From Agrococcus jejuensis (lineage in GTDB: Bacteria > Actinomycetota > Actinomycetes > Actinomycetales > Microbacteriaceae): DNA of 64,000 nucleotides. The stretch covers positions 558,001 to 622,000 of the forward strand of contig NZ_LT629695.1 in NCBI RefSeq assembly GCF_900099705.1, written 5' to 3'. Shown piece by piece: positions 1 through 64,000 of this stretch. Made by a program: the position numbers and the translations under genes. Each line of letters starts with the position of its first letter. Position 1 is the first letter of the stretch. Under the pieces are notes generated by a model. That model was not told the origin of the DNA, ran no database searches, and worked only from the letters and a program-made list of their open reading frames with translations.

Positions 1-34
1 ATCCGCGCACCTCCCGCCTCACGATCGCGCTCAT
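1..34 (-). CDS. Start of a gene cut by the window edge (probably transglutaminase-like protein)
   Basis: An ATG at 34..32 overlaps the TGA stop of the DUF58 gene (ATGA overlap) and opens a frame reading MSAIVRREVRG to the window edge. Only 11 residues are visible, so the sequence itself shows no function. In actinobacteria a MoxR and DUF58 pair is commonly followed by a membrane-bound transglutaminase-domain protein, and the tight overlap makes this the next gene of the same operon. The transglutaminase call is inference from context only. Confidence 0.45.
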   Translation of the reverse strand, partial: MSAIVRREVRG

Positions 35-1212
35 GCGAGCGCCTCGGAGCGCAGGCCGCGCGCGAGGTCCTCGAGCAGCCCGACCGTCAGCACGGGCACG
101 CGCGCGAGCCTGCCGACCGACGGCGGCGCGAGGGCGTCGGCGCGCAGCACGATGGGGGCGACGTCGGGCGGCAGCAGGCCCGCGGCCTCGCGCAGCCGGC
201 GCGGCGCAGCGGTGCTGCCGACGACGATCCACGCGACCGACGCCTGCGGCGACAGCGCGATCGACCGCACGACGTCGACGATGCCCAGCCTCCGGTCGGT
301 CGCGAGGTCGGTGAGTCCGTCGAGCAGGCGGTCGCGCGTGCGAGCGTCGATCGCGGCGGGGTCGAGCCTGCCGCTCGCGGGGCTCTCGACCACGCGCACG
401 CGACGCCGTTCGGCGATCGCGCCGGTCGCGATGGTCGCGACGATCTCGAGCGCGAGCTCGAAGTCGTCGGCGCCGTAGTCCTCGGGCGACGTCGACACGC
501 ACACGAGGGTGTCGCTGCGCTTCGACGGCTCGAACTGCCGCACGAGCAGCTGGCCCGTGCGGGCGGTCGACCTCCAGTGCACGTGTCGCGGCTCGTCGCC
601 CGGGTGGTAGTCGCGCAGGCTGTGGAAGGCGACGTCGTCGGCGGTGAGCTCGGCGGCCGACTCGCCCTCGAGGTCGCGCACGAGACCGGCGGCGACGGCG
701 GGGATGCGGGCGATGCGCGGGTGCACGACGAGCTCCGACGCGACCGTGAGCACGTGGGTGCGCTCGAGGATGCCGAACGGATCCGTGCGCAGCACCGTCG
801 CGGGGCCCACGACGACACGGCCGCGCCTGCGGGTGTCGAGCACGAGCCGCTGCGACGACTCGTCGCCGGCGTCGAGCCGCGGCAGGTCGATGCGGTACGT
901 CACGTCGCCCACGAGCACGTCGATCGCGCGCGGCGCGAAGATGCGGCCCGGCCGGCGCACGACGAGCGTCGCATGCGCGGGCTGCCCGACGGGCACGCGC
1001 TCGGCCGACAGCGCCAGCTGCACGTCGACGTCGCGCTGGCCGACGACCCACGGCAGCGCTGCGAGCACGAGCAGCGCCGCCGCCGATGCGGCGACGACGA
1101 GCTCGACCCAGCCGAGCGCGACGCCGACGGGGCCGCCCACGATCGCGACGCCCACGAGCGTCCAGCCCCATCCGGTGACGATCGCGGCCCTGCGCCGCAG
1201 CCGCTCGATCAC
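31..1212 (-). CDS. DUF58 domain-containing protein
   Basis: A 393-residue protein with two adjacent hydrophobic segments near the N-terminus (about residues 14-55), followed by a soluble part. The DUF58 signature lies around residues 200-230 (LRDYHPGDEPRHVHWRSTAR, then G-x-LLVRQFEP). DUF58 proteins have a vWA-like fold and normally pair with a MoxR ATPase, probably as a chaperone-like module for membrane or surface proteins. The GTG start overlaps the moxR stop (GTGA), so translation is coupled. Family assignment is firm; the substrate is unknown, but the giant surface protein encoded upstream is the obvious candidate by context. Confidence 0.9.
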   Translation of the reverse strand: MIERLRRRAAIVTGWGWTLVGVAIVGGPVGVALGWVELVVAASAAALLVLAALPWVVGQRDVDVQLALSAERVPVGQPAHATLVVRRPGRIFAPRAIDVLVGDVTYRIDLPRLDAGDESSQRLVLDTRRRGRVVVGPATVLRTDPFGILERTHVLTVASELVVHPRIARIPAVAAGLVRDLEGESAAELTADDVAFHSLRDYHPGDEPRHVHWRSTARTGQLLVRQFEPSKRSDTLVCVSTSPEDYGADDFELALEIVATIATGAIAERRRVRVVESPASGRLDPAAIDARTRDRLLDGLTDLATDRRLGIVDVVRSIALSPQASVAWIVVGSTAAPRRLREAAGLLPPDVAPIVLRADALAPPSVGRLARVPVLTVGLLEDLARGLRSEALA

Positions 1213-2171
1213 GAGCCGTCGCGCCCTCGCGGCGGCGGCGTCGAGAGCATGAGCTGCTGCAGGATCGTCTCCTGCGTGATGCCGTCGAGCTCGGCCTCGG
1301 GCTCGAGCACGATGCGGTGCGCGAGCACGGGGATCACGAGGGCCTTCACGTCGTCGGGCGTCACGTAGTCGCGGCCGTCGAGCGCCGCGTACGCCCGCGC
1401 GGTGCGCACGAGCGACAGGGCGCCGCGCACGCTGACGCCGAGCCGCACCTCGCCCGACTGGCGCGTCGCATCCACGATGCGCGCGACGTAGTCGGCGACG
1501 GCGGCGTCGACGTGCACCGTCGCGACGACGCCGATGAGCTCGATGAGCCGCGCCGTGTCGACGACGGGCGCGAGCGAGCCGGGATCGATGGGCTCGGCGG
1601 AGCCCTCGAGGATGCGCAGGGTCGACGCGTGGTCGGGGTAGCCGATGGAGGTGCGCAGCGCGAAGCGGTCGAGCTGCGCCTCGGGCAGGCGGTACGTGCC
1701 CGACTGCTCGATGGGGTTCTGCGTCGCGACGACCATGAACGGCGTGGGCACGGCGTTGGGCTTGCCGTCGATCGTGACGCGACCCTCCTGCATGACCTCG
1801 AGCATCGCCGACTGCGTCTTGGGGCTCGCGCGGTTGATCTCGTCGGCGAGCACGACGTTCGCGAAGACCGGGCCCTCGTGGAAGGTGAAGCGACCGGTCG
1901 ACTGATCCCAGATGCTCACGCCCGTGATGTCGCCGGGCAGCAGGTCGGGCGTGAACTGGATGCGCGACGCCGAGCCGTCGATGCAGGCGGCGAGCGCACG
2001 CGCGAGCGAGGTCTTGCCCGTGCCCGGGTTGTCCTCGACGAGCAGGTGGCCGCCCGAGAGCATGGCCGCGAGCGCGAGCCGCACAACGTGGCTCTTGCCG
2101 ACGAGCACGGGCTCGATGGCCTCGGCCATGCGGTCGCCGAGCTCGCGGATGGCGGTCACGTCGTCGGTCAT
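1209..2171 (-). CDS. moxR: MoxR-family AAA ATPase
   Basis: A 320-residue AAA+ ATPase of the MoxR family. Walker A is GTGKT at about residues 50-54, Walker B is VVLADEINRA around residue 110, and the MoxR-typical ATQNPIEQSGTYRLPEAQLDRF segment region (sensor/Arg finger) follows. MoxR proteins act as chaperones that insert cofactors or remodel partner proteins, usually with a vWA or DUF58 partner, here the next gene. The ATG lies 7 nt after the stop of the giant Ig/FN3 gene, so it belongs to the same transcript. The client is unknown; the surface protein is inferred from operon position. Confidence 0.93.
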   Translation of the reverse strand: MTDDVTAIRELGDRMAEAIEPVLVGKSHVVRLALAAMLSGGHLLVEDNPGTGKTSLARALAACIDGSASRIQFTPDLLPGDITGVSIWDQSTGRFTFHEGPVFANVVLADEINRASPKTQSAMLEVMQEGRVTIDGKPNAVPTPFMVVATQNPIEQSGTYRLPEAQLDRFALRTSIGYPDHASTLRILEGSAEPIDPGSLAPVVDTARLIELIGVVATVHVDAAVADYVARIVDATRQSGEVRLGVSVRGALSLVRTARAYAALDGRDYVTPDDVKALVIPVLAHRIVLEPEAELDGITQETILQQLMLSTPPPRGRDGS

Positions 2172-2178
2172 CTCGCTC

Positions 2179-5100
2179 CTAGATCTGGCAGCCGTAGGCG
2201 GGCGGGTTGGCGTGACGAACTGGGTCCGGTCCGATCAGCGCTGTCGAGGCTACCTCGCCGATGACGCGAACCTCTTGGACGCCGAACTCCACGGGCGTGC
2301 CCGGCTCGTACGCGACGGGATCGCTCCACTGGCTCCCCGTTCGGAACGAGACCAGCACCCGGTCCTCGAACGCCCCCGCATTGGCTGGCGCCACGAGCAG
2401 GAGCTCCTCGCCATAGCGGCACATCTGACCCTGCTGCATCGAGGCCGCAAGCGTCAGAGGCGTCCGGGTGCCGACGGTCGTCGCACTGCTGCACGTGAGC
2501 GAACCACCATTCGATGCGCACTGCCGAGCCTCGACCCGGTACTCCTGGCCGTAGGTGACGGCGACGGGGTCAGGAGTGAGGAACATCGGGGCAGCCGTCG
2601 TCGGCTGCGCGACGGCCGTCCATGCGCTCGTCAGCCCGGAGCCGACGACCCGCACCTGCATCTGGAGGCCCGACGCCGGGGCCGAGCTCGTCACGGCAAG
2701 GTCGAGCGCAGCTCGACCGCCGGCCTGGCTCGTCGTGATGCTCACGCTCGACGCCGCAGGCGCGTCGGGCACGCCGTAGACGACCTGGCTCGTCGACGAC
2801 GAGCAGAACCAGCCGTTGTCGGCGATCACGACGACCTGCACGCGCGCGTTCGCGTCGACGCGCGCGGTGCCCGACGTGTCGGCGGAGCCGCCACCGCCGG
2901 GCGCGCACGTCGGCGGCTGCTGACCGGCGGGCACGGTCGTGATGCGGTAGCGCAGCGCCGCGCCGCCCGTCGAGGGGGCGGCCCACGTCACGGTGGCGCG
3001 CGCGGCCGCCTGGTCGTAGCCCGTCAGCAGCACCGTCGTCTGCCCGGGAGGGCCGACCGCCGTGAAGTCGAGGGGCGTCGAGTACCGCCAGGCGCCGTCG
3101 CCGACGCCGGCGTCGTTCGTCGCCGCCACGTCGACGCGGTACGCCTGACCTGCCTGCAGGCCCGACACCGTCGACTCGCGGGCGGAGGCGTCGAGGCGCT
3201 GCACGACGTCGACGCCGGGGCCCTGCACGCGCACGAGGTAGCCCGTGATGCCCGTCGCGCCCGCAGGCACCGTCGCCGCCTGCCAGCGCACGACCGTCGT
3301 GCCGGCCGTCGTCGTCGGCGACGTCGTCACGCCCGTCACCGGCGCCGGCAGGCGGTCGGCGTGCATGGGCTCGGAGGGCGACGACCGCTCGCTCTCGCCC
3401 ACGGCGTTGCGGGCGACGACCTGCAGCCGCACGTCGAGGCCGACGGGCAGGTCGGTGATCGTGCACGTCGTCGCGGGGCCGCAGTCGTGCCGGTAGCCGT
3501 CGGGGCCGAGCAGCGTGTAGCCCGTGATGGGGCTGTTGCCGTCGCCGGGTGGCGTGATGCGCACGACGAGGCCGCCGTCGACGTGCACGTCGGTCGCCTG
3601 CTGCGGCGGCGCCGGCCGATCGGGCACGTCGTGCACGACGATCGTGAGGGTGCTCCAGACCGCACGGCGCGGATCCCCCGTCTCGTCGAGCACCTGGTAC
3701 CGCACCGTCGTGGTGCCGACCTGCGCGAGGTCCGACGCCTGGATCGTGATGGTGCTCGAGCCGGGGTCGCGCTGCAGCGCCACCCCGAGCGGCACGCCCG
3801 ACTGGTCGATGGCCGAGAGCACGAGCGGCGTCTCGGGGAACGGGTTCGTGGCCTCGTCGTTCGCGAGCACGTCGATGCTCGCCGAGCCGCCGCGGACGAC
3901 CTCGAGCCTGTCGGGCTGCGGCTGCGCGAGCGGCCTCGTCGACGAGATCGTCGCGAGCCGCAGCGTGCCGGGCACGCCGTCGCCGTTCGGCCCCGACACC
4001 GAGACCTCGAGGTCGCCCACGTCGCCGACGGCCGCGCCGGTCGCCTCGACCGTGAGCACCGAGCCCGTGACGGATGCCGTGAAGCCGTCGGGCACGGGGC
4101 CGAGCGACCACGTGAAGTCGACGACGGCGGCCGGATCGGGTGCCGTCGTGATGCGCGTGAGGTCGAGCTGCCGCGACCCGCTCTGCTCGAGCTGCAGCGT
4201 CGTGCCGAGCACGCGGCCGGGCAGGCCCTCCCCCGGCTCGACCGTGATCGGCAGCACGATGGGCGCGACGCGGCCCTCGGGATCGTTCGGCGAGTCGCCG
4301 TCGGTGACCTCGAACGCGATGCTCGCGAAGCCGAAGAAGCCGGGCGCCGACGTGAAGCGCAGCGTCTGCGAGTCGACGACCGGCTGGCCGTCGTCGGAAT
4401 GCTCGGCGCGCACGCTCGACGCATCCGTGAGCATCACCGGGTCGCCGTCGACCGCGACGACGTAGTCGTCGATGTCGATCTCGATGGTCTCGCCGGAGGC
4501 GACGACGATCGGCGGCGCGTCGGGTCGCAGCTGCGGCAGCGCATCCTCCGTGCCCGGCACGACGACGAGCGCCGACGCCGACGCGCCCGTGTCGGCGCGC
4601 GTCACCGTGTACGGCACGATGCGCGTCCGCGGCGCGACGTCGACGCGGATCGAGCCGTCGGCCGCGAGCGCGGCGCCGGCGACGTCGAGCGGCAGCGTGA
4701 CCTCGAGCTCGTCGACGGCGCCGTCGGCGATCGTCACGGCATCCATGGGGTCGACCGCGATCTCCTCGCGATCGAGGATCGACGTCACGGGCACCCGCAC
4801 GTCCTGCGCGCGCGGCGCGGGAGGCTCGGCGTCGGCGTCGACGACGACGCGCAGCCAGCCGACGGCCTGCGCGCCGCGCGACGACTCGATCGTCACGACG
4901 ACGCCGAACTCGCCCTCGTCGGCGCCGGCGGTCACGAGCACCTCGCCGTCCTCGACGCGTGCCCCGATCGCGCCCTGCGCGTCGGCACCCACGACGTCGA
5001 GCGCGAGGCCGGCCGGATCGAGGTCGTTCGCGAGAACGTCGACCGTCTGCGTCGTGTCCGGCCGCATCGTGACGAGGTCGGGCTCGGCGACCGGCGGCGA

Positions 5101-7914
5101 GACGGCGCCGTCGGGTGCCGCGACGCCGATGCGCACCGTGCCCTGCGCCTGCGCGCCGAGGTCGTCGGCGACGACGTACGCGAGCGTCTCGGTGCCCGCC
5201 GAGTAGCCGCCGGCCTCGTAGCGCAGCGTGCCGCCGTCGACGATCGTGACGCTGCCGAGGCTCGCGGGCGTCGCGAGGCCCACGAGCGCGACGCCGTCGC
5301 CGTTGGGGTCGGCGGTCGTGAGGTCGATGGGGATGTCGACGGTCTCGCCCGCGACGACGCGCGCGTCGACCGTCGGCGGCGAGGGCGCGACGTTCGTCGC
5401 CGCGTCGGAGTCGGCGACGACGATGCGCACGGTCGCGAACGCGCTCTGCCCGTCGGGGCCGCGCACCTCGTACGTCACCGAGACCTCGCCGGGCTCGTCG
5501 GGGGCGACGAAGCGCAGCCGGTCGCCGTCGACGAACGCGAGCCCCGCGGCGGCCGGCTCGAGCAGCGTCGGCACGAGCGTCAGCTCGGCGCCGTCGGGAT
5601 GCTCGTCGTTCGCGAGCACGGGCACGTCGACGGCGCCGCCCGGTCGCACGCGCACGGCGTCGTCGCGGGCGATGGGCGCCTGCATCGCGTCGTCGCGCTC
5701 GACGACGTCGATGGTGCCCTCCGCCGACGAGACGCCGTTCGCGATGCCGTAGCGCACGGTCGCGGCGTCGTCGAGCGGGCCGACGAGCTCGATGCGCACG
5801 CGATCCTGGTCGACGACGTCGACCCGCACGGCATCCGCGTCGGTGCGCGCACCGGTCACGACGAGCACGCCGCCGGCGGGGTCGACGTCGAGGTCGGCGA
5901 CCGGCACCTCGATCGTGCCCCCCACGAGCACGCCGACCGCGTGCTGCGTCGGCTGCGGCGGCGTCGAGGCGTCGACGGCCGGCAGCGCCTGCACGCGCAC
6001 CTGCCCCGTCGCGGTCTCGGCGCCGTCGCTCACGACGTACGTGAACGTCGTGGTGCCGACGGCGTCGGGCGTCACGGCGATGGTGTCGTCGACGTAGCTC
6101 GCCGAGACGATGCCGGCGGGGCCGTTGACGTTGTGCAGCGCGAGCGACGCGCCACCGCGGGCCGAGAGCAGCGGCTCGAGCGTCGTCGTCTGCCCCATGC
6201 GCGTCGTCGCCGTGACGGTGCCCGCGACGAGCGGCGGCGTCTCGACCGGCACGAGGCCGATGGTGCCGCGCACGGTCGTCGTGCCGTCGGAGACGGCGAT
6301 CGCGAGGTCGCGCACCGTGCCGGCGCCGCCGTCGGTGATCTCGATGCGGCCGTCGGCGCGGAACCGCACGACGTCGCCGGCGTCGCTCGACGCCTCCACG
6401 AGCACGAGCGCGTCGCCGTCGGGGTCGATCCAGTGGTCGAACGCGTTCGCGACGACGGTCTCGCCCGGCGCGATCTCGAGCTGCACCGAGCGCTGCGGCG
6501 ACGGCGGGTCGTCCTCCTCTGCCGTGCGCACCGTGACGGTTGCCGTCGCGACGTCCTCGCCGCCCGCGCCGTCAAAGATGCGGTACGTCAGCGCGACCTC
6601 GCCCGTCGCATCCGCGGGCAGCGCGAGGCGGATGCTGCGGCCGTCGGGCGCGATGGATGCGGCGGGATCGCCCTGCACGTCGACGACCGTGAGCACGTCG
6701 CCGTTCGGGTCGACGTCGTTCTCGAGCACGGGCAGCAGCACGACGCGGCCGGGGCGGGCGCCGAGCTCGTCGTCGTTCGCCGTCGGGGGCAGCTGCTCGG
6801 GGTCGTCGTCGCCCGCGCCCGGATCCTCGGGCTCCTCGCCGCCAGGCGCGACCTCGGGCGGCGTCGGCAGCGACCAGTCGTCGACGAGCGCGCCATCGCG
6901 CGTGATCGTCCACGCGTCGCCCGATGACGCGTCGGCGAGCACGACGGCGTCGCCGCGGGCCGCGAGCGCGAGCTGCGCGCCCGAGCCGACGCCCTGCAGG
7001 TCGAGCGCGACGTCGTCGGTGCCGCAGCCGCGCCACGCCATGCCCGACGACCACGCGCCGTACGCGCAGCCGTCGCGCACGAGCGGCCGCGACGGCGTGC
7101 CCGAGAGCCCCGAGACGACGTTCTCGACGGTCTCGACGCCGAGCTCGCGCGCCTCGATGCCCTGCTCGGTCGCGATGAGCACGCGACCGGATGCGGGCCC
7201 GGGCAGCTGCAGCGCCCCGCCCTGCGACGTCAGCCGCGTCTGCCATCCGTTGCTCGAGAGCACGTTCGACGTCGCATCGAGCAGCACCCAGCGCGAGCCG
7301 ACGGCCGTGAGCTGCAGGCTCGGCTGGTCGGGCGACATCGGCGCCTCCGACGACGCCGTCGTCTCGCCCGTCGCGACGTCGATCTCGAGCACGCGCCCGA
7401 GGCCGGGCGACGCCGCGAACAGCACCGTCGAGGTGAGGGCGGCGACGGCGCCGCGTCCCAGCTGCACGACGGGCTCGCCCAGCTCCTCGCCGCCGCGCAC
7501 GGCGTCGACGTCGGTCACCCACACGTCGCCGCTCGACGGCGACACGATCGACACGGCCGAGCCCGCGAGCTGCACGTCCGACCCGGCGGGCACGAGCACG
7601 GCGGGCCCGCGCTCGAGCGTCGACGGGTCGATCGCGCGCACGACGCTCGCCGCGCGATCCACCACGAGCACGCCGCCCGATCCCTGCACGACCTCGCTCG
7701 CGGCGCCGCCGGGCGCGACGATCGACTCGAGCTGGTCGGTCTGCGTGTTCACGACGCCCACGAGGTCGGCGGATGCGTTCGCCACCCACACGCTCGACGC
7801 GTCGAGCTGCGGGTCGAGCGCCGCGTTGCCCTGCCAGAGCGTCGCAGCGGTCACGACGGCGACGGCGAGCGCGCCTCCCAGCGCGATGCCCCCGATCCGC
7901 GTCGCTCGACTCAC
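2179..7914 (-). CDS. Giant membrane-anchored Ig-like / fibronectin type III repeat protein
   Basis: A 1911-residue protein. A short cytosolic start (MSRATR) leads into one TM or signal-anchor helix (about residues 7-27, IGGIALGGALAVAVVTAATL). Next comes a region with beta-propeller-like short repeats (about 30-320), then an acidic Pro-rich linker (EEPEDPGAGDDDPEQLPPT). After that come about ten Ig/cadherin-like repeats, several with the signature VL(A/E)ND(x)DP(N/A)G. The C-terminal part is three to four FN3-like domains (for example ITGYTLLGPDGY and LRYRITTVPAG). The GTG start at 7914 overlaps the kinase stop (GTGA). The frame stays open further upstream, but that stretch is the kinase gene in another frame. 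Cysteines cluster in the last 150 residues. It is probably an extracellular adhesion or cell-wall-spanning protein controlled by the kinase and MoxR system; that role is inference. Confidence 0.85.
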   Translation of the reverse strand: MSRATRIGGIALGGALAVAVVTAATLWQGNAALDPQLDASSVWVANASADLVGVVNTQTDQLESIVAPGGAASEVVQGSGGVLVVDRAASVVRAIDPSTLERGPAVLVPAGSDVQLAGSAVSIVSPSSGDVWVTDVDAVRGGEELGEPVVQLGRGAVAALTSTVLFAASPGLGRVLEIDVATGETTASSEAPMSPDQPSLQLTAVGSRWVLLDATSNVLSSNGWQTRLTSQGGALQLPGPASGRVLIATEQGIEARELGVETVENVVSGLSGTPSRPLVRDGCAYGAWSSGMAWRGCGTDDVALDLQGVGSGAQLALAARGDAVVLADASSGDAWTITRDGALVDDWSLPTPPEVAPGGEEPEDPGAGDDDPEQLPPTANDDELGARPGRVVLLPVLENDVDPNGDVLTVVDVQGDPAASIAPDGRSIRLALPADATGEVALTYRIFDGAGGEDVATATVTVRTAEEDDPPSPQRSVQLEIAPGETVVANAFDHWIDPDGDALVLVEASSDAGDVVRFRADGRIEITDGGAGTVRDLAIAVSDGTTTVRGTIGLVPVETPPLVAGTVTATTRMGQTTTLEPLLSARGGASLALHNVNGPAGIVSASYVDDTIAVTPDAVGTTTFTYVVSDGAETATGQVRVQALPAVDASTPPQPTQHAVGVLVGGTIEVPVADLDVDPAGGVLVVTGARTDADAVRVDVVDQDRVRIELVGPLDDAATVRYGIANGVSSAEGTIDVVERDDAMQAPIARDDAVRVRPGGAVDVPVLANDEHPDGAELTLVPTLLEPAAAGLAFVDGDRLRFVAPDEPGEVSVTYEVRGPDGQSAFATVRIVVADSDAATNVAPSPPTVDARVVAGETVDIPIDLTTADPNGDGVALVGLATPASLGSVTIVDGGTLRYEAGGYSAGTETLAYVVADDLGAQAQGTVRIGVAAPDGAVSPPVAEPDLVTMRPDTTQTVDVLANDLDPAGLALDVVGADAQGAIGARVEDGEVLVTAGADEGEFGVVVTIESSRGAQAVGWLRVVVDADAEPPAPRAQDVRVPVTSILDREEIAVDPMDAVTIADGAVDELEVTLPLDVAGAALAADGSIRVDVAPRTRIVPYTVTRADTGASASALVVVPGTEDALPQLRPDAPPIVVASGETIEIDIDDYVVAVDGDPVMLTDASSVRAEHSDDGQPVVDSQTLRFTSAPGFFGFASIAFEVTDGDSPNDPEGRVAPIVLPITVEPGEGLPGRVLGTTLQLEQSGSRQLDLTRITTAPDPAAVVDFTWSLGPVPDGFTASVTGSVLTVEATGAAVGDVGDLEVSVSGPNGDGVPGTLRLATISSTRPLAQPQPDRLEVVRGGSASIDVLANDEATNPFPETPLVLSAIDQSGVPLGVALQRDPGSSTITIQASDLAQVGTTTVRYQVLDETGDPRRAVWSTLTIVVHDVPDRPAPPQQATDVHVDGGLVVRITPPGDGNSPITGYTLLGPDGYRHDCGPATTCTITDLPVGLDVRLQVVARNAVGESERSSPSEPMHADRLPAPVTGVTTSPTTTAGTTVVRWQAATVPAGATGITGYLVRVQGPGVDVVQRLDASARESTVSGLQAGQAYRVDVAATNDAGVGDGAWRYSTPLDFTAVGPPGQTTVLLTGYDQAAARATVTWAAPSTGGAALRYRITTVPAGQQPPTCAPGGGGSADTSGTARVDANARVQVVVIADNGWFCSSSTSQVVYGVPDAPAASSVSITTSQAGGRAALDLAVTSSAPASGLQMQVRVVGSGLTSAWTAVAQPTTAAPMFLTPDPVAVTYGQEYRVEARQCASNGGSLTCSSATTVGTRTPLTLAASMQQGQMCRYGEELLLVAPANAGAFEDRVLVSFRTGSQWSDPVAYEPGTPVEFGVQEVRVIGEVASTALIGPDPVRHANPPAYGCQI

Positions 7915-9266
7915 GGCACCTCCGCGCACGCCTCTGCGCCGTCGCCGGAGCGACCGTCGCGATTCACGGCCACCGTGACGCACAGCTCCTCGCCGCTCGC
8001 GCCCGACAGGCGGAAGGTCGTCGCGCGCTGGATCACGGCGTCGCCCGCCGCGGTCGTCACGAGGTACGAGTCGGCGTCGACGAGGCCAGGATCGGTCCAC
8101 GTGAACGCGATGCCGCCGTCGACGGGCTCGGCGACGACCTCCTCCACGACGGGGATCGCGCCCTGGATCGTCGTGACGGCGACGGCGACGATCGCGACGG
8201 CGCCGAGCACGACGGCGGTCGCGGCGCCGACGAGCACCGACACGAGGCCCTTGCGGCTCGGCGGCGTCGCCGCCTGCGTCGACGACGAGATGTCGATCTG
8301 CTGCGCGCCGCGCATCGGCGCACGTCGCCGCGCAGCGCGCACGCGCACGGGCAGCTCGTCGGCCGGCTCCTCGACGCCCGTGTCGAGGTCGCGCGACCAC
8401 GGGCGCTCCTGCAGGTCGATCGGCGTCACGGGCACGCCCATCTCCTCCTGCACCGCCTGCAGGTCCTCCACCATCGGCAGGATCGAGAGATACCGGTCGG
8501 CGGGGTCCTTCGCCAGCGCCTTCCGCACGATCGTCGCGAGCGTGCGGGGCGCGTCGACGTCGAACGGCTGGATGTCGTGGGCGAGGATGCGCGCCGACAG
8601 CTCGTCGGTGCCGTTGCGGCCGCCACGGATCTCCGCCGGGCTGCGCCCGGCGACGAGCGAGTACAGCGTCGCGCCGAACGACCACACCTCGCTCGCGATC
8701 GTGCCCGCCGTCTCGTCGCGCAGCACCTCGGGCGCCGACCACGGCACCGAGACGCCCGCGGCCTCGTGGTCGCCGAGGTGCATGTTCGCGGCGATGCCGA
8801 AGTCCGACAGCACGGGATGCCCGAACGCGGTCGTGAGGATGTTCGCGGGCTTGATGTCGCGGTGCAGCGTGCCCGCGCGGTGCGCGGTCTCGAGCGCGCC
8901 GCCGACGCGCACCATGATCTCGAGCGCCTCGTCGAGCTCGAGCGGGCGCTGGCGGAAGCGGTCGCCGATCTCGGTCGAGCACAGCTCCATCACGAGGTAC
9001 GGGCGGCCGTCGCCCGAGACGCTCGCCGAGTAGACGGTGAGGATCGAGGGGTGCGCGCTCAGCCGCCCCATGAGGTTCACCTCGGAGCGGAAGGCGCTGC
9101 GCACGCGGTCGTCGACGAGGTCGGCGTGCATGACCTTCACCGCGACCGGGCGGCGCGGCAGGTTCTGCTCGTACAGGAAGACGTCGGCGAACCCGCCCTT
9201 GCCGAGGATGTGGACGTGCGTGAACCCAGGCAGCACCGGTGGTGACGACGGCAGCCTGGCGGCCAC
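7911..9266 (-). CDS. Membrane Ser/Thr protein kinase with FN3-like ectodomain
   Basis: A 451-residue Hanks-type kinase. It has a glycine loop GKGGFADVF (about 22-30), ATP-anchoring Lys44 in VAVKV, catalytic loop HRDIKPAN (135-142) and DFG (155-157), all intact. After the kinase domain comes a juxtamembrane stretch and one TM helix (about 345-365). An extracellular tail of roughly 85 residues reads like a single FN3 fold (IAFTWTDPG, SYLVTTAAGD, ELCVTVAVNR) with two Cys. There are no PASTA repeats. The GTG at 9266 starts 2 nt past the PP2C stop. The cognate phosphatase is the gene before it. The matching FN3-type ectodomain suggests contact with the FN3 protein encoded next; this is inference. 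Confidence 0.92.
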   Translation of the reverse strand: MAARLPSSPPVLPGFTHVHILGKGGFADVFLYEQNLPRRPVAVKVMHADLVDDRVRSAFRSEVNLMGRLSAHPSILTVYSASVSGDGRPYLVMELCSTEIGDRFRQRPLELDEALEIMVRVGGALETAHRAGTLHRDIKPANILTTAFGHPVLSDFGIAANMHLGDHEAAGVSVPWSAPEVLRDETAGTIASEVWSFGATLYSLVAGRSPAEIRGGRNGTDELSARILAHDIQPFDVDAPRTLATIVRKALAKDPADRYLSILPMVEDLQAVQEEMGVPVTPIDLQERPWSRDLDTGVEEPADELPVRVRAARRRAPMRGAQQIDISSSTQAATPPSRKGLVSVLVGAATAVVLGAVAIVAVAVTTIQGAIPVVEEVVAEPVDGGIAFTWTDPGLVDADSYLVTTAAGDAVIQRATTFRLSGASGEELCVTVAVNRDGRSGDGAEACAEVP

Positions 9267-9268
9267 GA

Positions 9269-10105
9269 TCAGTCCTCGCGCAGCGTCGCCCGTGGCACGG
9301 TGCGGTCGACGTCCTCGACCTCGGGCGCGCGCAGCACGTCGACGACGACGACGGTCACGTTGTCGCGCCCGCCGGAGTCGAGCGCGGCGTCGATGAGCGC
9401 CTCGCACGCGGCGAGCGGCTCCTCGTGCTCGCCGAGGATGCGCTCGATGTCGACGTCGTGCAGCTCCTTCGTGAGCCCGTCGGAGCACACGAGCAGCCGC
9501 AGCCTCGGCATGATCGGCAGCAGGAAGTAGTCGGGCACCGGGTCGGCGTTGAAGCCGACGGCGCGCGTGACGACGTTCGCCTCGGGGTGCGACTCGGCCT
9601 CGTCCTCCGCGAGCAGGCCCGCGTCGACGAGCTCCTGCACCACCGAGTGGTCGACGGTGATGCGCGTGAGGCGCTCGCCGAGCATCGCGTACGTGCGCGA
9701 GTCGCCGACGTTGAAGATCGCGAAGTACGGCTCGCCGTCGTGCTCGGCGAAGGCGCAGCCGGTGACGGTCGTGCCCGTGCCGGCGTCGGCATCGCCCGCG
9801 AGGCGGGCGATGTCGGCCGTGGCCTCGCGCAGCGCCTCGACGACGTCGGAGGGCTCGACGCGGTCGCGTCCGCCCAGCTCGCCGAGGCGCTCGACGACGA
9901 CGCGGCTCGCGATGTCGCCGTGGCTGTGGCCGCCCATGCCGTCGGCGATGGCGAAGACGGGAGGCTGCGTGACGAGGCTGTCCTCGTTGTGCGCCCTGCG
10001 CAGGCCGACGTCGGTCGTGCCCGCCCAGCGCACCTGGAACGTCTGGCTCGCCGGCCCCTGGCCCGTGTGCTCGCCGACAGGCGCTCCGATGTGCGTCACA
10101 CGCAC
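9269..10105 (-). CDS. PP2C-family Ser/Thr protein phosphatase
   Basis: A 278-residue soluble PPM/PP2C phosphatase with the metal-binding motifs RRAHNED (36-42) and ADGMGGHSHGD (54-64), a later SDGLTKELHD region, and the C-terminal RDNVTVVVVDV motif. It should dephosphorylate the substrates of the kinase encoded directly downstream and perhaps the kinase itself. The GTG start at 10105 has a GGGAG ribosome-binding site 6 nt upstream. It is the first gene of the phosphatase-kinase-FN3-moxR-DUF58 operon, divergent from the Lrp regulator. Confidence 0.93.
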   Translation of the reverse strand: MRVTHIGAPVGEHTGQGPASQTFQVRWAGTTDVGLRRAHNEDSLVTQPPVFAIADGMGGHSHGDIASRVVVERLGELGGRDRVEPSDVVEALREATADIARLAGDADAGTGTTVTGCAFAEHDGEPYFAIFNVGDSRTYAMLGERLTRITVDHSVVQELVDAGLLAEDEAESHPEANVVTRAVGFNADPVPDYFLLPIMPRLRLLVCSDGLTKELHDVDIERILGEHEEPLAACEALIDAALDSGGRDNVTVVVVDVLRAPEVEDVDRTVPRATLRED

Positions 10106-10160
10106 CAGTCTCCCAGATGCGCGCCCCAGTCGCGCACGTCGAGCGCACGGCGCGCCCCAC

Positions 10161-10202
10161 GACGAAATCCGTCATGCACATCGATGTCGAACGACGGAAT
10201 CC
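10161..10202 (+). promoter_or_regulatory. Direct repeat plus palindrome between divergent PP2C and Lrp genes
   Basis: GACGAAATCC (10161-10170) recurs as GACGGAATCC (10193-10202), 32 bp apart or about three helical turns. A perfect 10-bp palindrome ACATCGATGT (10178-10187) lies between them. The spacing is typical for a multimeric regulator such as Lrp/AsnC bound on one face of the DNA. It could control the Lrp gene itself or either divergent transcript. Function is inferred. Confidence 0.4.
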
Positions 10203-10239
10203 CTTGCGGCGAGCCTCTCGATCGGTCAGGATCGCATGC

Positions 10240-10704
10240 ATGTCCGATCGAAGGAACCCTGCGCTCGATGACGTGTCGAAGGCGATCATCGAGCGGCTCC
10301 AGCGCGACGGCCGCAGGTCGTACGCCGACATCGGTCGCGAGGTGGGCCTCAGCGAGGCCGCCGTGCGCCAGCGCGTGCAGCGCCTCACCGAGTCGGGCGT
10401 CATGCAGATCGTCGCCGTGACCGATCCGCTGCAGCTGGGCTTCCGCAGGCAGGCGATGGTCGGCATCCGCGTGCAGGGCGACACCGTGAAGGTGGCCGAG
10501 CGCCTCGCCGAGCTGCCGCAGATCGACTACGTCGTGATGACGGCTGGCACCTTCGACGTGATCGCCGAGGTCGTCTGCGAGGACGACGACGCGCTGATCG
10601 AGCTGCTGAACACCGAGGTGCGCACCATCGAGGGCGTCGCCGCGACCGAGACGTTCCTGTACATGCGACTGGTCGAGCAGCGCTACGACTGGGGCACCCG
10701 CTAG
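10240..10704 (+). CDS. Lrp/AsnC family transcriptional regulator
   Basis: A 154-residue regulator with an N-terminal winged HTH (residues about 9-57, LDDVSKAIIERLQRDGRRSY and LSEAAVRQRVQRL) and a C-terminal RAM/ACT-like ligand domain (about 75-150). The ATG at 10240 is preceded by GGTCAGG 9 nt upstream. The longer open frame upstream has no such signal. It is followed after 12 nt by a class III aminotransferase and then a gamma-glutamyltransferase, so it probably senses an amino acid or amine and controls those genes. The ligand cannot be read from sequence. Confidence 0.93.
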   Translation: MSDRRNPALDDVSKAIIERLQRDGRRSYADIGREVGLSEAAVRQRVQRLTESGVMQIVAVTDPLQLGFRRQAMVGIRVQGDTVKVAERLAELPQIDYVVMTAGTFDVIAEVVCEDDDALIELLNTEVRTIEGVAATETFLYMRLVEQRYDWGTR

Positions 10705-10716
10705 GAGGGCATGACG

Positions 10717-12093
10717 ATGACCGAGCTCAACGACCTGCAGACCAAGGCCGCCGACCATCTCTGGATGCACTTCGCGCGCCAGTCGGCGCTCGAGGCCGGG
10801 CAGACGCCCATCATCGTGAAGGGCTCCGGCCACCACATCTACGACGACGCCGGCAAGGAGTACATCGACGGCCTCGCGGGGCTCTTCGTCGTCGCCGCCG
10901 GCCATGGGCGCGAGTCGCTCGCGGAGGCTGCGGCTCGGCAGGCGAAGGAGCTCGCGTTCTTCCCGCTGTGGTCGTACGCGCATCCGCCGGCCATCGAGCT
11001 CGCCGACCGCATCGCGTCGTACGCGCCCGGCTCGCTGAACCACGTCTTCTTCTCGTCGGGCGGCGGCGAGGCCGTCGAGTCGGCGTTCAAGCTCGCGAAG
11101 CAGTTCTGGAAGATCCAGGGCAAGCCCATGAAGCACAAGGTCATCTCGCGCGCCGTGGCGTACCACGGCACGCCGCAGGGCGCCCTGGCCATCACGGGCA
11201 TCCCGTCGCTCAAGCAGATGTTCGAGCCGCTGGTGCCCGGTGGCTTCCGCGTGCCCAACACGAACCGGTACCGCGCCGAGGAGTCGGGCTTCACGGGCAC
11301 GACCGACGAGGAGTTCGGCATCTGGGCCGCCGACCGCATCGAGGAGATGATCCTCTTCGAGGGTGCCGACACCGTCGCCGCCGTCTTCCTCGAGCCCGTG
11401 CAGAACGCCGGCGGCTGCTTCCCGCCCCCGCCCGGCTACTTCCAGCGCGTGCGCGAGATCTGCGACCGCCACGACGTGCTGCTCGTGAGCGACGAGGTCA
11501 TCTGCGCCTTCGGCCGCATCGGCCACATGTTCGCGTGCGACGCCTACGGCTACGAGCCCGACATGATCACGTTCGCGAAGGCCGTCACGAGCGGGTACGC
11601 GCCGCTCGGCGGCACCGTCGTGAACGACCGCGTCTACGAGCCGTTCCGGCAGGGCGACGCCATGTTCAGCCACGGCTACACGTTCGGCGGCCACCCGGTG
11701 TCGACGGCCGTCGCGAACGCGAACCTCGACCTGTTCGAGGACGAGGGCCTGCTCGAGCGCGTGCGCACGAACTCGCCGCTGTTCCGTGCGTCCCTCGAGT
11801 CGCTGCTCGACCTCGACATCGTCGGCGACGTGCGCGGCGACGGCTACTTCTTCGGCATCGAGCTCGTGAAGGACAAGGGCACGAAGGAGTCGTTCGACGG
11901 CCCCGAGTCCGAGCGCCTGCTGCGCGGCTTCCTGTCGAAGGAGCTGTGGGAGGCGGGGCTGTACTGCCGCGCCGACGACCGCGGCGACCCCGTCATCCAG
12001 CTGTCGCCACCGCTCACGATCGGCGAGCCCGAGTTCGCGGAGATCACGGGCATCCTGCGCGACGTGCTCACGCGGGCGCAGGCGCAGCTCTAG
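10717..12093 (+). CDS. Class III PLP-dependent aminotransferase
   Basis: A 458-residue fold-type I, class III (omega-amino acid / aspartate aminotransferase family) enzyme. Seen: SSGGGEAVESAFKLAKQ for phosphate binding, LVSDEVICAFGRIG with the cofactor-binding Asp, and TFAKAVTSGYAPLGG with the PLP lysine. The AGGAGG at 10703-10708 sits 8 nt before the ATG at 10717 but only 2 nt before the ATG at 10711, so the second start is preferred. Family members transaminate putrescine, GABA, beta-alanine or similar omega-amines; the exact substrate is open. Its position between an Lrp regulator and a GGT gene suggests amine or gamma-glutamyl-amine catabolism. Confidence 0.9.
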   Translation: MTELNDLQTKAADHLWMHFARQSALEAGQTPIIVKGSGHHIYDDAGKEYIDGLAGLFVVAAGHGRESLAEAAARQAKELAFFPLWSYAHPPAIELADRIASYAPGSLNHVFFSSGGGEAVESAFKLAKQFWKIQGKPMKHKVISRAVAYHGTPQGALAITGIPSLKQMFEPLVPGGFRVPNTNRYRAEESGFTGTTDEEFGIWAADRIEEMILFEGADTVAAVFLEPVQNAGGCFPPPPGYFQRVREICDRHDVLLVSDEVICAFGRIGHMFACDAYGYEPDMITFAKAVTSGYAPLGGTVVNDRVYEPFRQGDAMFSHGYTFGGHPVSTAVANANLDLFEDEGLLERVRTNSPLFRASLESLLDLDIVGDVRGDGYFFGIELVKDKGTKESFDGPESERLLRGFLSKELWEAGLYCRADDRGDPVIQLSPPLTIGEPEFAEITGILRDVLTRAQAQL

Positions 12094-12096
12094 CCC

Positions 12097-13818
12097 GTGC
12101 TGACGAGACCCGAGCTGCACGGCACGGTCGGCGCCGTCGCGTCGACCCACTGGCTCGCCTCGAGCGCCGGCATGGCCGTGCTCGAGCGCGGCGGCAACGC
12201 GGCCGATGCTGCGGTCGCCGCCGGCTTCGTGCTCCACGTCGTCGAGCCGCACCTCAACGGACCCGGCGGCGACCTGCCGGCGATCGTGCACGTGCCCGGC
12301 TCCGAGCCGCGCGTGCTGAGCGGTCAGGGCCCGACCGGCGCTGGCGCGACGATCGCGGCGCATCGCGCGCTCGGCGTCGACCACGTGCCCGGCACGGGTC
12401 TGCTCGCCGCCGTCGTGCCCGGCGCCGTGCCCGCGTGGCTCACGCTGCTGCGCGACCTCGGCACGTGGTCGGTCGCCGACGTGCTGGCGTTCGCGATCGA
12501 CCTCGCCGAGCGCGGGCACCATGTGCTGCCGCGCGTCGCCGCGACGATCGGCGCGAGCGCCGAGCGCTTCCGCAGCGAGTGGCCGACGTCGGCGGCGCTG
12601 TGGCTCGCCGACGGCGTGCCCGAGCCGTGGCAGCGCATCCGCAACCCCCTCCTCGCGCAGACGTACCGCAGGCTCGCGGATGCGGGCGCCGGGCTCGGCC
12701 GCGACGCCGCGTGCGATGCGGCGATCGCGGCGTGGAGCGAGGGCTTCGTCGCCGAGGCGATCGACGCGCACGTGCGCGTGCCGGTCGTCGACGCGACGGG
12801 CGACGCGCACCCCGGGCTGCTGCGCGGCGAGGACATGGCCGCGTGGCGGCCGACGTGGGAGGCCCCGCTGGGCCTCGACTGGCGCGGTCGCCGCGTGCTG
12901 AAGTGCGGCGCGTGGACGCAGGGGCCCGCGCTGCTCGCGCAGCTCGGCATCCTCGAGCCGCTGCTGCCGACGCGCGCCGACCGCTTCGACGCCGACCTCG
13001 TGCACCTCGCGACCGAGGCGGCGAAGCTCGCGTTCGCTGACCGCGACGCGTGGTTCGGCGACGGCGCCGACCTCACGGGCCTGCTCGACGAGCCGTACCT
13101 CGCCGAGCGTCGTGCGCTCATCGGCAGCGAGGCGTCGCTCGAGCTGCGCCCCGGCGCGCTGCACGGTGCGCCGCGGTTCCCGGTCGTGCAGGTCGAGGGC
13201 GCCGAGCGCGCCGCCGGCGCGGGTGAGCCGACGCGCGGCGACACGTGCCACCTCGACGTCGTCGACGCCGACGGCATGGTCATCTCGGCGACGCCGAGCG
13301 GCGGCTGGCTGCAGTCGAGCCCTGCGATCGAGGGCCTGGGCTTCTGCCTCGGCACGCGCGCGCAGATGCTGTGGCTCGAGGAGGGCCTCGCGACGTCGAT
13401 GGCGCCGGGCATCCGCCCGCGCACGACCCTCTCCCCGTCGATGGCGCTGCACGACGACGGCACGGTCGCGGCGTTCGGCACCCCCGGCGGCGACCAGCAG
13501 GACTCGTGGCAGCTGTCGATGCTGCTCGGCATGGGCGTGCTCGGCCTCGGCCCGCAAGCGGCGATCGACGCGCCCGCGTGGCACACGACGCACCTCGTGT
13601 CGTCGTTCGACCCGCGCGTGTGGGAGCCGGGCGGCCTGCACGTGGAGTCGCGCCTCGGTGCCGACGTCATCGACGAGCTGCGCCGCCGCGGGCACCGCGT
13701 GACCGACGTCGGCGAGTGGAGCCTCGGCAGGCTGAGCCTCGCGAGCCGCTCCCCCGACGGCACCGTGCGCGCCGCGGCGAACCCCCGCGGCGAGCAGGGC
13801 TACGCCGTCGTGCGCTGA
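12097..13818 (+). CDS. Gamma-glutamyltransferase family protein
   Basis: A 573-residue Ntn-hydrolase of the GGT family, made as one chain and expected to self-cleave before the nucleophile Thr of GDTCHLDVVDADG. The usual motif is T-T-H; here it is T-C-H, so the nucleophile is kept but its neighbour differs. N-terminal family features are present (GGNAADAAVAAGF, NGPGGDLPAIV), as is the late GTPGGDQQ motif. No signal peptide is visible, so it is probably cytoplasmic. The GTG start lies 3 nt after the aminotransferase stop. It likely hydrolyses or transfers a gamma-glutamyl group; substrate unknown. Confidence 0.88.
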   Translation: MLTRPELHGTVGAVASTHWLASSAGMAVLERGGNAADAAVAAGFVLHVVEPHLNGPGGDLPAIVHVPGSEPRVLSGQGPTGAGATIAAHRALGVDHVPGTGLLAAVVPGAVPAWLTLLRDLGTWSVADVLAFAIDLAERGHHVLPRVAATIGASAERFRSEWPTSAALWLADGVPEPWQRIRNPLLAQTYRRLADAGAGLGRDAACDAAIAAWSEGFVAEAIDAHVRVPVVDATGDAHPGLLRGEDMAAWRPTWEAPLGLDWRGRRVLKCGAWTQGPALLAQLGILEPLLPTRADRFDADLVHLATEAAKLAFADRDAWFGDGADLTGLLDEPYLAERRALIGSEASLELRPGALHGAPRFPVVQVEGAERAAGAGEPTRGDTCHLDVVDADGMVISATPSGGWLQSSPAIEGLGFCLGTRAQMLWLEEGLATSMAPGIRPRTTLSPSMALHDDGTVAAFGTPGGDQQDSWQLSMLLGMGVLGLGPQAAIDAPAWHTTHLVSSFDPRVWEPGGLHVESRLGADVIDELRRRGHRVTDVGEWSLGRLSLASRSPDGTVRAAANPRGEQGYAVVR

Positions 13819-13823
13819 GCGCG

Positions 13824-14846
13824 TCACGACACGGCGGCGCGCTCGGCGGCCACCCACTCGGGCAGCATGCCCGCGTGCAGCACCGTGGCCATGAGCAGCG
13901 CCATGCCGAGCTCGGGGTCGTCGCGCAGCGAGGCCTCGACGCAGGCCGCCGCCGTGCCGGATCGCCCCAGCAGCCAGTGCAGCGACGCGAGCATGACGAG
14001 CGGGGCGGCGCGCATGCCCGTCGGCGCGACGGCGACGACGTGCTCGAGCAGCCCCACGCCGCGCTCGACGCGGTCACGATCCGGCGCGGGGCCGACCCCG
14101 AGCATGCGGTCGGCACCGGCCGCCGATCCCCCGGTGCGCTGCAGCGCGTGCGCCTCGACGCCCGCGGCGATGCCGTCGAGCAGCTGGCACGTCGTCGCGT
14201 CGCGGATGGCAGGACGCTGCACGAGCGCGAGCACCGTCGCCGCCTGCTCGGGCGACAGCACCGCGGCCTGCAGCGCGAGCTCGACGGGCACGACGGGGTC
14301 GTCGAGCGCCGCGCGCATCGCCCCGGACGTCACGATCGCGTCGAGCGCGTCAGCGACGGCGGCGCACCGCGAGGGCGACGCGGGCTCGGGCACCCGCGGC
14401 GCGGGCGTCGGCGCGAGGAACGGCAGGCCCTCGGTGACCTCGAGCTCGGCGAGCGGGCCCCTCGCCGCCTGCGGCTGCGCGTAGTCGCCCCACGCATCCG
14501 CCGACTGGCACAGGCGAGCACGCACGGGCACGCGGGCGCGGCGGCACGCGGCGACGAGCGCACGCACGAGCGCGCGGTGCGGCAGGGCACCCGCGCCCAC
14601 GATGCGGTCGGTCACGACCGCGATGGCGACGCCGTCGGGCTCGGCATCGAGCACCGACCCCACGACGTCGTCGGCCCACGGCACGAGCGCGCCGCGCGGC
14701 AGCACGGGGATGTCGCAGCGCAGCGCCATGCCCGTGCGCGATCCGTGGAACGGCACGACGAGGATCGAGCGGGCGATGGCTGGGCCCGCGAGGTGCGGGA
14801 GGGCGAGCAGGAGCTGCTGGGGCGACGAGGCGCGGACGATCTGCAT
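13824..14846 (-). CDS. DUF4192 domain-containing protein
   Basis: About 340 residues. The N-terminal half (ILVVPFHGSRTGMALRCDIP, then VVGSVLDAEPDGVAIAVVTD) matches the actinobacterial DUF4192 family, whose function is unknown. I place the start at 14846 (MQIVRASS) because CATGCT lies 7 nt upstream, like a leaderless promoter; an ATG at 14858 is the alternative. It is convergent with the GGT gene with only 5 nt between stops. Confidence 0.85.
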   Translation of the reverse strand: MQIVRASSPQQLLLALPHLAGPAIARSILVVPFHGSRTGMALRCDIPVLPRGALVPWADDVVGSVLDAEPDGVAIAVVTDRIVGAGALPHRALVRALVAACRRARVPVRARLCQSADAWGDYAQPQAARGPLAELEVTEGLPFLAPTPAPRVPEPASPSRCAAVADALDAIVTSGAMRAALDDPVVPVELALQAAVLSPEQAATVLALVQRPAIRDATTCQLLDGIAAGVEAHALQRTGGSAAGADRMLGVGPAPDRDRVERGVGLLEHVVAVAPTGMRAAPLVMLASLHWLLGRSGTAAACVEASLRDDPELGMALLMATVLHAGMLPEWVAAERAAVS

Positions 14847-14962
14847 GCCCGGGAGCATGCGCGGCGCCGCCGACGGTCACGCGCGCCGCAGACGCGACCT
14901 GTGGATCGCGACGTTCGAGCGAGCGTCGTGGAGCCTCGACTCCCCCGCGCTCGCGGGACGCG

Positions 14963-15904
14963 CTACGAGAAGAGGTCGGAGATCGCGGCGACGACGTCGG
15001 CGCCCATGCGCGCCTCGCCAGCGGCGACGTTCTGCGCGATCTGCTCGGGCTTCGTGGCGCCGGCGATGACCGAGACGACCGGCTCCTGCGCGAGCAGCCA
15101 CGCGAACGTCGCCTCGAGCATCGTGAGGCCCGCGTCGCGCGCGACGCGGTCGTACTCCTCGAGCAGCGTCCAGTCGACGCCCTCGAGCAGCTGCGGCTTG
15201 ATGCGCGTGAGCCTGCCGTCGTGCGGCTGCTCGGTGCGCGTGTACTTGCCCGAGAGCAGGCCGTTGTACAGCGGGAAGTACGGCAGGAAGCCCAGCCCCG
15301 CCTCGCGTGCGGCGGGCAGCACGTCGGCCTCGACGCCGCGCGCCAGCAGGCTGTACTCGTCCTGCGCCGTCACGAAGCCGTTCGGCGACTGCACGGCGGC
15401 GGCCTCGCGGATCTGCTCGCCCGACAGGTTCGAGTGCCCGTACGCGCGGATCTTGCCGGCCTCCACGAGCTCGTCGAGCGCGTCGATCGTCGTCGCGATG
15501 GGCGTCTCGGGGTCGGGCGTGTGCAGCTGGTACAGGTCGATCCAGTCGGTCTGCAGGCGCGTGAGCGACGCGTCGACCGCGTTGCGGATGTAGCGGCGCT
15601 CGCCCTTCGGGCCCCAGTCCTCGCTGCCGGGGATCGGGAAGTCCTGGTGGCCCCACTTCGTGGCGAGCACGACCTGGTCGCGCTTGCCCTTCAGTGCGTT
15701 GCCGAGCAGCCGCTCGCTCGTCGTCGGCGGCACGCCGTACATGTCGGCGGTGTCGAGCAGCGTGATGCCGTGGTCGACGGCCGCGTGGATGAGGCGGTCG
15801 GTGCCCGCCTGCTCCTCGGTCGCGGTGCCGGGCCGGCCGAGGTTGTTGAGGCCGAGGCCGACCGGGCTGACGACGATGGCACTGGTTCCGAGGGTTCGGC
15901 GCAT
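14963..15904 (-). CDS. Aldo/keto reductase
   Basis: A 313-residue NADPH-dependent oxidoreductase with a TIM barrel. The catalytic tetrad is visible: Asp and Tyr in LLDTADMYG, Lys in LATKWG and His in LYQLHTPD. The closing NADP-binding stretch is SVIAGATKPEQIAQNV. It belongs to the Tas/YajO-like group; the substrate cannot be predicted. It stands alone, with a -10 box TAGGCT exactly 6 nt before the ATG, so the mRNA is predicted leaderless. Confidence 0.93.
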   Translation of the reverse strand: MRRTLGTSAIVVSPVGLGLNNLGRPGTATEEQAGTDRLIHAAVDHGITLLDTADMYGVPPTTSERLLGNALKGKRDQVVLATKWGHQDFPIPGSEDWGPKGERRYIRNAVDASLTRLQTDWIDLYQLHTPDPETPIATTIDALDELVEAGKIRAYGHSNLSGEQIREAAAVQSPNGFVTAQDEYSLLARGVEADVLPAAREAGLGFLPYFPLYNGLLSGKYTRTEQPHDGRLTRIKPQLLEGVDWTLLEEYDRVARDAGLTMLEATFAWLLAQEPVVSVIAGATKPEQIAQNVAAGEARMGADVVAAISDLFS

Positions 15905-15910
15905 CTCATC

Positions 15911-15916
15911 AGCCTA
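15911..15916 (-). promoter_or_regulatory. -10 box (TAGGCT) of aldo/keto reductase, leaderless
   Basis: TAGGCT ends 6 nt before the ATG at 15904, which would place the transcription start on the start codon. No -35 consensus is obvious. Confidence 0.5.
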
Positions 15917-15959
15917 GGCGCGTCTCGCCGGTGGCAGTCGCGCTCTCAGCGAAGCGGGA

Positions 15960-16673
15960 TCAGCCGAGCCCCGCGGCCGTCGCCGTGAGCTCGAGCCGGT
16001 CGTCGGCGATCGCGCGCAGGCGGATGCCCCGATCGGCCGCCCACGCCGCGAGGCCGTGGGCGCCGCTCGCCGCGAGCCCCGCCTCCGCCATGCGCCGCAC
16101 GAGCGCGCCCTTGGCGTGCTTGTTCCAGTGGTTGAGCGCCGCGCCGTCCTCGCCCACGACGTCGACGGCGATCGCGCCGGGCACCGGGGCCACGTGGACG
16201 TACGCCTTCGAGCGCAGGTCCACGACCGTCTCGTCGGCGAGCAGGGCTCCGGCATCCGACCACGCGCCGCGCAGCGGACCCTTGAGGTCGCTCGACGAGC
16301 ACCGGTACGACGGGATGCGGTCGCTCGCGCGCACGAACCCCCACAGGGCCGAGCCGATGAGCACGTGATGGTCGACCCACGCGCGCGCCGAGGGGTCGAG
16401 CGACGCGGCGCCGAGGCCGTCGTACAGCACGCCCTCGTAGCGCTCGATCGCCGGCATCGTCGGCGACGAGCGCAGCACGCGATCGTCGTCGATCCAGCGC
16501 TGGCGCGCCGGCGTCGCAGCGGGCGGCGCCGCGACGGCCTTCGCGATCGTGACGTCGAGGACGCGCTCGCGCGTGGACGACAGGGGCGGGAACGCCAGTG
16601 CGCCGAGGTCCAGCATGGACCCCGGCGCACCGCCCGCCGCCTTCGTCTCGGAAGGGGGCAGGATGACGATCAC
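15960..16673 (-). CDS. yaaA: YaaA/DUF328 family peroxide-stress protein
   Basis: A 237-residue protein starting MIVILPPSETK, the hallmark of the YaaA family, with later family blocks RYEGVLYDGL, GLWG-like SALWGFVRASD and NHWNKHAKG. In E. coli YaaA lowers free iron and limits Fenton damage during peroxide stress. The ATG overlaps the atpC stop (ATGA), so it sits as the last gene of the ATP synthase transcript. Family call is firm; the role here is by homology. Confidence 0.9.
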   Translation of the reverse strand: MIVILPPSETKAAGGAPGSMLDLGALAFPPLSSTRERVLDVTIAKAVAAPPAATPARQRWIDDDRVLRSSPTMPAIERYEGVLYDGLGAASLDPSARAWVDHHVLIGSALWGFVRASDRIPSYRCSSSDLKGPLRGAWSDAGALLADETVVDLRSKAYVHVAPVPGAIAVDVVGEDGAALNHWNKHAKGALVRRMAEAGLAASGAHGLAAWAADRGIRLRAIADDRLELTATAAGLG

Positions 16674-16926
16674 GCGAGCTGTGCGTGCCTGGCGACGATC
16701 TCGACCCGGTCGTGGTCGACCGACAGGAAGCCGTCCGCGGCGTCGACCGCGATGGGGGCTCCGTCGATCGGCGTCACGCGCACCTGCCCCTCGGCGAGCA
16801 CGGCCAGCACGGGCTCATGACCCGAGAGGATGCCGATCTCGCCCTCGACCGTGCGTGCGGAGACCTGGCTCGCATCGCCCGACCAGACCTCGGCCTCGGC
16901 GGAGACGATGCTGACGGCGAGTGCCA

Positions 16927-16927
<1 letters not shown>
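16670..16927 (-). CDS. atpC: ATP synthase epsilon subunit
   Basis: 85 residues, a beta-sandwich epsilon subunit (MALAVSIVSAEAEVWSGDA, GEIGILSGHEP). It ends soon after the sandwich (VEIVARHAQLA), so the C-terminal two-helix inhibitory domain present in many bacteria is missing. I start it at 16927, where TGATG joins it to the atpD stop; a longer frame upstream lies inside atpD. Part of the F1 central stalk that couples proton flow to catalysis. Confidence 0.95.
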
Positions 16928-19303
<2,376 letters not shown>

Positions 19304-19308
19304 GAGGC

Positions 19309-20940
19309 TTAGCGCTTGCCCTTCACGATCTGCGCCTGGTTGACGTCCTCGAGCGGCATCTGCTCGGAGGAGTCGTCGCCCAGGATCGAGTCGGACTCGT
19401 CGGCGACGAAGCCGGCGGCGAACGCGTCGACCTCGGACTCGAGCGTCTTCAGCGTCTCGTCGTCCAGCACGTTCGTGTCGCGCAGCGTCGTGAGCACGGT
19501 GGAGTTGCGACGCAGGTGGTCGAGCAGCTCTGCCTCGAAGCGCAGCACCTCGCTCACGGGCACGTCGTCCATCTTGCCGTTCGTGCCCGCCCAGATCGAG
19601 ACGACCTGCTCCTCGACCGGGTACGGCGAGTACTGCGGCTGCTTCAGCAGCTCGGTGAGGCGTGCGCCTCGAGCGAGCTGACGACGCGACGCGGCGTCGA
19701 GGTCGGATGCGAACATCGCGAACGCCTCGAGCGAGCGGTACTGGGCGAGCTCGAGCTTGAGCGTGCCGGAGACCTTCTTGATCGACTTGACCTGCGCGTC
19801 GCCACCGACTCGCGAGACCGAGATGCCGACGTCGACCGCGGGACGCTGGTTGGCGTTGAAGAGGTCGGACTGCAGGAAGATCTGGCCGTCGGTGATCGAG
19901 ATCACGTTGGTCGGGATGTACGCCGAGACGTCGTTGGCCTTCGTCTCGATGATGGGCAGACCCGTCATCGAGCCGGCGCCGAGGGCGTCGGAGAGCTTGG
20001 CGCAGCGCTCGAGCAGACGGGAGTGCAGGTAGAAGACGTCGCCGGGGTATGCCTCGCGGCCCGGCGGGCGGCGCAGCAGCAGCGACACGGCGCGGTAGGC
20101 CTCGGCCTGCTTCGACAGGTCGTCGAAGATGATCAGGACGTGCTTGCCCTCGTACATCCAGTGCTGGCCGATGGCCGAGCCGGTGTACGGCGCGAGGTAC
20201 TTGAAGCCGGCGGGGTCCGACGCGGGAGCGGCGACGATCGTCGTGTACTCCATGGCGCCGGCCTCCTCGAGCGCACCCTTGACGGAGGCGATCGTGGAGC
20301 CCTTCTGGCCGACGGCGACGTAGATGCAGCGGACCTGCTTCGAGACGTCGCCCGACTCCCAGTTGGCCTTCTGGTTGATGATCGTGTCGATCGCGATCGC
20401 CGTCTTGCCGGTCTGGCGGTCGCCGATGATCAGCTGACGCTGACCACGGCCGACGGGGATCATGGCGTCGATCGCCTTGATGCCGGTCTGCATGGGCTCG
20501 TGGACCGACTTGCGGTCCATGACGCCTGCAGCCTGCAGCTCGAGCGCACGACGACCGGTCGACGCGATGTCGCCGAGGCCGTCGATCGGGGCGCCGAGCG
20601 GGTCGACGACGCGACCGAGGTAGCCGTCGCCGACGGGGACCGAGAGGACCTCGCCGGTGCGGGTGACCTCGAGGCCCTCGACGATGCCGCCGAACTCGCC
20701 GAGCACGACGACGCCGATCTCGGTCTCGTCGAGGTTCTGGGCGAGGCCGAGCGTGCCGTCCGCGAAGCGGACGAGCTCGTTGGCCATGACGCCGGGAAGG
20801 CCCTCGACGTGGGCGATGCCGTCGGCGGCGTCGGTGACGCGACCGACCTCGCTCGTCGACGACGCCTTGGCCTCGTACGAGGCCACGAAGTCGCTCAGCG
20901 CACCCTTGATGTCATCGGGGCTGATGGTGATCTCTGCCAT
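19309..20940 (-). CDS. atpA: ATP synthase alpha subunit
   Basis: A 543-residue F1 alpha chain with P-loop GDRQTGKTA (about 172-180) and the family blocks RELIIGD-like RQLIIGDRQ and [14 protein letters not shown]. It has an acidic C-terminal extension ([15 protein letters not shown]) beyond the E. coli end, as in mycobacteria. Non-catalytic nucleotide-binding subunit of the F1 head. It lies 18 nt after atpH. Confidence 0.98.
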
Positions 20941-20958
20941 TGCTTCTCCTCGTGTGAC

Positions 20959-21741
20959 CTAGCCCAGCTGCAGCCGGAGGTCGGTGAACTTCGAGCGGAT
21001 CGTGCCATCGATGACGTCGTCCGCGACCGCGACCCGGAGGCCGCCGATGATCTGGGGGTCGACGACCTGCTGCACCTGCAGGCGTCGTCCGTAGCGCTGC
21101 GTCAGGCTCGCCTCGAGCCTGCGCAGCTGCGTGTCCGGCAGGGGCACGGCGGTCGTGACCGTCGCGATCCCGGCGCCGGCGGCGTCGGCGACCGTCTCGG
21201 CGGCCTGCGCGAGCAGCGCGCCGATGCGGCGGCCGCGCGGCGAGCGCACGAGGTGGTCGAGGATCACGAGCGTCGCCTCCGAGGCCCGTCCGGCGAGCAG
21301 ACGCTCGACCACGAGGGCCTTGTCGTCGGCCTCGCCGAGCAGACCACCGAGCGCGAGCTCGAGGTCCGCGTCGCCCGCGACGATCTCGCGGAACTGGTGG
21401 ATCTCGCTCGCGACGTCGGCGTCGGCCGCCGTCGCCGCGAGGCGGATGCCCGCGTCCTCGAGGCCGGCGAGCAGGTCGGCGCCCGAGGACCAGCGCTGCG
21501 CGGCGGCGACGCCGAGCAGGCGACGTGCCTCGGCGCCGAGCGAGCCGAAGACGCGCGCGACGATCGCGTCGCGGTCGGCGCTCGTGCCGTTCGTGTCGAC
21601 GAGCGCCGCGAGCAGCTGCGGCGTGCGCTCGATGGCGCGCGCCGCCTGCAGCACCTCGCGGGCGTCGGAGACGCCGGCGCCCGACGACGCCTGCACGGCG
21701 GTCGTCAGGGCGCCGAGCGCCTCACGGGTGGCGGACCTCAC
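20959..21741 (-). CDS. atpH: ATP synthase delta subunit
   Basis: A 260-residue peripheral-stalk subunit (OSCP/delta family). It is recognisable by the C-terminal block TVTTAVPLPDTQLRRLEASL and by VDPQIIGGLRVAVADDVIDG. The GTG start overlaps the atpF stop (GTGA). At 260 residues it is longer than the E. coli subunit, which is usual for high-GC actinobacteria, but it is not the b-delta fusion seen in mycobacteria. Confidence 0.95.
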   Translation of the reverse strand: MRSATREALGALTTAVQASSGAGVSDAREVLQAARAIERTPQLLAALVDTNGTSADRDAIVARVFGSLGAEARRLLGVAAAQRWSSGADLLAGLEDAGIRLAATAADADVASEIHQFREIVAGDADLELALGGLLGEADDKALVVERLLAGRASEATLVILDHLVRSPRGRRIGALLAQAAETVADAAGAGIATVTTAVPLPDTQLRRLEASLTQRYGRRLQVQQVVDPQIIGGLRVAVADDVIDGTIRSKFTDLRLQLG

Positions 21742-22295
21742 CGGCGACCAGCCTCCTCGGCCTCGAGGTCCGCGAGGAAGCGGTCCACGATGCCAGCGGC
21801 ACGCTGCTCGTCGAGCGACTCGCCGACGACCTTCTCGGACAGGTCGAGCGCGAGCACGCCGACCTCCTGGCGCAGCGACTGCACGGCAGCCTGGCGCTCG
21901 GCCTCGATCTGCGCGCGGGCGGTGGCACCGACGCGGTCGGCCTCCTCCTGCGCTGCGACCTTCAGCTCCGCGAGGATCTGCGCACCCTCGGCGCGCGCCT
22001 TCTCGCGGATCTGCGACGCCTCGGCACGAGCCTCGGCGAGGATCGCGGCGTTCTCCTCGACGGAGGCCTTCGCCTTCGCCTCGGCGGCCTCGGCGCGCTC
22101 GAGCGCACCCTCGATGGCGTCGCGACGTGCGTCGAGCGCCTTGTTCAGCTTCGGGACGAGCCAGAAGAAGAACGCGAGGACGATCGCGAACACGACCAGC
22201 GACCAGACGATGTCGTAGATCGCCGGGATCAGCGGGTTCGAGGGGCTGGCCTCGCCGTGCTCATCCGCCGTGACGACGGGGAATGCGAGCTGCAT
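21738..22295 (-). CDS. atpF: ATP synthase b subunit
   Basis: 185 residues. One N-terminal TM helix (about 28-50, IVWSLVVFAIVLAFFFWLV) is followed by a long Ala/Glu/Arg-rich helix (ALERAEAAEAKAKASVEENA) that dimerises as the peripheral stalk. An AAGGAG site lies 5 nt before the ATG. It overlaps atpH by 4 nt. Confidence 0.96.
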   Translation of the reverse strand: MQLAFPVVTADEHGEASPSNPLIPAIYDIVWSLVVFAIVLAFFFWLVPKLNKALDARRDAIEGALERAEAAEAKAKASVEENAAILAEARAEASQIREKARAEGAQILAELKVAAQEEADRVGATARAQIEAERQAAVQSLRQEVGVLALDLSEKVVGESLDEQRAAGIVDRFLADLEAEEAGRR

Positions 22296-22337
22296 CCCTA
22301 CTCCTTTGCTGCTTGGAGACCGCTAGGCGGTCGGCGA

Positions 22338-23469
<1,132 letters not shown>

Positions 23470-23626
23470 CGGGGTCTCCGTCGGTCACGGCGCGTCACGG
23501 CGCCATAGGTCGTCGTCGTACAGATCCTGGCCCCGGATCGGGTCCCGATCGCTCGCGCGCCACGAGGGCACGGAGGATGAGGGATCAACCTGGGGGATCA
23601 CTCGAAGCCTAGCAGAAGCCAGGGCG

Positions 23627-24079
23627 TCAGCGGCGTGCTGGCCGCCCCTGGGTCTCCTCCTCGGCGGGCTCGTCGACCGTGGGCTGCCGCGAGCGGCCGA
23701 TCACGAGCACGTCGACGACGAGGGAGCCGAGCACGGCGGCGAGCATCGTGCCGAACACGACGCCTCCCGCGAGCCACGGCTGGCCCTGCAGCCACATCAT
23801 GAAGACGAGGAAGAGGACGAACTTCAGCATCATGCCGCCGAGCAGCACGCCGAAGAATCCGACGTGCAGCAGCTCGCCGCGCGAGACCTTGAAGCCCACG
23901 ATGACCGAGACGGCCGTGAGCGAGAGGAAGGCGATCGCGATGGCGGTGCCGACGAGGGCGCTCACGACGCCCGTCCATCCGGCCACCGCGAATCCCACGA
24001 TCCCGCCGATGACCGCGATGGCGAGGGCCAGCAGCCCGCCGTACGCGAGCACGCGGCGCATGACGTCCTGGATGGTCAT
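23627..24079 (-). CDS. AtpI-like small membrane protein
   Basis: 150 residues with four predicted TM helices (about 12-32, 37-57, 72-95, 98-120) and a charged tail ending PAEEETQGRPARR. It occupies the place of atpI (ATP synthase protein I) immediately upstream of atpB. In other bacteria that protein helps assemble the c-ring or carry Mg2+. Sequence similarity to AtpI is only general, so the name rests on topology and position. Its ATG overlaps the WecA-like gene stop (ATGA). Confidence 0.75.
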   Translation of the reverse strand: MTIQDVMRRVLAYGGLLALAIAVIGGIVGFAVAGWTGVVSALVGTAIAIAFLSLTAVSVIVGFKVSRGELLHVGFFGVLLGGMMLKFVLFLVFMMWLQGQPWLAGGVVFGTMLAAVLGSLVVDVLVIGRSRQPTVDEPAEEETQGRPARR

Positions 24080-25269
24080 CGTCGCTCCCCTGCCTCGACC
24101 TTGCTCTGCCTCCTGCTGCGCGCCCGGCGCTCCGCCGCTCGCAGCCTCGCGAGGCGCCTGGCGGAGTGCCAGACCCGACGGCTCACGGGCAATGCCGTGA
24201 GGACCGCGCAGACGAGGAAGCCGAGAGCGATGATACCGGCTGCGACCCACTCGTCGAGGAACAGGAAGAGCAGGCAGCCCACCGAGACGACGATCGTCCA
24301 CGAGTAGAAGATGAGCACGGCGCCGAGGTGCGTGTGCCCCATGTCGAGCAGTCGGTGGTGCAGGTGCTTGCGGTCGGCGGCGAAGGGGCTCTGGCCGTTG
24401 AGCAGCCTGCGCAGCACCGCGAGCACGAAGTCGAGCAGCGGCAGCGCGAGGATCGCGAACGGCAGCAGCACGGGGATGAAGGCGGGGAGGATCTGCGAGC
24501 GGCCGCCGAGCACCGTGAGGTCGATCTGGCCCGTGACCGAGATCGCCGCCGTCGCGGTGAGCAGGCCCACCATGAGCGCGCCGGCGTCGCCCATGAACAT
24601 CTTCGCCTTGTGCCAGTTGAGCGGCAGGAAGCCGACGCACGCGCCCACGACGACGGCCGTGATGACGCTCGCGGTCGAGAAGTACGCCTCAGCCTGGCCG
24701 AGCGAGCGGCTGATGATCCAGATGTACGCGAAGAACGCGGCGGAGCCGATGATCGTCGTGCCTGCGACGAGCGCGTCGAGGCCGTCGATGAAGTTGACGG
24801 CGTTCATGACGAGCACGATCGTCACGACGGTCAGCACGATCGACATCTGCGACGACCCCACCGCGATGCCGCCGAACGGGTTGGGCGTCGACGTGATGCG
24901 CACGACGAAGAACGCGATGACGCCGGCGGCGACGAGCTGCGCGCCGAGCTTGAGCATCCAGTCGAGGTCGAGCAGGTCGTCGAGCACGCCGACCGTGACG
25001 ATGAAGCCCGTCGCGCACAGCAGCGCGACGATCTTGTGCGGCTCCGCGTAGGCGGCTTGGAACTGCGGGATGAACGCGCCCGCCGTGAGCGCGGCGACGA
25101 CGCCAGCGAACATCGCGACGCCGCCGAGGCGCGGCGTGGGCTTGGCGTGCACGTCGCGCTCGCGCACGGGCGGATGGATGCCGCGGGCGAGCGCGAAGCG
25201 CAGCGTGCCGAGGCTCATGAGCCAGGTGACGACGGCGGCGAGCAGCGCGACCGCGACGAAGAGGGTCAT
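24076..25269 (-). CDS. wecA: WecA/TagO-like polyprenyl-phosphate sugar-1-phosphate transferase
   Basis: A 397-residue polytopic protein (about ten or eleven TM helices) of the MraY/WecA family. Motifs: HAKPTPRLGG (cytosolic loop 1), VGVLDDLLDLDW with the Asp pair, NAVNFIDGLDAL, KMFMGDAGAL and the His-rich HLHHRLLDMGH. The enzyme moves GlcNAc-1-phosphate (or a similar sugar phosphate) from UDP-sugar to decaprenyl phosphate, the first step of a cell-wall polymer linkage unit. Mycobacterium keeps the same gene (rfe/wecA) just upstream of atp. Start at 25269, overlapping the tsaC stop. NFIDGLDAL has Ala where Gly is usual. Confidence 0.9.
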   Translation of the reverse strand: MTLFVAVALLAAVVTWLMSLGTLRFALARGIHPPVRERDVHAKPTPRLGGVAMFAGVVAALTAGAFIPQFQAAYAEPHKIVALLCATGFIVTVGVLDDLLDLDWMLKLGAQLVAAGVIAFFVVRITSTPNPFGGIAVGSSQMSIVLTVVTIVLVMNAVNFIDGLDALVAGTTIIGSAAFFAYIWIISRSLGQAEAYFSTASVITAVVVGACVGFLPLNWHKAKMFMGDAGALMVGLLTATAAISVTGQIDLTVLGGRSQILPAFIPVLLPFAILALPLLDFVLAVLRRLLNGQSPFAADRKHLHHRLLDMGHTHLGAVLIFYSWTIVVSVGCLLFLFLDEWVAAGIIALGFLVCAVLTALPVSRRVWHSARRLARLRAAERRARSRRQSKVEAGERR

Positions 25270-25943
25270 GGCGCGAGCGCCTCGCCCACGACCTCGGCGA
25301 TGCGCTCGCGCGACAGCACGCCCTGGCGCACGATGCGGATGCGCTCCCCCGTCGCGTCGACGATCGTCGACCCGTTCTGCGCCCGCTCGCCGTCGGCGTG
25401 GGGCTCGTAGCCCTCGCCCACCTCGCCGGCGTCGAGCACGACGGCGACGGACTCGGCGAGCGCCTCGGCGGGTGCGGCGGCGGACGTGGAGGCGGGCTCG
25501 CCGTGGCGGTTGGCGCTCGAGACGGCGAGCGGGCCCGTCTCGGCGAGCAGGCCGAGCGCGACGTCGTTCGCGGGCATGCGCAGCGCGACGGTGCCCTTCG
25601 TCTCGCCGAGGTCCCACGACAGGCTCGGCTGCGCGCGCACGATGATCGTGAGCGGCCCCGGCCAGAACGCGTCGGCGAGCGCGCGCACGTCGTCGGAGAC
25701 GCGCTCGGCGAGCGCCGTGAGCGTGGCGACGTCTGGCACGAGCACCGGCGGGGGCGACTGGCGATCGCGGCCCTTCGCAGCGAGGAGACCCGCGACGGCC
25801 TCGGGGCTGAACGCGTCGGCCGCGATGCCGTAGACCGTGTCGGTCGGCATGATCACGAGGCCGCCGGTCTGCAGCGTCTGCCGCGCCGCGCGCACCCCGG
25901 CGAGGAGGCTCGTGGGCACGCTGCAGTCGAAGGTCTCGGGCAC
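25266..25943 (-). CDS. tsaC: L-threonylcarbamoyladenylate synthase (Sua5/YrdC family)
   Basis: 225 residues with the YrdC fold signatures MPTDTVYGIAADA, FWPGPLTIIV, VALRMPAND and PLAVSSANRHGEPAS. It makes threonylcarbamoyl-AMP from Thr, bicarbonate and ATP for the t6A37 modification of tRNAs. No C-terminal Sua5 domain follows, so it is the short YrdC/TsaC type. The GTG at 25943 is chosen because TACGAT lies exactly 6 nt upstream (leaderless pattern); the frame continues open to 26051 but without signals. It is coupled to the WecA-like gene by ATGA. Confidence 0.92.
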   Translation of the reverse strand: MPETFDCSVPTSLLAGVRAARQTLQTGGLVIMPTDTVYGIAADAFSPEAVAGLLAAKGRDRQSPPPVLVPDVATLTALAERVSDDVRALADAFWPGPLTIIVRAQPSLSWDLGETKGTVALRMPANDVALGLLAETGPLAVSSANRHGEPASTSAAAPAEALAESVAVVLDAGEVGEGYEPHADGERAQNGSTIVDATGERIRIVRQGVLSRERIAEVVGEALAP

Positions 25944-25949
25944 GCCTCC

Positions 25950-25955
25950 ATCGTA
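25950..25955 (-). promoter_or_regulatory. -10 box (TACGAT) of tsaC, leaderless
   Basis: TACGAT lies 6 nt before the GTG at 25943. A GGAGG overlaps the short spacer, but it is too close (1 nt) to act as a normal ribosome-binding site. Confidence 0.45.
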
Positions 25956-26004
25956 CGGTCGCGTGGCCGCGCCGGGCGTCAGGCGGCCCGCGGCGGCCGC
26001 GACC

Positions 26005-26859
26005 TCAGCGGCGCGCGGTCGTGATGCGGTCGCGCCCCGTGAGGTCGGCATGCGTCGCGGCGTCGTGCCAGCCCGCGGCGGTCAGCACCGCGCGCACGCC
26101 CTCCCCCTGCTCCTCGCCGTGCTCGAGCGCGATGCCGCCGCCTGCGCGCACCATCCGCAGGCCCACGTCGGCGAGGGCGCGCACGACGTCGAGGCCGTCG
26201 TCGCCCGAGTACAGCGCGAGCGCCGGGTCGTGCAGCCGCACCTCGGGGTCGCGCGGCACGGCGGCGACGGGCACGTACGGCGGGTTCGACACGAGCACGT
26301 CGACGGCGCCTGCGACGTCGGGCAGCAGCGCGTCGAGCGCCGCGACGTCGCCCTGCACCACGTGGATGCCGGGCGCGAGCGCGTCGACGTTGCAGCGCGT
26401 CCAGGCGATCGCGTCGCCCGAGAGCTCGACGGCGTGCACGCGCGTCGCCGGCCGCTCGGTCGCGATCGCGATGGCGACGGCGCCCGAGCCCGCGCACGCG
26501 TCGACGACGACCGGCGCCGGGCCCGCCGCATCCACCATCGCCAGCGCGTGGTCGACGAGCACCTCGGTCTCGGGCCGCGGCGTGAAGACGCCGGGGCCGA
26601 CCGCGAGCGTCACGTGGCGGAAGTGCGCCTCGCCCGTGAGGTGCTGCAGCGGCTCGCGCTCGCCGCGACGGGCCACGAGCCCACCGAGCCTGCGGGCGTC
26701 CTCGGGGCCGACCTCGGCGCCGCGCAGCATGCGCATCCGCAGGTCGCCGAGCGACGTCTCGAGCACGTGCGCGGCGAGGATCTCGGCGTCGGGACCGACG
26801 ACCCCGACCCTCGCGAGGGCGTCGCGTGCGGCGGTCACGGTCGCGCGGAGGTCGGGCAC
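26005..26859 (-). CDS. prmC: Peptide chain release factor N5-glutamine methyltransferase
   Basis: 284 residues. The N-terminal helical domain is followed by a Rossmann methyltransferase with VVDACAGSGAVAIAIA (SAM binding) and the catalytic LVSNPPYVP. It methylates the Gln of the GGQ motif in release factors RF1 and RF2. The GTG at 26859 is favoured by TACGGT 6 nt upstream. In related genomes prmC directly follows prfA; here prfA is 12 kb away at 38836-39915. The gene faces cysK, sharing a 99-nt divergent region. Confidence 0.93.
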   Translation of the reverse strand: MPDLRATVTAARDALARVGVVGPDAEILAAHVLETSLGDLRMRMLRGAEVGPEDARRLGGLVARRGEREPLQHLTGEAHFRHVTLAVGPGVFTPRPETEVLVDHALAMVDAAGPAPVVVDACAGSGAVAIAIATERPATRVHAVELSGDAIAWTRCNVDALAPGIHVVQGDVAALDALLPDVAGAVDVLVSNPPYVPVAAVPRDPEVRLHDPALALYSGDDGLDVVRALADVGLRMVRAGGGIALEHGEEQGEGVRAVLTAAGWHDAATHADLTGRDRITTARR

Positions 26860-26865
26860 CTCGGC

Positions 26866-26871
26866 ACCGTA
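26866..26871 (-). promoter_or_regulatory. -10 box (TACGGT) of prmC, leaderless
   Basis: TACGGT ends 6 nt before the GTG at 26859. It gives the prmC-tsaC-wecA-atp transcription unit its own start after separation from prfA. Confidence 0.42.
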
Positions 26872-26916
26872 CCCTGAAGGCATCCCCATCCGTGCACGCG
26901 GTCAGGGTCGAACGGC

Positions 26917-26922
26917 TAGCAT
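26917..26922 (+). promoter_or_regulatory. -10 box (TAGCAT) of cysK
   Basis: TAGCAT lies 36 nt before the cysK ATG, leaving a leader of about 30 nt that contains GAAAGG 8 nt before the start. There is no clear -35 element. Confidence 0.4.
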
Positions 26923-26958
26923 CATCACGACTGCTTCTCCCCCGTGAAAGGCTTACCT

Positions 26959-27888
<930 letters not shown>

Positions 27889-27893
27889 TCGAG

Positions 27894-28424
27894 GTGCTGG
27901 GGATCCGCGAGGACATCCGGAACGCGCAGCTGCGCGATCCGGCGGCTCGCGGCGCCCTGGAGGTGTGGCTCACCTACTCGACGCTGCACGCCGTGTGGGG
28001 CCACCGCTGGCACCACTGGCTCTGGCGGCGCGGGCTGCGATTCGCAGCCCGCGCCGGCAGCCAGTGGATGCGGTTCATGACCGGCGTCGAGATCCACCCG
28101 GGCGCGACGATCGGTCGGCGCCTGCTCATCGACCACGGCATGGGCGTCGTGATCGGCGAGACCGCGGTCGTCGGCGACGACTGCCTCATCTACCACCAGG
28201 TGACGCTCGGCGGCACGAGCTCCGGTGCCGGCCGCAGGCACCCCGTGCTCGGCGACCGCATCACCGTGGGAGCCGGTGCGAAGATCCTCGGCCCCATCGT
28301 GCTCGGCGACGACGTGAAGGTCGGCGCGAACGCCGTCGTCGTGCGCGACGCCCCCGCAGGCGTGACGCTCGTGGGCGTGCCCGCCTCGGTCGCCCGCTCG
28401 GGCTCGATCGAGTACCAGATCTAG
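27894..28424 (+). CDS. cysE: Serine O-acetyltransferase
   Basis: 176 residues, the short EpsC-type acetyltransferase. The N-terminal helices (IREDIRNAQLRDPAARGALE) are followed by left-handed beta-helix hexapeptide repeats (VEIHPGATIGRRLLIDHGMG, VVIGETAVVGDDCLIYHQVT). Catalytic His residues are in LIDHGMG and IYHQVTLGG. It makes O-acetylserine for CysK, the gene before it. The GTG at 27894 lies 5 nt past the cysK stop. It ends SIEYQI; a C-terminal Ile is what CysK binds in the cysteine synthase complex. Confidence 0.94.
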   Translation: MLGIREDIRNAQLRDPAARGALEVWLTYSTLHAVWGHRWHHWLWRRGLRFAARAGSQWMRFMTGVEIHPGATIGRRLLIDHGMGVVIGETAVVGDDCLIYHQVTLGGTSSGAGRRHPVLGDRITVGAGAKILGPIVLGDDVKVGANAVVVRDAPAGVTLVGVPASVARSGSIEYQI

Positions 28425-28442
28425 GCGGTCAGCCCGTCGTCA

Positions 28443-28461
28443 GCGTCCACGCATCGGACGC
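28443..28461 (+). terminator. Weak hairpin after cysE
   Basis: GCGTCC, a 7-nt loop, then GGACGC, 19 nt after the cysE stop and without a T-run. It could be a weak or Rho-assisted terminator. Confidence 0.3.
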
Positions 28462-28487
28462 GCCGGATGGTCGGCGACGATGGCGGG

Positions 28488-28811
28488 ATGCGGATCTCCC
28501 ACGTGCCGAGGGCCTATTGGGCGGCGCTCGTCGTCTCGGCGCTCGGGTTCGTCGTGTCGATGTCGTCGACCACGATGGGGTCGCCGGCGGCGGCCGGCAC
28601 CGTCACGGCGTGCTCCTTCCTCGACCTCGGACCGCTCGTCGCGGCCGCCGGGTCGGTCGCCCTCACGCTCGTCGCCCTCGGCGAGCGCCGTCGGCAGCAC
28701 GTCGACGCCCGTGCATCCGTGCCGTGGGTCCTCACGGGCGTCGCGGTCGTCGCCGCGCTGGCGGTCGTCCACGTGCTGCGCGGCCTCGGCGTGCTCGGCG
28801 GACCGTGCTGA
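28488..28811 (+). CDS. Small membrane protein of unknown function
   Basis: 107 residues with three likely TM helices (about 9-27, 44-66, 80-103) and a short Arg-rich loop (GERRRQHVDARA). No family is recognised. The ATG at 28488 has GACGAT 6 nt upstream, matching the leaderless pattern of this window, so the start is likely right although a longer frame (28467) exists. It is convergent with the P-loop kinase gene (9 nt between stops). Coding bias is normal. Confidence 0.65.
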   Translation: MRISHVPRAYWAALVVSALGFVVSMSSTTMGSPAAAGTVTACSFLDLGPLVAAAGSVALTLVALGERRRQHVDARASVPWVLTGVAVVAALAVVHVLRGLGVLGGPC

Positions 28812-28820
28812 CCGACCGGC

Positions 28821-29288
28821 TCAGCCGGTGACGACGACGCGCGCGTGCTCGTCGGGATGCGGCGGCTCGACCGACGCGACGTACGCCTCGAGCGCATCGC
28901 GATCGAGCGTGAACGCGTTGGGGCCGTCGCGGCCCGCCCGCTGCTGGATGCGCGCCCACAGCACGTCGGTCGGCGCCGTGAGCACGACGAGGTCGACGCT
29001 CCCGCCCGCCGCCTCCGCCGCCGCGCGCCACGCGTCGCGGAAGTCCCGCGTCGTGAGCGACAGGTCGACGACGACGGAGCGGCCAGCCTCGACGGCATCC
29101 GTCATGCGCTGCTTCAGCTCGGCCTCGAGGCGCTCGATGACCTCGACCGGAGGGAAGGCCCCGCGGTAGCCGGCGGCCCACTGCGCCTCGTCCATCGACA
29201 GGCGCAGCGCGCCCGCTGCCTCGAGCGCCTGCGCCATCGTGGTCTTGCCGGTCGCGGTCGGACCGCTGAGCAGCGTGACGAGGGGCAT
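28821..29288 (-). CDS. P-loop ATP-binding protein (AAA/small-kinase type)
   Basis: 155 residues beginning with Walker A LLSGPTATGKTTMAQALEAA (residues 6-25) and continuing with a lid-like charged middle and VDLVVLTAPTDVLWARIQQR, the layout of small nucleoside- or phosphotransferase-like kinases. RLSMDEAQWAAGYRGAFPP may bind the substrate. It is similar in build to zeta-toxin or gluconokinase-like ATPases, but no partner gene is present and no substrate can be named. A TAGGCT box 6 nt before the ATG implies a leaderless mRNA. Confidence 0.8.
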   Translation of the reverse strand: MPLVTLLSGPTATGKTTMAQALEAAGALRLSMDEAQWAAGYRGAFPPVEVIERLEAELKQRMTDAVEAGRSVVVDLSLTTRDFRDAWRAAAEAAGGSVDLVVLTAPTDVLWARIQQRAGRDGPNAFTLDRDALEAYVASVEPPHPDEHARVVVTG

Positions 29289-29294
29289 GCGCCG

Positions 29295-29300
29295 AGCCTA
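29295..29300 (-). promoter_or_regulatory. -10 box (TAGGCT) of the P-loop protein, leaderless
   Basis: TAGGCT ends 6 nt before the ATG at 29288. The divergent SRPBCC gene starts only 46 bp away with its own GATGCT at 29323-29328, also 6 nt before its ATG. Confidence 0.5.
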
Positions 29301-29334
29301 TGCGGCGGCGTGCGCGCTGCGGGATGCTGGGGGC

Positions 29335-29793
29335 ATGCGGGTGGTGCTCGACCTCGTCCTCGACTGCGACGTCGAGCGCGCGTGGGCGCTGCTGCACTCC
29401 CCCGCCGCGATGCGGTTCGCGATGGCGCCCGTGCTGGCGCCGACGCCCGTCGACGGCGCGTGGCCCTCGACGTGGCCTGCGGCGACGGCGGTCGCGCTCG
29501 ACACGCGGATGCTCGGGGTGCCGTCGGGCCGCATGACGGTGGAGCTGCACGACGAGGTGCGCGGCGACGTGCGCATCGTGCACGACCGCGGCGGCCCGCA
29601 GTCGGGGCCGCTCGACGCGCTGTCGTCGTGGCGGCATCGCATGGCCGTGTCGCCGCTGCCCGACGGCCGGTGTCGCTTCCGCGATCGGCTCGATGTGAGC
29701 GGCGCCGCCGCCCCGGCGATGTGGCCGACGCTGTGGGCGCTGTGGCAGTGGCGCGGGCACCGGCTGCAGGTGCTGGCGCGACGGGAGGGCTGA
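29335..29793 (+). CDS. SRPBCC-like small protein
   Basis: 152 residues. Sequence such as LDCDVERAWALLHSPAAMRF near the start and CRFRDRLDVSG followed by a long C-terminal helix resembles the START/SRPBCC ligand-binding fold, which binds hydrophobic ligands. There are no catalytic residues to point to, so function is unknown. GATGCT lies 6 nt before the ATG (leaderless pattern); a longer upstream frame would run into the neighbouring gene. Immediately downstream is the 153-bp palindromic repeat. Confidence 0.7.
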   Translation: MRVVLDLVLDCDVERAWALLHSPAAMRFAMAPVLAPTPVDGAWPSTWPAATAVALDTRMLGVPSGRMTVELHDEVRGDVRIVHDRGGPQSGPLDALSSWRHRMAVSPLPDGRCRFRDRLDVSGAAAPAMWPTLWALWQWRGHRLQVLARREG

Positions 29794-29822
29794 GCGGAGC
29801 GCATGCGGGCGCCCGTGCGCCA

Positions 29823-29975
29823 GCTGGTCGAGGAGCGCGCGAGCGCTGGGCGAGCACGCGTCACGAGACCACGCGACCGCCGCTCCTGCCCGATCATGCG
29901 CGTGGCCGCGTCGAGCGGGCACGTCGCGAGGTCTCGTGACGGCTGCAGCCTTCGGCTGCGGCCTCCTCGACCAGC
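29823..29975. repeat. Palindromic intergenic repeat, copy 1 (153 bp)
   Basis: Bounded by perfect 13-bp inverted ends, GCTGGTCGAGGAG at 29823-29835 and CTCCTCGACCAGC at 29963-29975. Inside is a second inverted pair of 19 bp with one mismatch (left CGTCACGAGACCACGCGAC). Next to the right end is a small hairpin GCAGCC-TTC-GGCTGC. A near-identical copy lies at 59603-59753 (well over 90% identical by eye). It contains no credible gene. The form is that of a MITE or REP-like element and it may also terminate transcription between the genes on both sides. Confidence 0.85.
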
Positions 29976-30007
29976 GGCTGGAGCGTGGCGGGGCCGGACG
30001 ACGCTGC

Positions 30008-30775
30008 TCAGAACGCCGGCCAGGGCACCGCGGGCAGCCCGGCGACCGGCGCGGGGAAGGCACCCCGCGCGAGCAGCGCCTCGCAGCGGACGGCGAGCGC
30101 GTCCACCTCGCTGGGCTCGAGGAGCGCGCCGAGCACCTCGCCCAGCTCGCCGTCGAGCCCGGCCAGCACGCGCCGCATCCCCGCGACCTCCTCGTCGACG
30201 AACGGCTCGTCGATCCATCCCCACAGCACCGTGCGCAGCTTGTGGTCGACGTGCATCGTGAGGCCGTGGTCGATGCCGTGCCGGTGGCCGCCGGCGACCT
30301 CGAGCACGTGCCCGCCCTTGCGGTCGGCGTTGTTCGTGACGAGGTCGAGCACGGCGATGCGCCGCAGCGGCGCCGAGTCCTCGTGCACGAGCGCGATCGG
30401 CTCGTCGTCGGCGCCGACCCCCTCGAGCACGTGCAGCATCCCGTCGGGCACGTCGCCGGCCGGCACGAGCGCGACGGCCTCCTGGTCGGCGTCCGCCTCG
30501 ACCCACCGCTGCAGCATGCCGACGCCGTACGGGCCGTCGACGAGGCGCGTCTCGGGCACGACGTCCCACCCCGTGGCGTGCGAGACGGCGTAGGCCGCGA
30601 CCTCGCGCGCTGCGAGCGTGCCGTCGGGGAAGTCGTGCAGCGGACGCTCGCCCAGCACGGGCTTGTAGACGACCGCGGCGCCGTCGAGCTCGCCGACGAG
30701 CACGGCGTTCGACGCCGACACGACGCGGCCCGTGAGCACGAGCCGGTCGCCGAGCGCCTCGGGCTCGGCGATCAC
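30008..30775 (-). CDS. SCO1664 family protein (kinase-like fold)
   Basis: 255 residues, a conserved actinobacterial family distantly related to phosphatidylinositol 3-/4-kinases. Seen: AVVYKPVLGERPLHDFPDGT near the N-terminus (a likely ATP-contacting Lys), then LDLVTNNADRKGGHVLEV (catalytic-loop-like, N-N-A-D-R-K) and HGIDHGLTMHVDHKLRTVLW. The GTG at 30775 overlaps the DUF3090 stop (GTGA). It is the third gene of a conserved trio with DUF3090 and a phosphomutase-like protein, the counterpart of a mycobacterial trio. Role unknown. Confidence 0.85.
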   Translation of the reverse strand: MIAEPEALGDRLVLTGRVVSASNAVLVGELDGAAVVYKPVLGERPLHDFPDGTLAAREVAAYAVSHATGWDVVPETRLVDGPYGVGMLQRWVEADADQEAVALVPAGDVPDGMLHVLEGVGADDEPIALVHEDSAPLRRIAVLDLVTNNADRKGGHVLEVAGGHRHGIDHGLTMHVDHKLRTVLWGWIDEPFVDEEVAGMRRVLAGLDGELGEVLGALLEPSEVDALAVRCEALLARGAFPAPVAGLPAVPWPAF

Positions 30776-31332
30776 GTCAGGTCGTCGGGCACGCCGCACG
30801 CGTGGCTGCCGTCGGCATCCATCGGCTCGCCGCACAGCGTGCAGATCGGCCGGCCCGCCGAGACGACCTCGCGGGTGCGCAAGGCGAACGCGCGCGCCGA
30901 GCCGACCGGGATGCGCACCACCAGGCGCTCGTCGGGCTCCGCGACGTCGAGCGCATCCTCGTCGTCGTCCTCGTCCTCGACGACCAGCGGCAGCGCCTCG
31001 ATGACGATCTGCGCCGTCGAGGGATCCCAGCCGAGCGCCATGCGGCCGACGCGGAAGCGCTCGAGCACGGGCGCGTCGAGGGGCTCGTCGTCGCGCAGCT
31101 CGTCGGCGGTGCCCTCGGGCACGTGGAACGGGTTGCCGTCCTGCGTGCGCAGCTCGTCGAGGATGCGGTCGATGCCGAGCGCGAGCTGGGCGGTCTGCTG
31201 CTTCTCGAGCGCGACGCTCACGACGTCGCGGCCGTCGCGCACCTGCAGGTAGAACGTGCGGTCGCCGGGCTCGCCGACGGTGCCCACGACGAATCGGTCG
31301 GGCCAGTCGAAGCCGTGCACCACCGGGGTCAT
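30772..31332 (-). CDS. DUF3090 family protein
   Basis: 186 residues. Typical family parts are the N-terminal FDWPDRFVVGTVGEPGDRTF and LEKQQTAQLALGIDRILDE, an acidic stretch (EDEDDDEDALDVAEPDE), and a C-terminal zinc-ribbon-like CTLCGEPMDADGSHAC. Function is unknown. It is coupled by overlap to the SCO1664-type gene and follows the phosphomutase gene after 9 nt, but has its own TAGCAT box 6 nt before the ATG. Confidence 0.88.
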   Translation of the reverse strand: MTPVVHGFDWPDRFVVGTVGEPGDRTFYLQVRDGRDVVSVALEKQQTAQLALGIDRILDELRTQDGNPFHVPEGTADELRDDEPLDAPVLERFRVGRMALGWDPSTAQIVIEALPLVVEDEDDDEDALDVAEPDERLVVRIPVGSARAFALRTREVVSAGRPICTLCGEPMDADGSHACGVPDDLT

Positions 31333-31338
31333 GCCTCC

Positions 31339-31344
31339 ATGCTA
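31339..31344 (-). promoter_or_regulatory. -10-like box (TAGCAT) before the DUF3090 gene
   Basis: TAGCAT lies 6 nt before the ATG at 31332. It overlaps the end of the previous gene, so it would be an internal promoter of the trio. Confidence 0.4.
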
Positions 31345-32049
31345 CGAGCGCGGGCCGGCGCCGCCGCCGACCACGGCATCGTCGCTCGCCGCACTCGCCG
31401 CATCCTCGACGCGCGGCCGCAGCCACGACAGGTCGCCGGCGTGCGTGTTCGACCCCAGCACCTGCGGCCTGCCCGTGCCGTACCGCACGATCGAGACGGA
31501 GGCGGGGTCGACGTGCAGCCGCTGGAAGTGGTCGAGGTGCATGCCGAGCGCGTCGGCGAGGATCGCCTTCAGCACGTCGCCGTGGCTCACCGCCACCCAG
31601 ACGGCGTCGGGTCCGTGGTCGGCGAGCACCTCGGCATCGATGCGCCGCACGGCCTCGACGCCCCGCGCATGCATGGCGAGCATCGACTCCCCGGCGGGGA
31701 ACGTCGCCGCCGACGGCGTCGACTGCACGACCTTCCACAGGTCCTCGCGGGCGAGCTCGGCGAGCGGGCGGCCCTGCCAGTCGCCGTAGTCGCACTCGCT
31801 CAGGCCGGGCTCGATCGCCAGGGCCGGTGCGACCTCCTGCGCGGCGAGGATCGCATCCGCCGTCTCGCGGCACCGCTCGAGCGGGCTCGACACGACGCGC
31901 GCGATAGGCGCGGCGGCGATGCGCTCGCCGGTGGCGGCCACCTGCCGGCGGCCGACCTCGTCGAGATGCACCCCCGGCATGCGACCGGCGAGCACGCCCG
32001 ACGCGTTGGCGGTGGTGCGTCCGTGGCGGACGAGCAGCACGGTGGGCAT
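31342..32049 (-). CDS. Histidine phosphatase family protein (MSMEG_4193-type)
   Basis: 235 residues. The phosphohistidine motif LVRHGRTTANA is at residues 6-16, the second catalytic Arg/Glu region is SSPLERCRETADAI and ECDYGDWQGRPLAEL, and the second His is in VAVSHGDVLKAIL. It is the phosphoglycerate mutase-like member of the actinobacterial trio with DUF3090 and SCO1664. The substrate is unknown. First gene of the trio, with TAGGCT 6 nt before its ATG. Confidence 0.9.
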   Translation of the reverse strand: MPTVLLVRHGRTTANASGVLAGRMPGVHLDEVGRRQVAATGERIAAAPIARVVSSPLERCRETADAILAAQEVAPALAIEPGLSECDYGDWQGRPLAELAREDLWKVVQSTPSAATFPAGESMLAMHARGVEAVRRIDAEVLADHGPDAVWVAVSHGDVLKAILADALGMHLDHFQRLHVDPASVSIVRYGTGRPQVLGSNTHAGDLSWLRPRVEDAASAASDDAVVGGGAGPRS

Positions 32050-32055
32050 GCGTCG

Positions 32056-32061
32056 AGCCTA
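32056..32061 (-). promoter_or_regulatory. -10 box (TAGGCT) of the histidine-phosphatase trio, leaderless
   Basis: TAGGCT ends 6 nt before the ATG at 32049, in the 28-nt gap after the IclR gene. Confidence 0.5.
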
Positions 32062-32077
32062 GGCGGCGTGCGGCGCG

Positions 32078-32836
32078 TCAGGCGGGCGCGCGGCCGCCGA
32101 GCGACGCCGTGACGCCCTCGGCCGCGTCGACGACGGCGTCGACCATCGACGCGCACACCTCGAGCGGCATGCGCAGCGTCGGCCCCATGACCGTGAGCGC
32201 GCCGACGACCTGCGCGTGCGCGTCGAAGACGGGCGCCGAGACGCCCGACGCCGCCTCGACGCGCTCGCCGATCGTGATGGCGTAGCCCTGCGCGCGCGTC
32301 TCGGCGGCGACGGCGCGCAGCGCATCCGCCTCCGTGATCGTCGCGTCGGTGAGCGCAGGCAGCGGTCCGGCGGCGACGGCGTCGAGCAGCGCGGCGTCCC
32401 ACGCGAGCAGCACGCGGCCCGCGCTGCCCACGTGCAGCGGCTGGATGCGGCCGACGTACATCTCGCGCTTGAGGCCGTGGCGCGTCTCGGCGACGCCGAT
32501 GCACACGCGCGAGCCCTGCTCGGCGCGGAAGCAGCACGCCGTCTCTCCCGTCGCGTCGCGCAGTGCCTCGAGCTGCGGCGCGAGCAGGTCGACGAGGTCG
32601 CGCGCCCGCGTCGCCGGCCCCGCCCAGTACGCCATGCGCGCGCCGATGCGGAAGGCGTCGCCCTGCCGGTCGAGGAAGCCGTGCTCGACGAGGTTCAGCA
32701 GGAGCCGGTGGGCCGTCGACGACGGCAGCCCGGTCGCCTGGCGGATCTCCGCCGCGGTGCGCACGGGCGCCGCGAGCGTGAACGCGTCGAGGATGCTGCG
32801 GATCTTGCCCAGCACGAGGAGCGGCTGCTCTGCCAT
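32078..32836 (-). CDS. IclR family transcriptional regulator
   Basis: 252 residues. An N-terminal winged HTH (KIRSILDAFTL, AAEIRQATGLPSSTAHRLLL) is followed by a GAF-like effector domain (VGSAGRVLLAWDA, MPLEVCASMVDAV). IclR proteins usually control an adjacent catabolic operon in response to a small organic acid. It diverges from the GntP permease, CoA-transferase and HMG-CoA-lyase operon, with two perfect palindromes between. Start at 32836 (MAEQPLL) because TACGAT lies 7 nt upstream; the GTG at 32860 is less likely. Confidence 0.93.
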   Translation of the reverse strand: MAEQPLLVLGKIRSILDAFTLAAPVRTAAEIRQATGLPSSTAHRLLLNLVEHGFLDRQGDAFRIGARMAYWAGPATRARDLVDLLAPQLEALRDATGETACCFRAEQGSRVCIGVAETRHGLKREMYVGRIQPLHVGSAGRVLLAWDAALLDAVAAGPLPALTDATITEADALRAVAAETRAQGYAITIGERVEAASGVSAPVFDAHAQVVGALTVMGPTLRMPLEVCASMVDAVVDAAEGVTASLGGRAPA

Positions 32837-32843
32837 GGGGCCG

Positions 32844-32849
32844 ATCGTA
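32844..32849 (-). promoter_or_regulatory. -10 box (TACGAT) of the IclR gene, leaderless
   Basis: TACGAT lies 7 nt before the ATG at 32836. Confidence 0.45.
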
Positions 32850-32890
32850 CGCGGCGACACGCCGCCGGGCTATCCATCTGGTGGGATGCA

Positions 32891-32905
32891 TGCCACGATG
32901 TGGCA
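32891..32905. promoter_or_regulatory. Likely IclR operator (TGCCAC-N3-GTGGCA)
   Basis: A perfect inverted repeat with 6-bp arms and a 3-bp centre lies between the IclR gene and the divergent permease operon, 41 bp beyond the IclR -10 box. Size and place suit an IclR dimer. The assignment to IclR is inference. Confidence 0.55.
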
Positions 32906-32907
32906 AT

Positions 32908-32926
32908 CGCGATGGCCGCCATCGCG
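32908..32926. promoter_or_regulatory. Perfect 19-bp palindrome before the GntP operon
   Basis: CGCGATGGC-C-GCCATCGCG has 9-bp perfect arms around one base, starting 2 bp after the putative IclR operator. It may be a second operator, or form a hairpin in the 5' leader of the permease mRNA. Confidence 0.45.
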
Positions 32927-32977
32927 TGCTGTGCGCTCGACGAGGAGCGCCGCATCCCTCGACGAGGAGGAACCCAA

Positions 32978-34423
32978 GTGCCCGACTGGTACACGCTGAC
33001 CGTGGTCGGCGCCGTCATCCTGGCGGTGGTCGTCGTCATCGTGCGATTCCGCATCAACCCCGTCATCGCCCTCGCGCTCGGCGCCGCCGCCATCGGCCTG
33101 CTCACGGGCCTCGGCCCCGTCGACACCGTCTCGGTCATGACGCAGGGCTTCGGCGACGTGATGATGGAGGCCGGCCTGCTCATCGCGTGGGGCGTGCTCA
33201 TCGGCTCGATGCTCAACGAGATGGGCGCCATCACGCGCCTCGTCGAGACGCTGCTGCGCGTCTTCGGCAAGCGGGGCGTGCCCTACGCGCTCGGCCTGTC
33301 GTTCGCGACGTACCTGCAGACGATCTTCGTCGACGCCATGATCGTCATCGCCGCGCCCCTCGCCCGCCGCATCGCGCCGCGCCTGGGCAAGGCCGGCACG
33401 GGCATCATGGCCGCGACGTTCGCGATCAGCCTCGAGGTCGGCATCGTCATGATGGTGCCCGGCTTCGCAGCCGTCGCCCTCGCGGGCCTGCTGGGCGTGC
33501 CGCTCGGCATCATGCTGCTCGGCGGCCTCGCGGTCGTCGTGCCCACGGTCATCCTCGCGATCCTCGTGACGAGCGTGCTCTTCCGCCTCGGCTTCTGGAA
33601 GCCCGAGAGCGACGAGCAGCAGCTCATCAGCGACGGCGAGGATGCGGTCGCGGTCGGTGCGAAGGGCGGCGAGCGCTCCCAGGCGTTCGGCGGCGACGAC
33701 GACGAGCGCGCCGCCGCGGTCGCGACGGCCGAGGCATCGACGACGAGCACCGAGCGCGGGCCGCGCGACCCCGCATCCGTGCCGCTGCTCGTGCTGTTCG
33801 GCCCCATGCTCGCGGCGCTCGCGCTCATCGCCGTGCAGGCGGTGCTCACGGTGATCGAGATCGAGCTGCCCGCGATGCAGTTCCTCGGCAATCCCGTCAT
33901 CGCCCTGCTGCTCGCCGTCATCGCCACGGGCCTCGTGGGCCGCGCGACGGTCGGCACGCCGCGCGTCGAGCGCGCGCTCGTGCGCGGCTTCCAGGACGGC
34001 GGCCAGATCTTCGTGCTCACGGGCGTCGGCGGCGCCCTCGCCGCCGTCATCGCCGAGGGCGACCTCGGCGCGATTCTGCAGGGCTACTTCTCGGCCACGA
34101 CCGTCGCGCCGCTGCTCGTCGTGTGGGTCATGGCGGCCGTGCTGCACATCGCCGTCGGCTCCGTCACGCTCTCGGCCATCACGGCAGCGGGCATCCTCGG
34201 CCCCGTCGCGGCGACCCTCGGGCTCAACCCGCTGCTCATCGCCCTCGCGGCCGGCGCGGGTGCCCTGTTCTGCATCCACGTGACGTCGAACACGTTCTGG
34301 CTGCTGCAGTCGTTCCTCGGCCAGTCGGTGCGCGGCGCGCTGAAGTCGGTCACGGTCGGCGTCTCGATCGCCTCGGTCATCGCCCTCGGCATGACCCTGA
34401 TCCTGTCGATCTTCGTCTCGTGA
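32978..34423 (+). CDS. GntP family permease
   Basis: 481 residues with about 12 TM helices, typical of the GntP/gluconate:H+ symporter family (FGDVMMEAGLLIAWGVLIGS, FVDAMIVIAAPLARRI, HIAVGSVTLSAITAAG). A hydrophilic central loop of about 70 residues (about 215-280, rich in Asp, Glu and Ala) is longer than usual. GTG start with AGGAGG 7 nt upstream. GntP carriers import sugar acids or small hydroxy acids. With the CoA-transferase and lyase downstream, a branched hydroxy-dicarboxylate is a plausible substrate; this is inference. Confidence 0.9.
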   Translation: MPDWYTLTVVGAVILAVVVVIVRFRINPVIALALGAAAIGLLTGLGPVDTVSVMTQGFGDVMMEAGLLIAWGVLIGSMLNEMGAITRLVETLLRVFGKRGVPYALGLSFATYLQTIFVDAMIVIAAPLARRIAPRLGKAGTGIMAATFAISLEVGIVMMVPGFAAVALAGLLGVPLGIMLLGGLAVVVPTVILAILVTSVLFRLGFWKPESDEQQLISDGEDAVAVGAKGGERSQAFGGDDDERAAAVATAEASTTSTERGPRDPASVPLLVLFGPMLAALALIAVQAVLTVIEIELPAMQFLGNPVIALLLAVIATGLVGRATVGTPRVERALVRGFQDGGQIFVLTGVGGALAAVIAEGDLGAILQGYFSATTVAPLLVVWVMAAVLHIAVGSVTLSAITAAGILGPVAATLGLNPLLIALAAGAGALFCIHVTSNTFWLLQSFLGQSVRGALKSVTVGVSIASVIALGMTLILSIFVS

Positions 34424-35670
34424 TGGACGCGGGGAGGGATGCAGCGACGGGCCCGCTCGCGGGCGTGCGGGTCGTCGAGCTCGGCAACTACATCGCGGCG
34501 CCCACGACAGGTCGCCTGCTGGCGGACTTCGGCGCCGACGTCGTGAAGGTCGAGCGGCCGCGCACGGGCGACGAGCTGCGGCGCTGGCGGCTGCGGTCGG
34601 GCACGACGTCGATGCTGCACCGCACGATCAACCGGTCGAAGCGCTCGATCGTCGCGGACCTCCGCAGCGACGAGGGCCGCGAGCTCGTGCTCGACCTCGT
34701 GCGCCGCTCCGACGTGCTGCTCGAGAACTTCCGCCCCGGCACGCTCGAGCGCTGGGGACTCGACGCCGCGGCGCTCGAGGCGGCGAACCCCGACCTCGTC
34801 GTCGTGCGCATCTCGGCGTTCGGGCAGACGGGGCCGCTCTCCCCCAGGCCGGGCTTCGCTGCCGTGGCCGAGGCGGCCGGCGGCTTCCGCGAGCTCGTTG
34901 GCGAGCCCGGCCGCGCCCCGAGTCGCACGGGCGTCTCGATCGGCGACACGATCGCGGGCCTCTACGGCGCGTTCGGCGCCGTCATGGCGCTGCTCGAGCG
35001 CGAGACGACCCGCGCCGCCCGAGGCGAGTCGCACCTCGCGATCGATCGCCGCACGATCGACGTCGCGCTCAACGAGGCGATGCTGTCCGTGACCGAGTCG
35101 CTCGTGCCCGAGTGGTCGGCGTACGGCGTGCGGCGCGAGCGCACCGGCGGCCGCATGGAGGGCATCGCGCCGTCGAACGCGTACCTGTGCGCCGATGGTC
35201 GCAGCATCGTCGTCGCTGGCAACGGCGACGGCATCTACCAGCGCTACATGCGCGCGATCGAGCGCCCCGACCTCGCCGACGACCCCGCGCTGCAGACGAA
35301 CGACGGCCGCTGGGCGGCGCGGGATGCGCTCGACGAGGCGATCGGCGCCTGGGCGGGCGCGCGGTCGAGCCGCGAGGCGCTCGCGGCGCTCGACGCCGCC
35401 GACGTGCCGTCGGGCCCCATCGCGACGGCCGAGGACCTGTGCGCCGACGAGCAGCTCGCGGCGCGCGGCATGATCCAGCACCTCGACGTCGACGACGGCG
35501 AGCGCGACCTGCCGGCGACGGCCTTCCCGGGCGTCGTGCCCGTGCTGGGCGAGCGATCGCTGCCCATCCGCCATGCGGGTCCCGACCTGGGCGCGCACAC
35601 GGGCGAGGTGCTGCGCGAGCTGGGATGGAGCGACGACCGCGTCGCCGACTACGAGGAGCGGATGCGATGA
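34423..35670 (+). CDS. CaiB/BaiF family (class III) CoA-transferase
   Basis: 415 residues with a family III start (LAGVRVVELGNYIAAPTTGR, ADFGADVVKVERP), LLENFRPGTLERWGL, and the catalytic Asp in GVSIGDTIAGLYGAFG. These enzymes move CoA between organic acids through a glutamyl- or aspartyl-CoA intermediate. TGATG overlap with the permease gene and ATGA overlap with the lyase gene make a three-gene operon. It would activate the imported acid to the CoA thioester that the lyase cleaves. Confidence 0.9.
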   Translation: MDAGRDAATGPLAGVRVVELGNYIAAPTTGRLLADFGADVVKVERPRTGDELRRWRLRSGTTSMLHRTINRSKRSIVADLRSDEGRELVLDLVRRSDVLLENFRPGTLERWGLDAAALEAANPDLVVVRISAFGQTGPLSPRPGFAAVAEAAGGFRELVGEPGRAPSRTGVSIGDTIAGLYGAFGAVMALLERETTRAARGESHLAIDRRTIDVALNEAMLSVTESLVPEWSAYGVRRERTGGRMEGIAPSNAYLCADGRSIVVAGNGDGIYQRYMRAIERPDLADDPALQTNDGRWAARDALDEAIGAWAGARSSREALAALDAADVPSGPIATAEDLCADEQLAARGMIQHLDVDDGERDLPATAFPGVVPVLGERSLPIRHAGPDLGAHTGEVLRELGWSDDRVADYEERMR

Positions 35671-36581
35671 CGGTGCAGATCCGAGACGTGACGCTGCGGG
35701 ATGGCCTGCAGCTCGTGGGGCGACCCCTGCCGACGGAGCGCAAGGTGCGCCTGGTGCGCGAGCTCCTCGCGCTCGGCGTCGAGCACGTCGAGGTCGGCTC
35801 GATGGCGAGGCCCGACCTCGTGCCGACGCTCGCCGACACGCTCGACGTCGTCGCCGAGCTGTCGGACGAGGAGCGCGACCGCGCGTGGGTGTGGGTCGCG
35901 ACGCCGCGGCACGTCGAGCGCGCCGCCGCGGCGGGCGTGCGCCGGTTCCAGTACTGCCTGTCGGCGTCGGATGCGCACAACCGCGCGAACGTGGGGCGCG
36001 ACGCGGAGGCGTCGGTCGCAGCGTTCCCCGACGCGCTCGCCGCGGCGCAGGCGGTCGGCGGCACCGTGCAGCTGTGCGTCGCGACGGCGTTCACGTGCCC
36101 GTTCGACGGCGAGGTGCCCATCGAGCGCGTGCTGTCGATCGTCGACGACCCGCGCACGGACGGCGCGGTCGACGTCGTGATCGCCGACACGCTCGGGCAG
36201 GCGCATCCCGGCGAGGTGCGCCGCCGGATCGCCGAGACCGCCAGGCTGCGGCCAGGGCTGGGCCTCGTCTTCCACGGTCACGACACGTGGGGCAACGGCG
36301 TCGCCAACGCCCTCGCAGCCGTCGAGGGCGGTGCGACCGTCGTCGACGGCGCGCTCGGCGGCCTCGGCGGCTGCCCCTTCGCGCCCGGCGCCTCCGGCAA
36401 CACCGCCACCGAGGACCTCGTCTTCGGCCTGCGGCCCTCGTGGGCGACGCCCGAGGCGTTCGGCGAGCTCGTGCGCCTCGGCGAGGAGGTCACGACGACC
36501 CTCGCCGAGCCCGACCGCGCCCGCTCGCAGGCGGGCGCGCGCAGCGGCGCGCACGCGTTCGGCTGGGTCGTCGACGACTGA
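35667..36581 (+). CDS. Hydroxymethylglutaryl-CoA lyase family protein
   Basis: 304 residues of the DRE-TIM metallolyase family. Metal and catalytic motifs are VTLRDGLQ (residues 8-15) and FHGHDTWGNG with the two metal His residues. The HMG-CoA lyase signature GGLGGCPFAPGASGN, with its loop Cys, is complete. It cleaves 3-hydroxy-3-methylglutaryl-CoA, or a similar 3-hydroxyacyl-CoA, to acetoacetate and acetyl-CoA. It is the last gene of the GntP and CoA-transferase operon, ending just before a hairpin. No leucine-degradation genes are near, which favours an exogenous acid as source. Confidence 0.9.
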   Translation: MTVQIRDVTLRDGLQLVGRPLPTERKVRLVRELLALGVEHVEVGSMARPDLVPTLADTLDVVAELSDEERDRAWVWVATPRHVERAAAAGVRRFQYCLSASDAHNRANVGRDAEASVAAFPDALAAAQAVGGTVQLCVATAFTCPFDGEVPIERVLSIVDDPRTDGAVDVVIADTLGQAHPGEVRRRIAETARLRPGLGLVFHGHDTWGNGVANALAAVEGGATVVDGALGGLGGCPFAPGASGNTATEDLVFGLRPSWATPEAFGELVRLGEEVTTTLAEPDRARSQAGARSGAHAFGWVVDD

Positions 36582-36588
36582 CCCCGGC

Positions 36589-36610
36589 GGATGCGCTCGC
36601 GGGCGCATCC
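36589..36610 (+). terminator. Hairpin after the HMG-CoA lyase gene
   Basis: GGATGCGC, a 6-nt loop, GCGCATCC, beginning 8 nt after the stop. The stem is perfect with 8 pairs; there is no T-run, as is common in this GC-rich genome. Confidence 0.5.
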
Positions 36611-36636
36611 CAGCGGAGGCTGCGACGATCGCGGTC

Positions 36637-37404
36637 GTGCCCCGACTCCGCCTCGCCGCCGCCACCGCCGCCGTCTGCCTCGCGCTCGTGGGATGCAGCG
36701 GCAGCGCCGACCCGGTCGCGAGCGATGAGCCGTCGACGCCGGCCACGTCTGCGGCGCCCGAGCCCACGGCGTCGGAGGCGCCGGCCGAGTCCGTCGCCGA
36801 GTGCACCGACGTGCTGCTCGACCCCGCGTCCACGGTCGCGGGCGACGCGCTCGGCGGGTGCGTCGCCGCCGCCATGGTCGCGGTCGGCACGGGCACGCAG
36901 CGCGTCGACTCGTCGGACGGGCAGTCGACCGTCGTCGACTTCCAGTGGGATCCCGACTTCTCGATGCACGCGGCGAGCGACGACATCGGCATCGTGATCG
37001 ACGGCGACCGCGGCTGGGCGCTCGTCGACGGCGCCTGGGTCGAGGGCGATGCCGGCTCGAGCGACGGAGCCACGGCGATGGCCGGCATCCTCGTCGAGGC
37101 GACGCGCGCCGCATCCGATCCCGCCACGATCGCGGGGCTGCTGTCGACGTCGCCGACGTGGACCGTGCAGGATCAGCAGGCCGTGCCCGTCGGCGACTCG
37201 GTCGCGGAGTCCGCATGGCTGCTGACGCCCGATGCGCCCATGTCGATGCTCGGGGTGACGCTGACCGACGTGCAGCTGTGGCTCACCGACGCGCACCTCG
37301 GCGCCTACTTCGTCGGCACGGGCAGCGTCTCGGGCGTCACGGTGACGACGAGCAACACGTTCCTGCAGTGGGGCGGGCCAGTCGACATCCCGCAGCTGGG
37401 GTAG
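36637..37404 (+). CDS. Secreted lipoprotein of unknown function
   Basis: 255 residues with a lipoprotein signal peptide: an Arg near the start, a hydrophobic stretch (LAAATAAVCLALVG) and the lipobox LVGC at about residues 19-22. A Ser/Thr/Pro/Ala-rich linker follows, then a globular domain with few charged residues. It may fold like LppX/LprG-type lipid-binding proteins (DFQWDPDFSMHAAS, FVGTGSVSGVTVTTSN), but similarity is too weak to claim. GTG start at 36637. It is followed by the repeat at 37443 that separates it from the opposing SMR genes. Confidence 0.78.
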   Translation: MPRLRLAAATAAVCLALVGCSGSADPVASDEPSTPATSAAPEPTASEAPAESVAECTDVLLDPASTVAGDALGGCVAAAMVAVGTGTQRVDSSDGQSTVVDFQWDPDFSMHAASDDIGIVIDGDRGWALVDGAWVEGDAGSSDGATAMAGILVEATRAASDPATIAGLLSTSPTWTVQDQQAVPVGDSVAESAWLLTPDAPMSMLGVTLTDVQLWLTDAHLGAYFVGTGSVSGVTVTTSNTFLQWGGPVDIPQLG

Positions 37405-37442
37405 CCGGCAGTCACTGCTGCGGACGCCATCCACCCGTTCCC

Positions 37443-37534
37443 TGAGGTGCGAGCCCGAAGGGCGAGCCTCGACGGGTCACGACCAGGAGTTCCTGGCCGC
37501 GGCTCCTTTCGAGGCTCACTTCGTTCGCACCTCA
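37443..37534. repeat. Nested inverted repeat, second repeat family
   Basis: Outer arms TGAGGTGCGA (37443-37452) and TCGCACCTCA (37525-37534). Inner arms GAGCCTCGA (37464-37472) and TCGAGGCTC (37509-37517). A central hairpin CCAGGA-GT-TCCTGG lies at 37483-37496. It sits between convergent transcripts and could act as a two-way terminator. The last 12 bases of the window (cctcgaggtgcg) look like the start of another copy. Confidence 0.65.
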
Positions 37535-37568
37535 AGGAGCGGTCTTGGGAACGGTGCCCGAGAGGAGG

Positions 37569-37913
37569 TCAGGCGTCGGCCGACGCCGCCTCGGGCTTCG
37601 GCGCCGTCACCTTCAAGCCGATGACGCTGCCGACGATGCCGGCGACGAAGAGCACGGTCCACCACGAGAACGCCTCCGCGCCCGTCACGATCGCCCACGT
37701 GACCGTGAGGGCGGCACCGATGCCGACCCACACGGCGTAGGCCGTCGCGATCGGGATGGTGCGGGCGGCGCGTTCGAGGCCGATCATCGACAGGATGCAG
37801 CCGACGACGAACACGATCGACTCGACGGGGCGCGTGAAGCCCTCCGATGCACCGAGCGCCGTCGCCCAGACGGCCTCGAGCACGGCGGAGGCGAGCAGCA
37901 CGATCCAGGCCAT
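37569..37913 (-). CDS. SMR family exporter, second subunit (guanidinium type)
   Basis: 114 residues with four TM helices. The substrate/proton Glu is at residue 13 (AVLEAVWATALG), and TAYAVWVGIGAAL matches the SugE/Gdx subgroup. Loops 1 and 3 are nearly free of positive charge (GASEGFTRPVES, GAEAFSWW), while loop 2 (ERAARTIP) and the C-terminal tail carry Arg and Lys. This is the opposite bias to its partner. The gene starts 2 nt after the partner's stop. Likely forms an antiparallel heterodimer exporting guanidinium by proton exchange. Confidence 0.88.
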   Translation of the reverse strand: MAWIVLLASAVLEAVWATALGASEGFTRPVESIVFVVGCILSMIGLERAARTIPIATAYAVWVGIGAALTVTWAIVTGAEAFSWWTVLFVAGIVGSVIGLKVTAPKPEAASADA

Positions 37914-37915
37914 GG

Positions 37916-38230
37916 CTACGCCACCACCTTGAGGCCGACGACGCAGCCGACGAGCACGGCGAGGAGCACGACGCGCGACACGGTCGCCCGCTCGGCCTTC
38001 GTGACCATGGCCCAGACCGCCGTGGTGACGGCACCGATGCCGACCCACACCGCGTAGGCGGTGCCGGTCGAGATGGTGAGCATCGCGATCGCGAGCCCGA
38101 CCATGCTGCCGACGATCGCGACGCCGAAGACGACGGTCGGCTTCCAGCGCGTGAAGCCCTTCGTGCGCGAGAGCGCCGTGGCCCAGACGGCCTCCAGCAG
38201 CCCCGAGACGACGAGGATGACCCAGTCCAT
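37916..38230 (-). CDS. SMR family exporter, first subunit (guanidinium type)
   Basis: 104 residues, four TM helices. Glu13 in GLLEAVWATAL, GFTRWKPTVV and GTAYAVWVGIGAV match SugE/Gdx guanidinium exporters. Loops 1 and 3 are positive (SRTKGFTRWK, TKAERATVSR), unlike the second subunit. The ATG at 38230 has GGAGG 6 nt upstream, which in turn lies about 8 nt after a guanidine-III riboswitch. Guanidinium export is therefore supported both by family and by the regulatory RNA. Confidence 0.92.
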   Translation of the reverse strand: MDWVILVVSGLLEAVWATALSRTKGFTRWKPTVVFGVAIVGSMVGLAIAMLTISTGTAYAVWVGIGAVTTAVWAMVTKAERATVSRVVLLAVLVGCVVGLKVVA

Positions 38231-38245
38231 GACAGACCTCCGATG

Positions 38246-38291
38246 TGGTCAGTCTTGTCGCTGTGCGGGTACTGCGCCCTCGTCCGCACGC
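38246..38291 (-). promoter_or_regulatory. Guanidine-III (ykkC-III) riboswitch
   Basis: Read on the minus strand, GUGCGG (38289-38284) pairs with CCGCAC around ACGAGG and GCGCAGUAC. The downstream GACAAGACUG supplies ACUG (38253-38250), which pairs with CAGU to form the pseudoknot. The order ACGAGG..GCGC..GUACCCG..GACAAGAC matches the guanidine-III aptamer as I remember it from Thermobifida, almost base for base in the conserved positions. It ends 8 nt before the GGAGG of the SMR pair, so translational control is likely, with guanidinium turning expression on. The pseudoknot is short (4 bp). Confidence 0.9.
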
Positions 38292-38309
38292 CTGCCCCGG
38301 CGTGCTTCC

Positions 38310-38315
38310 AGGGTA
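38310..38315 (-). promoter_or_regulatory. -10 box (TACCCT) of the riboswitch-SMR transcript
   Basis: TACCCT lies 20 nt before the first paired base of the riboswitch, so the RNA would begin about 14 nt before the aptamer. Confidence 0.45.
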
Positions 38316-38355
38316 GCAAGGATGGCCACCCGTGGCACGGGTGCAGCCCGCAGGC

Positions 38356-38802
38356 TCAGAGGTCGAGCGCGCCGACGACCTCGCCGAAGAGGATCTCGCC
38401 CGTCTGCACGAACCCGAGGCGCAGGTAGAAGCCCTCGGGGCCGTCGTCTCCGGGCTCCCACAGCACCGTGATCCGCTCGATGCCGCGCCGACGCGCCTCC
38501 TCGGCGACCTGCTCGACCGCGAACCGACCGACGCCGCGCCCCTGCGCCGACTCGGCGACGTCGAGCCGCCACACGCCGGCTCGGAACGCCTCGAGCTCGT
38601 TCTCGGGATCCCAGCTCGCCATGACGAAGCCCACGACCTCGTCGCCGTCGAGCACGACGCGCGGCCACGCCGACGGCGTGACGTATGCCTCAGCGATCGA
38701 GAAGACGACCGGCGCGACGTTCGCCGGCTCGCCCACCGCGGGTGGCAGGCGCACGGCGGCACCGAGGGTGTCGGGGGTGAGCTCGGCTAGTCGCAGGGTC
38801 AT
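38356..38802 (-). CDS. GNAT family N-acetyltransferase
   Basis: 148 residues with the GNAT fold. The acetyl-CoA loop is VAESAQGRGVGRFAVEQVAE (Q/R-x-x-G-x-G/A type), and the C-terminal FYLRLGFVQTGEI strand is also typical. The N-terminal part resembles spermidine/spermine acetyltransferase-like members. The acceptor cannot be named. TAGCCT lies 7 nt before the ATG, so the transcript is predicted leaderless. The gene lies just after prfA and before the riboswitch. Confidence 0.88.
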   Translation of the reverse strand: MTLRLAELTPDTLGAAVRLPPAVGEPANVAPVVFSIAEAYVTPSAWPRVVLDGDEVVGFVMASWDPENELEAFRAGVWRLDVAESAQGRGVGRFAVEQVAEEARRRGIERITVLWEPGDDGPEGFYLRLGFVQTGEILFGEVVGALDL

Positions 38803-38809
38803 GCGGCAG

Positions 38810-38815
38810 AGGCTA
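38810..38815 (-). promoter_or_regulatory. -10 box (TAGCCT) of the GNAT gene, leaderless
   Basis: TAGCCT ends 7 nt before the ATG at 38802. Confidence 0.48.
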
Positions 38816-38835
38816 GGCGCACGCTCCGACGTCGG

Positions 38836-39915
38836 TCAGGACTCGTCGGCGAGCGCCGCGAGCCTGGCCTCCTCGTCGGCCGAGATGCACGAGTCGATCA
38901 CGGCCTGCAGCGCGCCATCCATCACGGTGTCGAGGTTGTACGCCTTGAAGCCCGTGCGGTGGTCGGCGATGCGGTTCTCGGGGAAGTTGTACGTGCGGAT
39001 GCGCTCCGAGCGGTCCATGCCGCGGATCTGCGAGCGACGCGCGTCGGAGGCGGCTGCGTCGAGCTCCTCCTGCTGCTTCGCGAGCAGGCGGGCGCGCAGC
39101 ACGCGCATGCCGGCCTCGCGGTTCTGCAGCTGCGACTTCTCGTTCTGCATCGACACGACGATGCCGGAGGGCAGGTGCGTGATGCGCACGGCGGAGTCGG
39201 TCGTGTTCACCGACTGGCCGCCGGGACCCGACGAGCGGAAGACGTCGATCTTCAGGTCGTTCGGGTCGATCTGCACCTCCTCGGGCTCGTCGACCTCGGG
39301 GAAGACGAGCACGCCGGTGGTGGAGGTGTGGATGCGGCCCTGCGACTCGGTCGCGGGCACGCGCTGCACGCGGTGCACGCCGCCCTCGTACTTCAGCGAC
39401 GCCCACACGCCCTGCGCGGGGTCGGACGCGGAGCCCTTGATGGCGACCTGGACGTCCTTGTAGCCGCCCATGTCGCTCGTCGTGTGCTCGAGCATCTCGG
39501 TCTTCCAGCCGCGGCTGGTGGCGTAGTGCTCGTACATGCGCAGGAGGTCGGCTGCGAAGAGCGCCGACTCCTCGCCGCCCTCGCCGCCCTTGATCTCCAT
39601 GATCACGTCGCGGCCGTCGTCGGGGTCGCGTGGGATGAGCAGGCGCCGCAGGCGCTCCTCGGCCTCGTACGCACCCTGCTCGAGCGTGGGCACCTCGTCG
39701 GCGAACGCCTCGTCCTCGCGGGCGAGCTCGCGGGCGGCGGCGAGGTCCTCCCCCGCCGCCGTCCACCGCTCGTGCGCCGCCTTGATCTGGCTGAGCTCCG
39801 CGTAGCGGCGGTTGACGCGCTTGGCGCGCCCCGCATCCGCGTGCAGCGCAGGATCCGCGAGCTGGTGCTCGAGGTCCGCGTGCTCGCTCAGCAGCGCCGA
39901 GACGGATTCGAACAC
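38836..39915 (-). CDS. prfA: Peptide chain release factor 1
   Basis: 359 residues. The peptidyl-tRNA hydrolysis motif is [18 protein letters not shown] with GGQ. The stop-codon recognition region near [13 protein letters not shown] and the [16 protein letters not shown] block mark RF1. It releases peptides at UAA and UAG. The GTG at 39915 starts 5 nt after the rho stop. No ATG is available; the open frame continues upstream only as an antisense reading of rho. Its modifying enzyme prmC, normally the next gene, is 12 kb away here. Confidence 0.96.
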
Positions 39916-39920
39916 GTGAG

Positions 39921-41933
39921 TCAGGCCTGCTCGCCCGGCGTCGACTTCGAGACCTTCATGAGGAACTCGACGTTCGACTGGGTGTCCTTGAGGTTCTTGA
40001 GCACGAGCTCCGTCGCCTGCTGCGGGTCGAGACCCGCGAGCGCACGGCGCAGCTTCCACATGACCTTGGTCTCCTCGGTGCCGAGCAGCATCTCCTCGCG
40101 GCGCGTGCCCGATGCGTTGACGTCGACGGCCGGGAAGATGCGCTTGTCGGCGAGCTGGCGCGAGAGGCGCAGCTCCATGTTGCCGGTGCCCTTGAACTCC
40201 TCGAAGATGACCTCGTCCATCTTCGAGCCCGTCTCGACGAGCGCCGTGGCGAGGATCGTGAGCGAGCCGCCGTGCTCGATGTTGCGCGCGGCGCCGAAGA
40301 AGCGCTTCGGCGGGTACAACGCGCTCGAGTCGACGCCACCAGAGAGGATGCGACCCGACGCGGGCGTCGAGAGGTTGTAGGCGCGGCCGAGGCGCGTGAT
40401 GCCGTCGAGCAGCACCACGACGTCCTTGCCGAGCTCGACGAGGCGCTTCGCGCGCTCGATCGCGAGCTCCGCGAGGGTCGTGTGGTCCTCGGCGGGACGG
40501 TCGAACGTCGACGCGATGACCTCGCCCTTGACGGTGCGCTGGAAGTCGGTGACCTCCTCGGGGCGCTCGTCGACGAGGACGATCATGAGGTGGACCTCGG
40601 GGTTGTTCTCGGCGATCGCGTTCGCGATGGCCTGCATCACGAGCGTCTTGCCGGCCTTGGGCGGCGAGACGATGAGGCCGCGCTGGCCCTTGCCGATCGG
40701 GGCGACGAGGTCGATGACGCGCGTCGAGAGCTTGCCGGGCACGGTCTCGAGACGCAGGCGGTCCTGCGCGTAGAGCGGCGTGAGCGACGAGAACTCGGGA
40801 CGGTTCGCGGCCTCCTCGGCGGGCAGGCCGTTGATCGAGTCGACGCGCACGAGCGCGTTGAACTTCTGGCGGCCCTGCACGCCCTGCGCCTCGCCCTCGC
40901 GGGGCTGCTTGATGGCGCCGGTGACGGCGTCGCCCTTGCGGAGGTTGTGCTTGCGCACCTGGCCGAGCGACACGTAGACGTCGCTGTTGCCCGGGAGGTA
41001 GCCCGTGGTGCGCACGAAGGCGTAGTTCTCGAGCACGTCGAGGATGCCGGCGACGGGCAGCAGCACGTCGTCGTCGAGGATCTCGGGCTCGAGGTCGTCG
41101 CCGCGGCCCTGGCCGCGACGGCGGTCGCGCGTGCGGCCGCGGCGCGACTCGAGGTCGACGTCGTTGCCACCGCGCTGGTTGCGGCCGTTGCCGCCCTGGC
41201 CGTTCTGGTTGCCGTTCTGGTTGCCGTTCTGGCCGTTGCCGTCCTGGCGGCGACCGCGACGGTTGCCCTCGGCGGGCTGCTCGTCGTCGGCGTCGTTCGC
41301 CTGCTGCTGCTGCTGGCGGCCGCCCTGCTGCTGCGGCTGGTCGCCCTTGTCCTGCTGGTCGGCGTTCGCCGCGCCCTTGCCGCGGCCACGGCGGCGACGG
41401 CTCGTGCGGGGCTCGCCCTGCTCGGCGTCGTCGGCGGGCTGCTCGGCCTTGGGCTCGTCGGCCTTGGCGCCGTCGGCCTTCGGCTCGTCCTTGGCCTCGC
41501 CAGCGGCGTCGCCGGCCTCGGGGGCGGCGTCGGCAGCGGGTGCCTCGGCCGGCGTCTCGGCGGCAGCGTCGGCGACGGGCGCCTCGGCAGCCGGCTCCTC
41601 GGCAGCGGGTGCCTCGGCCTCGGCGGCCGGGGCCTCCTCGACCTTCTTCTTGCGCGGCGCGCGCTTGCGCTTCGGCGCCTCGACGGGAGCGTCCTCGCTC
41701 GCGGCGGGCGCCTCGGCGGCAGCCTCGGCGGGCGCGGCCTCGGCCGGCGCCTCGTCGACCGGCAGGTCGAGCGTGGCGGCCTCGGGCGCCGCGGCGGCGC
41801 TCTGCGCACGGCGCGAGCGACGCGCCTTCGGCGGCGCGGCAGGGGCCTCGGTGGCGGGTGCGGCGTCGGGCTGCTGCGTGGGCTCTGCGGCCTCTGCGGC
41901 GGCAGCGTCGACGTCGGTGGTCTCGTTGGTCAT
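39921..41933 (-). CDS. rho: Transcription termination factor Rho with long disordered N-terminus
   Basis: 670 residues. The first ~160 are Ala/Glu/Pro-rich, then come Arg/Gly/Asn/Gln-rich tracts ([20 protein letters not shown]) to about residue 275. The conserved core follows: the RNA-binding fold ([14 protein letters not shown]), P-loop [12 protein letters not shown] and [16 protein letters not shown]. Hexameric RNA helicase that ends transcripts. The N-terminal extension replaces the usual short leader and is typical of high-GC actinobacteria, where such tracts can bind RNA or drive condensates. AGGGAG lies 5 nt before the ATG. Confidence 0.97.
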
Positions 41934-41953
41934 CGTTCTCCCTTTCCGGGGAA

Positions 41954-41972
41954 GGCCGTGGCGGACACGGCC
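41954..41972 (-). promoter_or_regulatory. Hairpin in the rho leader
   Basis: GGCCGTG, a 5-nt loop, CACGGCC, located 21-39 nt before the rho ATG in the 150-nt thrB-rho gap. Rho genes are often autoregulated through their leader. This stem could be a weak attenuator or simply the thrB terminator; evidence is structural only. Confidence 0.35.
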
Positions 41973-42083
41973 TCAGATGCACGGACCCATCGCGCGGCGT
42001 GGAAGGACATCGCCGATCGATGGGGCGGTGCTGCGACTGGAGTCTCGTGATCCCCCGCAGGCGGACACGGATCGTGGCCGGGA

Positions 42084-43001
42084 CTAGCGGGGATTGCCCT
42101 CGACTGTACCACCCTTGATGTCGACGGCGAGCAGATGGGATTCCCAGGAATCCTCCTGCGCCGCGACGATCTCGGCTGCGGCGAGGCGCTGCTCGGGGTC
42201 GCTCGACAGCACGAGCACCGAGGGTCCGGCGCCCGAGACGACGGCCGCGTGGCCCGCGGCGCGCAGCGCCTCGACCAGTCGGCTCGTCGACGGCATCGCC
42301 GATGCGCGGTAGCGCTGGTGCAGGCGATCCTCGGTCGCTGCGAACAGCAGGCCGGGCGTCTGCGTGAGCGCCGCGATGAGCAGCGCGGCGCGCGAGAGGT
42401 TGAACACGGCGTCGGCGTGCGGCACGTCGGCCGGCTGCAGGCTGCGCGCGAGCGACGTCGACATGCGCTCCTGCGGCACGGCCACGAGCAGCGAGACGCC
42501 GCGGTGCACCGCGAGCTCCGTGTGGTGGGGGCCGTCGTCGTCGACCCACGCGATCGTGAGGCCGCCGAAGATGGCGGGCGCGACGTTGTCGGGGTGACCC
42601 TCGAGCTCGGTCGCGAGGCGCAGCACGGTCGCGTCGTCGACGTCGACGTCGTCGCCGACGAGGCCGACGGCCGCGAGCACGCCCGACACGATCGCGGCGC
42701 CCGACGAGCCCATGCCGCGCGAGTGCGGGATGGCGTTGCGGGCGTGGATGCGCAGGCCCGGCGCGGGCACGCCGAGGCGATCGAACGCGTGGAGGGCCGC
42801 GCGCGCGACGAGGTGGGTCTCGTCGGTCGGCACCTCGCCGGCGCCGACGCCCTCGACCGTGATCTCGACGCCCGACTCGATGGCCTCGACGTCGAGCTCG
42901 TCGTGCACGTTGAGCGCGAGGCCCAGCGTGTCGAACCCGGGGCCGAGGTTGGCGCTCGTCGCGGGCACGCGCACGCGCACGCGACGACCGACGAGCGTCA
43001 C
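42084..43001 (-). CDS. thrB: Homoserine kinase
   Basis: 305 residues of the GHMP kinase family. N-terminal [22 protein letters not shown] loop [16 protein letters not shown], and the C-terminal [12 protein letters not shown] motif are all present. It phosphorylates homoserine for ThrC, whose gene precedes it. The GTG start overlaps the thrC stop (GTGA). Fourth gene of the lysA-hom-thrC-thrB unit. Confidence 0.96.
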
Positions 43002-44068
43002 GCGAGACCCAGGAGGCTCGCGACCTCGCTCGTCTCGGCCTTCACGACCTGCGGCGACGCATCCGTGCCGTCATCCGACTTCAGACCCCACTGCGCGTCC
43101 TTGAGGCCGTGGCCCGTGACGGTGAGCACGACGGTGGAGCCCTTGGGCACGTCGCCGGCCGCGTGGCGCTCGAGCAGGCCCGCGAGGCTGATGGCCGAGG
43201 CGGGCTCGACGAAGATGCCCTCGTCGCGCGCCAGCAGGCGCTGCGCCGCGAGGATGCGCTCGTCGTCGATCGCCCAGAAGCCGCCCTGCGACTCGTCGCG
43301 CACCGCGAGGGCCTGCTCCCACGATGCGGGGTTGCCGATGCGGATGGCCGTGGCCACGGTGTCGGGCTCGCGCACGACCTCGCCGCGCACGATCGGCGCG
43401 GAGCCGAGCGCCTGGAAGCCGAGCATGCGGGGCGTGCGCGTGGCGTCGCCGCGCTGCGCCGCCTGCGTGTAGCCGCGCCAGTAGGCCGTGATGTTGCCGG
43501 CGTTGCCGACGGGGATGAAGTGCAGGTCGGGCGCGTCGCCCAGCACGTCGACGATCTCGAACGAGGCGGTCTTCTGCCCCTCGATGCGGTCGTCGTTCAC
43601 GGAGTTGACGAGGTGCACGGGGTAGTGCTGCGACAGCTCCTTCGTGATCTCGAGGCAGTCGTCGAAGTTGCCCTGCACCTGCAGGATGCGCGCGCCGTGC
43701 ACGACCGACTGGGCGAGCTTGCCCATGGCGATCTTGCCGTCGGGCACGAGCACGGCGGCGGTGATGCCCGCGTGCGCCGCGTAGGCGGCCGCCGAGGCCG
43801 ACGTGTTGCCCGTCGACGCGCAGGCGATGGCCTTCGCGCCCTGCTCGACGGCCTTCGTGACCGCCATGGTCATGCCGCGGTCCTTGAAGGATCCCGTTGG
43901 GTTCATGCCCTCGAACTTCACGAAGACGCGAGCGTCGACGCGTGCCGAGAGGTGCGTCGCCTCGATGAGCGGCGTGCCGCCCTCGCCGAGCGTCACGATG
44001 GGCGTCGAGTCGGTGACGTCGAGCCGGTCTGCGTACTCGCGGATGACTCCGCGCCACTGGTGTGCCAT
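42998..44068 (-). CDS. thrC: Threonine synthase
   Basis: 356 residues, fold-type II PLP enzyme. The PLP lysine lies in [19 protein letters not shown], the phosphate loop is [14 protein letters not shown], and [15 protein letters not shown] binds the substrate. It turns O-phosphohomoserine into threonine. It lies 17 nt after hom and overlaps thrB. Confidence 0.96.
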
Positions 44069-44085
44069 GCGTCCCTCTCCCCCGC

Positions 44086-45387
44086 TCAGGCCTGCGCCTC
44101 GATGCGGATGACGTGATCGATGCTCGCGACGTCCTCATGCGTGCGCAGAGCGTCGACGACCTGCTGCAGCCTGCCCTCGGGGGCGGCGTGCGTGCCGAGC
44201 ACCAGGCTAGCCGTCGGTCCATCCGCCACGTGCTGCTCGATGGCCTCGATCGACACGTCGTGCTGGCCGAGGATCGTCGCGATGGCCGCGAGCACGCCCG
44301 GGCGGTCGGCGACGGCGAGGCGCAGCTGGTAGCGGGTGGGCACGTCGGCGATCGGTGCGATCGGCAGGTTGGCGTGGCTCGACACGGCAAGGCCCGGGCC
44401 GCCGATGACGTGGCGGCGGGCGATCGAGACGAGGTCGCCGAGCACGGCCGACGCCGTCTCGGGGCCGCCGGCGCCCGCGCCGTAGAACATGAGGTCGCCG
44501 GCTGCCTCGGCCGTGACGAAGATGGCGTTCTTCGCCTCGTGCACGGCGGCGAGGGGGTGGTCGCCGGGGATGAGCGCCGGGTAGACGCGAGCGGAGACGC
44601 GCTCGCCGTCGGGGCCGTCGAGGCGCTCGCAGATCGCGAGCAGCTTCACGACGCGGCCGTCGCGCTCGGCCTGCTGCACGACCTCGGCCGAGATGTCGAG
44701 GATGCCCTCGCGGTGCACCTGCTCGACGGGCACGGTCGTGTGGAACGCGAGCGACGCGAGGATCGTGGCCTTCGACGCGGCGTCGTAGCCCTCGACGTCG
44801 GCGGTCGGGTCGGCCTCGGCGTAGCCCAGGCGCGTCGCCTCGGCGAGCGCATCCTCCATGGTGGCGCCCTCGCGGTGCATGAGGTCGAGGATGTAGTTCG
44901 TCGTGCCGTTGACGATGCCCATGACACGCGTGATGCGGTCGCCCGCGAGGCTCGCCTCGAGCGGACGGATGATGGGGATCGCGCCGCCGACGGCGGCCTC
45001 GAACGCGAGCTGGCCGCCGACGCGCTCTGCGGCGTCGAAGAGCTCGGGGCCGTGCGCGGCGACGAGCGCCTTGTTCGCCGTGACGACGTCGGCGCCCGCG
45101 TTCAGCGCGTCGAGCACGAGCGTGCGCGCGGGCTCGATGCCGCCGAGCAGCTCGACGACGATGTCGGCGGATGCGGCGAGGCGCGCGAGGTCGGTCGTGA
45201 GCAGCTCGCGGGGCAGCTCGACGTCGCGCTGGGCGTCGACGTCGCGCACGCCGATGCCGACGAGCTCGATGCGGGCACCGGCGCGGGCGGCGAGCTCGTC
45301 GCCGTGCTCGAGCAGCAGGCGCGCGACCTGCGAGCCGACGCTGCCGGCTCCGAGCAGCGCGACCTTGAGGCTGCGGTAGGCGGTCAT
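44086..45387 (-). CDS. hom: Homoserine dehydrogenase
   Basis: 433 residues. Nucleotide-binding [17 protein letters not shown] at the N-terminus; catalytic region with [11 protein letters not shown] and the [18 protein letters not shown] block including the catalytic Lys and Asp; a C-terminal ACT domain ([20 protein letters not shown]) for threonine feedback. It reduces aspartate semialdehyde to homoserine. The ATG at 45387 overlaps the lysA stop (ATGA); AGGAAC lies upstream. Confidence 0.96.
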
Positions 45388-46730
45388 GCGGTTCCTCCCA
45401 GGCCCGCGTCGCGCGCGAGCAGGTCGTCGATGGTCTCCCGACGCACGAGCACGCGCGATGCGCCGTCGGCAACGGCGACGATCGGCGGGCGGGGCGTCAT
45501 GTTGTAGTTCGAGGCGAGGCTCGCGCAGTACGCGCCCGTGGCGGGCACCGCGAGCAGGTCGCCGGGCGCGACGTCGCCGGGCAGGCGCACCTCGTCGACG
45601 ACGATGTCGCCCGACTCGCAGTGCAGGCCCACGACGCGGGCGCGCACGGCATCCGCATCCGACGACCGGCTCACGACGCGTGCCGTGTACTGCGCGCCGT
45701 AGAGCACGTGGCGCGGGTTGTCGCTCATGCCGCCGTCGACCGACACGTACACGCGCTCGCCATCGGCGAGCTCCATGCGCTTGATCGTGCCGACGCGGTA
45801 GATCGTGACGCCCGCGGGGCCGGCGATCGAGCGGCCGGGCTCGATGGCGACGCGCGGCATCCCGATGCCCTCGCGCTCGCACGCGGCACGCAGCGCCTCG
45901 GCGAACGACGCGGCGATCTGCTCGATCGGCTGCGGGTCGTCGGCCTCGGTGTAGGCGATGCCGAAGCCGCCGCCGACGTTGAGCTCGGGCAGCGGCCCGC
46001 CGGGCAGCAGCGACGCGTGCAGCGCCACCATGCGGTCGAACGCGGCCGCGAAGCCGGCGCCGTCGAAGATCTGCGAGCCGATGTGCGTGTGCAGGCCGCG
46101 CAGCTCGAGCACGTCGTCGGCGCGGATGCGGGCGACGAGCGCGGGAGCGTCGGCGATCGGCACGCCGAACTTCTGGTCCTCGTGGCTCGTGGCGAGGAAC
46201 TCGTGCGTCGACGCGTGCACGCCCACGTTGATGCGCAGGCGCATCCCCTGCCGCACGCCCGCCTCGGAGGCGACGCGCGTGAGGCGCTCGAGCTCGAGCT
46301 CGGAGTCGACGACGATCGTGCCGATGCCCGCGGCGACGGCGACGCGCAGCTCGGCCTCGGACTTGTTGCTGCCGTGGTAGCCCACGTGGGCGAGGTCGAC
46401 GCCGGCGGCGCGCACGAGCGCGAGCTCGCCCGCCGAGCACACGTCGACGCCGAGCCCCTCGGCCGTGACCCACCTGGCGACGTCGGCCGTGAGCAGCGCC
46501 TTGCCTGCGTAGTAGACGATCGGGTCGTCGAGCACGGCCGAGAACGCGGCGCGGATGCGGCGGGCACGGCCGCGCAGCTCGCCCTCGTCGAGCAGCATGA
46601 GCGGGGTGCCGTGCTCGGCGACGAGCGCGTCGACGCTCGTGCCGCCGACGTGCACGACGCCGTCGACGCGGTGGGCGCTCGCCGGCCAGATGGCGGGCTG
46701 GAGCGCGTCTGCTTCAGGGGAATGGGTCAT
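45384..46730 (-). CDS. lysA: Diaminopimelate decarboxylase
   Basis: 448 residues, fold-type III PLP enzyme. PLP lysine in VYYAGKALLTADV, HTHIGSQIFDGAGF, NVGGGFGIAYTEAD and the C-terminal CESGDIV with the active-site Cys. It makes lysine from meso-diaminopimelate. I start at MTHSPEAD (46730); the frame runs open to 46784 without support. A leader of about 107 nt follows a TAGGCT box at 46844-46849. It is translationally coupled to hom. Confidence 0.95.
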   Translation of the reverse strand: MTHSPEADALQPAIWPASAHRVDGVVHVGGTSVDALVAEHGTPLMLLDEGELRGRARRIRAAFSAVLDDPIVYYAGKALLTADVARWVTAEGLGVDVCSAGELALVRAAGVDLAHVGYHGSNKSEAELRVAVAAGIGTIVVDSELELERLTRVASEAGVRQGMRLRINVGVHASTHEFLATSHEDQKFGVPIADAPALVARIRADDVLELRGLHTHIGSQIFDGAGFAAAFDRMVALHASLLPGGPLPELNVGGGFGIAYTEADDPQPIEQIAASFAEALRAACEREGIGMPRVAIEPGRSIAGPAGVTIYRVGTIKRMELADGERVYVSVDGGMSDNPRHVLYGAQYTARVVSRSSDADAVRARVVGLHCESGDIVVDEVRLPGDVAPGDLLAVPATGAYCASLASNYNMTPRPPIVAVADGASRVLVRRETIDDLLARDAGLGGTA

Positions 46731-46843
46731 GTCGGTCCGTGGAGGGTGGGGATCGCCTGCGGTGCGAGCGCGGGCCTGCGGCACGACGCGCTCGGATCAG
46801 CAGGCGAGCGGACCCGGCTTGGCCCCTGAAGCCTGACCCGGCC

Positions 46844-46849
46844 AGCCTA
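46844..46849 (-). promoter_or_regulatory. -10 box (TAGGCT) upstream of lysA-hom-thrC-thrB
   Basis: TAGGCT in the 168-nt gap between the DUF2993 gene and lysA. The resulting leader of about 107 nt includes the stem CGCTCG-N10-CGAGCG but no lysine riboswitch or T-box features that I can recognise. Confidence 0.42.
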
Positions 46850-46898
46850 GCGGGCGCGGCATGGCGCATCCGCCCCGCTCGTCACGCGGCGACGCGCG

Positions 46899-47657
46899 TC
46901 AGCCGGAGCAGGTGCCGTGCGGCGACTGCAGCTGCAGCACCGAGCGCTGCTCGATCGCGAAGACCAGCAGCACGGCGCCGTTCGACACGCGCACGTCGGC
47001 GATCTCCATCGTCGTCGGCACGGAGTCGGCGACGCAGAACCCCGTCTGGTCGAACAGCGACGACGTGGGCACGCCGAACCGCTGCTCGAACTCCGCCGGC
47101 GCGAGGCGCGACGCCCCGACCTCGATCGACTGCGGCACGAGCACGATGCGCGACCCACGCGTCACGGGCTCGACGACGACCGTGACGTCGGTCGGCGACG
47201 ACCGCGTCGGCAGCTGCGCCTCGAGCTCGACGCGCAGCGCCGGCGGCTGCAGCGTGACGTCGACCACGGGGGCGTCCACGAAGTCGCCGGTCAGCTGCAC
47301 GACCGACTCGTGGTCGAGCGAGATGTACGAGTACACGCGCGGGATGGGCGTGAGCGGATTCGTCGGCAGGTCGTAGATCTCGGCGTGGAACGTGCCGTCG
47401 GCGACGCCGAGGTCGAGGTCGGCGACCGTGATCGCGACGTGGTCGACCGAGCCGAGCAGCAGCTGCAGGATGGCGCTGCCGCCCTCGATCTCGGCCTCGA
47501 CGTCGTTCGGGTCGTCGAGCTCGAGCGCGACCGCGATCTCCTCGCGGGCGATGCGCTCCATCTCCTTGCGCACGACGAGGTCGGCGATGACGGTCGCGCC
47601 GACGAGCGCGCCGATGCCTGCGAGGCCCATGGCCACGCGCACCAGCCGCCGCGGCAT
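46899..47657 (-). CDS. DUF2993 (LmeA-like) protein
   Basis: 252 residues with an N-terminal TM or uncleaved signal helix (about 8-27) and an extracytoplasmic domain of repeated amphipathic strands (LLGSVDHVAITVADLDLGVA, PIPRVYSYISLDHESVVQLT). This is the DUF2993/LmeA family, phospholipid-binding periplasmic proteins linked to mycobacterial envelope mannan. Two Cys (GFCVAD, HGTCSG) may form a disulfide. It starts 3 nt after the argS stop, inside the argS-lysA gap of the ancestral cluster. Confidence 0.85.
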   Translation of the reverse strand: MPRRLVRVAMGLAGIGALVGATVIADLVVRKEMERIAREEIAVALELDDPNDVEAEIEGGSAILQLLLGSVDHVAITVADLDLGVADGTFHAEIYDLPTNPLTPIPRVYSYISLDHESVVQLTGDFVDAPVVDVTLQPPALRVELEAQLPTRSSPTDVTVVVEPVTRGSRIVLVPQSIEVGASRLAPAEFEQRFGVPTSSLFDQTGFCVADSVPTTMEIADVRVSNGAVLLVFAIEQRSVLQLQSPHGTCSG

Positions 47658-47660
47658 CCG

Positions 47661-49310
47661 CTACATCCGCTCGGGAGCGCTCACGCCGAGGGTGCCCAGG
47701 GCGGTGCGCAGCACCTGGCCCGTGGCGTCGTTGAGCCACAGGCGCGAGCGGTTGACGTCCTCGATCGGGTCGTCGCCCTGCGGCACGACGCGGCACGCGT
47801 CGTACCAGCGGTGGTAGAGGCCCGCGAGCTCCTCGGCGAAGCGGGCGACGCGGTGCGGCTCGCGCAGCTGCGCCGACTGCGTCAGCACGCGCGGGAAGTC
47901 GGCGAGCGCGCCCAGCAGCGCCGCCTCGGTCTCGTGGTCGAGCGTCGACGCGTCGAACGCCGAGCGGTCGACGCCCGCCGCCGATGCGTTGCGCGCGACC
48001 GCCGACGTGCGCGCGTGGGCGTACTGCACGTAGAAGACGGGGTTGTCGTTCGACCGCTTCTGCAGCAGCTCGAGGTCGATGTCGAGGGGCGTGTCGACGC
48101 TCGAGCGGGCGAGCGAGTAGCGGGCGGCGTCGACGCCGACGACCTCGACGAGGTCCTCCATCGTCACGATCGTGCCTGCGCGCTTCGACATGCGCATGGG
48201 CTTGCCGTCGCGCACGAGGTTCACCATCTGGCCAATGAGCAGCTCGAGGTTCACGTGCGGCTCGTCGCCGAACGCGGCGCACATCGCCATCATGCGGCCG
48301 ACGTAGCCGTGGTGGTCGGCGCCGAGCATGATGAAGCACTGCTCGAAGCCGCGCTCGCGCTTGTTGAGGTAGTAGGCGAGGTCGCCCGAGAAGTACGCGG
48401 GCGCGCCGTTCGAGCGCACGACGACGCGATCCTTGTCGTCGCCGAGCTCGGTCGAGCGCAGCCACGTCGCGCCGTCCTGCTCGAAGATGTGGCCGCGCTC
48501 GCGCAGACGCTCGATCGCGCGCTCGACGTCGCCGTTCGCCTGCACGTCGTGCTCGTGGAAGAACACGTCGAACACGACGCCGAAGTCGGCGAGCGACTGC
48601 TTGATCTCGCCGAACATCAGCTGCACGCCGTGCTCGCGGAAGTGCTCCTGCAGCGCGTCGTCGTCGAGGTCGAGCAGGTCGATCTCGCTCGCCGCCTCGA
48701 CGCGCGCGGCGATGTCGGCGATGTAGTCGCCGCCGTAGCCGTCCTCGGGCGTCGGCTGCCCGCGCCATGCGGCGACGAGGCTGCGCGCGAAGCGGTCGAT
48801 CTGCGCGCCGTGGTCGTTGAAGTAGTACTCGCGGGTCACGCGCGCACCCTGCGACTCGAGGATGCGGGCGAGCGAGTCGCCGACGGCGGCCCAGCGCGTG
48901 CCGCCGAGGTGCAGCGGCCCCGTGGGGTTCGCCGACACGAACTCGAGGTTCATCTGGATGCCCTGCATCGAGTCGCCGCGACCGTACGCGCCGCCGGCCT
49001 CGACGATCGTGCGGGCGAGCTCGCCCGCGGCAGCGGCGTCGAGGCGCAGGTTGAGGAAGCCGGGGCCGGCGACCTCGACGCCTGCGACGCCCGGGATCGC
49101 CTGGATGCGCTCCTGCAGCTGCGCGGCGAGGTCGCGCGGCGGCATGCCGACGCGCTTCGCGAGGCGCATGGCCGCGTTCGTCGTCCAGTCGCCGTGCTCG
49201 CGGCTGCGCGGCCGCTCGAGCACGATGTCGGTCGCCGCGACCTCCGCGCGGTCGCCGACGACCGCCTGCACGGAGGCGAGGAGGGCTTCGGAGAGGGCGG
49301 CGGGATGCAT
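47661..49310 (-). CDS. argS: Arginyl-tRNA synthetase
   Basis: 549 residues of class Ia. N-terminal additional domain, HIGH-type motif as [14 protein letters not shown] (about 113-126), KMSKS-type region as [16 protein letters not shown] (the canonical Lys is Arg), and a C-terminal DALR anticodon domain ending [12 protein letters not shown]. It charges tRNA-Arg, one of which is encoded at 50802. The ATG at 49310 has TAGGAT 6 nt upstream. Confidence 0.96.
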
Positions 49311-49316
49311 CCCTCG

Positions 49317-49322
49317 ATCCTA
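49317..49322 (-). promoter_or_regulatory. -10 box (TAGGAT) of argS, leaderless
   Basis: TAGGAT ends 6 nt before the argS ATG and overlaps the oppositely oriented TATGCT of the lipoprotein gene by 2 bp. Confidence 0.5.
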
Positions 49323-49326
49323 TGCT
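49321..49326 (+). promoter_or_regulatory. -10 box (TATGCT) of the lipoprotein gene, leaderless
   Basis: TATGCT ends 6 nt before the ATG at 49333. With the argS box it makes a compact divergent promoter inside a 22-bp gap. Confidence 0.5.
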
Positions 49327-49332
49327 GGCCGC

Positions 49333-49902
49333 ATGCCACGCTCTCGCGCCCTCGTCGCCGTGCTCGCCGTCGCCGGGGCGCTCGCGCTCGCCGCCTGCAC
49401 GCCCGGTGCGCTCGGCGACGACGACGCGCCGAGCACGAGCCCCACGCCGACGCCGGCGCCGCCGCCCTCCGACGCGCCCGCGGATCCCGACCCCTCCGGC
49501 TTCGACCCCGCACCGTCGGAGGCTCCCGTCGTCGGCCCCGTCGACGGCGACCTGGACCTCGCGTGCGGCGACCTGCTCACGCCGCAGCAGGTGTACGACT
49601 TCAACCCCGAGATGCTCGCGACCGACGCCCCCACGGGCGGCCTGCCCGCCGGCTTCGCCACCATCGTCGAGGTCGGTGGCATCGTCTGCGCCTGGCAGCA
49701 CGCGACGAGCGGCGACGTGCTGCTCGTCGGCGTCGCGTCCGTCGAGGCCACGGAGGGTCACGACGGCTGGGACTGCACGCCCGTCACGTGCGCCGACGCG
49801 GTCGACGGCGACACGTACGTGCTCGTCGGCTCGCTCTACTTCGAGGGCGCCGAGGACCAGGGTCGCGAGCTCGCGAGGCTCGTCGCGGACAACGTCGGCT
49901 GA
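49333..49902 (+). CDS. Secreted lipoprotein of unknown function
   Basis: 189 residues. Lipoprotein signal [20 protein letters not shown] with lipobox LAAC at residues 19-22, then a Thr/Pro/Ala/Asp-rich linker of about 50 residues and a globular domain. That domain has four Cys (DLACGD, IVCAWQH, WDCTPVTCAD), probably two disulfides. CAWQ followed by a variable region recalls DUF3558-like lipoproteins, but this is only a hint. It diverges from argS and has a leaderless promoter. Confidence 0.78.
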   Translation: MPRSRALVAVLAVAGALALAACTPGALGDDDAPSTSPTPTPAPPPSDAPADPDPSGFDPAPSEAPVVGPVDGDLDLACGDLLTPQQVYDFNPEMLATDAPTGGLPAGFATIVEVGGIVCAWQHATSGDVLLVGVASVEATEGHDGWDCTPVTCADAVDGDTYVLVGSLYFEGAEDQGRELARLVADNVG

Positions 49903-49929
49903 CGCCGAGCGACGCCGCGGCCGAGCGGC

Positions 49930-50724
49930 TCACGCGAGGCGCACGCGCTCCCGCGGGTCGTCGGCGGCATCCTCGGCGAGCGCATCGTCGGCCGCGGCGA
50001 CGACGAGCCGCTCGAGCGTGACCCAGCCGCGCGAGTTCGTCGCCCACGCCGTCTCCTCGGCGTCGATGCCCGTCGCGATGCGCACCATGCTGCCGCGCGG
50101 CGCGAGGTGCGTCGCATCCACGACCCACCACTCCCCGTCGAGGTGCACCTCGGCGACGGCGTGGAAGTCCGGCGGCTGCAGCGCGGGTGCGTAGACGGAT
50201 GCGTAGCGCGCGGGGATGCCGAGCGCGCGGCACAGCGCGATGACGACGTGCGCGTAGTCGCGGCACATGCCGCCGCGCTTGCGCAGCGTCGCGACGGCGC
50301 CGTCATCGAGCGCGGAGCGCATCATGTCGTACTCGAGGTTGCGGGCGACGTACTTGACGATGGCGTCGACGGCGGCCCAGCCCTCCGCCCGACCGAAGCG
50401 CTCGGATGCGAGGTCGCGCAGCTGCTCGACCTCCGCGTAGCGCGACGCGGCGAGGTAGCGACTCGGGTCGTCGTCGACCGCCGACGACGCACTGCCCTCG
50501 ATCGATGCGTCGAACGTGCAGGAGAGCCTGCCGGGACCGGCGGCGAAGCGCAGCTCGCGCGTGCCGTGACGGCCCTCCTGCTCCCTCGAGTCGACAGGCT
50601 GGCCGTCGAGGGCGAGCGTCAACGACTCGTCGATCGCGTGGCCCCTCGACGGCAGCAGCAGCAGCACGAAGTCGGCCTCCTGGTCGACGTCCATGGCGAA
50701 CTGGGCATGCACGGTACGCGTCAC
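49930..50724 (-). CDS. Transglutaminase-like domain protein
   Basis: 264 residues. The N-terminal beta-rich part (FVLLLLPSRGHAIDESLTLA) is followed by a transglutaminase/protease-like core with catalytic Cys in KRGGMCRDYAHVV, His in FHAVAEVHLDGEWWVVDAT, and the Asp just after it. Such cytosolic proteins are thought to be cysteine proteases or amidases. The GTG at 50724 is chosen for the AGGAG 5 nt upstream; the ATG at 50739 has only a C-rich run before it. The C-terminus is acidic and helical. Confidence 0.85.
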   Translation of the reverse strand: MTRTVHAQFAMDVDQEADFVLLLLPSRGHAIDESLTLALDGQPVDSREQEGRHGTRELRFAAGPGRLSCTFDASIEGSASSAVDDDPSRYLAASRYAEVEQLRDLASERFGRAEGWAAVDAIVKYVARNLEYDMMRSALDDGAVATLRKRGGMCRDYAHVVIALCRALGIPARYASVYAPALQPPDFHAVAEVHLDGEWWVVDATHLAPRGSMVRIATGIDAEETAWATNSRGWVTLERLVVAAADDALAEDAADDPRERVRLA

Positions 50725-50783
50725 GGCGACTCCTCGCATCGGGGGGGGTGGGATGGCTGGACGGCGCATGCGCGCCCGGGTGC

Positions 50784-50789
50784 TAGCCT
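50784..50789 (+). promoter_or_regulatory. -10 box (TAGCCT) of tRNA-Arg
   Basis: TAGCCT lies 12 nt before the first base of the tRNA. There is no clear -35. Confidence 0.45.
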
Positions 50790-50801
50790 CGTGTCATCCC
50801 T

Positions 50802-50877
50802 GCCTTCGTAGCTCAGGGGATAGAGCGTCTGCCTCCGGAGCAGAAGGTCGTAGGTTCGAATCCTATCGAGGGCACCA
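50802..50877 (+). tRNA. tRNA-Arg (anticodon CCG)
   Basis: A full cloverleaf. The acceptor GCCTTCG pairs with CGAGGGC with one G-U; the D arm is GCTC..GAGC; the anticodon stem TCTGC/GCAGA closes the loop CTCCGGA with anticodon CCG; the T arm contains GGTTCGAATCC. CCA is encoded at 50875-50877. It reads the CGG codon, frequent in this genome. Confidence 0.97.
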
Positions 50878-50926
50878 CAGCCGGTGGACCGCGTGTCGCG
50901 GACCGGCTCGCTCCCGCCAGGCGGGC

Positions 50927-52168
50927 TCAGATCGCGGCGGCACCCGCGACCGGCGTCGGCGTCGCCGCCGCGCGGAACGCGGGATGCGCGAGCGACAGCG
51001 CGAAGGCGCCGACGAGCACCGCGCCGAACGCGATGAGCGGTGCCATCGTGCCGATGCCGAGCAGCACCGTGCCGACCGGCGGGCCGACGACGACGCCGAG
51101 CACCGTCATGGTGCCCATGAGCAGCTGCGTGGTCGACCGGTCGCGCGTGACGGCACCCGCCGCGCGGGCGATGCCCGGCAGCGCCAGCCCGACCCCGACG
51201 CCCGAGAGCACGATCGCGGCCAGCACGGCGAGAAGACCGTCGGCGATCGCCAGCCCGCCGACGCCGACGGCCGCGAACGCGAGGCCGACGCGGACGAGCA
51301 CGGCACCGCGGCGAGCGACCCGCGCGATGCGCGTCTGGGCGACGACCGCGGCGAGGCCGCCGGCCAGCAGCACCCATCCCGTCGCGAATCCCGTCATGGG
51401 CGCGTCGAGGTCGAAGCGCTCGTGCAGCACGAAGCCGAGCACGATCTGCACGCACGCGACGCTCGCGAGCAATGCGAGCGCCGCGACCGCGAAGGGCCAC
51501 GTGCGCGCATCCACCAGCGAGCGCGCCGACTTCGTCGCGGGCTCGCCCGCCGGCGCGGCACGGATGCCGCGAGGTACGCCCAGCGCGACGGCGAGGGCGC
51601 CGATGCCGAGCAGCAGCGGGGATGCCGCCACGGGCACCAGCGCGCCGAACGACGACAGGCCGCCGCCGAGACCGACGCCGACGACGATCGAGATGCCCTG
51701 CACGGATGCGATGCCCGCCAGGCCTCGCATGCGCCATGCGTCGTCCTGCGTCGCGTCGATGACGAGGCGGGCGGCGGGCACGATCGCGGCGATGCAGGCG
51801 CCGAGCGCCAGACCGCGCAGCGCGACAAGCGCGATGACGACGACCCAGGTGGGGATGCCGACGCGCGGCGCGAGCATGACGAGCACTGCGACGACCGTCA
51901 TGGCGGCGGTCGCGATGAGCATCGCCGAGACGATCGGGCCGCGGGCACCGTGGCGGTGCACCACGCGCATCCACGTCGGCGCGGCGACGAGCATCATCGC
52001 GGCGGACGCAGCGACCGCGACGCCGACGTGCCAGGGCTCGAGGCCGAGCTCGAGCACGAGCGGCGCCGTCGCGGGCTGCATCGTCATCTGCGCGAACGAT
52101 GCGAGCAGCACGGCCGCGAGCGCGGCGGCGAGCGGCGCGCGACCTCCCACGGAGCTCGGAGCGTTCAT
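50927..52168 (-). CDS. MFS transporter
   Basis: 413 residues with about 12 TM helices. The loop 2-3 motif is reduced (PTWMRVVHRHGARGP), and a central cytosolic linker (GVPRGIRAAPAGEPATKSAR) splits two six-helix halves. It is a drug- or metabolite-exporter type; the substrate cannot be read. It diverges from a TetR-type regulator, with a palindrome 28 bp before its ATG, so it is probably the regulated target. Confidence 0.88.
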   Translation of the reverse strand: MNAPSSVGGRAPLAAALAAVLLASFAQMTMQPATAPLVLELGLEPWHVGVAVAASAAMMLVAAPTWMRVVHRHGARGPIVSAMLIATAAMTVVAVLVMLAPRVGIPTWVVVIALVALRGLALGACIAAIVPAARLVIDATQDDAWRMRGLAGIASVQGISIVVGVGLGGGLSSFGALVPVAASPLLLGIGALAVALGVPRGIRAAPAGEPATKSARSLVDARTWPFAVAALALLASVACVQIVLGFVLHERFDLDAPMTGFATGWVLLAGGLAAVVAQTRIARVARRGAVLVRVGLAFAAVGVGGLAIADGLLAVLAAIVLSGVGVGLALPGIARAAGAVTRDRSTTQLLMGTMTVLGVVVGPPVGTVLLGIGTMAPLIAFGAVLVGAFALSLAHPAFRAAATPTPVAGAAAI

Positions 52169-52195
52169 GGAGCCTGCACTCTCGGACGAATGGTA

Positions 52196-52206
52196 GAACG
52201 ACGTTC
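52196..52206. promoter_or_regulatory. Operator-like palindrome between MFS and TetR genes
   Basis: GAACG-A-CGTTC is a perfect inverted repeat, flanked by GGTAG (52192-52196) and CTACC (52216-52220) as wider arms. It lies 28 bp upstream of the MFS start, where a TetR dimer would block transcription. Confidence 0.45.
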
Positions 52207-52291
52207 GAATGCAGGCTACCGCGTCGAAGCGCTTGCGTCACTCCGTCGCGAGCCGAATGCGGCACACTGGGCGCTGACGACGGGGAGGGTG

Positions 52292-52972
52292 ATGATCGAC
52301 GACGCGCCCTTCCACGTGGGCCTGACGCCCGAGCGCATCGTCGCGGAGGCGGTCGCACTGACGCGCGAGACGCACCTCATGGGGTGGTCGGTGCGCGATC
52401 TCGCCCGCCGGCTCGACGTCGCCGCATCCGTGCTGTACCACCACGTCGGCGGCAAGGACGTCATCGTGCGCCGCGTCGTCGAGCATGTGCTCGACCAGAC
52501 TGCGATCCCGGACCCGACCCTCGCGTGGCAGGACTGGTTCCGTGCCGTGATCCTGCCCTCGCGCGACATCATCGCGGCCCACCCGGGCGTCGCGCAGTGG
52601 CTGCTGCTGCACGGACCCTCGCTCACGCTGCTCGAGCCGTCGGTCGAGGCGGGCGTCGCGACGCTGCAGCGTGCGGGCTTCGGCGACCGCGCGGCGCTCG
52701 CCTACGCCGCGCTGCTGAACAACACCCTCTCGGCGGTCGCGATGGGCGACGAGCGCAGGCTCATCGCCGGCGACGAGCCCGAGGACCACGCGGCGATGCT
52801 GGCCGACCTCCAGACGAGCGACTCCGAAGCGATCGCGCTCATCGGCGCGACGCTCGTCGAGCCGTTCATCGGCGACGCCCAAGCCGTACGCGCCGCAGAC
52901 GCCGCCTACTTCTCGTTCATCCTCGAGACGACGATCGCGGGCCTCGAGACGCTGCTCGACCCAGAGCCGTGA
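52292..52972 (+). CDS. TetR family transcriptional regulator
   Basis: About 226 residues. The HTH is LTPERIVAEAVALTRETHLM with SVRDLARRLDVAASVLYHHV, and the ligand domain resembles TetR_C (AHPGVAQWLLLHGP, AYAALLNNTLSAV). The ATG at 52292 has GGGGAGG a few bases upstream; a longer reading from 52189 would include the operator region. It diverges from the MFS gene and overlaps the glycosylase gene downstream (GTGA). Confidence 0.9.
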   Translation: MIDDAPFHVGLTPERIVAEAVALTRETHLMGWSVRDLARRLDVAASVLYHHVGGKDVIVRRVVEHVLDQTAIPDPTLAWQDWFRAVILPSRDIIAAHPGVAQWLLLHGPSLTLLEPSVEAGVATLQRAGFGDRAALAYAALLNNTLSAVAMGDERRLIAGDEPEDHAAMLADLQTSDSEAIALIGATLVEPFIGDAQAVRAADAAYFSFILETTIAGLETLLDPEP

Positions 52973-53610
52973 CGCGGCCCGACCGCGCCTGGCTCGCGCG
53001 CGACCCCGTCGTCGTCGCTCCCCTGCTGCTCGGCGCGACGCTCGCGCACGACACCGCCGAGGGTCGCGTCGCGATCCGCATCACCGAGGTCGAGGCGTAC
53101 CGCGGCGCCGACGACCCGGGCGCGCACTCCTTCCGCGGCCGCACGGCGCGCAACGCGACGATGTTCGGCGACGCCGGGCACCTCTACGCGTACTTCACCT
53201 ACGGGATGCACCACGCGATCAACGTCGTCGCGGGCGAGCGCGAGGGCTTCGGCATCCTCGTGCGCGCCGGCGCGGTCGTGGAGGGCGAGCCGCTCGCTCG
53301 GAGGCGGCGCGAGGCGAAGCCGAGGCGCTCGCCGATCGTCGAGCTCGCGCGCGGACCGGGCAACGTGGCGCAGGCGCTCGGCGCGACGCTCGCCGACGAC
53401 GGTGCCGACCTGCTGGGCGACGGCCCGTGGACGCTCGCGGTCGACGGCCCGCTGCCGACGCATCCGCTGCCCCACCGCACGGGCCCGCGCGTCGGCGTCT
53501 CGGGCGACGGCGGCGACGGCACGCGGTTCCCGTGGCGGTGCTGGCTGCCCGACGAGCCGAGCGTCTCGGCCTACCGGGCGGCGACGCCCAGGCGGCGTCA
53601 GGCCACGTAG
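52969..53610 (+). CDS. Alkyladenine (3-methyladenine) DNA glycosylase, AAG/MPG family
   Basis: 213 residues with the AAG family core: ITEVEAYRGADDPGAHSFRG, including the catalytic Glu and the Tyr that intercalates, ARNATMFGDAGHLYAYFTYG, and GPGNVAQALG. It removes alkylated or deaminated purines from DNA. The GTG overlaps the TetR stop (GTGA). Its last 13 bases overlap the end of the convergent cupin gene. Confidence 0.93.
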   Translation: MTRPDRAWLARDPVVVAPLLLGATLAHDTAEGRVAIRITEVEAYRGADDPGAHSFRGRTARNATMFGDAGHLYAYFTYGMHHAINVVAGEREGFGILVRAGAVVEGEPLARRRREAKPRRSPIVELARGPGNVAQALGATLADDGADLLGDGPWTLAVDGPLPTHPLPHRTGPRVGVSGDGGDGTRFPWRCWLPDEPSVSAYRAATPRRRQAT

Positions 53611-53924
53611 ACCTTCGTGAGGGACTCGTGCACCGTCCACTCGGTGCGCTCCCCCGCGTCCAGCGTCACGAGGTCGCCGGCTGCGACGTCGATGGCCTCG
53701 CCATCGGCGAAGCGGATGCGGGCGCTGCCCGAGAGCACCACGAACGCCTCGTCGACCTCCACGTCGGTCGCGACCCCCGCCGTCATGCGCCACACGCCGA
53801 CCTCGACCTCGCCGATCGTCGCGAGCGCGACGGATCCCGCCGACGGCGCACCCTCGACGACATCCGTCGCAGGCAGCGGCTCGAGCGGCACGGCGACGTC
53901 GGCGAGCCGCACGACGCGGCTCAC
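53598..53924 (-). CDS. Small cupin-domain protein (DUF861-type)
   Basis: 108 residues forming one cupin barrel (GVWRMTAGVATDVEVDEAFV, LSGSARIRFADGEAIDVAAG, TEWTVHESLTKVYVA). The metal-binding His of the first cupin motif are largely replaced, as in the (S)-ureidoglycine-aminohydrolase-like DUF861 group. It overlaps the FAD oxidoreductase stop (GTGA), a pairing often seen for amine-oxidising FAD enzymes. Function is not known. Confidence 0.82.
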   Translation of the reverse strand: MSRVVRLADVAVPLEPLPATDVVEGAPSAGSVALATIGEVEVGVWRMTAGVATDVEVDEAFVVLSGSARIRFADGEAIDVAAGDLVTLDAGERTEWTVHESLTKVYVA

Positions 53925-55327
53925 GAGTCGAATCCCAGGCCGAGCGCGTCGAGCGTCTGCAGCAAGGCGTTGCGGCGGCCGCCGTTGTGGTCGGCACGGT
54001 CGAGCGACCAGCGCGTCGCCTGGATGCCGGCCGACGCGAACGGCTCGGGCGGGAACGGGATCGACGGCTGCCGCACCATCTGCAGCTGCGTGCGCTCGGA
54101 CTCCACGCCCGTGAGCCGGTCGAGGCACACGTCGGCCGCGAAGCGCGTCGCCGCGACGCCGAGGCCCGTGAACCCGTTGGCGTAGGCCACCTTGCCGCCG
54201 CGCGCGAGCCCGTACTGGGCGCAGAAGCGCGTCGACGTGTCGATGACGCCCGCCCAGCGGTACGCGAAGCGCACGTCCTCGAGCTGCGGGAACGTCGTGA
54301 GGAAGTGGGCAGCGAGCCGGTCGAACGACGCCTGCCGACGCTCGTGGTGCGGGCGGATGCGGCCGCCGTAGAAGTAGACGGCGTCGTAGCCGCCCCACAC
54401 GATGCGGTCGTCGGCCGTGAGCCGGTAGTAGTGGAACTGGTTCGCCGCATCCGAGATGCCGCGGCGGTTGCCCCAGCCGATCGCCGCCTTCTGCTCGGCG
54501 GTGAGCGGCTCGGTCGCGAGCACGTAGTCGTAGACCGGCACCGTCGAGAGGCGGTCGCGCTTCAGCAGGCTCGGGAAGGCGTTGGTCGCGAGCATCGCGC
54601 GCGGCGCGCGCACGCTGCCGCCGCCCGTGTGCACCGTGACGCCGTCGTCGTCGGAGTCGATCGAGATGGCCTTGGTGCGCTCGAACAGCTCGACGCCGCG
54701 GTCGGCGCACGCGCGAGCGAGCTCATGCACGAGGCGACCGGGATGCACGAGCGCCGTGCCGGTGCGATCGAGGTAGCCGCCGAGGAACGTGGGCGAGTCG
54801 AGCTCGGCGCGCGTCTGCTCGGCGCTGAGGAAGACGCCACGGTCCTCGATCGCCTCGGTGCGCAGCCAGTCGACCTGGTGCGGCTCGGTCGCGACCGTCA
54901 GCGAGCCCGTGCGCTCCCACTCGACGTCGAGGCCGAGGCGCTCGATGTCCGCGCCCATGCCGTCGAGGTTCCCGATGCCGAGGCGCTCGAGCTCGTCGAG
55001 CTCTGCGGGCCAGCGGGCCTCGCCGTTCGCGCGGCCGTGCGTGAGGGAGGCGTCGCAGAAGCCGCCGTTGCGGCCCGACGCCGCCCAGCCGAGGCGATGC
55101 GCCTCGACGACGACGACCTTCGTGCCTGGCTCGCGCTCGACCGCCTTCAGCGCCGTCCAGAGCCCCAGGTAGCCACCGCCCACGACGACGAGGTCGGCGC
55201 GCACGTGCGACGTGAGCCGCGGATGCCGCTGCGACGGCATGTCGAGCCACACCGAGCCCTCCTGCGCGGGGGCGAGGGCGCGAGCGACGAGCGCGGGATC
55301 GACGGATGCGTCGAACGTGGTCTCCAT
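53921..55327 (-). CDS. FAD-dependent oxidoreductase (DAO/PuuB-like)
   Basis: 468 residues of the D-amino-acid-oxidase superfamily. FAD-binding VRADLVVVGGGYLGLWTALK sits at about 42-61, then AASGRNGGFCDASLTHG, where the Cys or His may bind flavin, and the C-terminal FTGLGVAATRFAADV. Overall build resembles gamma-glutamylputrescine oxidase and related amine oxidases. It forms a two-gene unit with the cupin gene. TAGGCT lies 6 nt before the ATG. The substrate is likely an amine or N-methyl amino acid (inference). Confidence 0.88.
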   Translation of the reverse strand: METTFDASVDPALVARALAPAQEGSVWLDMPSQRHPRLTSHVRADLVVVGGGYLGLWTALKAVEREPGTKVVVVEAHRLGWAASGRNGGFCDASLTHGRANGEARWPAELDELERLGIGNLDGMGADIERLGLDVEWERTGSLTVATEPHQVDWLRTEAIEDRGVFLSAEQTRAELDSPTFLGGYLDRTGTALVHPGRLVHELARACADRGVELFERTKAISIDSDDDGVTVHTGGGSVRAPRAMLATNAFPSLLKRDRLSTVPVYDYVLATEPLTAEQKAAIGWGNRRGISDAANQFHYYRLTADDRIVWGGYDAVYFYGGRIRPHHERRQASFDRLAAHFLTTFPQLEDVRFAYRWAGVIDTSTRFCAQYGLARGGKVAYANGFTGLGVAATRFAADVCLDRLTGVESERTQLQMVRQPSIPFPPEPFASAGIQATRWSLDRADHNGGRRNALLQTLDALGLGFDS

Positions 55328-55333
55328 GAGCGG

Positions 55334-55339
55334 AGCCTA
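55334..55339 (-). promoter_or_regulatory. -10 box (TAGGCT) of the FAD oxidoreductase gene, leaderless
   Basis: TAGGCT ends 6 nt before the ATG at 55327. Confidence 0.5.
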
Positions 55340-55371
55340 AGACAGCTGCGCTGCCTGCGGGTGAGGGCAGG

Positions 55372-56655
55372 TCACGCGGGCGGCAGCAGCGTGCCGCTCG
55401 GGGCCGGCGACAGCGGGATGCGGGCCAGCAGCAGCGCCACGACGGTGCCGACGACGCCCGCGGCGGCGAGCGGGAGGTCCATGCCGAACGTCATGATCGC
55501 GAACGGCGGCGCGATGAACACCACGATCGCGACGATCGTGCGCCACGCGGGCGGCGACTCCCCCAGCGCCTGCACGCGCTCGAACCGCGTGAGCGGGATC
55601 GACAGCAGCGACACGAGCACGAGCACGAGCAGGAAGAACGGGATGCGCTCGAGCCACCACTGCGCCGTGCCGGGCGTCGAGAGCGGGAAGGGCAGCACGA
55701 GCTGCACGCCGATCATCACCATGATGAGCGGCAGGTGCCACAGGTACACCGTCATGAGACGCGACCCCATGAGCAGCACGAAGCCCTGCGCGGGTCGCAG
55801 CCGCATGAGCGCCGTGAGCGGGCGATGCAGCAGCTGCAGCAGGCACGCCTGCGCGATGCCGAGCAGCAGCAGCGGCACCGTGGGCGGGAACTGGTTCGAC
55901 AGCATGTTCGTGGAGTAGTCGCCCACGCGCACGACGACGAGCAGGATCGCGTACGCGACGACGACGACGAGCGCGAGCTGCCACCAGCGGCGCGCGGCGA
56001 ACCAGCCGTCGTGCATCCAGAATCCGAGCTGCTGCACCGCGAGCCACACGAACGCGACGTTCGGCAGGCCCGCGAGCGGCTCGTCGACGAGGATGCGCAC
56101 GAGGTCCGTGAGGCACGCGGCGGCGATGAGCACGGCCAGCGTGGTCTTGGGGCGACGCTCGTGCCACTCGATGAGCACGGGCGCGAGCGCCTGCACGAGC
56201 ATGTACGACGCGAGGAACCACAGCGGCGAGCCGACGCCCACGGCGACGCCGTCGACGAACGCGGGGTCGACGGGCAGCAGCGCCGCGACGCCCAGCACGA
56301 TCGTGAAGAAGACGAACAGCGGCAGCGACGGGCGTGCGAGGCGGGCGAGGCGCACGCGTGCGAACTCCTCGGGGTCGCCGCCGCGGCGCCGCGCGCTGCG
56401 GAAGCCCGCGGCCGACGCGAAGCCGCCGACGACGAAGAACAGCGGCATGATGAGGCCGAACCACGTCGCCGCGGGGAACCACGTCTGCAGCTCGAGCGTG
56501 CGCTCGAGCGAGATGCCCTCGTCGCTCACCGAGACGCCCGCGAAGAGCAGGTGCACGACGATGACGAGCAGCACGCACACGACGCGCGCGAGGTCGAGCG
56601 TGAGGTCGCGCTTGGCGAGCTTCGCCTCGGCGGCGGCGCGTGCGTCGGTGGTCAC
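55372..56655 (-). CDS. Membrane acyltransferase family 3 protein
   Basis: 427 residues with about 11 TM helices. The family 3 N-terminus (LDLARVVCVLLVIVVHLLF with the catalytic His) and the PLFFVVGGFASAAGFRSARR arginine-rich turn are visible, as is the later TVYLWHLPLIMVMI. Such proteins O-acylate exported sugars, peptidoglycan or lipids. No polysaccharide genes are near. The GTG at 56655 has TACAGT 6 nt upstream. Confidence 0.88.
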   Translation of the reverse strand: MTTDARAAAEAKLAKRDLTLDLARVVCVLLVIVVHLLFAGVSVSDEGISLERTLELQTWFPAATWFGLIMPLFFVVGGFASAAGFRSARRRGGDPEEFARVRLARLARPSLPLFVFFTIVLGVAALLPVDPAFVDGVAVGVGSPLWFLASYMLVQALAPVLIEWHERRPKTTLAVLIAAACLTDLVRILVDEPLAGLPNVAFVWLAVQQLGFWMHDGWFAARRWWQLALVVVVAYAILLVVVRVGDYSTNMLSNQFPPTVPLLLLGIAQACLLQLLHRPLTALMRLRPAQGFVLLMGSRLMTVYLWHLPLIMVMIGVQLVLPFPLSTPGTAQWWLERIPFFLLVLVLVSLLSIPLTRFERVQALGESPPAWRTIVAIVVFIAPPFAIMTFGMDLPLAAAGVVGTVVALLLARIPLSPAPSGTLLPPA

Positions 56656-56661
56656 GCGGTC

Positions 56662-56667
56662 ACTGTA
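56662..56667 (-). promoter_or_regulatory. -10 box (TACAGT) of the acyltransferase gene, leaderless
   Basis: TACAGT ends 6 nt before the GTG at 56655. Confidence 0.45.
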
Positions 56668-56730
56668 CGACGCCGCGTGCGCGGAACCTGGGATGTCGAC
56701 CCTCGCGCGAGGCCCGCATCCTGGACTCGA

Positions 56731-56749
56731 CATACCCCCAAGGGGTATG
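56731..56749. promoter_or_regulatory. CsoR operator, CATACCCC-N3-GGGGTATG
   Basis: A perfect inverted repeat with 8-bp arms and a 3-bp centre, the known CsoR-type box (ATACCCC..GGGGTAT). It lies 10 bp before the csoR start and overlaps the likely -10 box TATGGT (56746-56751), which is itself 7 nt from the ATG. Apo-CsoR would cover the promoter; Cu(I) would release it. Confidence 0.9.
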
Positions 56750-56751
56750 GT
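56746..56751 (+). promoter_or_regulatory. -10 box (TATGGT) of csoR-copZ-copA, leaderless
   Basis: TATGGT ends 7 nt before the csoR ATG and shares 4 bp with the right arm of the operator. Confidence 0.5.
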
Positions 56752-56758
56752 GGGCGGC

Positions 56759-57052
56759 ATGGAGCAGCACAGCCACGGCTACGCCGAGGACAAGCAGGCG
56801 ATCCTCCGCAGGCTCAAGCGAGCCGAGGGCCAGGTGCGCGGCATCGCGCGCATGGTCGAGGAGGACACGTACTGCATCGACATCCTCACGCAGGTCTCCG
56901 CCGCCACCAAGGCGCTCGAGACCGTCGCGCTGCAGCTGCTCGACGACCACCTGGCGCACTGCGTCGCCGAGGCCGCGAGGTCCGGGGGCACGGTCGCCGA
57001 CGAGAAGATCCGCGAGGCGAGCGAGGCCATCGGCCGGCTCGTCCGCTCGTGA
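56759..57052 (+). CDS. csoR: Copper-sensing repressor CsoR
   Basis: 97 residues, all-helical CsoR/RcnR fold (AILRRLKRAEGQVRGIARMV). The Cu(I) ligands Cys39, His64 and Cys68 have the same spacing (25 and 4) as Cys36, His61 and Cys65 of mycobacterial CsoR. It binds the operator just upstream and should repress its own operon with copZ and copA until copper binds. The track of basic residues for DNA binding is intact. Confidence 0.95.
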   Translation: MEQHSHGYAEDKQAILRRLKRAEGQVRGIARMVEEDTYCIDILTQVSAATKALETVALQLLDDHLAHCVAEAARSGGTVADEKIREASEAIGRLVRS

Positions 57053-57066
57053 CGAGAGGAATCCCC

Positions 57067-57387
57067 ATGCAGCAGGACGTCGAGATCACCACCGCCCCGC
57101 AGGCGCCTGAGCAGTCCGGATGCTGCGGCGGAGGATGCTGCGGTGGCGGCGCCGCCGAGACGGCAGCCCCCGCGCAGACCCAGGACTTCGCCGTGACCGG
57201 CATGACGTGCGGCCACTGCGTCTCGTCCGTGACCGAGGAGCTCGGCGCCATCGCCGGCGTGCGCGGCGTCGAGGTCGACCTCGTCGCGGGCGGCACCTCC
57301 ACCGTGCGCGTCGACGCCGACGGCCCCCTCGACGTCGCGGCCGTGCGCGCCGCGGTCGACGAGGCCGGCTACACGCTCGTCGGCTGA
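57067..57387 (+). CDS. copZ: Copper chaperone CopZ-like with Cys-rich N-terminus
   Basis: 106 residues. The C-terminal 66 form a heavy-metal-associated domain with FAVTGMTCGHCVSSV (Cys48, Cys51). The N-terminal 35 carry an extra cluster CC-GGG-CC (Cys19, 20, 24, 25) in a Gly/Ala/Pro linker, which is not part of the usual 68-70-residue CopZ. It carries Cu(I) to the CopA pump encoded next (TGATG overlap). AGAGGA precedes the ATG. Confidence 0.92.
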   Translation: MQQDVEITTAPQAPEQSGCCGGGCCGGGAAETAAPAQTQDFAVTGMTCGHCVSSVTEELGAIAGVRGVEVDLVAGGTSTVRVDADGPLDVAAVRAAVDEAGYTLVG

Positions 57388-59567
57388 TGCCCGCCGAGGT
57401 CGTCGACCTCGAGATCCAGGGCATGACGTGCGCGTCGTGCGCCGCTCGCATCGAGCGGCGCCTCGGCCGCATGCCCGGCGTCGAGGCGACCGTGAACTAC
57501 GCGACCGAGGTCGCGCACGTGACGCTGCCCGCGGGCACGAGCGCCGCCGACGCCATCGCGACCGTCGAGGCCACCGGCTACGGCGCCTCCCTGCCCGAGC
57601 CCGACCGCGAGCGCTCGGACTCGCCGCTCGTGTGGCGGCTGTTCGTCGCCGCCGTGCTCGGCACGCCCGTCGTCGCCATGGGCATGGTGCCCGCGTTGCA
57701 GGTCGAGGGCTGGCAGTGGCTGTCGCTCGTGCTCGCGACGCCGATCGCCGTCTACTCGGCGTGGCCGTTCCACCGCGCCGCCGCCCTGGCGCTGCGCCAC
57801 GGCGCGACGACGATGGACACGCTCGTCTCCCTCGGCGTCACCGCCGCCTACCTCTGGTCGGTGTGGGCCCTCGTGTGGGGCGGCGCCGGCGAGATGGGCA
57901 TGCACATGGAGGGGCTGCTCTCGACCGGCGAGCACGCGGGCCTCTACCTCGAGGTCGTCGCGGCCGTCACGGCGTTCCTGCTCGCGGGGCGCCTCATCGA
58001 GCATCGCGCGCGCCGCGGCTCCGTCGACGCGCTGCGCTCCGTCGCACGCCTCGGCGCCCGCGAGGCCACGCGCCTCACCGACGCCGGCGAGGAGCGCGTG
58101 CCCGTGGATGCGCTCGTGGTGGGTGACCGCATCCGCGTCGTGCCCGGCGAGAAGATCGCGGCCGACGGCGTCGTCGTCGAGGGCGCCTCCACCGTGGATG
58201 CGTCGCTCGTGACCGGCGAGTCGATGCCCGTCGAGGTCACGTCAGGGTCCGCCGTGATCGGCGCGACCATCAACGGCTCCGGCGTGCTCGTGGTGCGCGC
58301 GACCGCCGTCGGCGGCGACACCGAGCTCGCGCGCATCGCCCGCCTGCTCGAGCAGGCGCAGGAGGGCAAGACGGCGGTGCAGCGCATCGCCGACCGCATC
58401 TCGTCGGTGTTCGTGCCCGTCGTCGTCGCGCTCTCGGTGCTCACGCTCGTCGGGTGGATCGTCGCGACCGGCGACGTGCAGCGCGCCTTCACCGCCGCGA
58501 TCGCCACGCTGATCATCGCCTGCCCGTGCGCGCTGGGCCTCGCGACCCCGACGGCGCTGCTCGCGGGTACGACCACGGGTGCCGAGCTCGGCATCCTCAT
58601 CCGCGACGCCCGCGTGCTCGAGGCCGCGCGCCGCGTGCGCGTGCTGCTCGCCGACAAGACCGGCACCATCACCGCCGGGCGCATGCGCCTCGAGGCGACG
58701 ACGGTCGCCGACGGCGAGGACGCCGAGCGCGTGCTGCGCGTCGCCGCGGCGCTCGAGCGCGGCAGCGAGCACCCCATCGCGAAGGCCATCGTCGCCGCTG
58801 CGCCCGACGCGCCTGCCGCGGCGTCGGTGCAGGCGGCGGCCGGCTTCGGCATCCACGGCGTCGTCGACGACGTCGCGGCGCAGGCCGGCTCGGCGGCGTG
58901 GATCGCGGATGCGTGGGCCGCTCCCCTGCCCGCATCCCTCGCCGCCGCGCTCGACGAGGCCGAGGCGCGCGGCGCCACGACCGTCGTCGTCGCATGGGAC
59001 GGCGCCGCCCGCGGCGTGCTCGCCGTGCGCGACGAGGTGCGCCCCACGAGCGCCGCCGCCGTCGCACGCCTCGCTCGCATGGGCGTGCGCGTGGGGATGG
59101 TGTCGGGCGACAACCCGCGCGCGGCGCACGCCGTTGCCCGCGAGGTCGGCATCGACGACGTCACCGCCGCCGCGACGCCCGCCGACAAGGTCGAGGCCGT
59201 GCGCGCCGCCCAGGCCGGCGGGTCGGTCGCGATGGTCGGCGACGGCGTCAACGACGCCGCAGCCCTCGCTGCTGCCGACCTCGGCATCGCCATGGGCACC
59301 GGCACGGATGCGGCGCAGCACGCCGCCGACGTCACGCTCGTGCACGGCGACCTCGAAGCCGCCGCCGACGCCATCGCCCTGTCGCGCCGCACGCTCGCGA
59401 CCATCCGCCTCAACCTCGTGTGGGCGTTCGCCTACAACACGATCGCGATCCCCGTCGCGATGGCGGGCCTGCTGACGCCGATGCTCGCGGGCCTCGCGAT
59501 GGCGCTGTCGAGCGTGCTCGTGGTGGCGTCGTCGCTCACGTTGCGGCTGTACAGGCCGCGGCGGTAG
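57387..59567 (+). CDS. copA: Copper-exporting P-type ATPase
   Basis: 726 residues. One N-terminal HMA domain with GMTCASC (Cys15, Cys18), then eight predicted TM helices with the metal motif IACPCALGLATPTA. The actuator has VTGESMPVEV, the phosphorylation site is LLADKTGTIT, and the nucleotide domain has GSEHPIAKA and MVGDGVNDAAAL. It pumps Cu(I) out using ATP. A Met/His-containing loop (GEMGMHMEG) between helices may face outside. Last gene of the operon; the palindromic repeat begins 35 nt after it. Confidence 0.95.
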   Translation: MPAEVVDLEIQGMTCASCAARIERRLGRMPGVEATVNYATEVAHVTLPAGTSAADAIATVEATGYGASLPEPDRERSDSPLVWRLFVAAVLGTPVVAMGMVPALQVEGWQWLSLVLATPIAVYSAWPFHRAAALALRHGATTMDTLVSLGVTAAYLWSVWALVWGGAGEMGMHMEGLLSTGEHAGLYLEVVAAVTAFLLAGRLIEHRARRGSVDALRSVARLGAREATRLTDAGEERVPVDALVVGDRIRVVPGEKIAADGVVVEGASTVDASLVTGESMPVEVTSGSAVIGATINGSGVLVVRATAVGGDTELARIARLLEQAQEGKTAVQRIADRISSVFVPVVVALSVLTLVGWIVATGDVQRAFTAAIATLIIACPCALGLATPTALLAGTTTGAELGILIRDARVLEAARRVRVLLADKTGTITAGRMRLEATTVADGEDAERVLRVAAALERGSEHPIAKAIVAAAPDAPAAASVQAAAGFGIHGVVDDVAAQAGSAAWIADAWAAPLPASLAAALDEAEARGATTVVVAWDGAARGVLAVRDEVRPTSAAAVARLARMGVRVGMVSGDNPRAAHAVAREVGIDDVTAAATPADKVEAVRAAQAGGSVAMVGDGVNDAAALAAADLGIAMGTGTDAAQHAADVTLVHGDLEAAADAIALSRRTLATIRLNLVWAFAYNTIAIPVAMAGLLTPMLAGLAMALSSVLVVASSLTLRLYRPRR

Positions 59568-59602
59568 GCGCCAGCTGCCGATCTGCGCTCGACTCCCCAC
59601 CA

Positions 59603-59753
59603 GCTGGTCGAGGAGCGCGCGAGCGCAGCGAGCACGCGTCACGAGACCACGCGACCGCCGCTCCTGCCCAGCCATGCGCGTGGTCGCGTCGAGCGGGCAC
59701 GTCGCGTGGCCTCGTGACGGCTGCAGCCTTCGGCTGCGGCCTCCTCGACCAGC
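59603..59753. repeat. Palindromic intergenic repeat, copy 2 (151 bp)
   Basis: The same element as at 29823: ends GCTGGTCGAGGAG (59603-59615) and CTCCTCGACCAGC (59741-59753), the same nested 19-bp arms and the same small hairpin near the right end. It differs at a few positions only. In the inner stem, copy 1 and copy 2 each carry one mismatch but at different positions. It lies after copA and before the end of the next, convergent gene. Confidence 0.85.
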
Positions 59754-59791
59754 GGTTGTGAGGCGGGCCCGATCGAAGACTCGGCGGAGCG

Positions 59792-60418
59792 CTAGGAGCC
59801 CAGCTGCGCCAGCAGCTCGTCGACGCGCACGCGGATGCGGTCGCGCAGCGTGCGCACGGCTCCCGAGCCGAGCCCCGCGGGGTCCTCGAAGTCCCAGTCC
59901 TCGGTGCGCTGCCCGTCGTGCAGCGGGGGCGGGTCGCACAGCATCGTCACGACGACGTCGGCCCGCGAGAGCACCTCGGGCGTGAGTGGCTTCGGGAAGC
60001 CCGGGTGGGCGACGCCCACCTCGGCGAGCGCATCCGCCACCGAGCGCAGCACGGTCGCGACGGGTCGCACGCCCGCCGACGACGCGAGCACGGGCGCACC
60101 CGAGGCGCGCACGAGCGCCTCGGCGAGGATCGACATGCCGTCGTTGCGCGTCGACAGGAACAGCACGCGCGGCACGCCGGGCGACACCGTGGCGTCGAGC
60201 GCGTCGAGCCGGGCGGCGGCGAGGTCGACGGCGCGCTGCTGCAGGCGCTCGTGGCCGGCGTCGATCGCGGCGAGCAGATCGCGCGAGTGGTGCACGAGCG
60301 TCGTCACGGTGCCTGCGTCGAGCGTGGGGTGCGCATCGACGAGCGCGACGGCGGCGTCGTCGAGCGACACGGGCTCGTCGCCCTGCCTGCCCCGCCTGCC
60401 GCGCATGCCTCCCAGCAT
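59792..60418 (-). CDS. LMW-phosphatase/ArsC-fold protein lacking catalytic Cys and Arg
   Basis: 208 residues. An N-terminal three-helix domain (about 15-75), as found before many actinobacterial ArsC proteins, precedes an LMW-phosphatase-like domain. The phosphate loop normally reads C-T-H-N-A-G-R-S; here it is S-T-R-N-D-G-M-S (Ser89, Met95), so both the nucleophile and the phosphate-binding Arg are gone. The second redox region TMLCDPPPLHDGQRTEDWD also lacks the usual Cys pair, but the general Asp of EDWDFEDPAG stays. Probably a non-catalytic, binding or regulatory protein. The start is uncertain (60418 or 60406). Confidence 0.82.
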   Translation of the reverse strand: MLGGMRGRRGRQGDEPVSLDDAAVALVDAHPTLDAGTVTTLVHHSRDLLAAIDAGHERLQQRAVDLAAARLDALDATVSPGVPRVLFLSTRNDGMSILAEALVRASGAPVLASSAGVRPVATVLRSVADALAEVGVAHPGFPKPLTPEVLSRADVVVTMLCDPPPLHDGQRTEDWDFEDPAGLGSGAVRTLRDRIRVRVDELLAQLGS

Positions 60419-60421
60419 GGC

Positions 60422-61885
60422 CTAGGCGCCCATCCGAGCGCTGTCCGCGTCGGCCTCGTCGGGCGCGTGCCGCTCGAGGAAGTCGTACAGCTCGGCGTCG
60501 TCGACGCCCGGGAAGGTGCCCGACGGCAGCGGCGCCAGCGTGTGCTGGTGCATGCGCGCCGACGCCCACGCGCTCGTGCGCCAGCGGTCGGCGATCTCGG
60601 GCGCCGGCTGCGAGCAGCACGTCTTGTCTGGGCACCGCGACTGGTCGCGGCGCTGCGTCGACGAGCCGCGGAACCACTTCGCCGTGTCGAACGGCACGCC
60701 CACGGTGATCGAGAACTCGCCGTCGGTGCCTGTGCCGGTCTGCGACGAGCACCAGAAGGTGCCGACGGGCGTGTCGGTGTACTGGTAGAACTCCGTCGTG
60801 CGCGACGCGCGGTCGAAGGCCGTGCGGGCGGCGAAGTGCCTGCACACCACCTGTCCCTCGATCGCTCCCGACGCATCCATGGGCAGCGGCAGCCCGTCGT
60901 TCTCGTACGCGCGCATGAGGGCGCCGTCGTCGCCGACGCGCAGGAAGTGCACCTGCAGGCCGAGGTCGACGGTCGCGAGGTTCGTGAAGCGCATGGCGGC
61001 GGACTCGTGCGTGACGCCGAACGCGTCGCGGAAGTCCTCGACGGCGATGTTGCGCTCCTGCTTCGCCCGCCGCAGGTACTCGACCGACGCCGTGCGCGGC
61101 ATGAGCGTGGCGGCGGCGAAGTAGTTGATCTCGAGCCGCTGCTGCAGGAACTCCCGGTACGACGTCGGCTCGGAATGGCCGAGCAGGCGGTGCGCGATCG
61201 CCTGCAGCGCCATGGAGCGCAGGCCGTGGCCGCCGGGGATGGATGCGGGCGGCAGGTAGATGCGGCCGTGCTCGAGGTCGGTGACCGAGCGCGTGGAGTG
61301 CGGCAGGTCGGTGACGTAGACGAGCTCGAAGCCGATGCGCGTCGCCATGTCGGCGACGGCGCGGTGCGTGAGGGCGCCGCGCTCGTGGCCGACGGCGGCG
61401 AGCTGCTCCTCGGCGAGCGCGTCGAGCTCGGGCATCGCGTTGTCGGCCTGCTGCATCTGCAGGCGGATGGCGGTGGAGTCGCGGCGCGCCTGCTCGGGCG
61501 TCGCGATCGCCTCGCGCGAGCGGCGGTCGAGCTCGCGCTGCAGGCCGACGAGCGAGCGCAGCACCTCGTCGGGCATCGTCTTCGACGCGCGCACGTGCGG
61601 CAGGCCGAGGCGCGAGTACACCGTGCCCTCCTGCAGACGCTGCAGCTCGAGCTCCATGCGGGAGCGCTCGGTGGGCGGCTCCTCCGACAGCAGGTCGGTC
61701 GTCGTGACGTCGAGGGCGGCGGCGATGGCCTGCAGCTGCGACAGCCGCGGCTCGCGCTTGCCGTTCTCCATGAGCGACAGCTGGCTGCCCGCGAGGCCCA
61801 CGAGGTCGCCGAGCCCGTCGAGCGTCAGGCCCGCGCGACCGCGGTAGTGCCGGATGCGGTGGCCGAGGACTGCAAGATCGCTCAC
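60422..61885 (-). CDS. XRE-type regulator of the RamB/ScfR family
   Basis: 487 residues. N-terminal HTH ([20 protein letters not shown] to about 60), a middle domain like IrrE/ImmA peptidases but with HRLLGH where the zinc HExxH should be, and a C-terminal domain of the short-chain fatty acyl regulator family with CPDKTCC. Corynebacterium RamB of this family controls acetate and glyoxylate metabolism genes. It diverges from PEP carboxykinase, its probable target. The GTG at 61885 is supported by TACGCT 6 nt upstream; the ATG at 61921 is not. Confidence 0.88.
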
Positions 61886-61891
61886 ACCGGC

Positions 61892-61897
61892 AGCGTA
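61892..61897 (-). promoter_or_regulatory. -10 box (TACGCT) of the RamB-like gene, leaderless
   Basis: TACGCT ends 6 nt before the GTG at 61885. Confidence 0.45.
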
Positions 61898-61923
61898 GCG
61901 AAAGAAGCGGCGAACATTCACCC

Positions 61924-61963
61924 CGCAAGTGGGCGATTCGGCCGGAAAGTCGGCGCAAGGTGG
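61924..61963 (+). promoter_or_regulatory. Direct repeats CGCAAGTGG / CGCAAGGTGG before pckG
   Basis: CGCAAGTGG (61924-61932) and CGCAAGGTGG (61954-61963) start 30 bp apart, three helical turns, in the RamB-pckG intergenic region. They contain GCAA as do RamB boxes. The second copy also overlaps the pckG ribosome-binding region. Binding by the RamB-like protein is inference. Confidence 0.38.
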
Positions 61964-61968
61964 AAGAC

Positions 61969-63855
61969 ATGACGATCCTTCCTCCGCCTCCGACGGCCGG
62001 CGCCTCCGCCGCGAAGGCCGCGCGCACGCTCATCGGCGCCCCCGACGGCACCGCCCCGTCGGTCGTCGAGTGGGTCGCGAGCGTCGCTCGCCTCACGGAG
62101 CCCGCGCACGTGCAGTGGTGCGACGGCACCGACGCCGAGTTCGGCTCGCTCGTCGAGACGATGCTCGACGCCGGCACGATCGTGCCCGTGCCCGCACGGC
62201 CCGGCAGCTACCTCGCCCGCAGCCACCCCGACGACGTCGCCCGCGTCGAGGACCGCACCTTCATCTGCTCCGTCGACGACGAGGATGCGGGCCCCACGAA
62301 CCACTGGCGCGACCCCGAGTCGATGCGCGAGACGCTCGGCGGGCTCTTCCAGGGCGCGATGCGCGGCCGCACGATGTACGTCATCCCCTTCTCGATGGGC
62401 CCCGTCGGCGGCCCCATCTCGAAGCTCGGCATCGAGCTCACCGACTCCCCCTACGTCGTCGCGAGCATGCACGCCATGACGCGCGTCGGCACGAACGTGC
62501 TGGATGCGATCGCCGAGGGCGAGGACTGGGTGCCCGCCGTGCACTCCGTCGGCGCCCCGCTCGCGGCGGGCCGGGCCGACACCCCGTGGCCGTGCAACCC
62601 GACGAAGTACATCTCGCACTTCCCCGAGACGCGCGAGATCTGGTCGTTCGGCTCGGCGTACGGCGGCAACGCCCTGCTGGCGAAGAAGTGCTTCGCGCTG
62701 CGCATCGCCTCGGTGCAGGCGCGCGACGAGGGCTGGCTCGCCGAGCACATGCTCATCGTGCGCATGACGCACGACGACGGCCGCCGCCTGCACCTCGCCG
62801 CCGCGTTCCCGTCGGCGTGCGGCAAGACGAACCTCGCGATGCTCAAGCCATCGATCCCCGGCTGGAACGTCGAGACGATCGGCGACGACATCGCCTGGAT
62901 GCGCACGGGCGCCGACGGCAGCCTGCACGCCATCAACCCCGAGAACGGCTTCTTCGGCGTCGCCCCCGGCACGTCGGAGGCGACGAACGCGACGGCGATG
63001 GCGATGCTCGACCGCGACACGATCTTCACGAACGTCGCGCTCACCGACGACGGCGACGTGTGGTGGGAGGGCATGACGAAGCACGCCCCCGAGGGCCTCA
63101 CCGACTGGCGCGGCGAGCGTTGGACACCCGAGTCGGGCCGCCCGGCAGCGCACCCGAACGCGCGCTTCACGGTGCGGGCGACGCAGTGCCCGTCGATCGC
63201 CGACGACTGGGATGCACCCGAGGGCGTGCCGATCGACGCGATCGTGTTCGGCGGCCGCCGCCCGTCGCAGGTGCCGCTCGTGATGCAGGCGCGCGACTGG
63301 GAGCACGGCGTCTACGTGGGCGCGACGATCTCGAGCCAGCAGACCGCCGCGGCCGAGGGTCCCGTCGGCGCGATCCGCCGCGACCCGTTCGCGATGCTGC
63401 CGTTCTGCGGCTACGACATGGGCGACTACTTCCGTCACTGGCTCGACATCGGCCAGCGCCTCGGCCGCAACGCGCCCGCGATCTTCAGCGTCAACTGGTT
63501 CCGCCGCGACGCCGACGGCGGGTTCCTGTGGCCCGGCTTCAGCGAGAACGCGCGCGTGCTCGAGTGGATCGCCGGCCGCGTCGCCGGCACCGCCGACGGC
63601 GTCGACACCGCGATCGGCGTGCTGCCGAGCGACGGCGCGCTCGACGTGTCGGGCCTCGACCTGCCCGAGGGCGTGCTCGACGAGCTGCTCGAGGTCGATG
63701 CGCCCGCATGGCTCGCCGAGCTGGTCGACGTGGATGCGTTCTTCAGCCAGTTCGAGCGCCTGCCGTTCGGCCTGCGCCGCCAGCTGAACCACGTGCGCTG
63801 GCGCCTCGAGCAGCAGACGGCCGCCGAGCCCGACGCCGCGCTCGCCGCCGCGTAG
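61969..63855 (+). CDS. pckG: Phosphoenolpyruvate carboxykinase (GTP)
   Basis: 628 residues of the GTP-dependent class. P-loop [16 protein letters not shown] with CGKTN at 284-288, metal site [18 protein letters not shown], substrate loop [14 protein letters not shown], and the guanine-binding [13 protein letters not shown] region. It converts oxaloacetate to PEP for gluconeogenesis. The ATG at 61969 has AAGGTGG 5 nt upstream; a GTG at 61960 is the alternative. Divergent from a RamB-type regulator and followed by a strong terminator. Confidence 0.97.
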
Positions 63856-63875
63856 GCGCGAGCGCCCACCAGACC

Positions 63876-63910
63876 CGGAGCCCCGACCGCGCGACACGGT
63901 CGGGGCTCCG
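63876..63910 (+). terminator. Strong hairpin terminator after pckG
   Basis: CGGAGCCCCGACCG (63876-63889), a 7-nt loop, CGGTCGGGGCTCCG (63897-63910): a perfect 14-bp stem beginning 21 nt after the pckG stop. There is no T-run. Confidence 0.85.
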
Positions 63911-63988
63911 TGGTGTGCGGGGCGCATCGCCTGCGCCGCGGCGCGGATCTGTCTTCACCCACCCTCGCTCCTCGCCCTCCCAACCGCT

Positions 63989-64000
63989 CCTCGAGGTGCG
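63989..64000. repeat. Possible start of another second-family repeat
   Basis: The last bases, cctcgaggtgcg, match the beginning of the element at 37443 (gaggtgcg core). The copy is cut by the window edge, so this is tentative. Confidence 0.3.

Follow-up and report, generated by a model that had tools for sequence, protein, structure and literature searches.

A two-gene SMR operon of the Gdx type is probably led by a guanidine-III riboswitch, a small RNA element sensing toxic guanidine, that works as a translational ON switch. The element lies in a 64 kb stretch of DNA that was analysed as a whole (the window), and the parts of the leader and operon are collected in Table 1. The riboswitch is one more member of a class already in Rfam, at the usual location of that class; judged by its sequence, class membership is close to certain, and ligand binding is predicted with it. 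That the switch acts on translation, and in the ON direction, is very likely, and a candidate hairpin over the Shine-Dalgarno site is on balance favoured as the switching element.

Table 1. Parts of the leader and operon, in window positions.
Feature	Position	Strand	Basis or remark
Candidate -10 element TACCCT (TANNNT)	38310..38315	-	32 nt upstream of ACGA core
5' hairpin ACGCC/GGCGU, 5 bp, upstream of P1	38288..38303	-	Rfam alignment
Guanidine-III aptamer core	38250..38287	-	RF01763 and position check
P1, GCGG/CCGC	38287-38284 / 38268-38265	-	Position check
ACGA	38283-38280	-	Then GG
C6, G7, G17 (crystal numbering)	38282, 38281, 38272	-	Position check
GCGC	38277-38274	-	Position check
GUACCCG	38272-38266	-	Position check
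GACAAGAC	38259-38252	-	Conserved core block
P2 pseudoknot, CAGU/ACUG	38274-38271 / 38253-38250	-	Position check
Candidate OFF hairpin	38231..38254	-	GAC 38254-38252 with GUC 38233-38231; U.U mismatch; GACC 38250-38247 with GGUC 38238-38235; loop ACAUCGGA
Shine-Dalgarno GGAGG	38237..38241	-	Part in loop, part in stem of OFF hairpin
SMR exporter subunit 1, 104 aa	37916..38230	-	PF00893, Gdx-Clo relative
SMR exporter subunit 2, 114 aa	37570..37913	-	PF00893, Gdx-Clo relative; stop codon just past

The guanidine-III identity had been proposed in a preliminary description, with a covariance-model search among its suggested checks. This search bore the identification out. The Rfam model RF01763 matches window positions 38244-38308 of the minus strand with 39.1 bits (gathering score, 36), a margin of just 3.1 bits in a class where most relatives of the query score higher. 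The E-value is 1.2e-4 when the window is searched with all Rfam families and 1.5e-6 in a one-family search of the whole genome, and RF01763 gave no second match over the whole 3.4 Mb genome. Within the window, tRNA is the sole other Rfam family above its gathering score. The blocks were found on the minus strand in the order first described (ACGA then GG, GCGC, GUACCCG, GACAAGAC, CAGU, ACUG), and a loose pattern built on the blocks has one match in the window and no match in any of 60 dinucleotide shuffles of it. The core is complete, including G7 and G17, the guanines in contact with the ligand, and the stacking C6; U11 of the aptamer is absent. The crystal numbering and the nucleotide roles are those given in PMC5696562. 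The limits originally drawn, 38246..38291, take in the core, but the Rfam match adds a 5' hairpin that lies outside them.

The element was compared with leaders from related genomes. Of 299 genomes sampled from the host family (Microbacteriaceae), 146 have a guanidine-III match at E <= 0.001, as do 144 of 297 sampled from the host order; the two samples overlap, with 18 matching host-family genomes, the query's included, in both. Two rounds of exclusions reduced the 147 host-family matches to 133 leaders. The first removed 12 (ten leaders of CBU_0592-family genes, described below, L108 for failing the pattern, and L146, a false match as judged by its core) and the second removed two, L102 and L121, in which the start is unclear or the gene decayed. 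Outside the host family the order contributed about 130 matches, from which 90 were used (the 30 best and 60 chosen by hand, chiefly on score and across families) and about 40 left out; the strict core pattern then excluded ten of the 90. Start codons were chosen by a script using an SMR motif, and a few GTG or TTG picks may be wrong.

These relatives bear on whether the query element could be a decayed or chance look-alike that does not bind the ligand. Such a reading could draw on the slender score margin, low among the relatives, on the missing U11 and on two mismatches in P2, but each conserved core block is intact and the gene context is the usual one for the class. Moreover, the element is kept in congeners, with P2 pairs changed on both sides: P2 is CCGU/ACGG in the query's five congeners and CAGU/ACUG in the query, a compensated change in which pair 16-37 is A-U in the query and C-G in the congeners. 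In each of the five congener genomes drawn, an SMR gene follows the match, although one of these matches scores below the cut-off. The look-alike reading is highly improbable and was ruled out by the score of the model, the completeness of the core and the congener evidence.

The canonical P1 helix consists of the four GCGG/CCGC pairs plus the C20-G29 pair known from the crystal structure. A 6-bp P1 (GUGCGG/CCGCAC), as first described, is possible, yet its two outer pairs borrow bases of the 5' hairpin and it competes with that hairpin of the Rfam alignment; it was not retained. The 4-bp pseudoknot CAGU/ACUG, on the other hand, was located at the bases reported, with four contiguous pairs followed by G.A and C.C mismatches and a last G-C pair. 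The T. fusca aptamer (PDB 5NWQ) shares with the query ACGA, G17-U18-A19-C20, GACAAGAC, a P1 with C20-G29, an H-type pseudoknot and an SMR gene downstream; it differs in the U11 that the query lacks and in a P2 of 7 bp, against four contiguous pairs in the query. P2 is therefore shorter than in the solved aptamer, as had been remarked, but this is the norm in the host family and not peculiar to the query, since 55 of 57 host-family leader clusters have 4 or 5 contiguous pairs in P2. In the other families of the host order P2 has 4 or 5 bp in 31 of 45 clustered leaders and 6 or 7 bp in 12 of 45. The guanidine-I and guanidine-II riboswitches share ligand and gene class with guanidine-III according to the literature, but have different folds.

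The start codon of subunit 2 follows the stop codon of subunit 1 by 2 nt. Both proteins match PF00893 far above its cut-off of 23.7 bits (69.2 and 67.2 bits for subunits 1 and 2, respectively), and the closest solved relative of both is the guanidinium exporter Gdx-Clo (PDB 6wk5; E 1.6e-16 and 6.6e-19). Residues E13, W16, S42, Y59 and W62 are kept in both subunits, and residue 10 is Gly in subunit 1 and Ala in subunit 2. The Arg/Lys bias of the loops, with loop limits set by hand, is opposite in the two subunits (+6 versus -3). YkkCD is a paired Gdx-type SMR heterodimer. Like YkkCD-type pairs, the query has two adjacent genes, W16 in both products, opposite Arg/Lys bias and a guanidine riboswitch upstream; it differs from them in having Ala rather than Gly at residue 10 of subunit 2. 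W16 is described as conserved in Gdx proteins and replaced by Gly or Ala in Qac proteins (PMC7695847), and opposite Arg/Lys bias is given as the expectation for paired SMRs (PMC9574504). The best NCBIfam match of both subunits is NF008512, the SugE equivalog, at 88.2 and 65.6 bits; these scores miss its cut-off of 126, so the subunits are classed as Gdx-type only and not as SugE itself. By script, a second SMR gene stands behind the first in 37 of the 133 host-family leaders and is absent in 95, with one undecided.

Together, the riboswitch class, the Gdx-type residues in both subunits and Gdx-Clo as the best solved match point to guanidinium as the predicted substrate of this SMR pair. The leader had been called direct evidence that the exporter handles guanidinium; this can be deduced from it, but 'direct' is too strong.

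Export had also been suggested as the sole response to guanidine. In favour of this, no urea/guanidine carboxylase was found in the genome above the TIGR02712 cut-off, all 17 matches being weaker than it, the genome contains no guanidine-I riboswitch, and no second guanidine-III element was found. The Rfam models gave no guanidine-II match over the gathering score in the window. Against it, the genome has two arginase-family genes, the stronger of which passes the NCBIfam agmatinase cut-offs, and the second leaves room for what may be a guanidinase. A second SMR pair is present in the query genome outside the window (C1:2203379-2204037), with Ala, as judged by eye, at the W16 position. No Rfam family exceeds its gathering score at these loci, and the best NCBIfam matches are of the Qac/Ebr type, all below cut-off. 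This pair probably belongs to another SMR subtype, and was rejected as a guanidine-linked candidate on the lack of an Rfam element, the Qac/Ebr-type matches and the Ala in place of W16.

Upstream of the aptamer, a TANNNT box starts 24-42 nt before ACGA in 99 of 133 host-family leaders, compared with 2 of 133 in a control segment of similar length further upstream. Its distance is nearly fixed in these leaders, with a peak at 34-36 nt before ACGA. This position suggests that transcription probably begins just before the 5' hairpin, which would probably put the aptamer right at the 5' end of the transcript. A gene for a GNAT acetyltransferase (PF00583; window 38356-38802, minus strand) ends 48 nt before the Rfam match on the same strand.

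An aptamer at the 5' end would also suit a different mode of action, in which the ligand-bound pseudoknot blocks RNase E scanning, the main effect is on mRNA stability and masking of the Shine-Dalgarno site is minor. An effect on stability is reported for guanidine-III according to a review (PMC12186494), and the candidate -10 element just upstream of the 5' hairpin in those 99 leaders is consistent with it. However, this explanation is unlikely; it does not account for how often the 3' strand of P2 finds complementary bases ahead of the start codon.

A translational ON switch, the mode preferred here, has been predicted for the guanidine-III class (PMC5696562, PMC12186494). In the query, ACUG is separated from GGAGG by 8 nt, the spacing reported in the preliminary description. 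The distance from the four-pair P2 to the Shine-Dalgarno site is thus 8 nt (from base 41, 5 nt), compared with 16 nt from the 3' end in T. fusca (PMC5696562). The segment GACUGACC (38254-38247) is complementary to GGUCUGUC (38238-38231) with one U.U mismatch; GGUCUGUC runs up to the AUG and shares bases with the Shine-Dalgarno site, which the resulting pairing, GAC.GACC/GGUC.GUC, encloses. The hairpin uses bases 35, 36 and 38 of the 3' strand of P2, so that the hairpin and P2 are mutually exclusive. In the proposed mechanism, when guanidine is absent, GACUGACC, including the 3' strand of P2, would pair with GGUCUGUC immediately 5' of the AUG, trapping the Shine-Dalgarno site in the hairpin. 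With guanidine, the P1/P2 pseudoknot would be stabilised, CAGU would take up the 3' strand of P2, the hairpin would be prevented and the ribosome could bind. Both SMR subunits would then be co-produced, leading to guanidinium export.

A specific competing hairpin can thus be named for the query, whereas the T. fusca paper mentions competing structures only in general terms (PMC5696562). Among the titles and abstract openings searched, a set that includes neither the 2017 paper validating the class nor the 2021 paper on RNase E, none describes a Shine-Dalgarno hairpin of guanidine-III. Pairing of P1 and P2 in T. fusca is reported to persist even without ligand (PMC5696562), which counts against a hairpin switch; however, P2 has 7 bp there, and the 4-bp P2 of the query would be expected to open more easily.

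Support for the hairpin comes mainly from the relatives. The query fold itself, for the segment ending at the AUG, has -9.8 kcal/mol and is not significant at the 5% level (p 0.06, with 12 of 200 shuffles equivalent), and about three quarters of 118 host-family leaders likewise fail individually to beat their shuffles at 5%. Taken as a set, these 118 distinct leaders fold better than shuffled linkers (mean -7.2 versus -5.1 kcal/mol; Wilcoxon p 1.7e-10), as do clustered leaders from the host family (57, p 5.4e-6) and from the order's other families (45, p 6.8e-4). These p values overstate independence, because the leaders are related. In 40 of 57 host-family and 30 of 45 other-family clusters, the linker pairs with three or all four of the P2 bases 35-38. 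GUC stands directly 5' of the start codon in 57% of the 102 clustered leaders and at none of 46 control genes of the window, and fusing the same hexamer to control-gene starts gives weaker folds than those of the leaders (-4.6 versus -6.4, p 1.1e-4). In addition, base 38 covaries with position -5 (Fisher p 5.9e-4, with three A38 leaders excluded). Base 37 and position -4 do not covary significantly (p 0.059), and their pair forms in just 47% of host-family clusters. Sequence and models together show that the complementarity recurs in the relatives and that its pairing excludes P2.

The tests that bear on switching itself are less uniform. Replacing the linker of a leader by that of another costs little (own versus swapped, p 0.11 in the host family and 0.15 in the order); the difference reaches p 0.038 when donors have a different hexamer, and linkers from same-hexamer and different-hexamer donors do not differ (p 0.20). 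The effect is weak, and linker swapping was given up as a demonstration of covariation. With the P2 bases held, the cost of opening the Shine-Dalgarno site to the AUG falls from 9.7 to 2.1 kcal/mol, a gain of 7.6 that appears only for the segment ending at the AUG; once 15 or 30 nt of the coding region are added there is no difference (4.2 versus 4.1 and 4.3 versus 4.2 kcal/mol, respectively), and the attempt at an energetic proof of the switch failed at this step. The weak swap tests and the vanishing energy difference would be expected if the hairpin were no switch, GUC before the AUG being kept for other reasons (start-site context, weak constitutive translation) and the complementarity being a by-product. 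This account is harder to reconcile with control-gene starts that lack GUC, with shuffles and foreign starts that fold less well and with the covariation of base 38 and position -5, and is rather doubtful. Given the mixed outcome of the tests, the OFF hairpin is best regarded as a good hypothesis and not as a result.

Ten of the 147 host-family guanidine-III matches, from six genera, precede not an SMR gene but a solo gene for a membrane protein of the CBU_0592 family (L052, L067, L079, L105, L116, L128, L130, L131, L142 and L143, in genomes G225, G097, G008, G091, G057, G227, G055, G126, G150 and G226, respectively). The proteins have 82-101 aa and all ten pass the NF047864 cut-off. Seven of the ten genomes, one of them 86% complete, gave no SMR match. 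Across the 299 genomes, CBU_0592-family proteins are encoded at 39 places in 38 genomes, 29 of them without a guanidine-III riboswitch, and the family name is absent from the literature searched. This context makes the protein a candidate for a guanidinium transporter outside the SMR family. In six of the ten leaders (L116, L128, L130, L131, L142 and L143) the core block GACAAGAC lacks AA and reads GACGAC, as seen in the Rfam alignment for three and by eye for the others; two SMR leaders, L141 and L147, lack AA as well. The AA-less core could be a tolerated change, a sign of decay or a variant whose ligand preference has shifted.

A broader reading can be offered tentatively, at less than even confidence. 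The guanidine-III leaders of this actinobacterial order would share one expression platform, in which the 3' strand of P2 is used a second time to form a hairpin over the Shine-Dalgarno site; P2 would have shrunk to 4-5 bp because a longer helix would not open for this hairpin, and the same design would drive a second, unrelated small membrane protein, that of the CBU_0592 family, maybe a non-SMR guanidinium exporter. If true, the named competing structure would be useful, and it can be tested by a few base changes; the CBU_0592 loci, if confirmed, would point to a further protein family that handles guanidinium.
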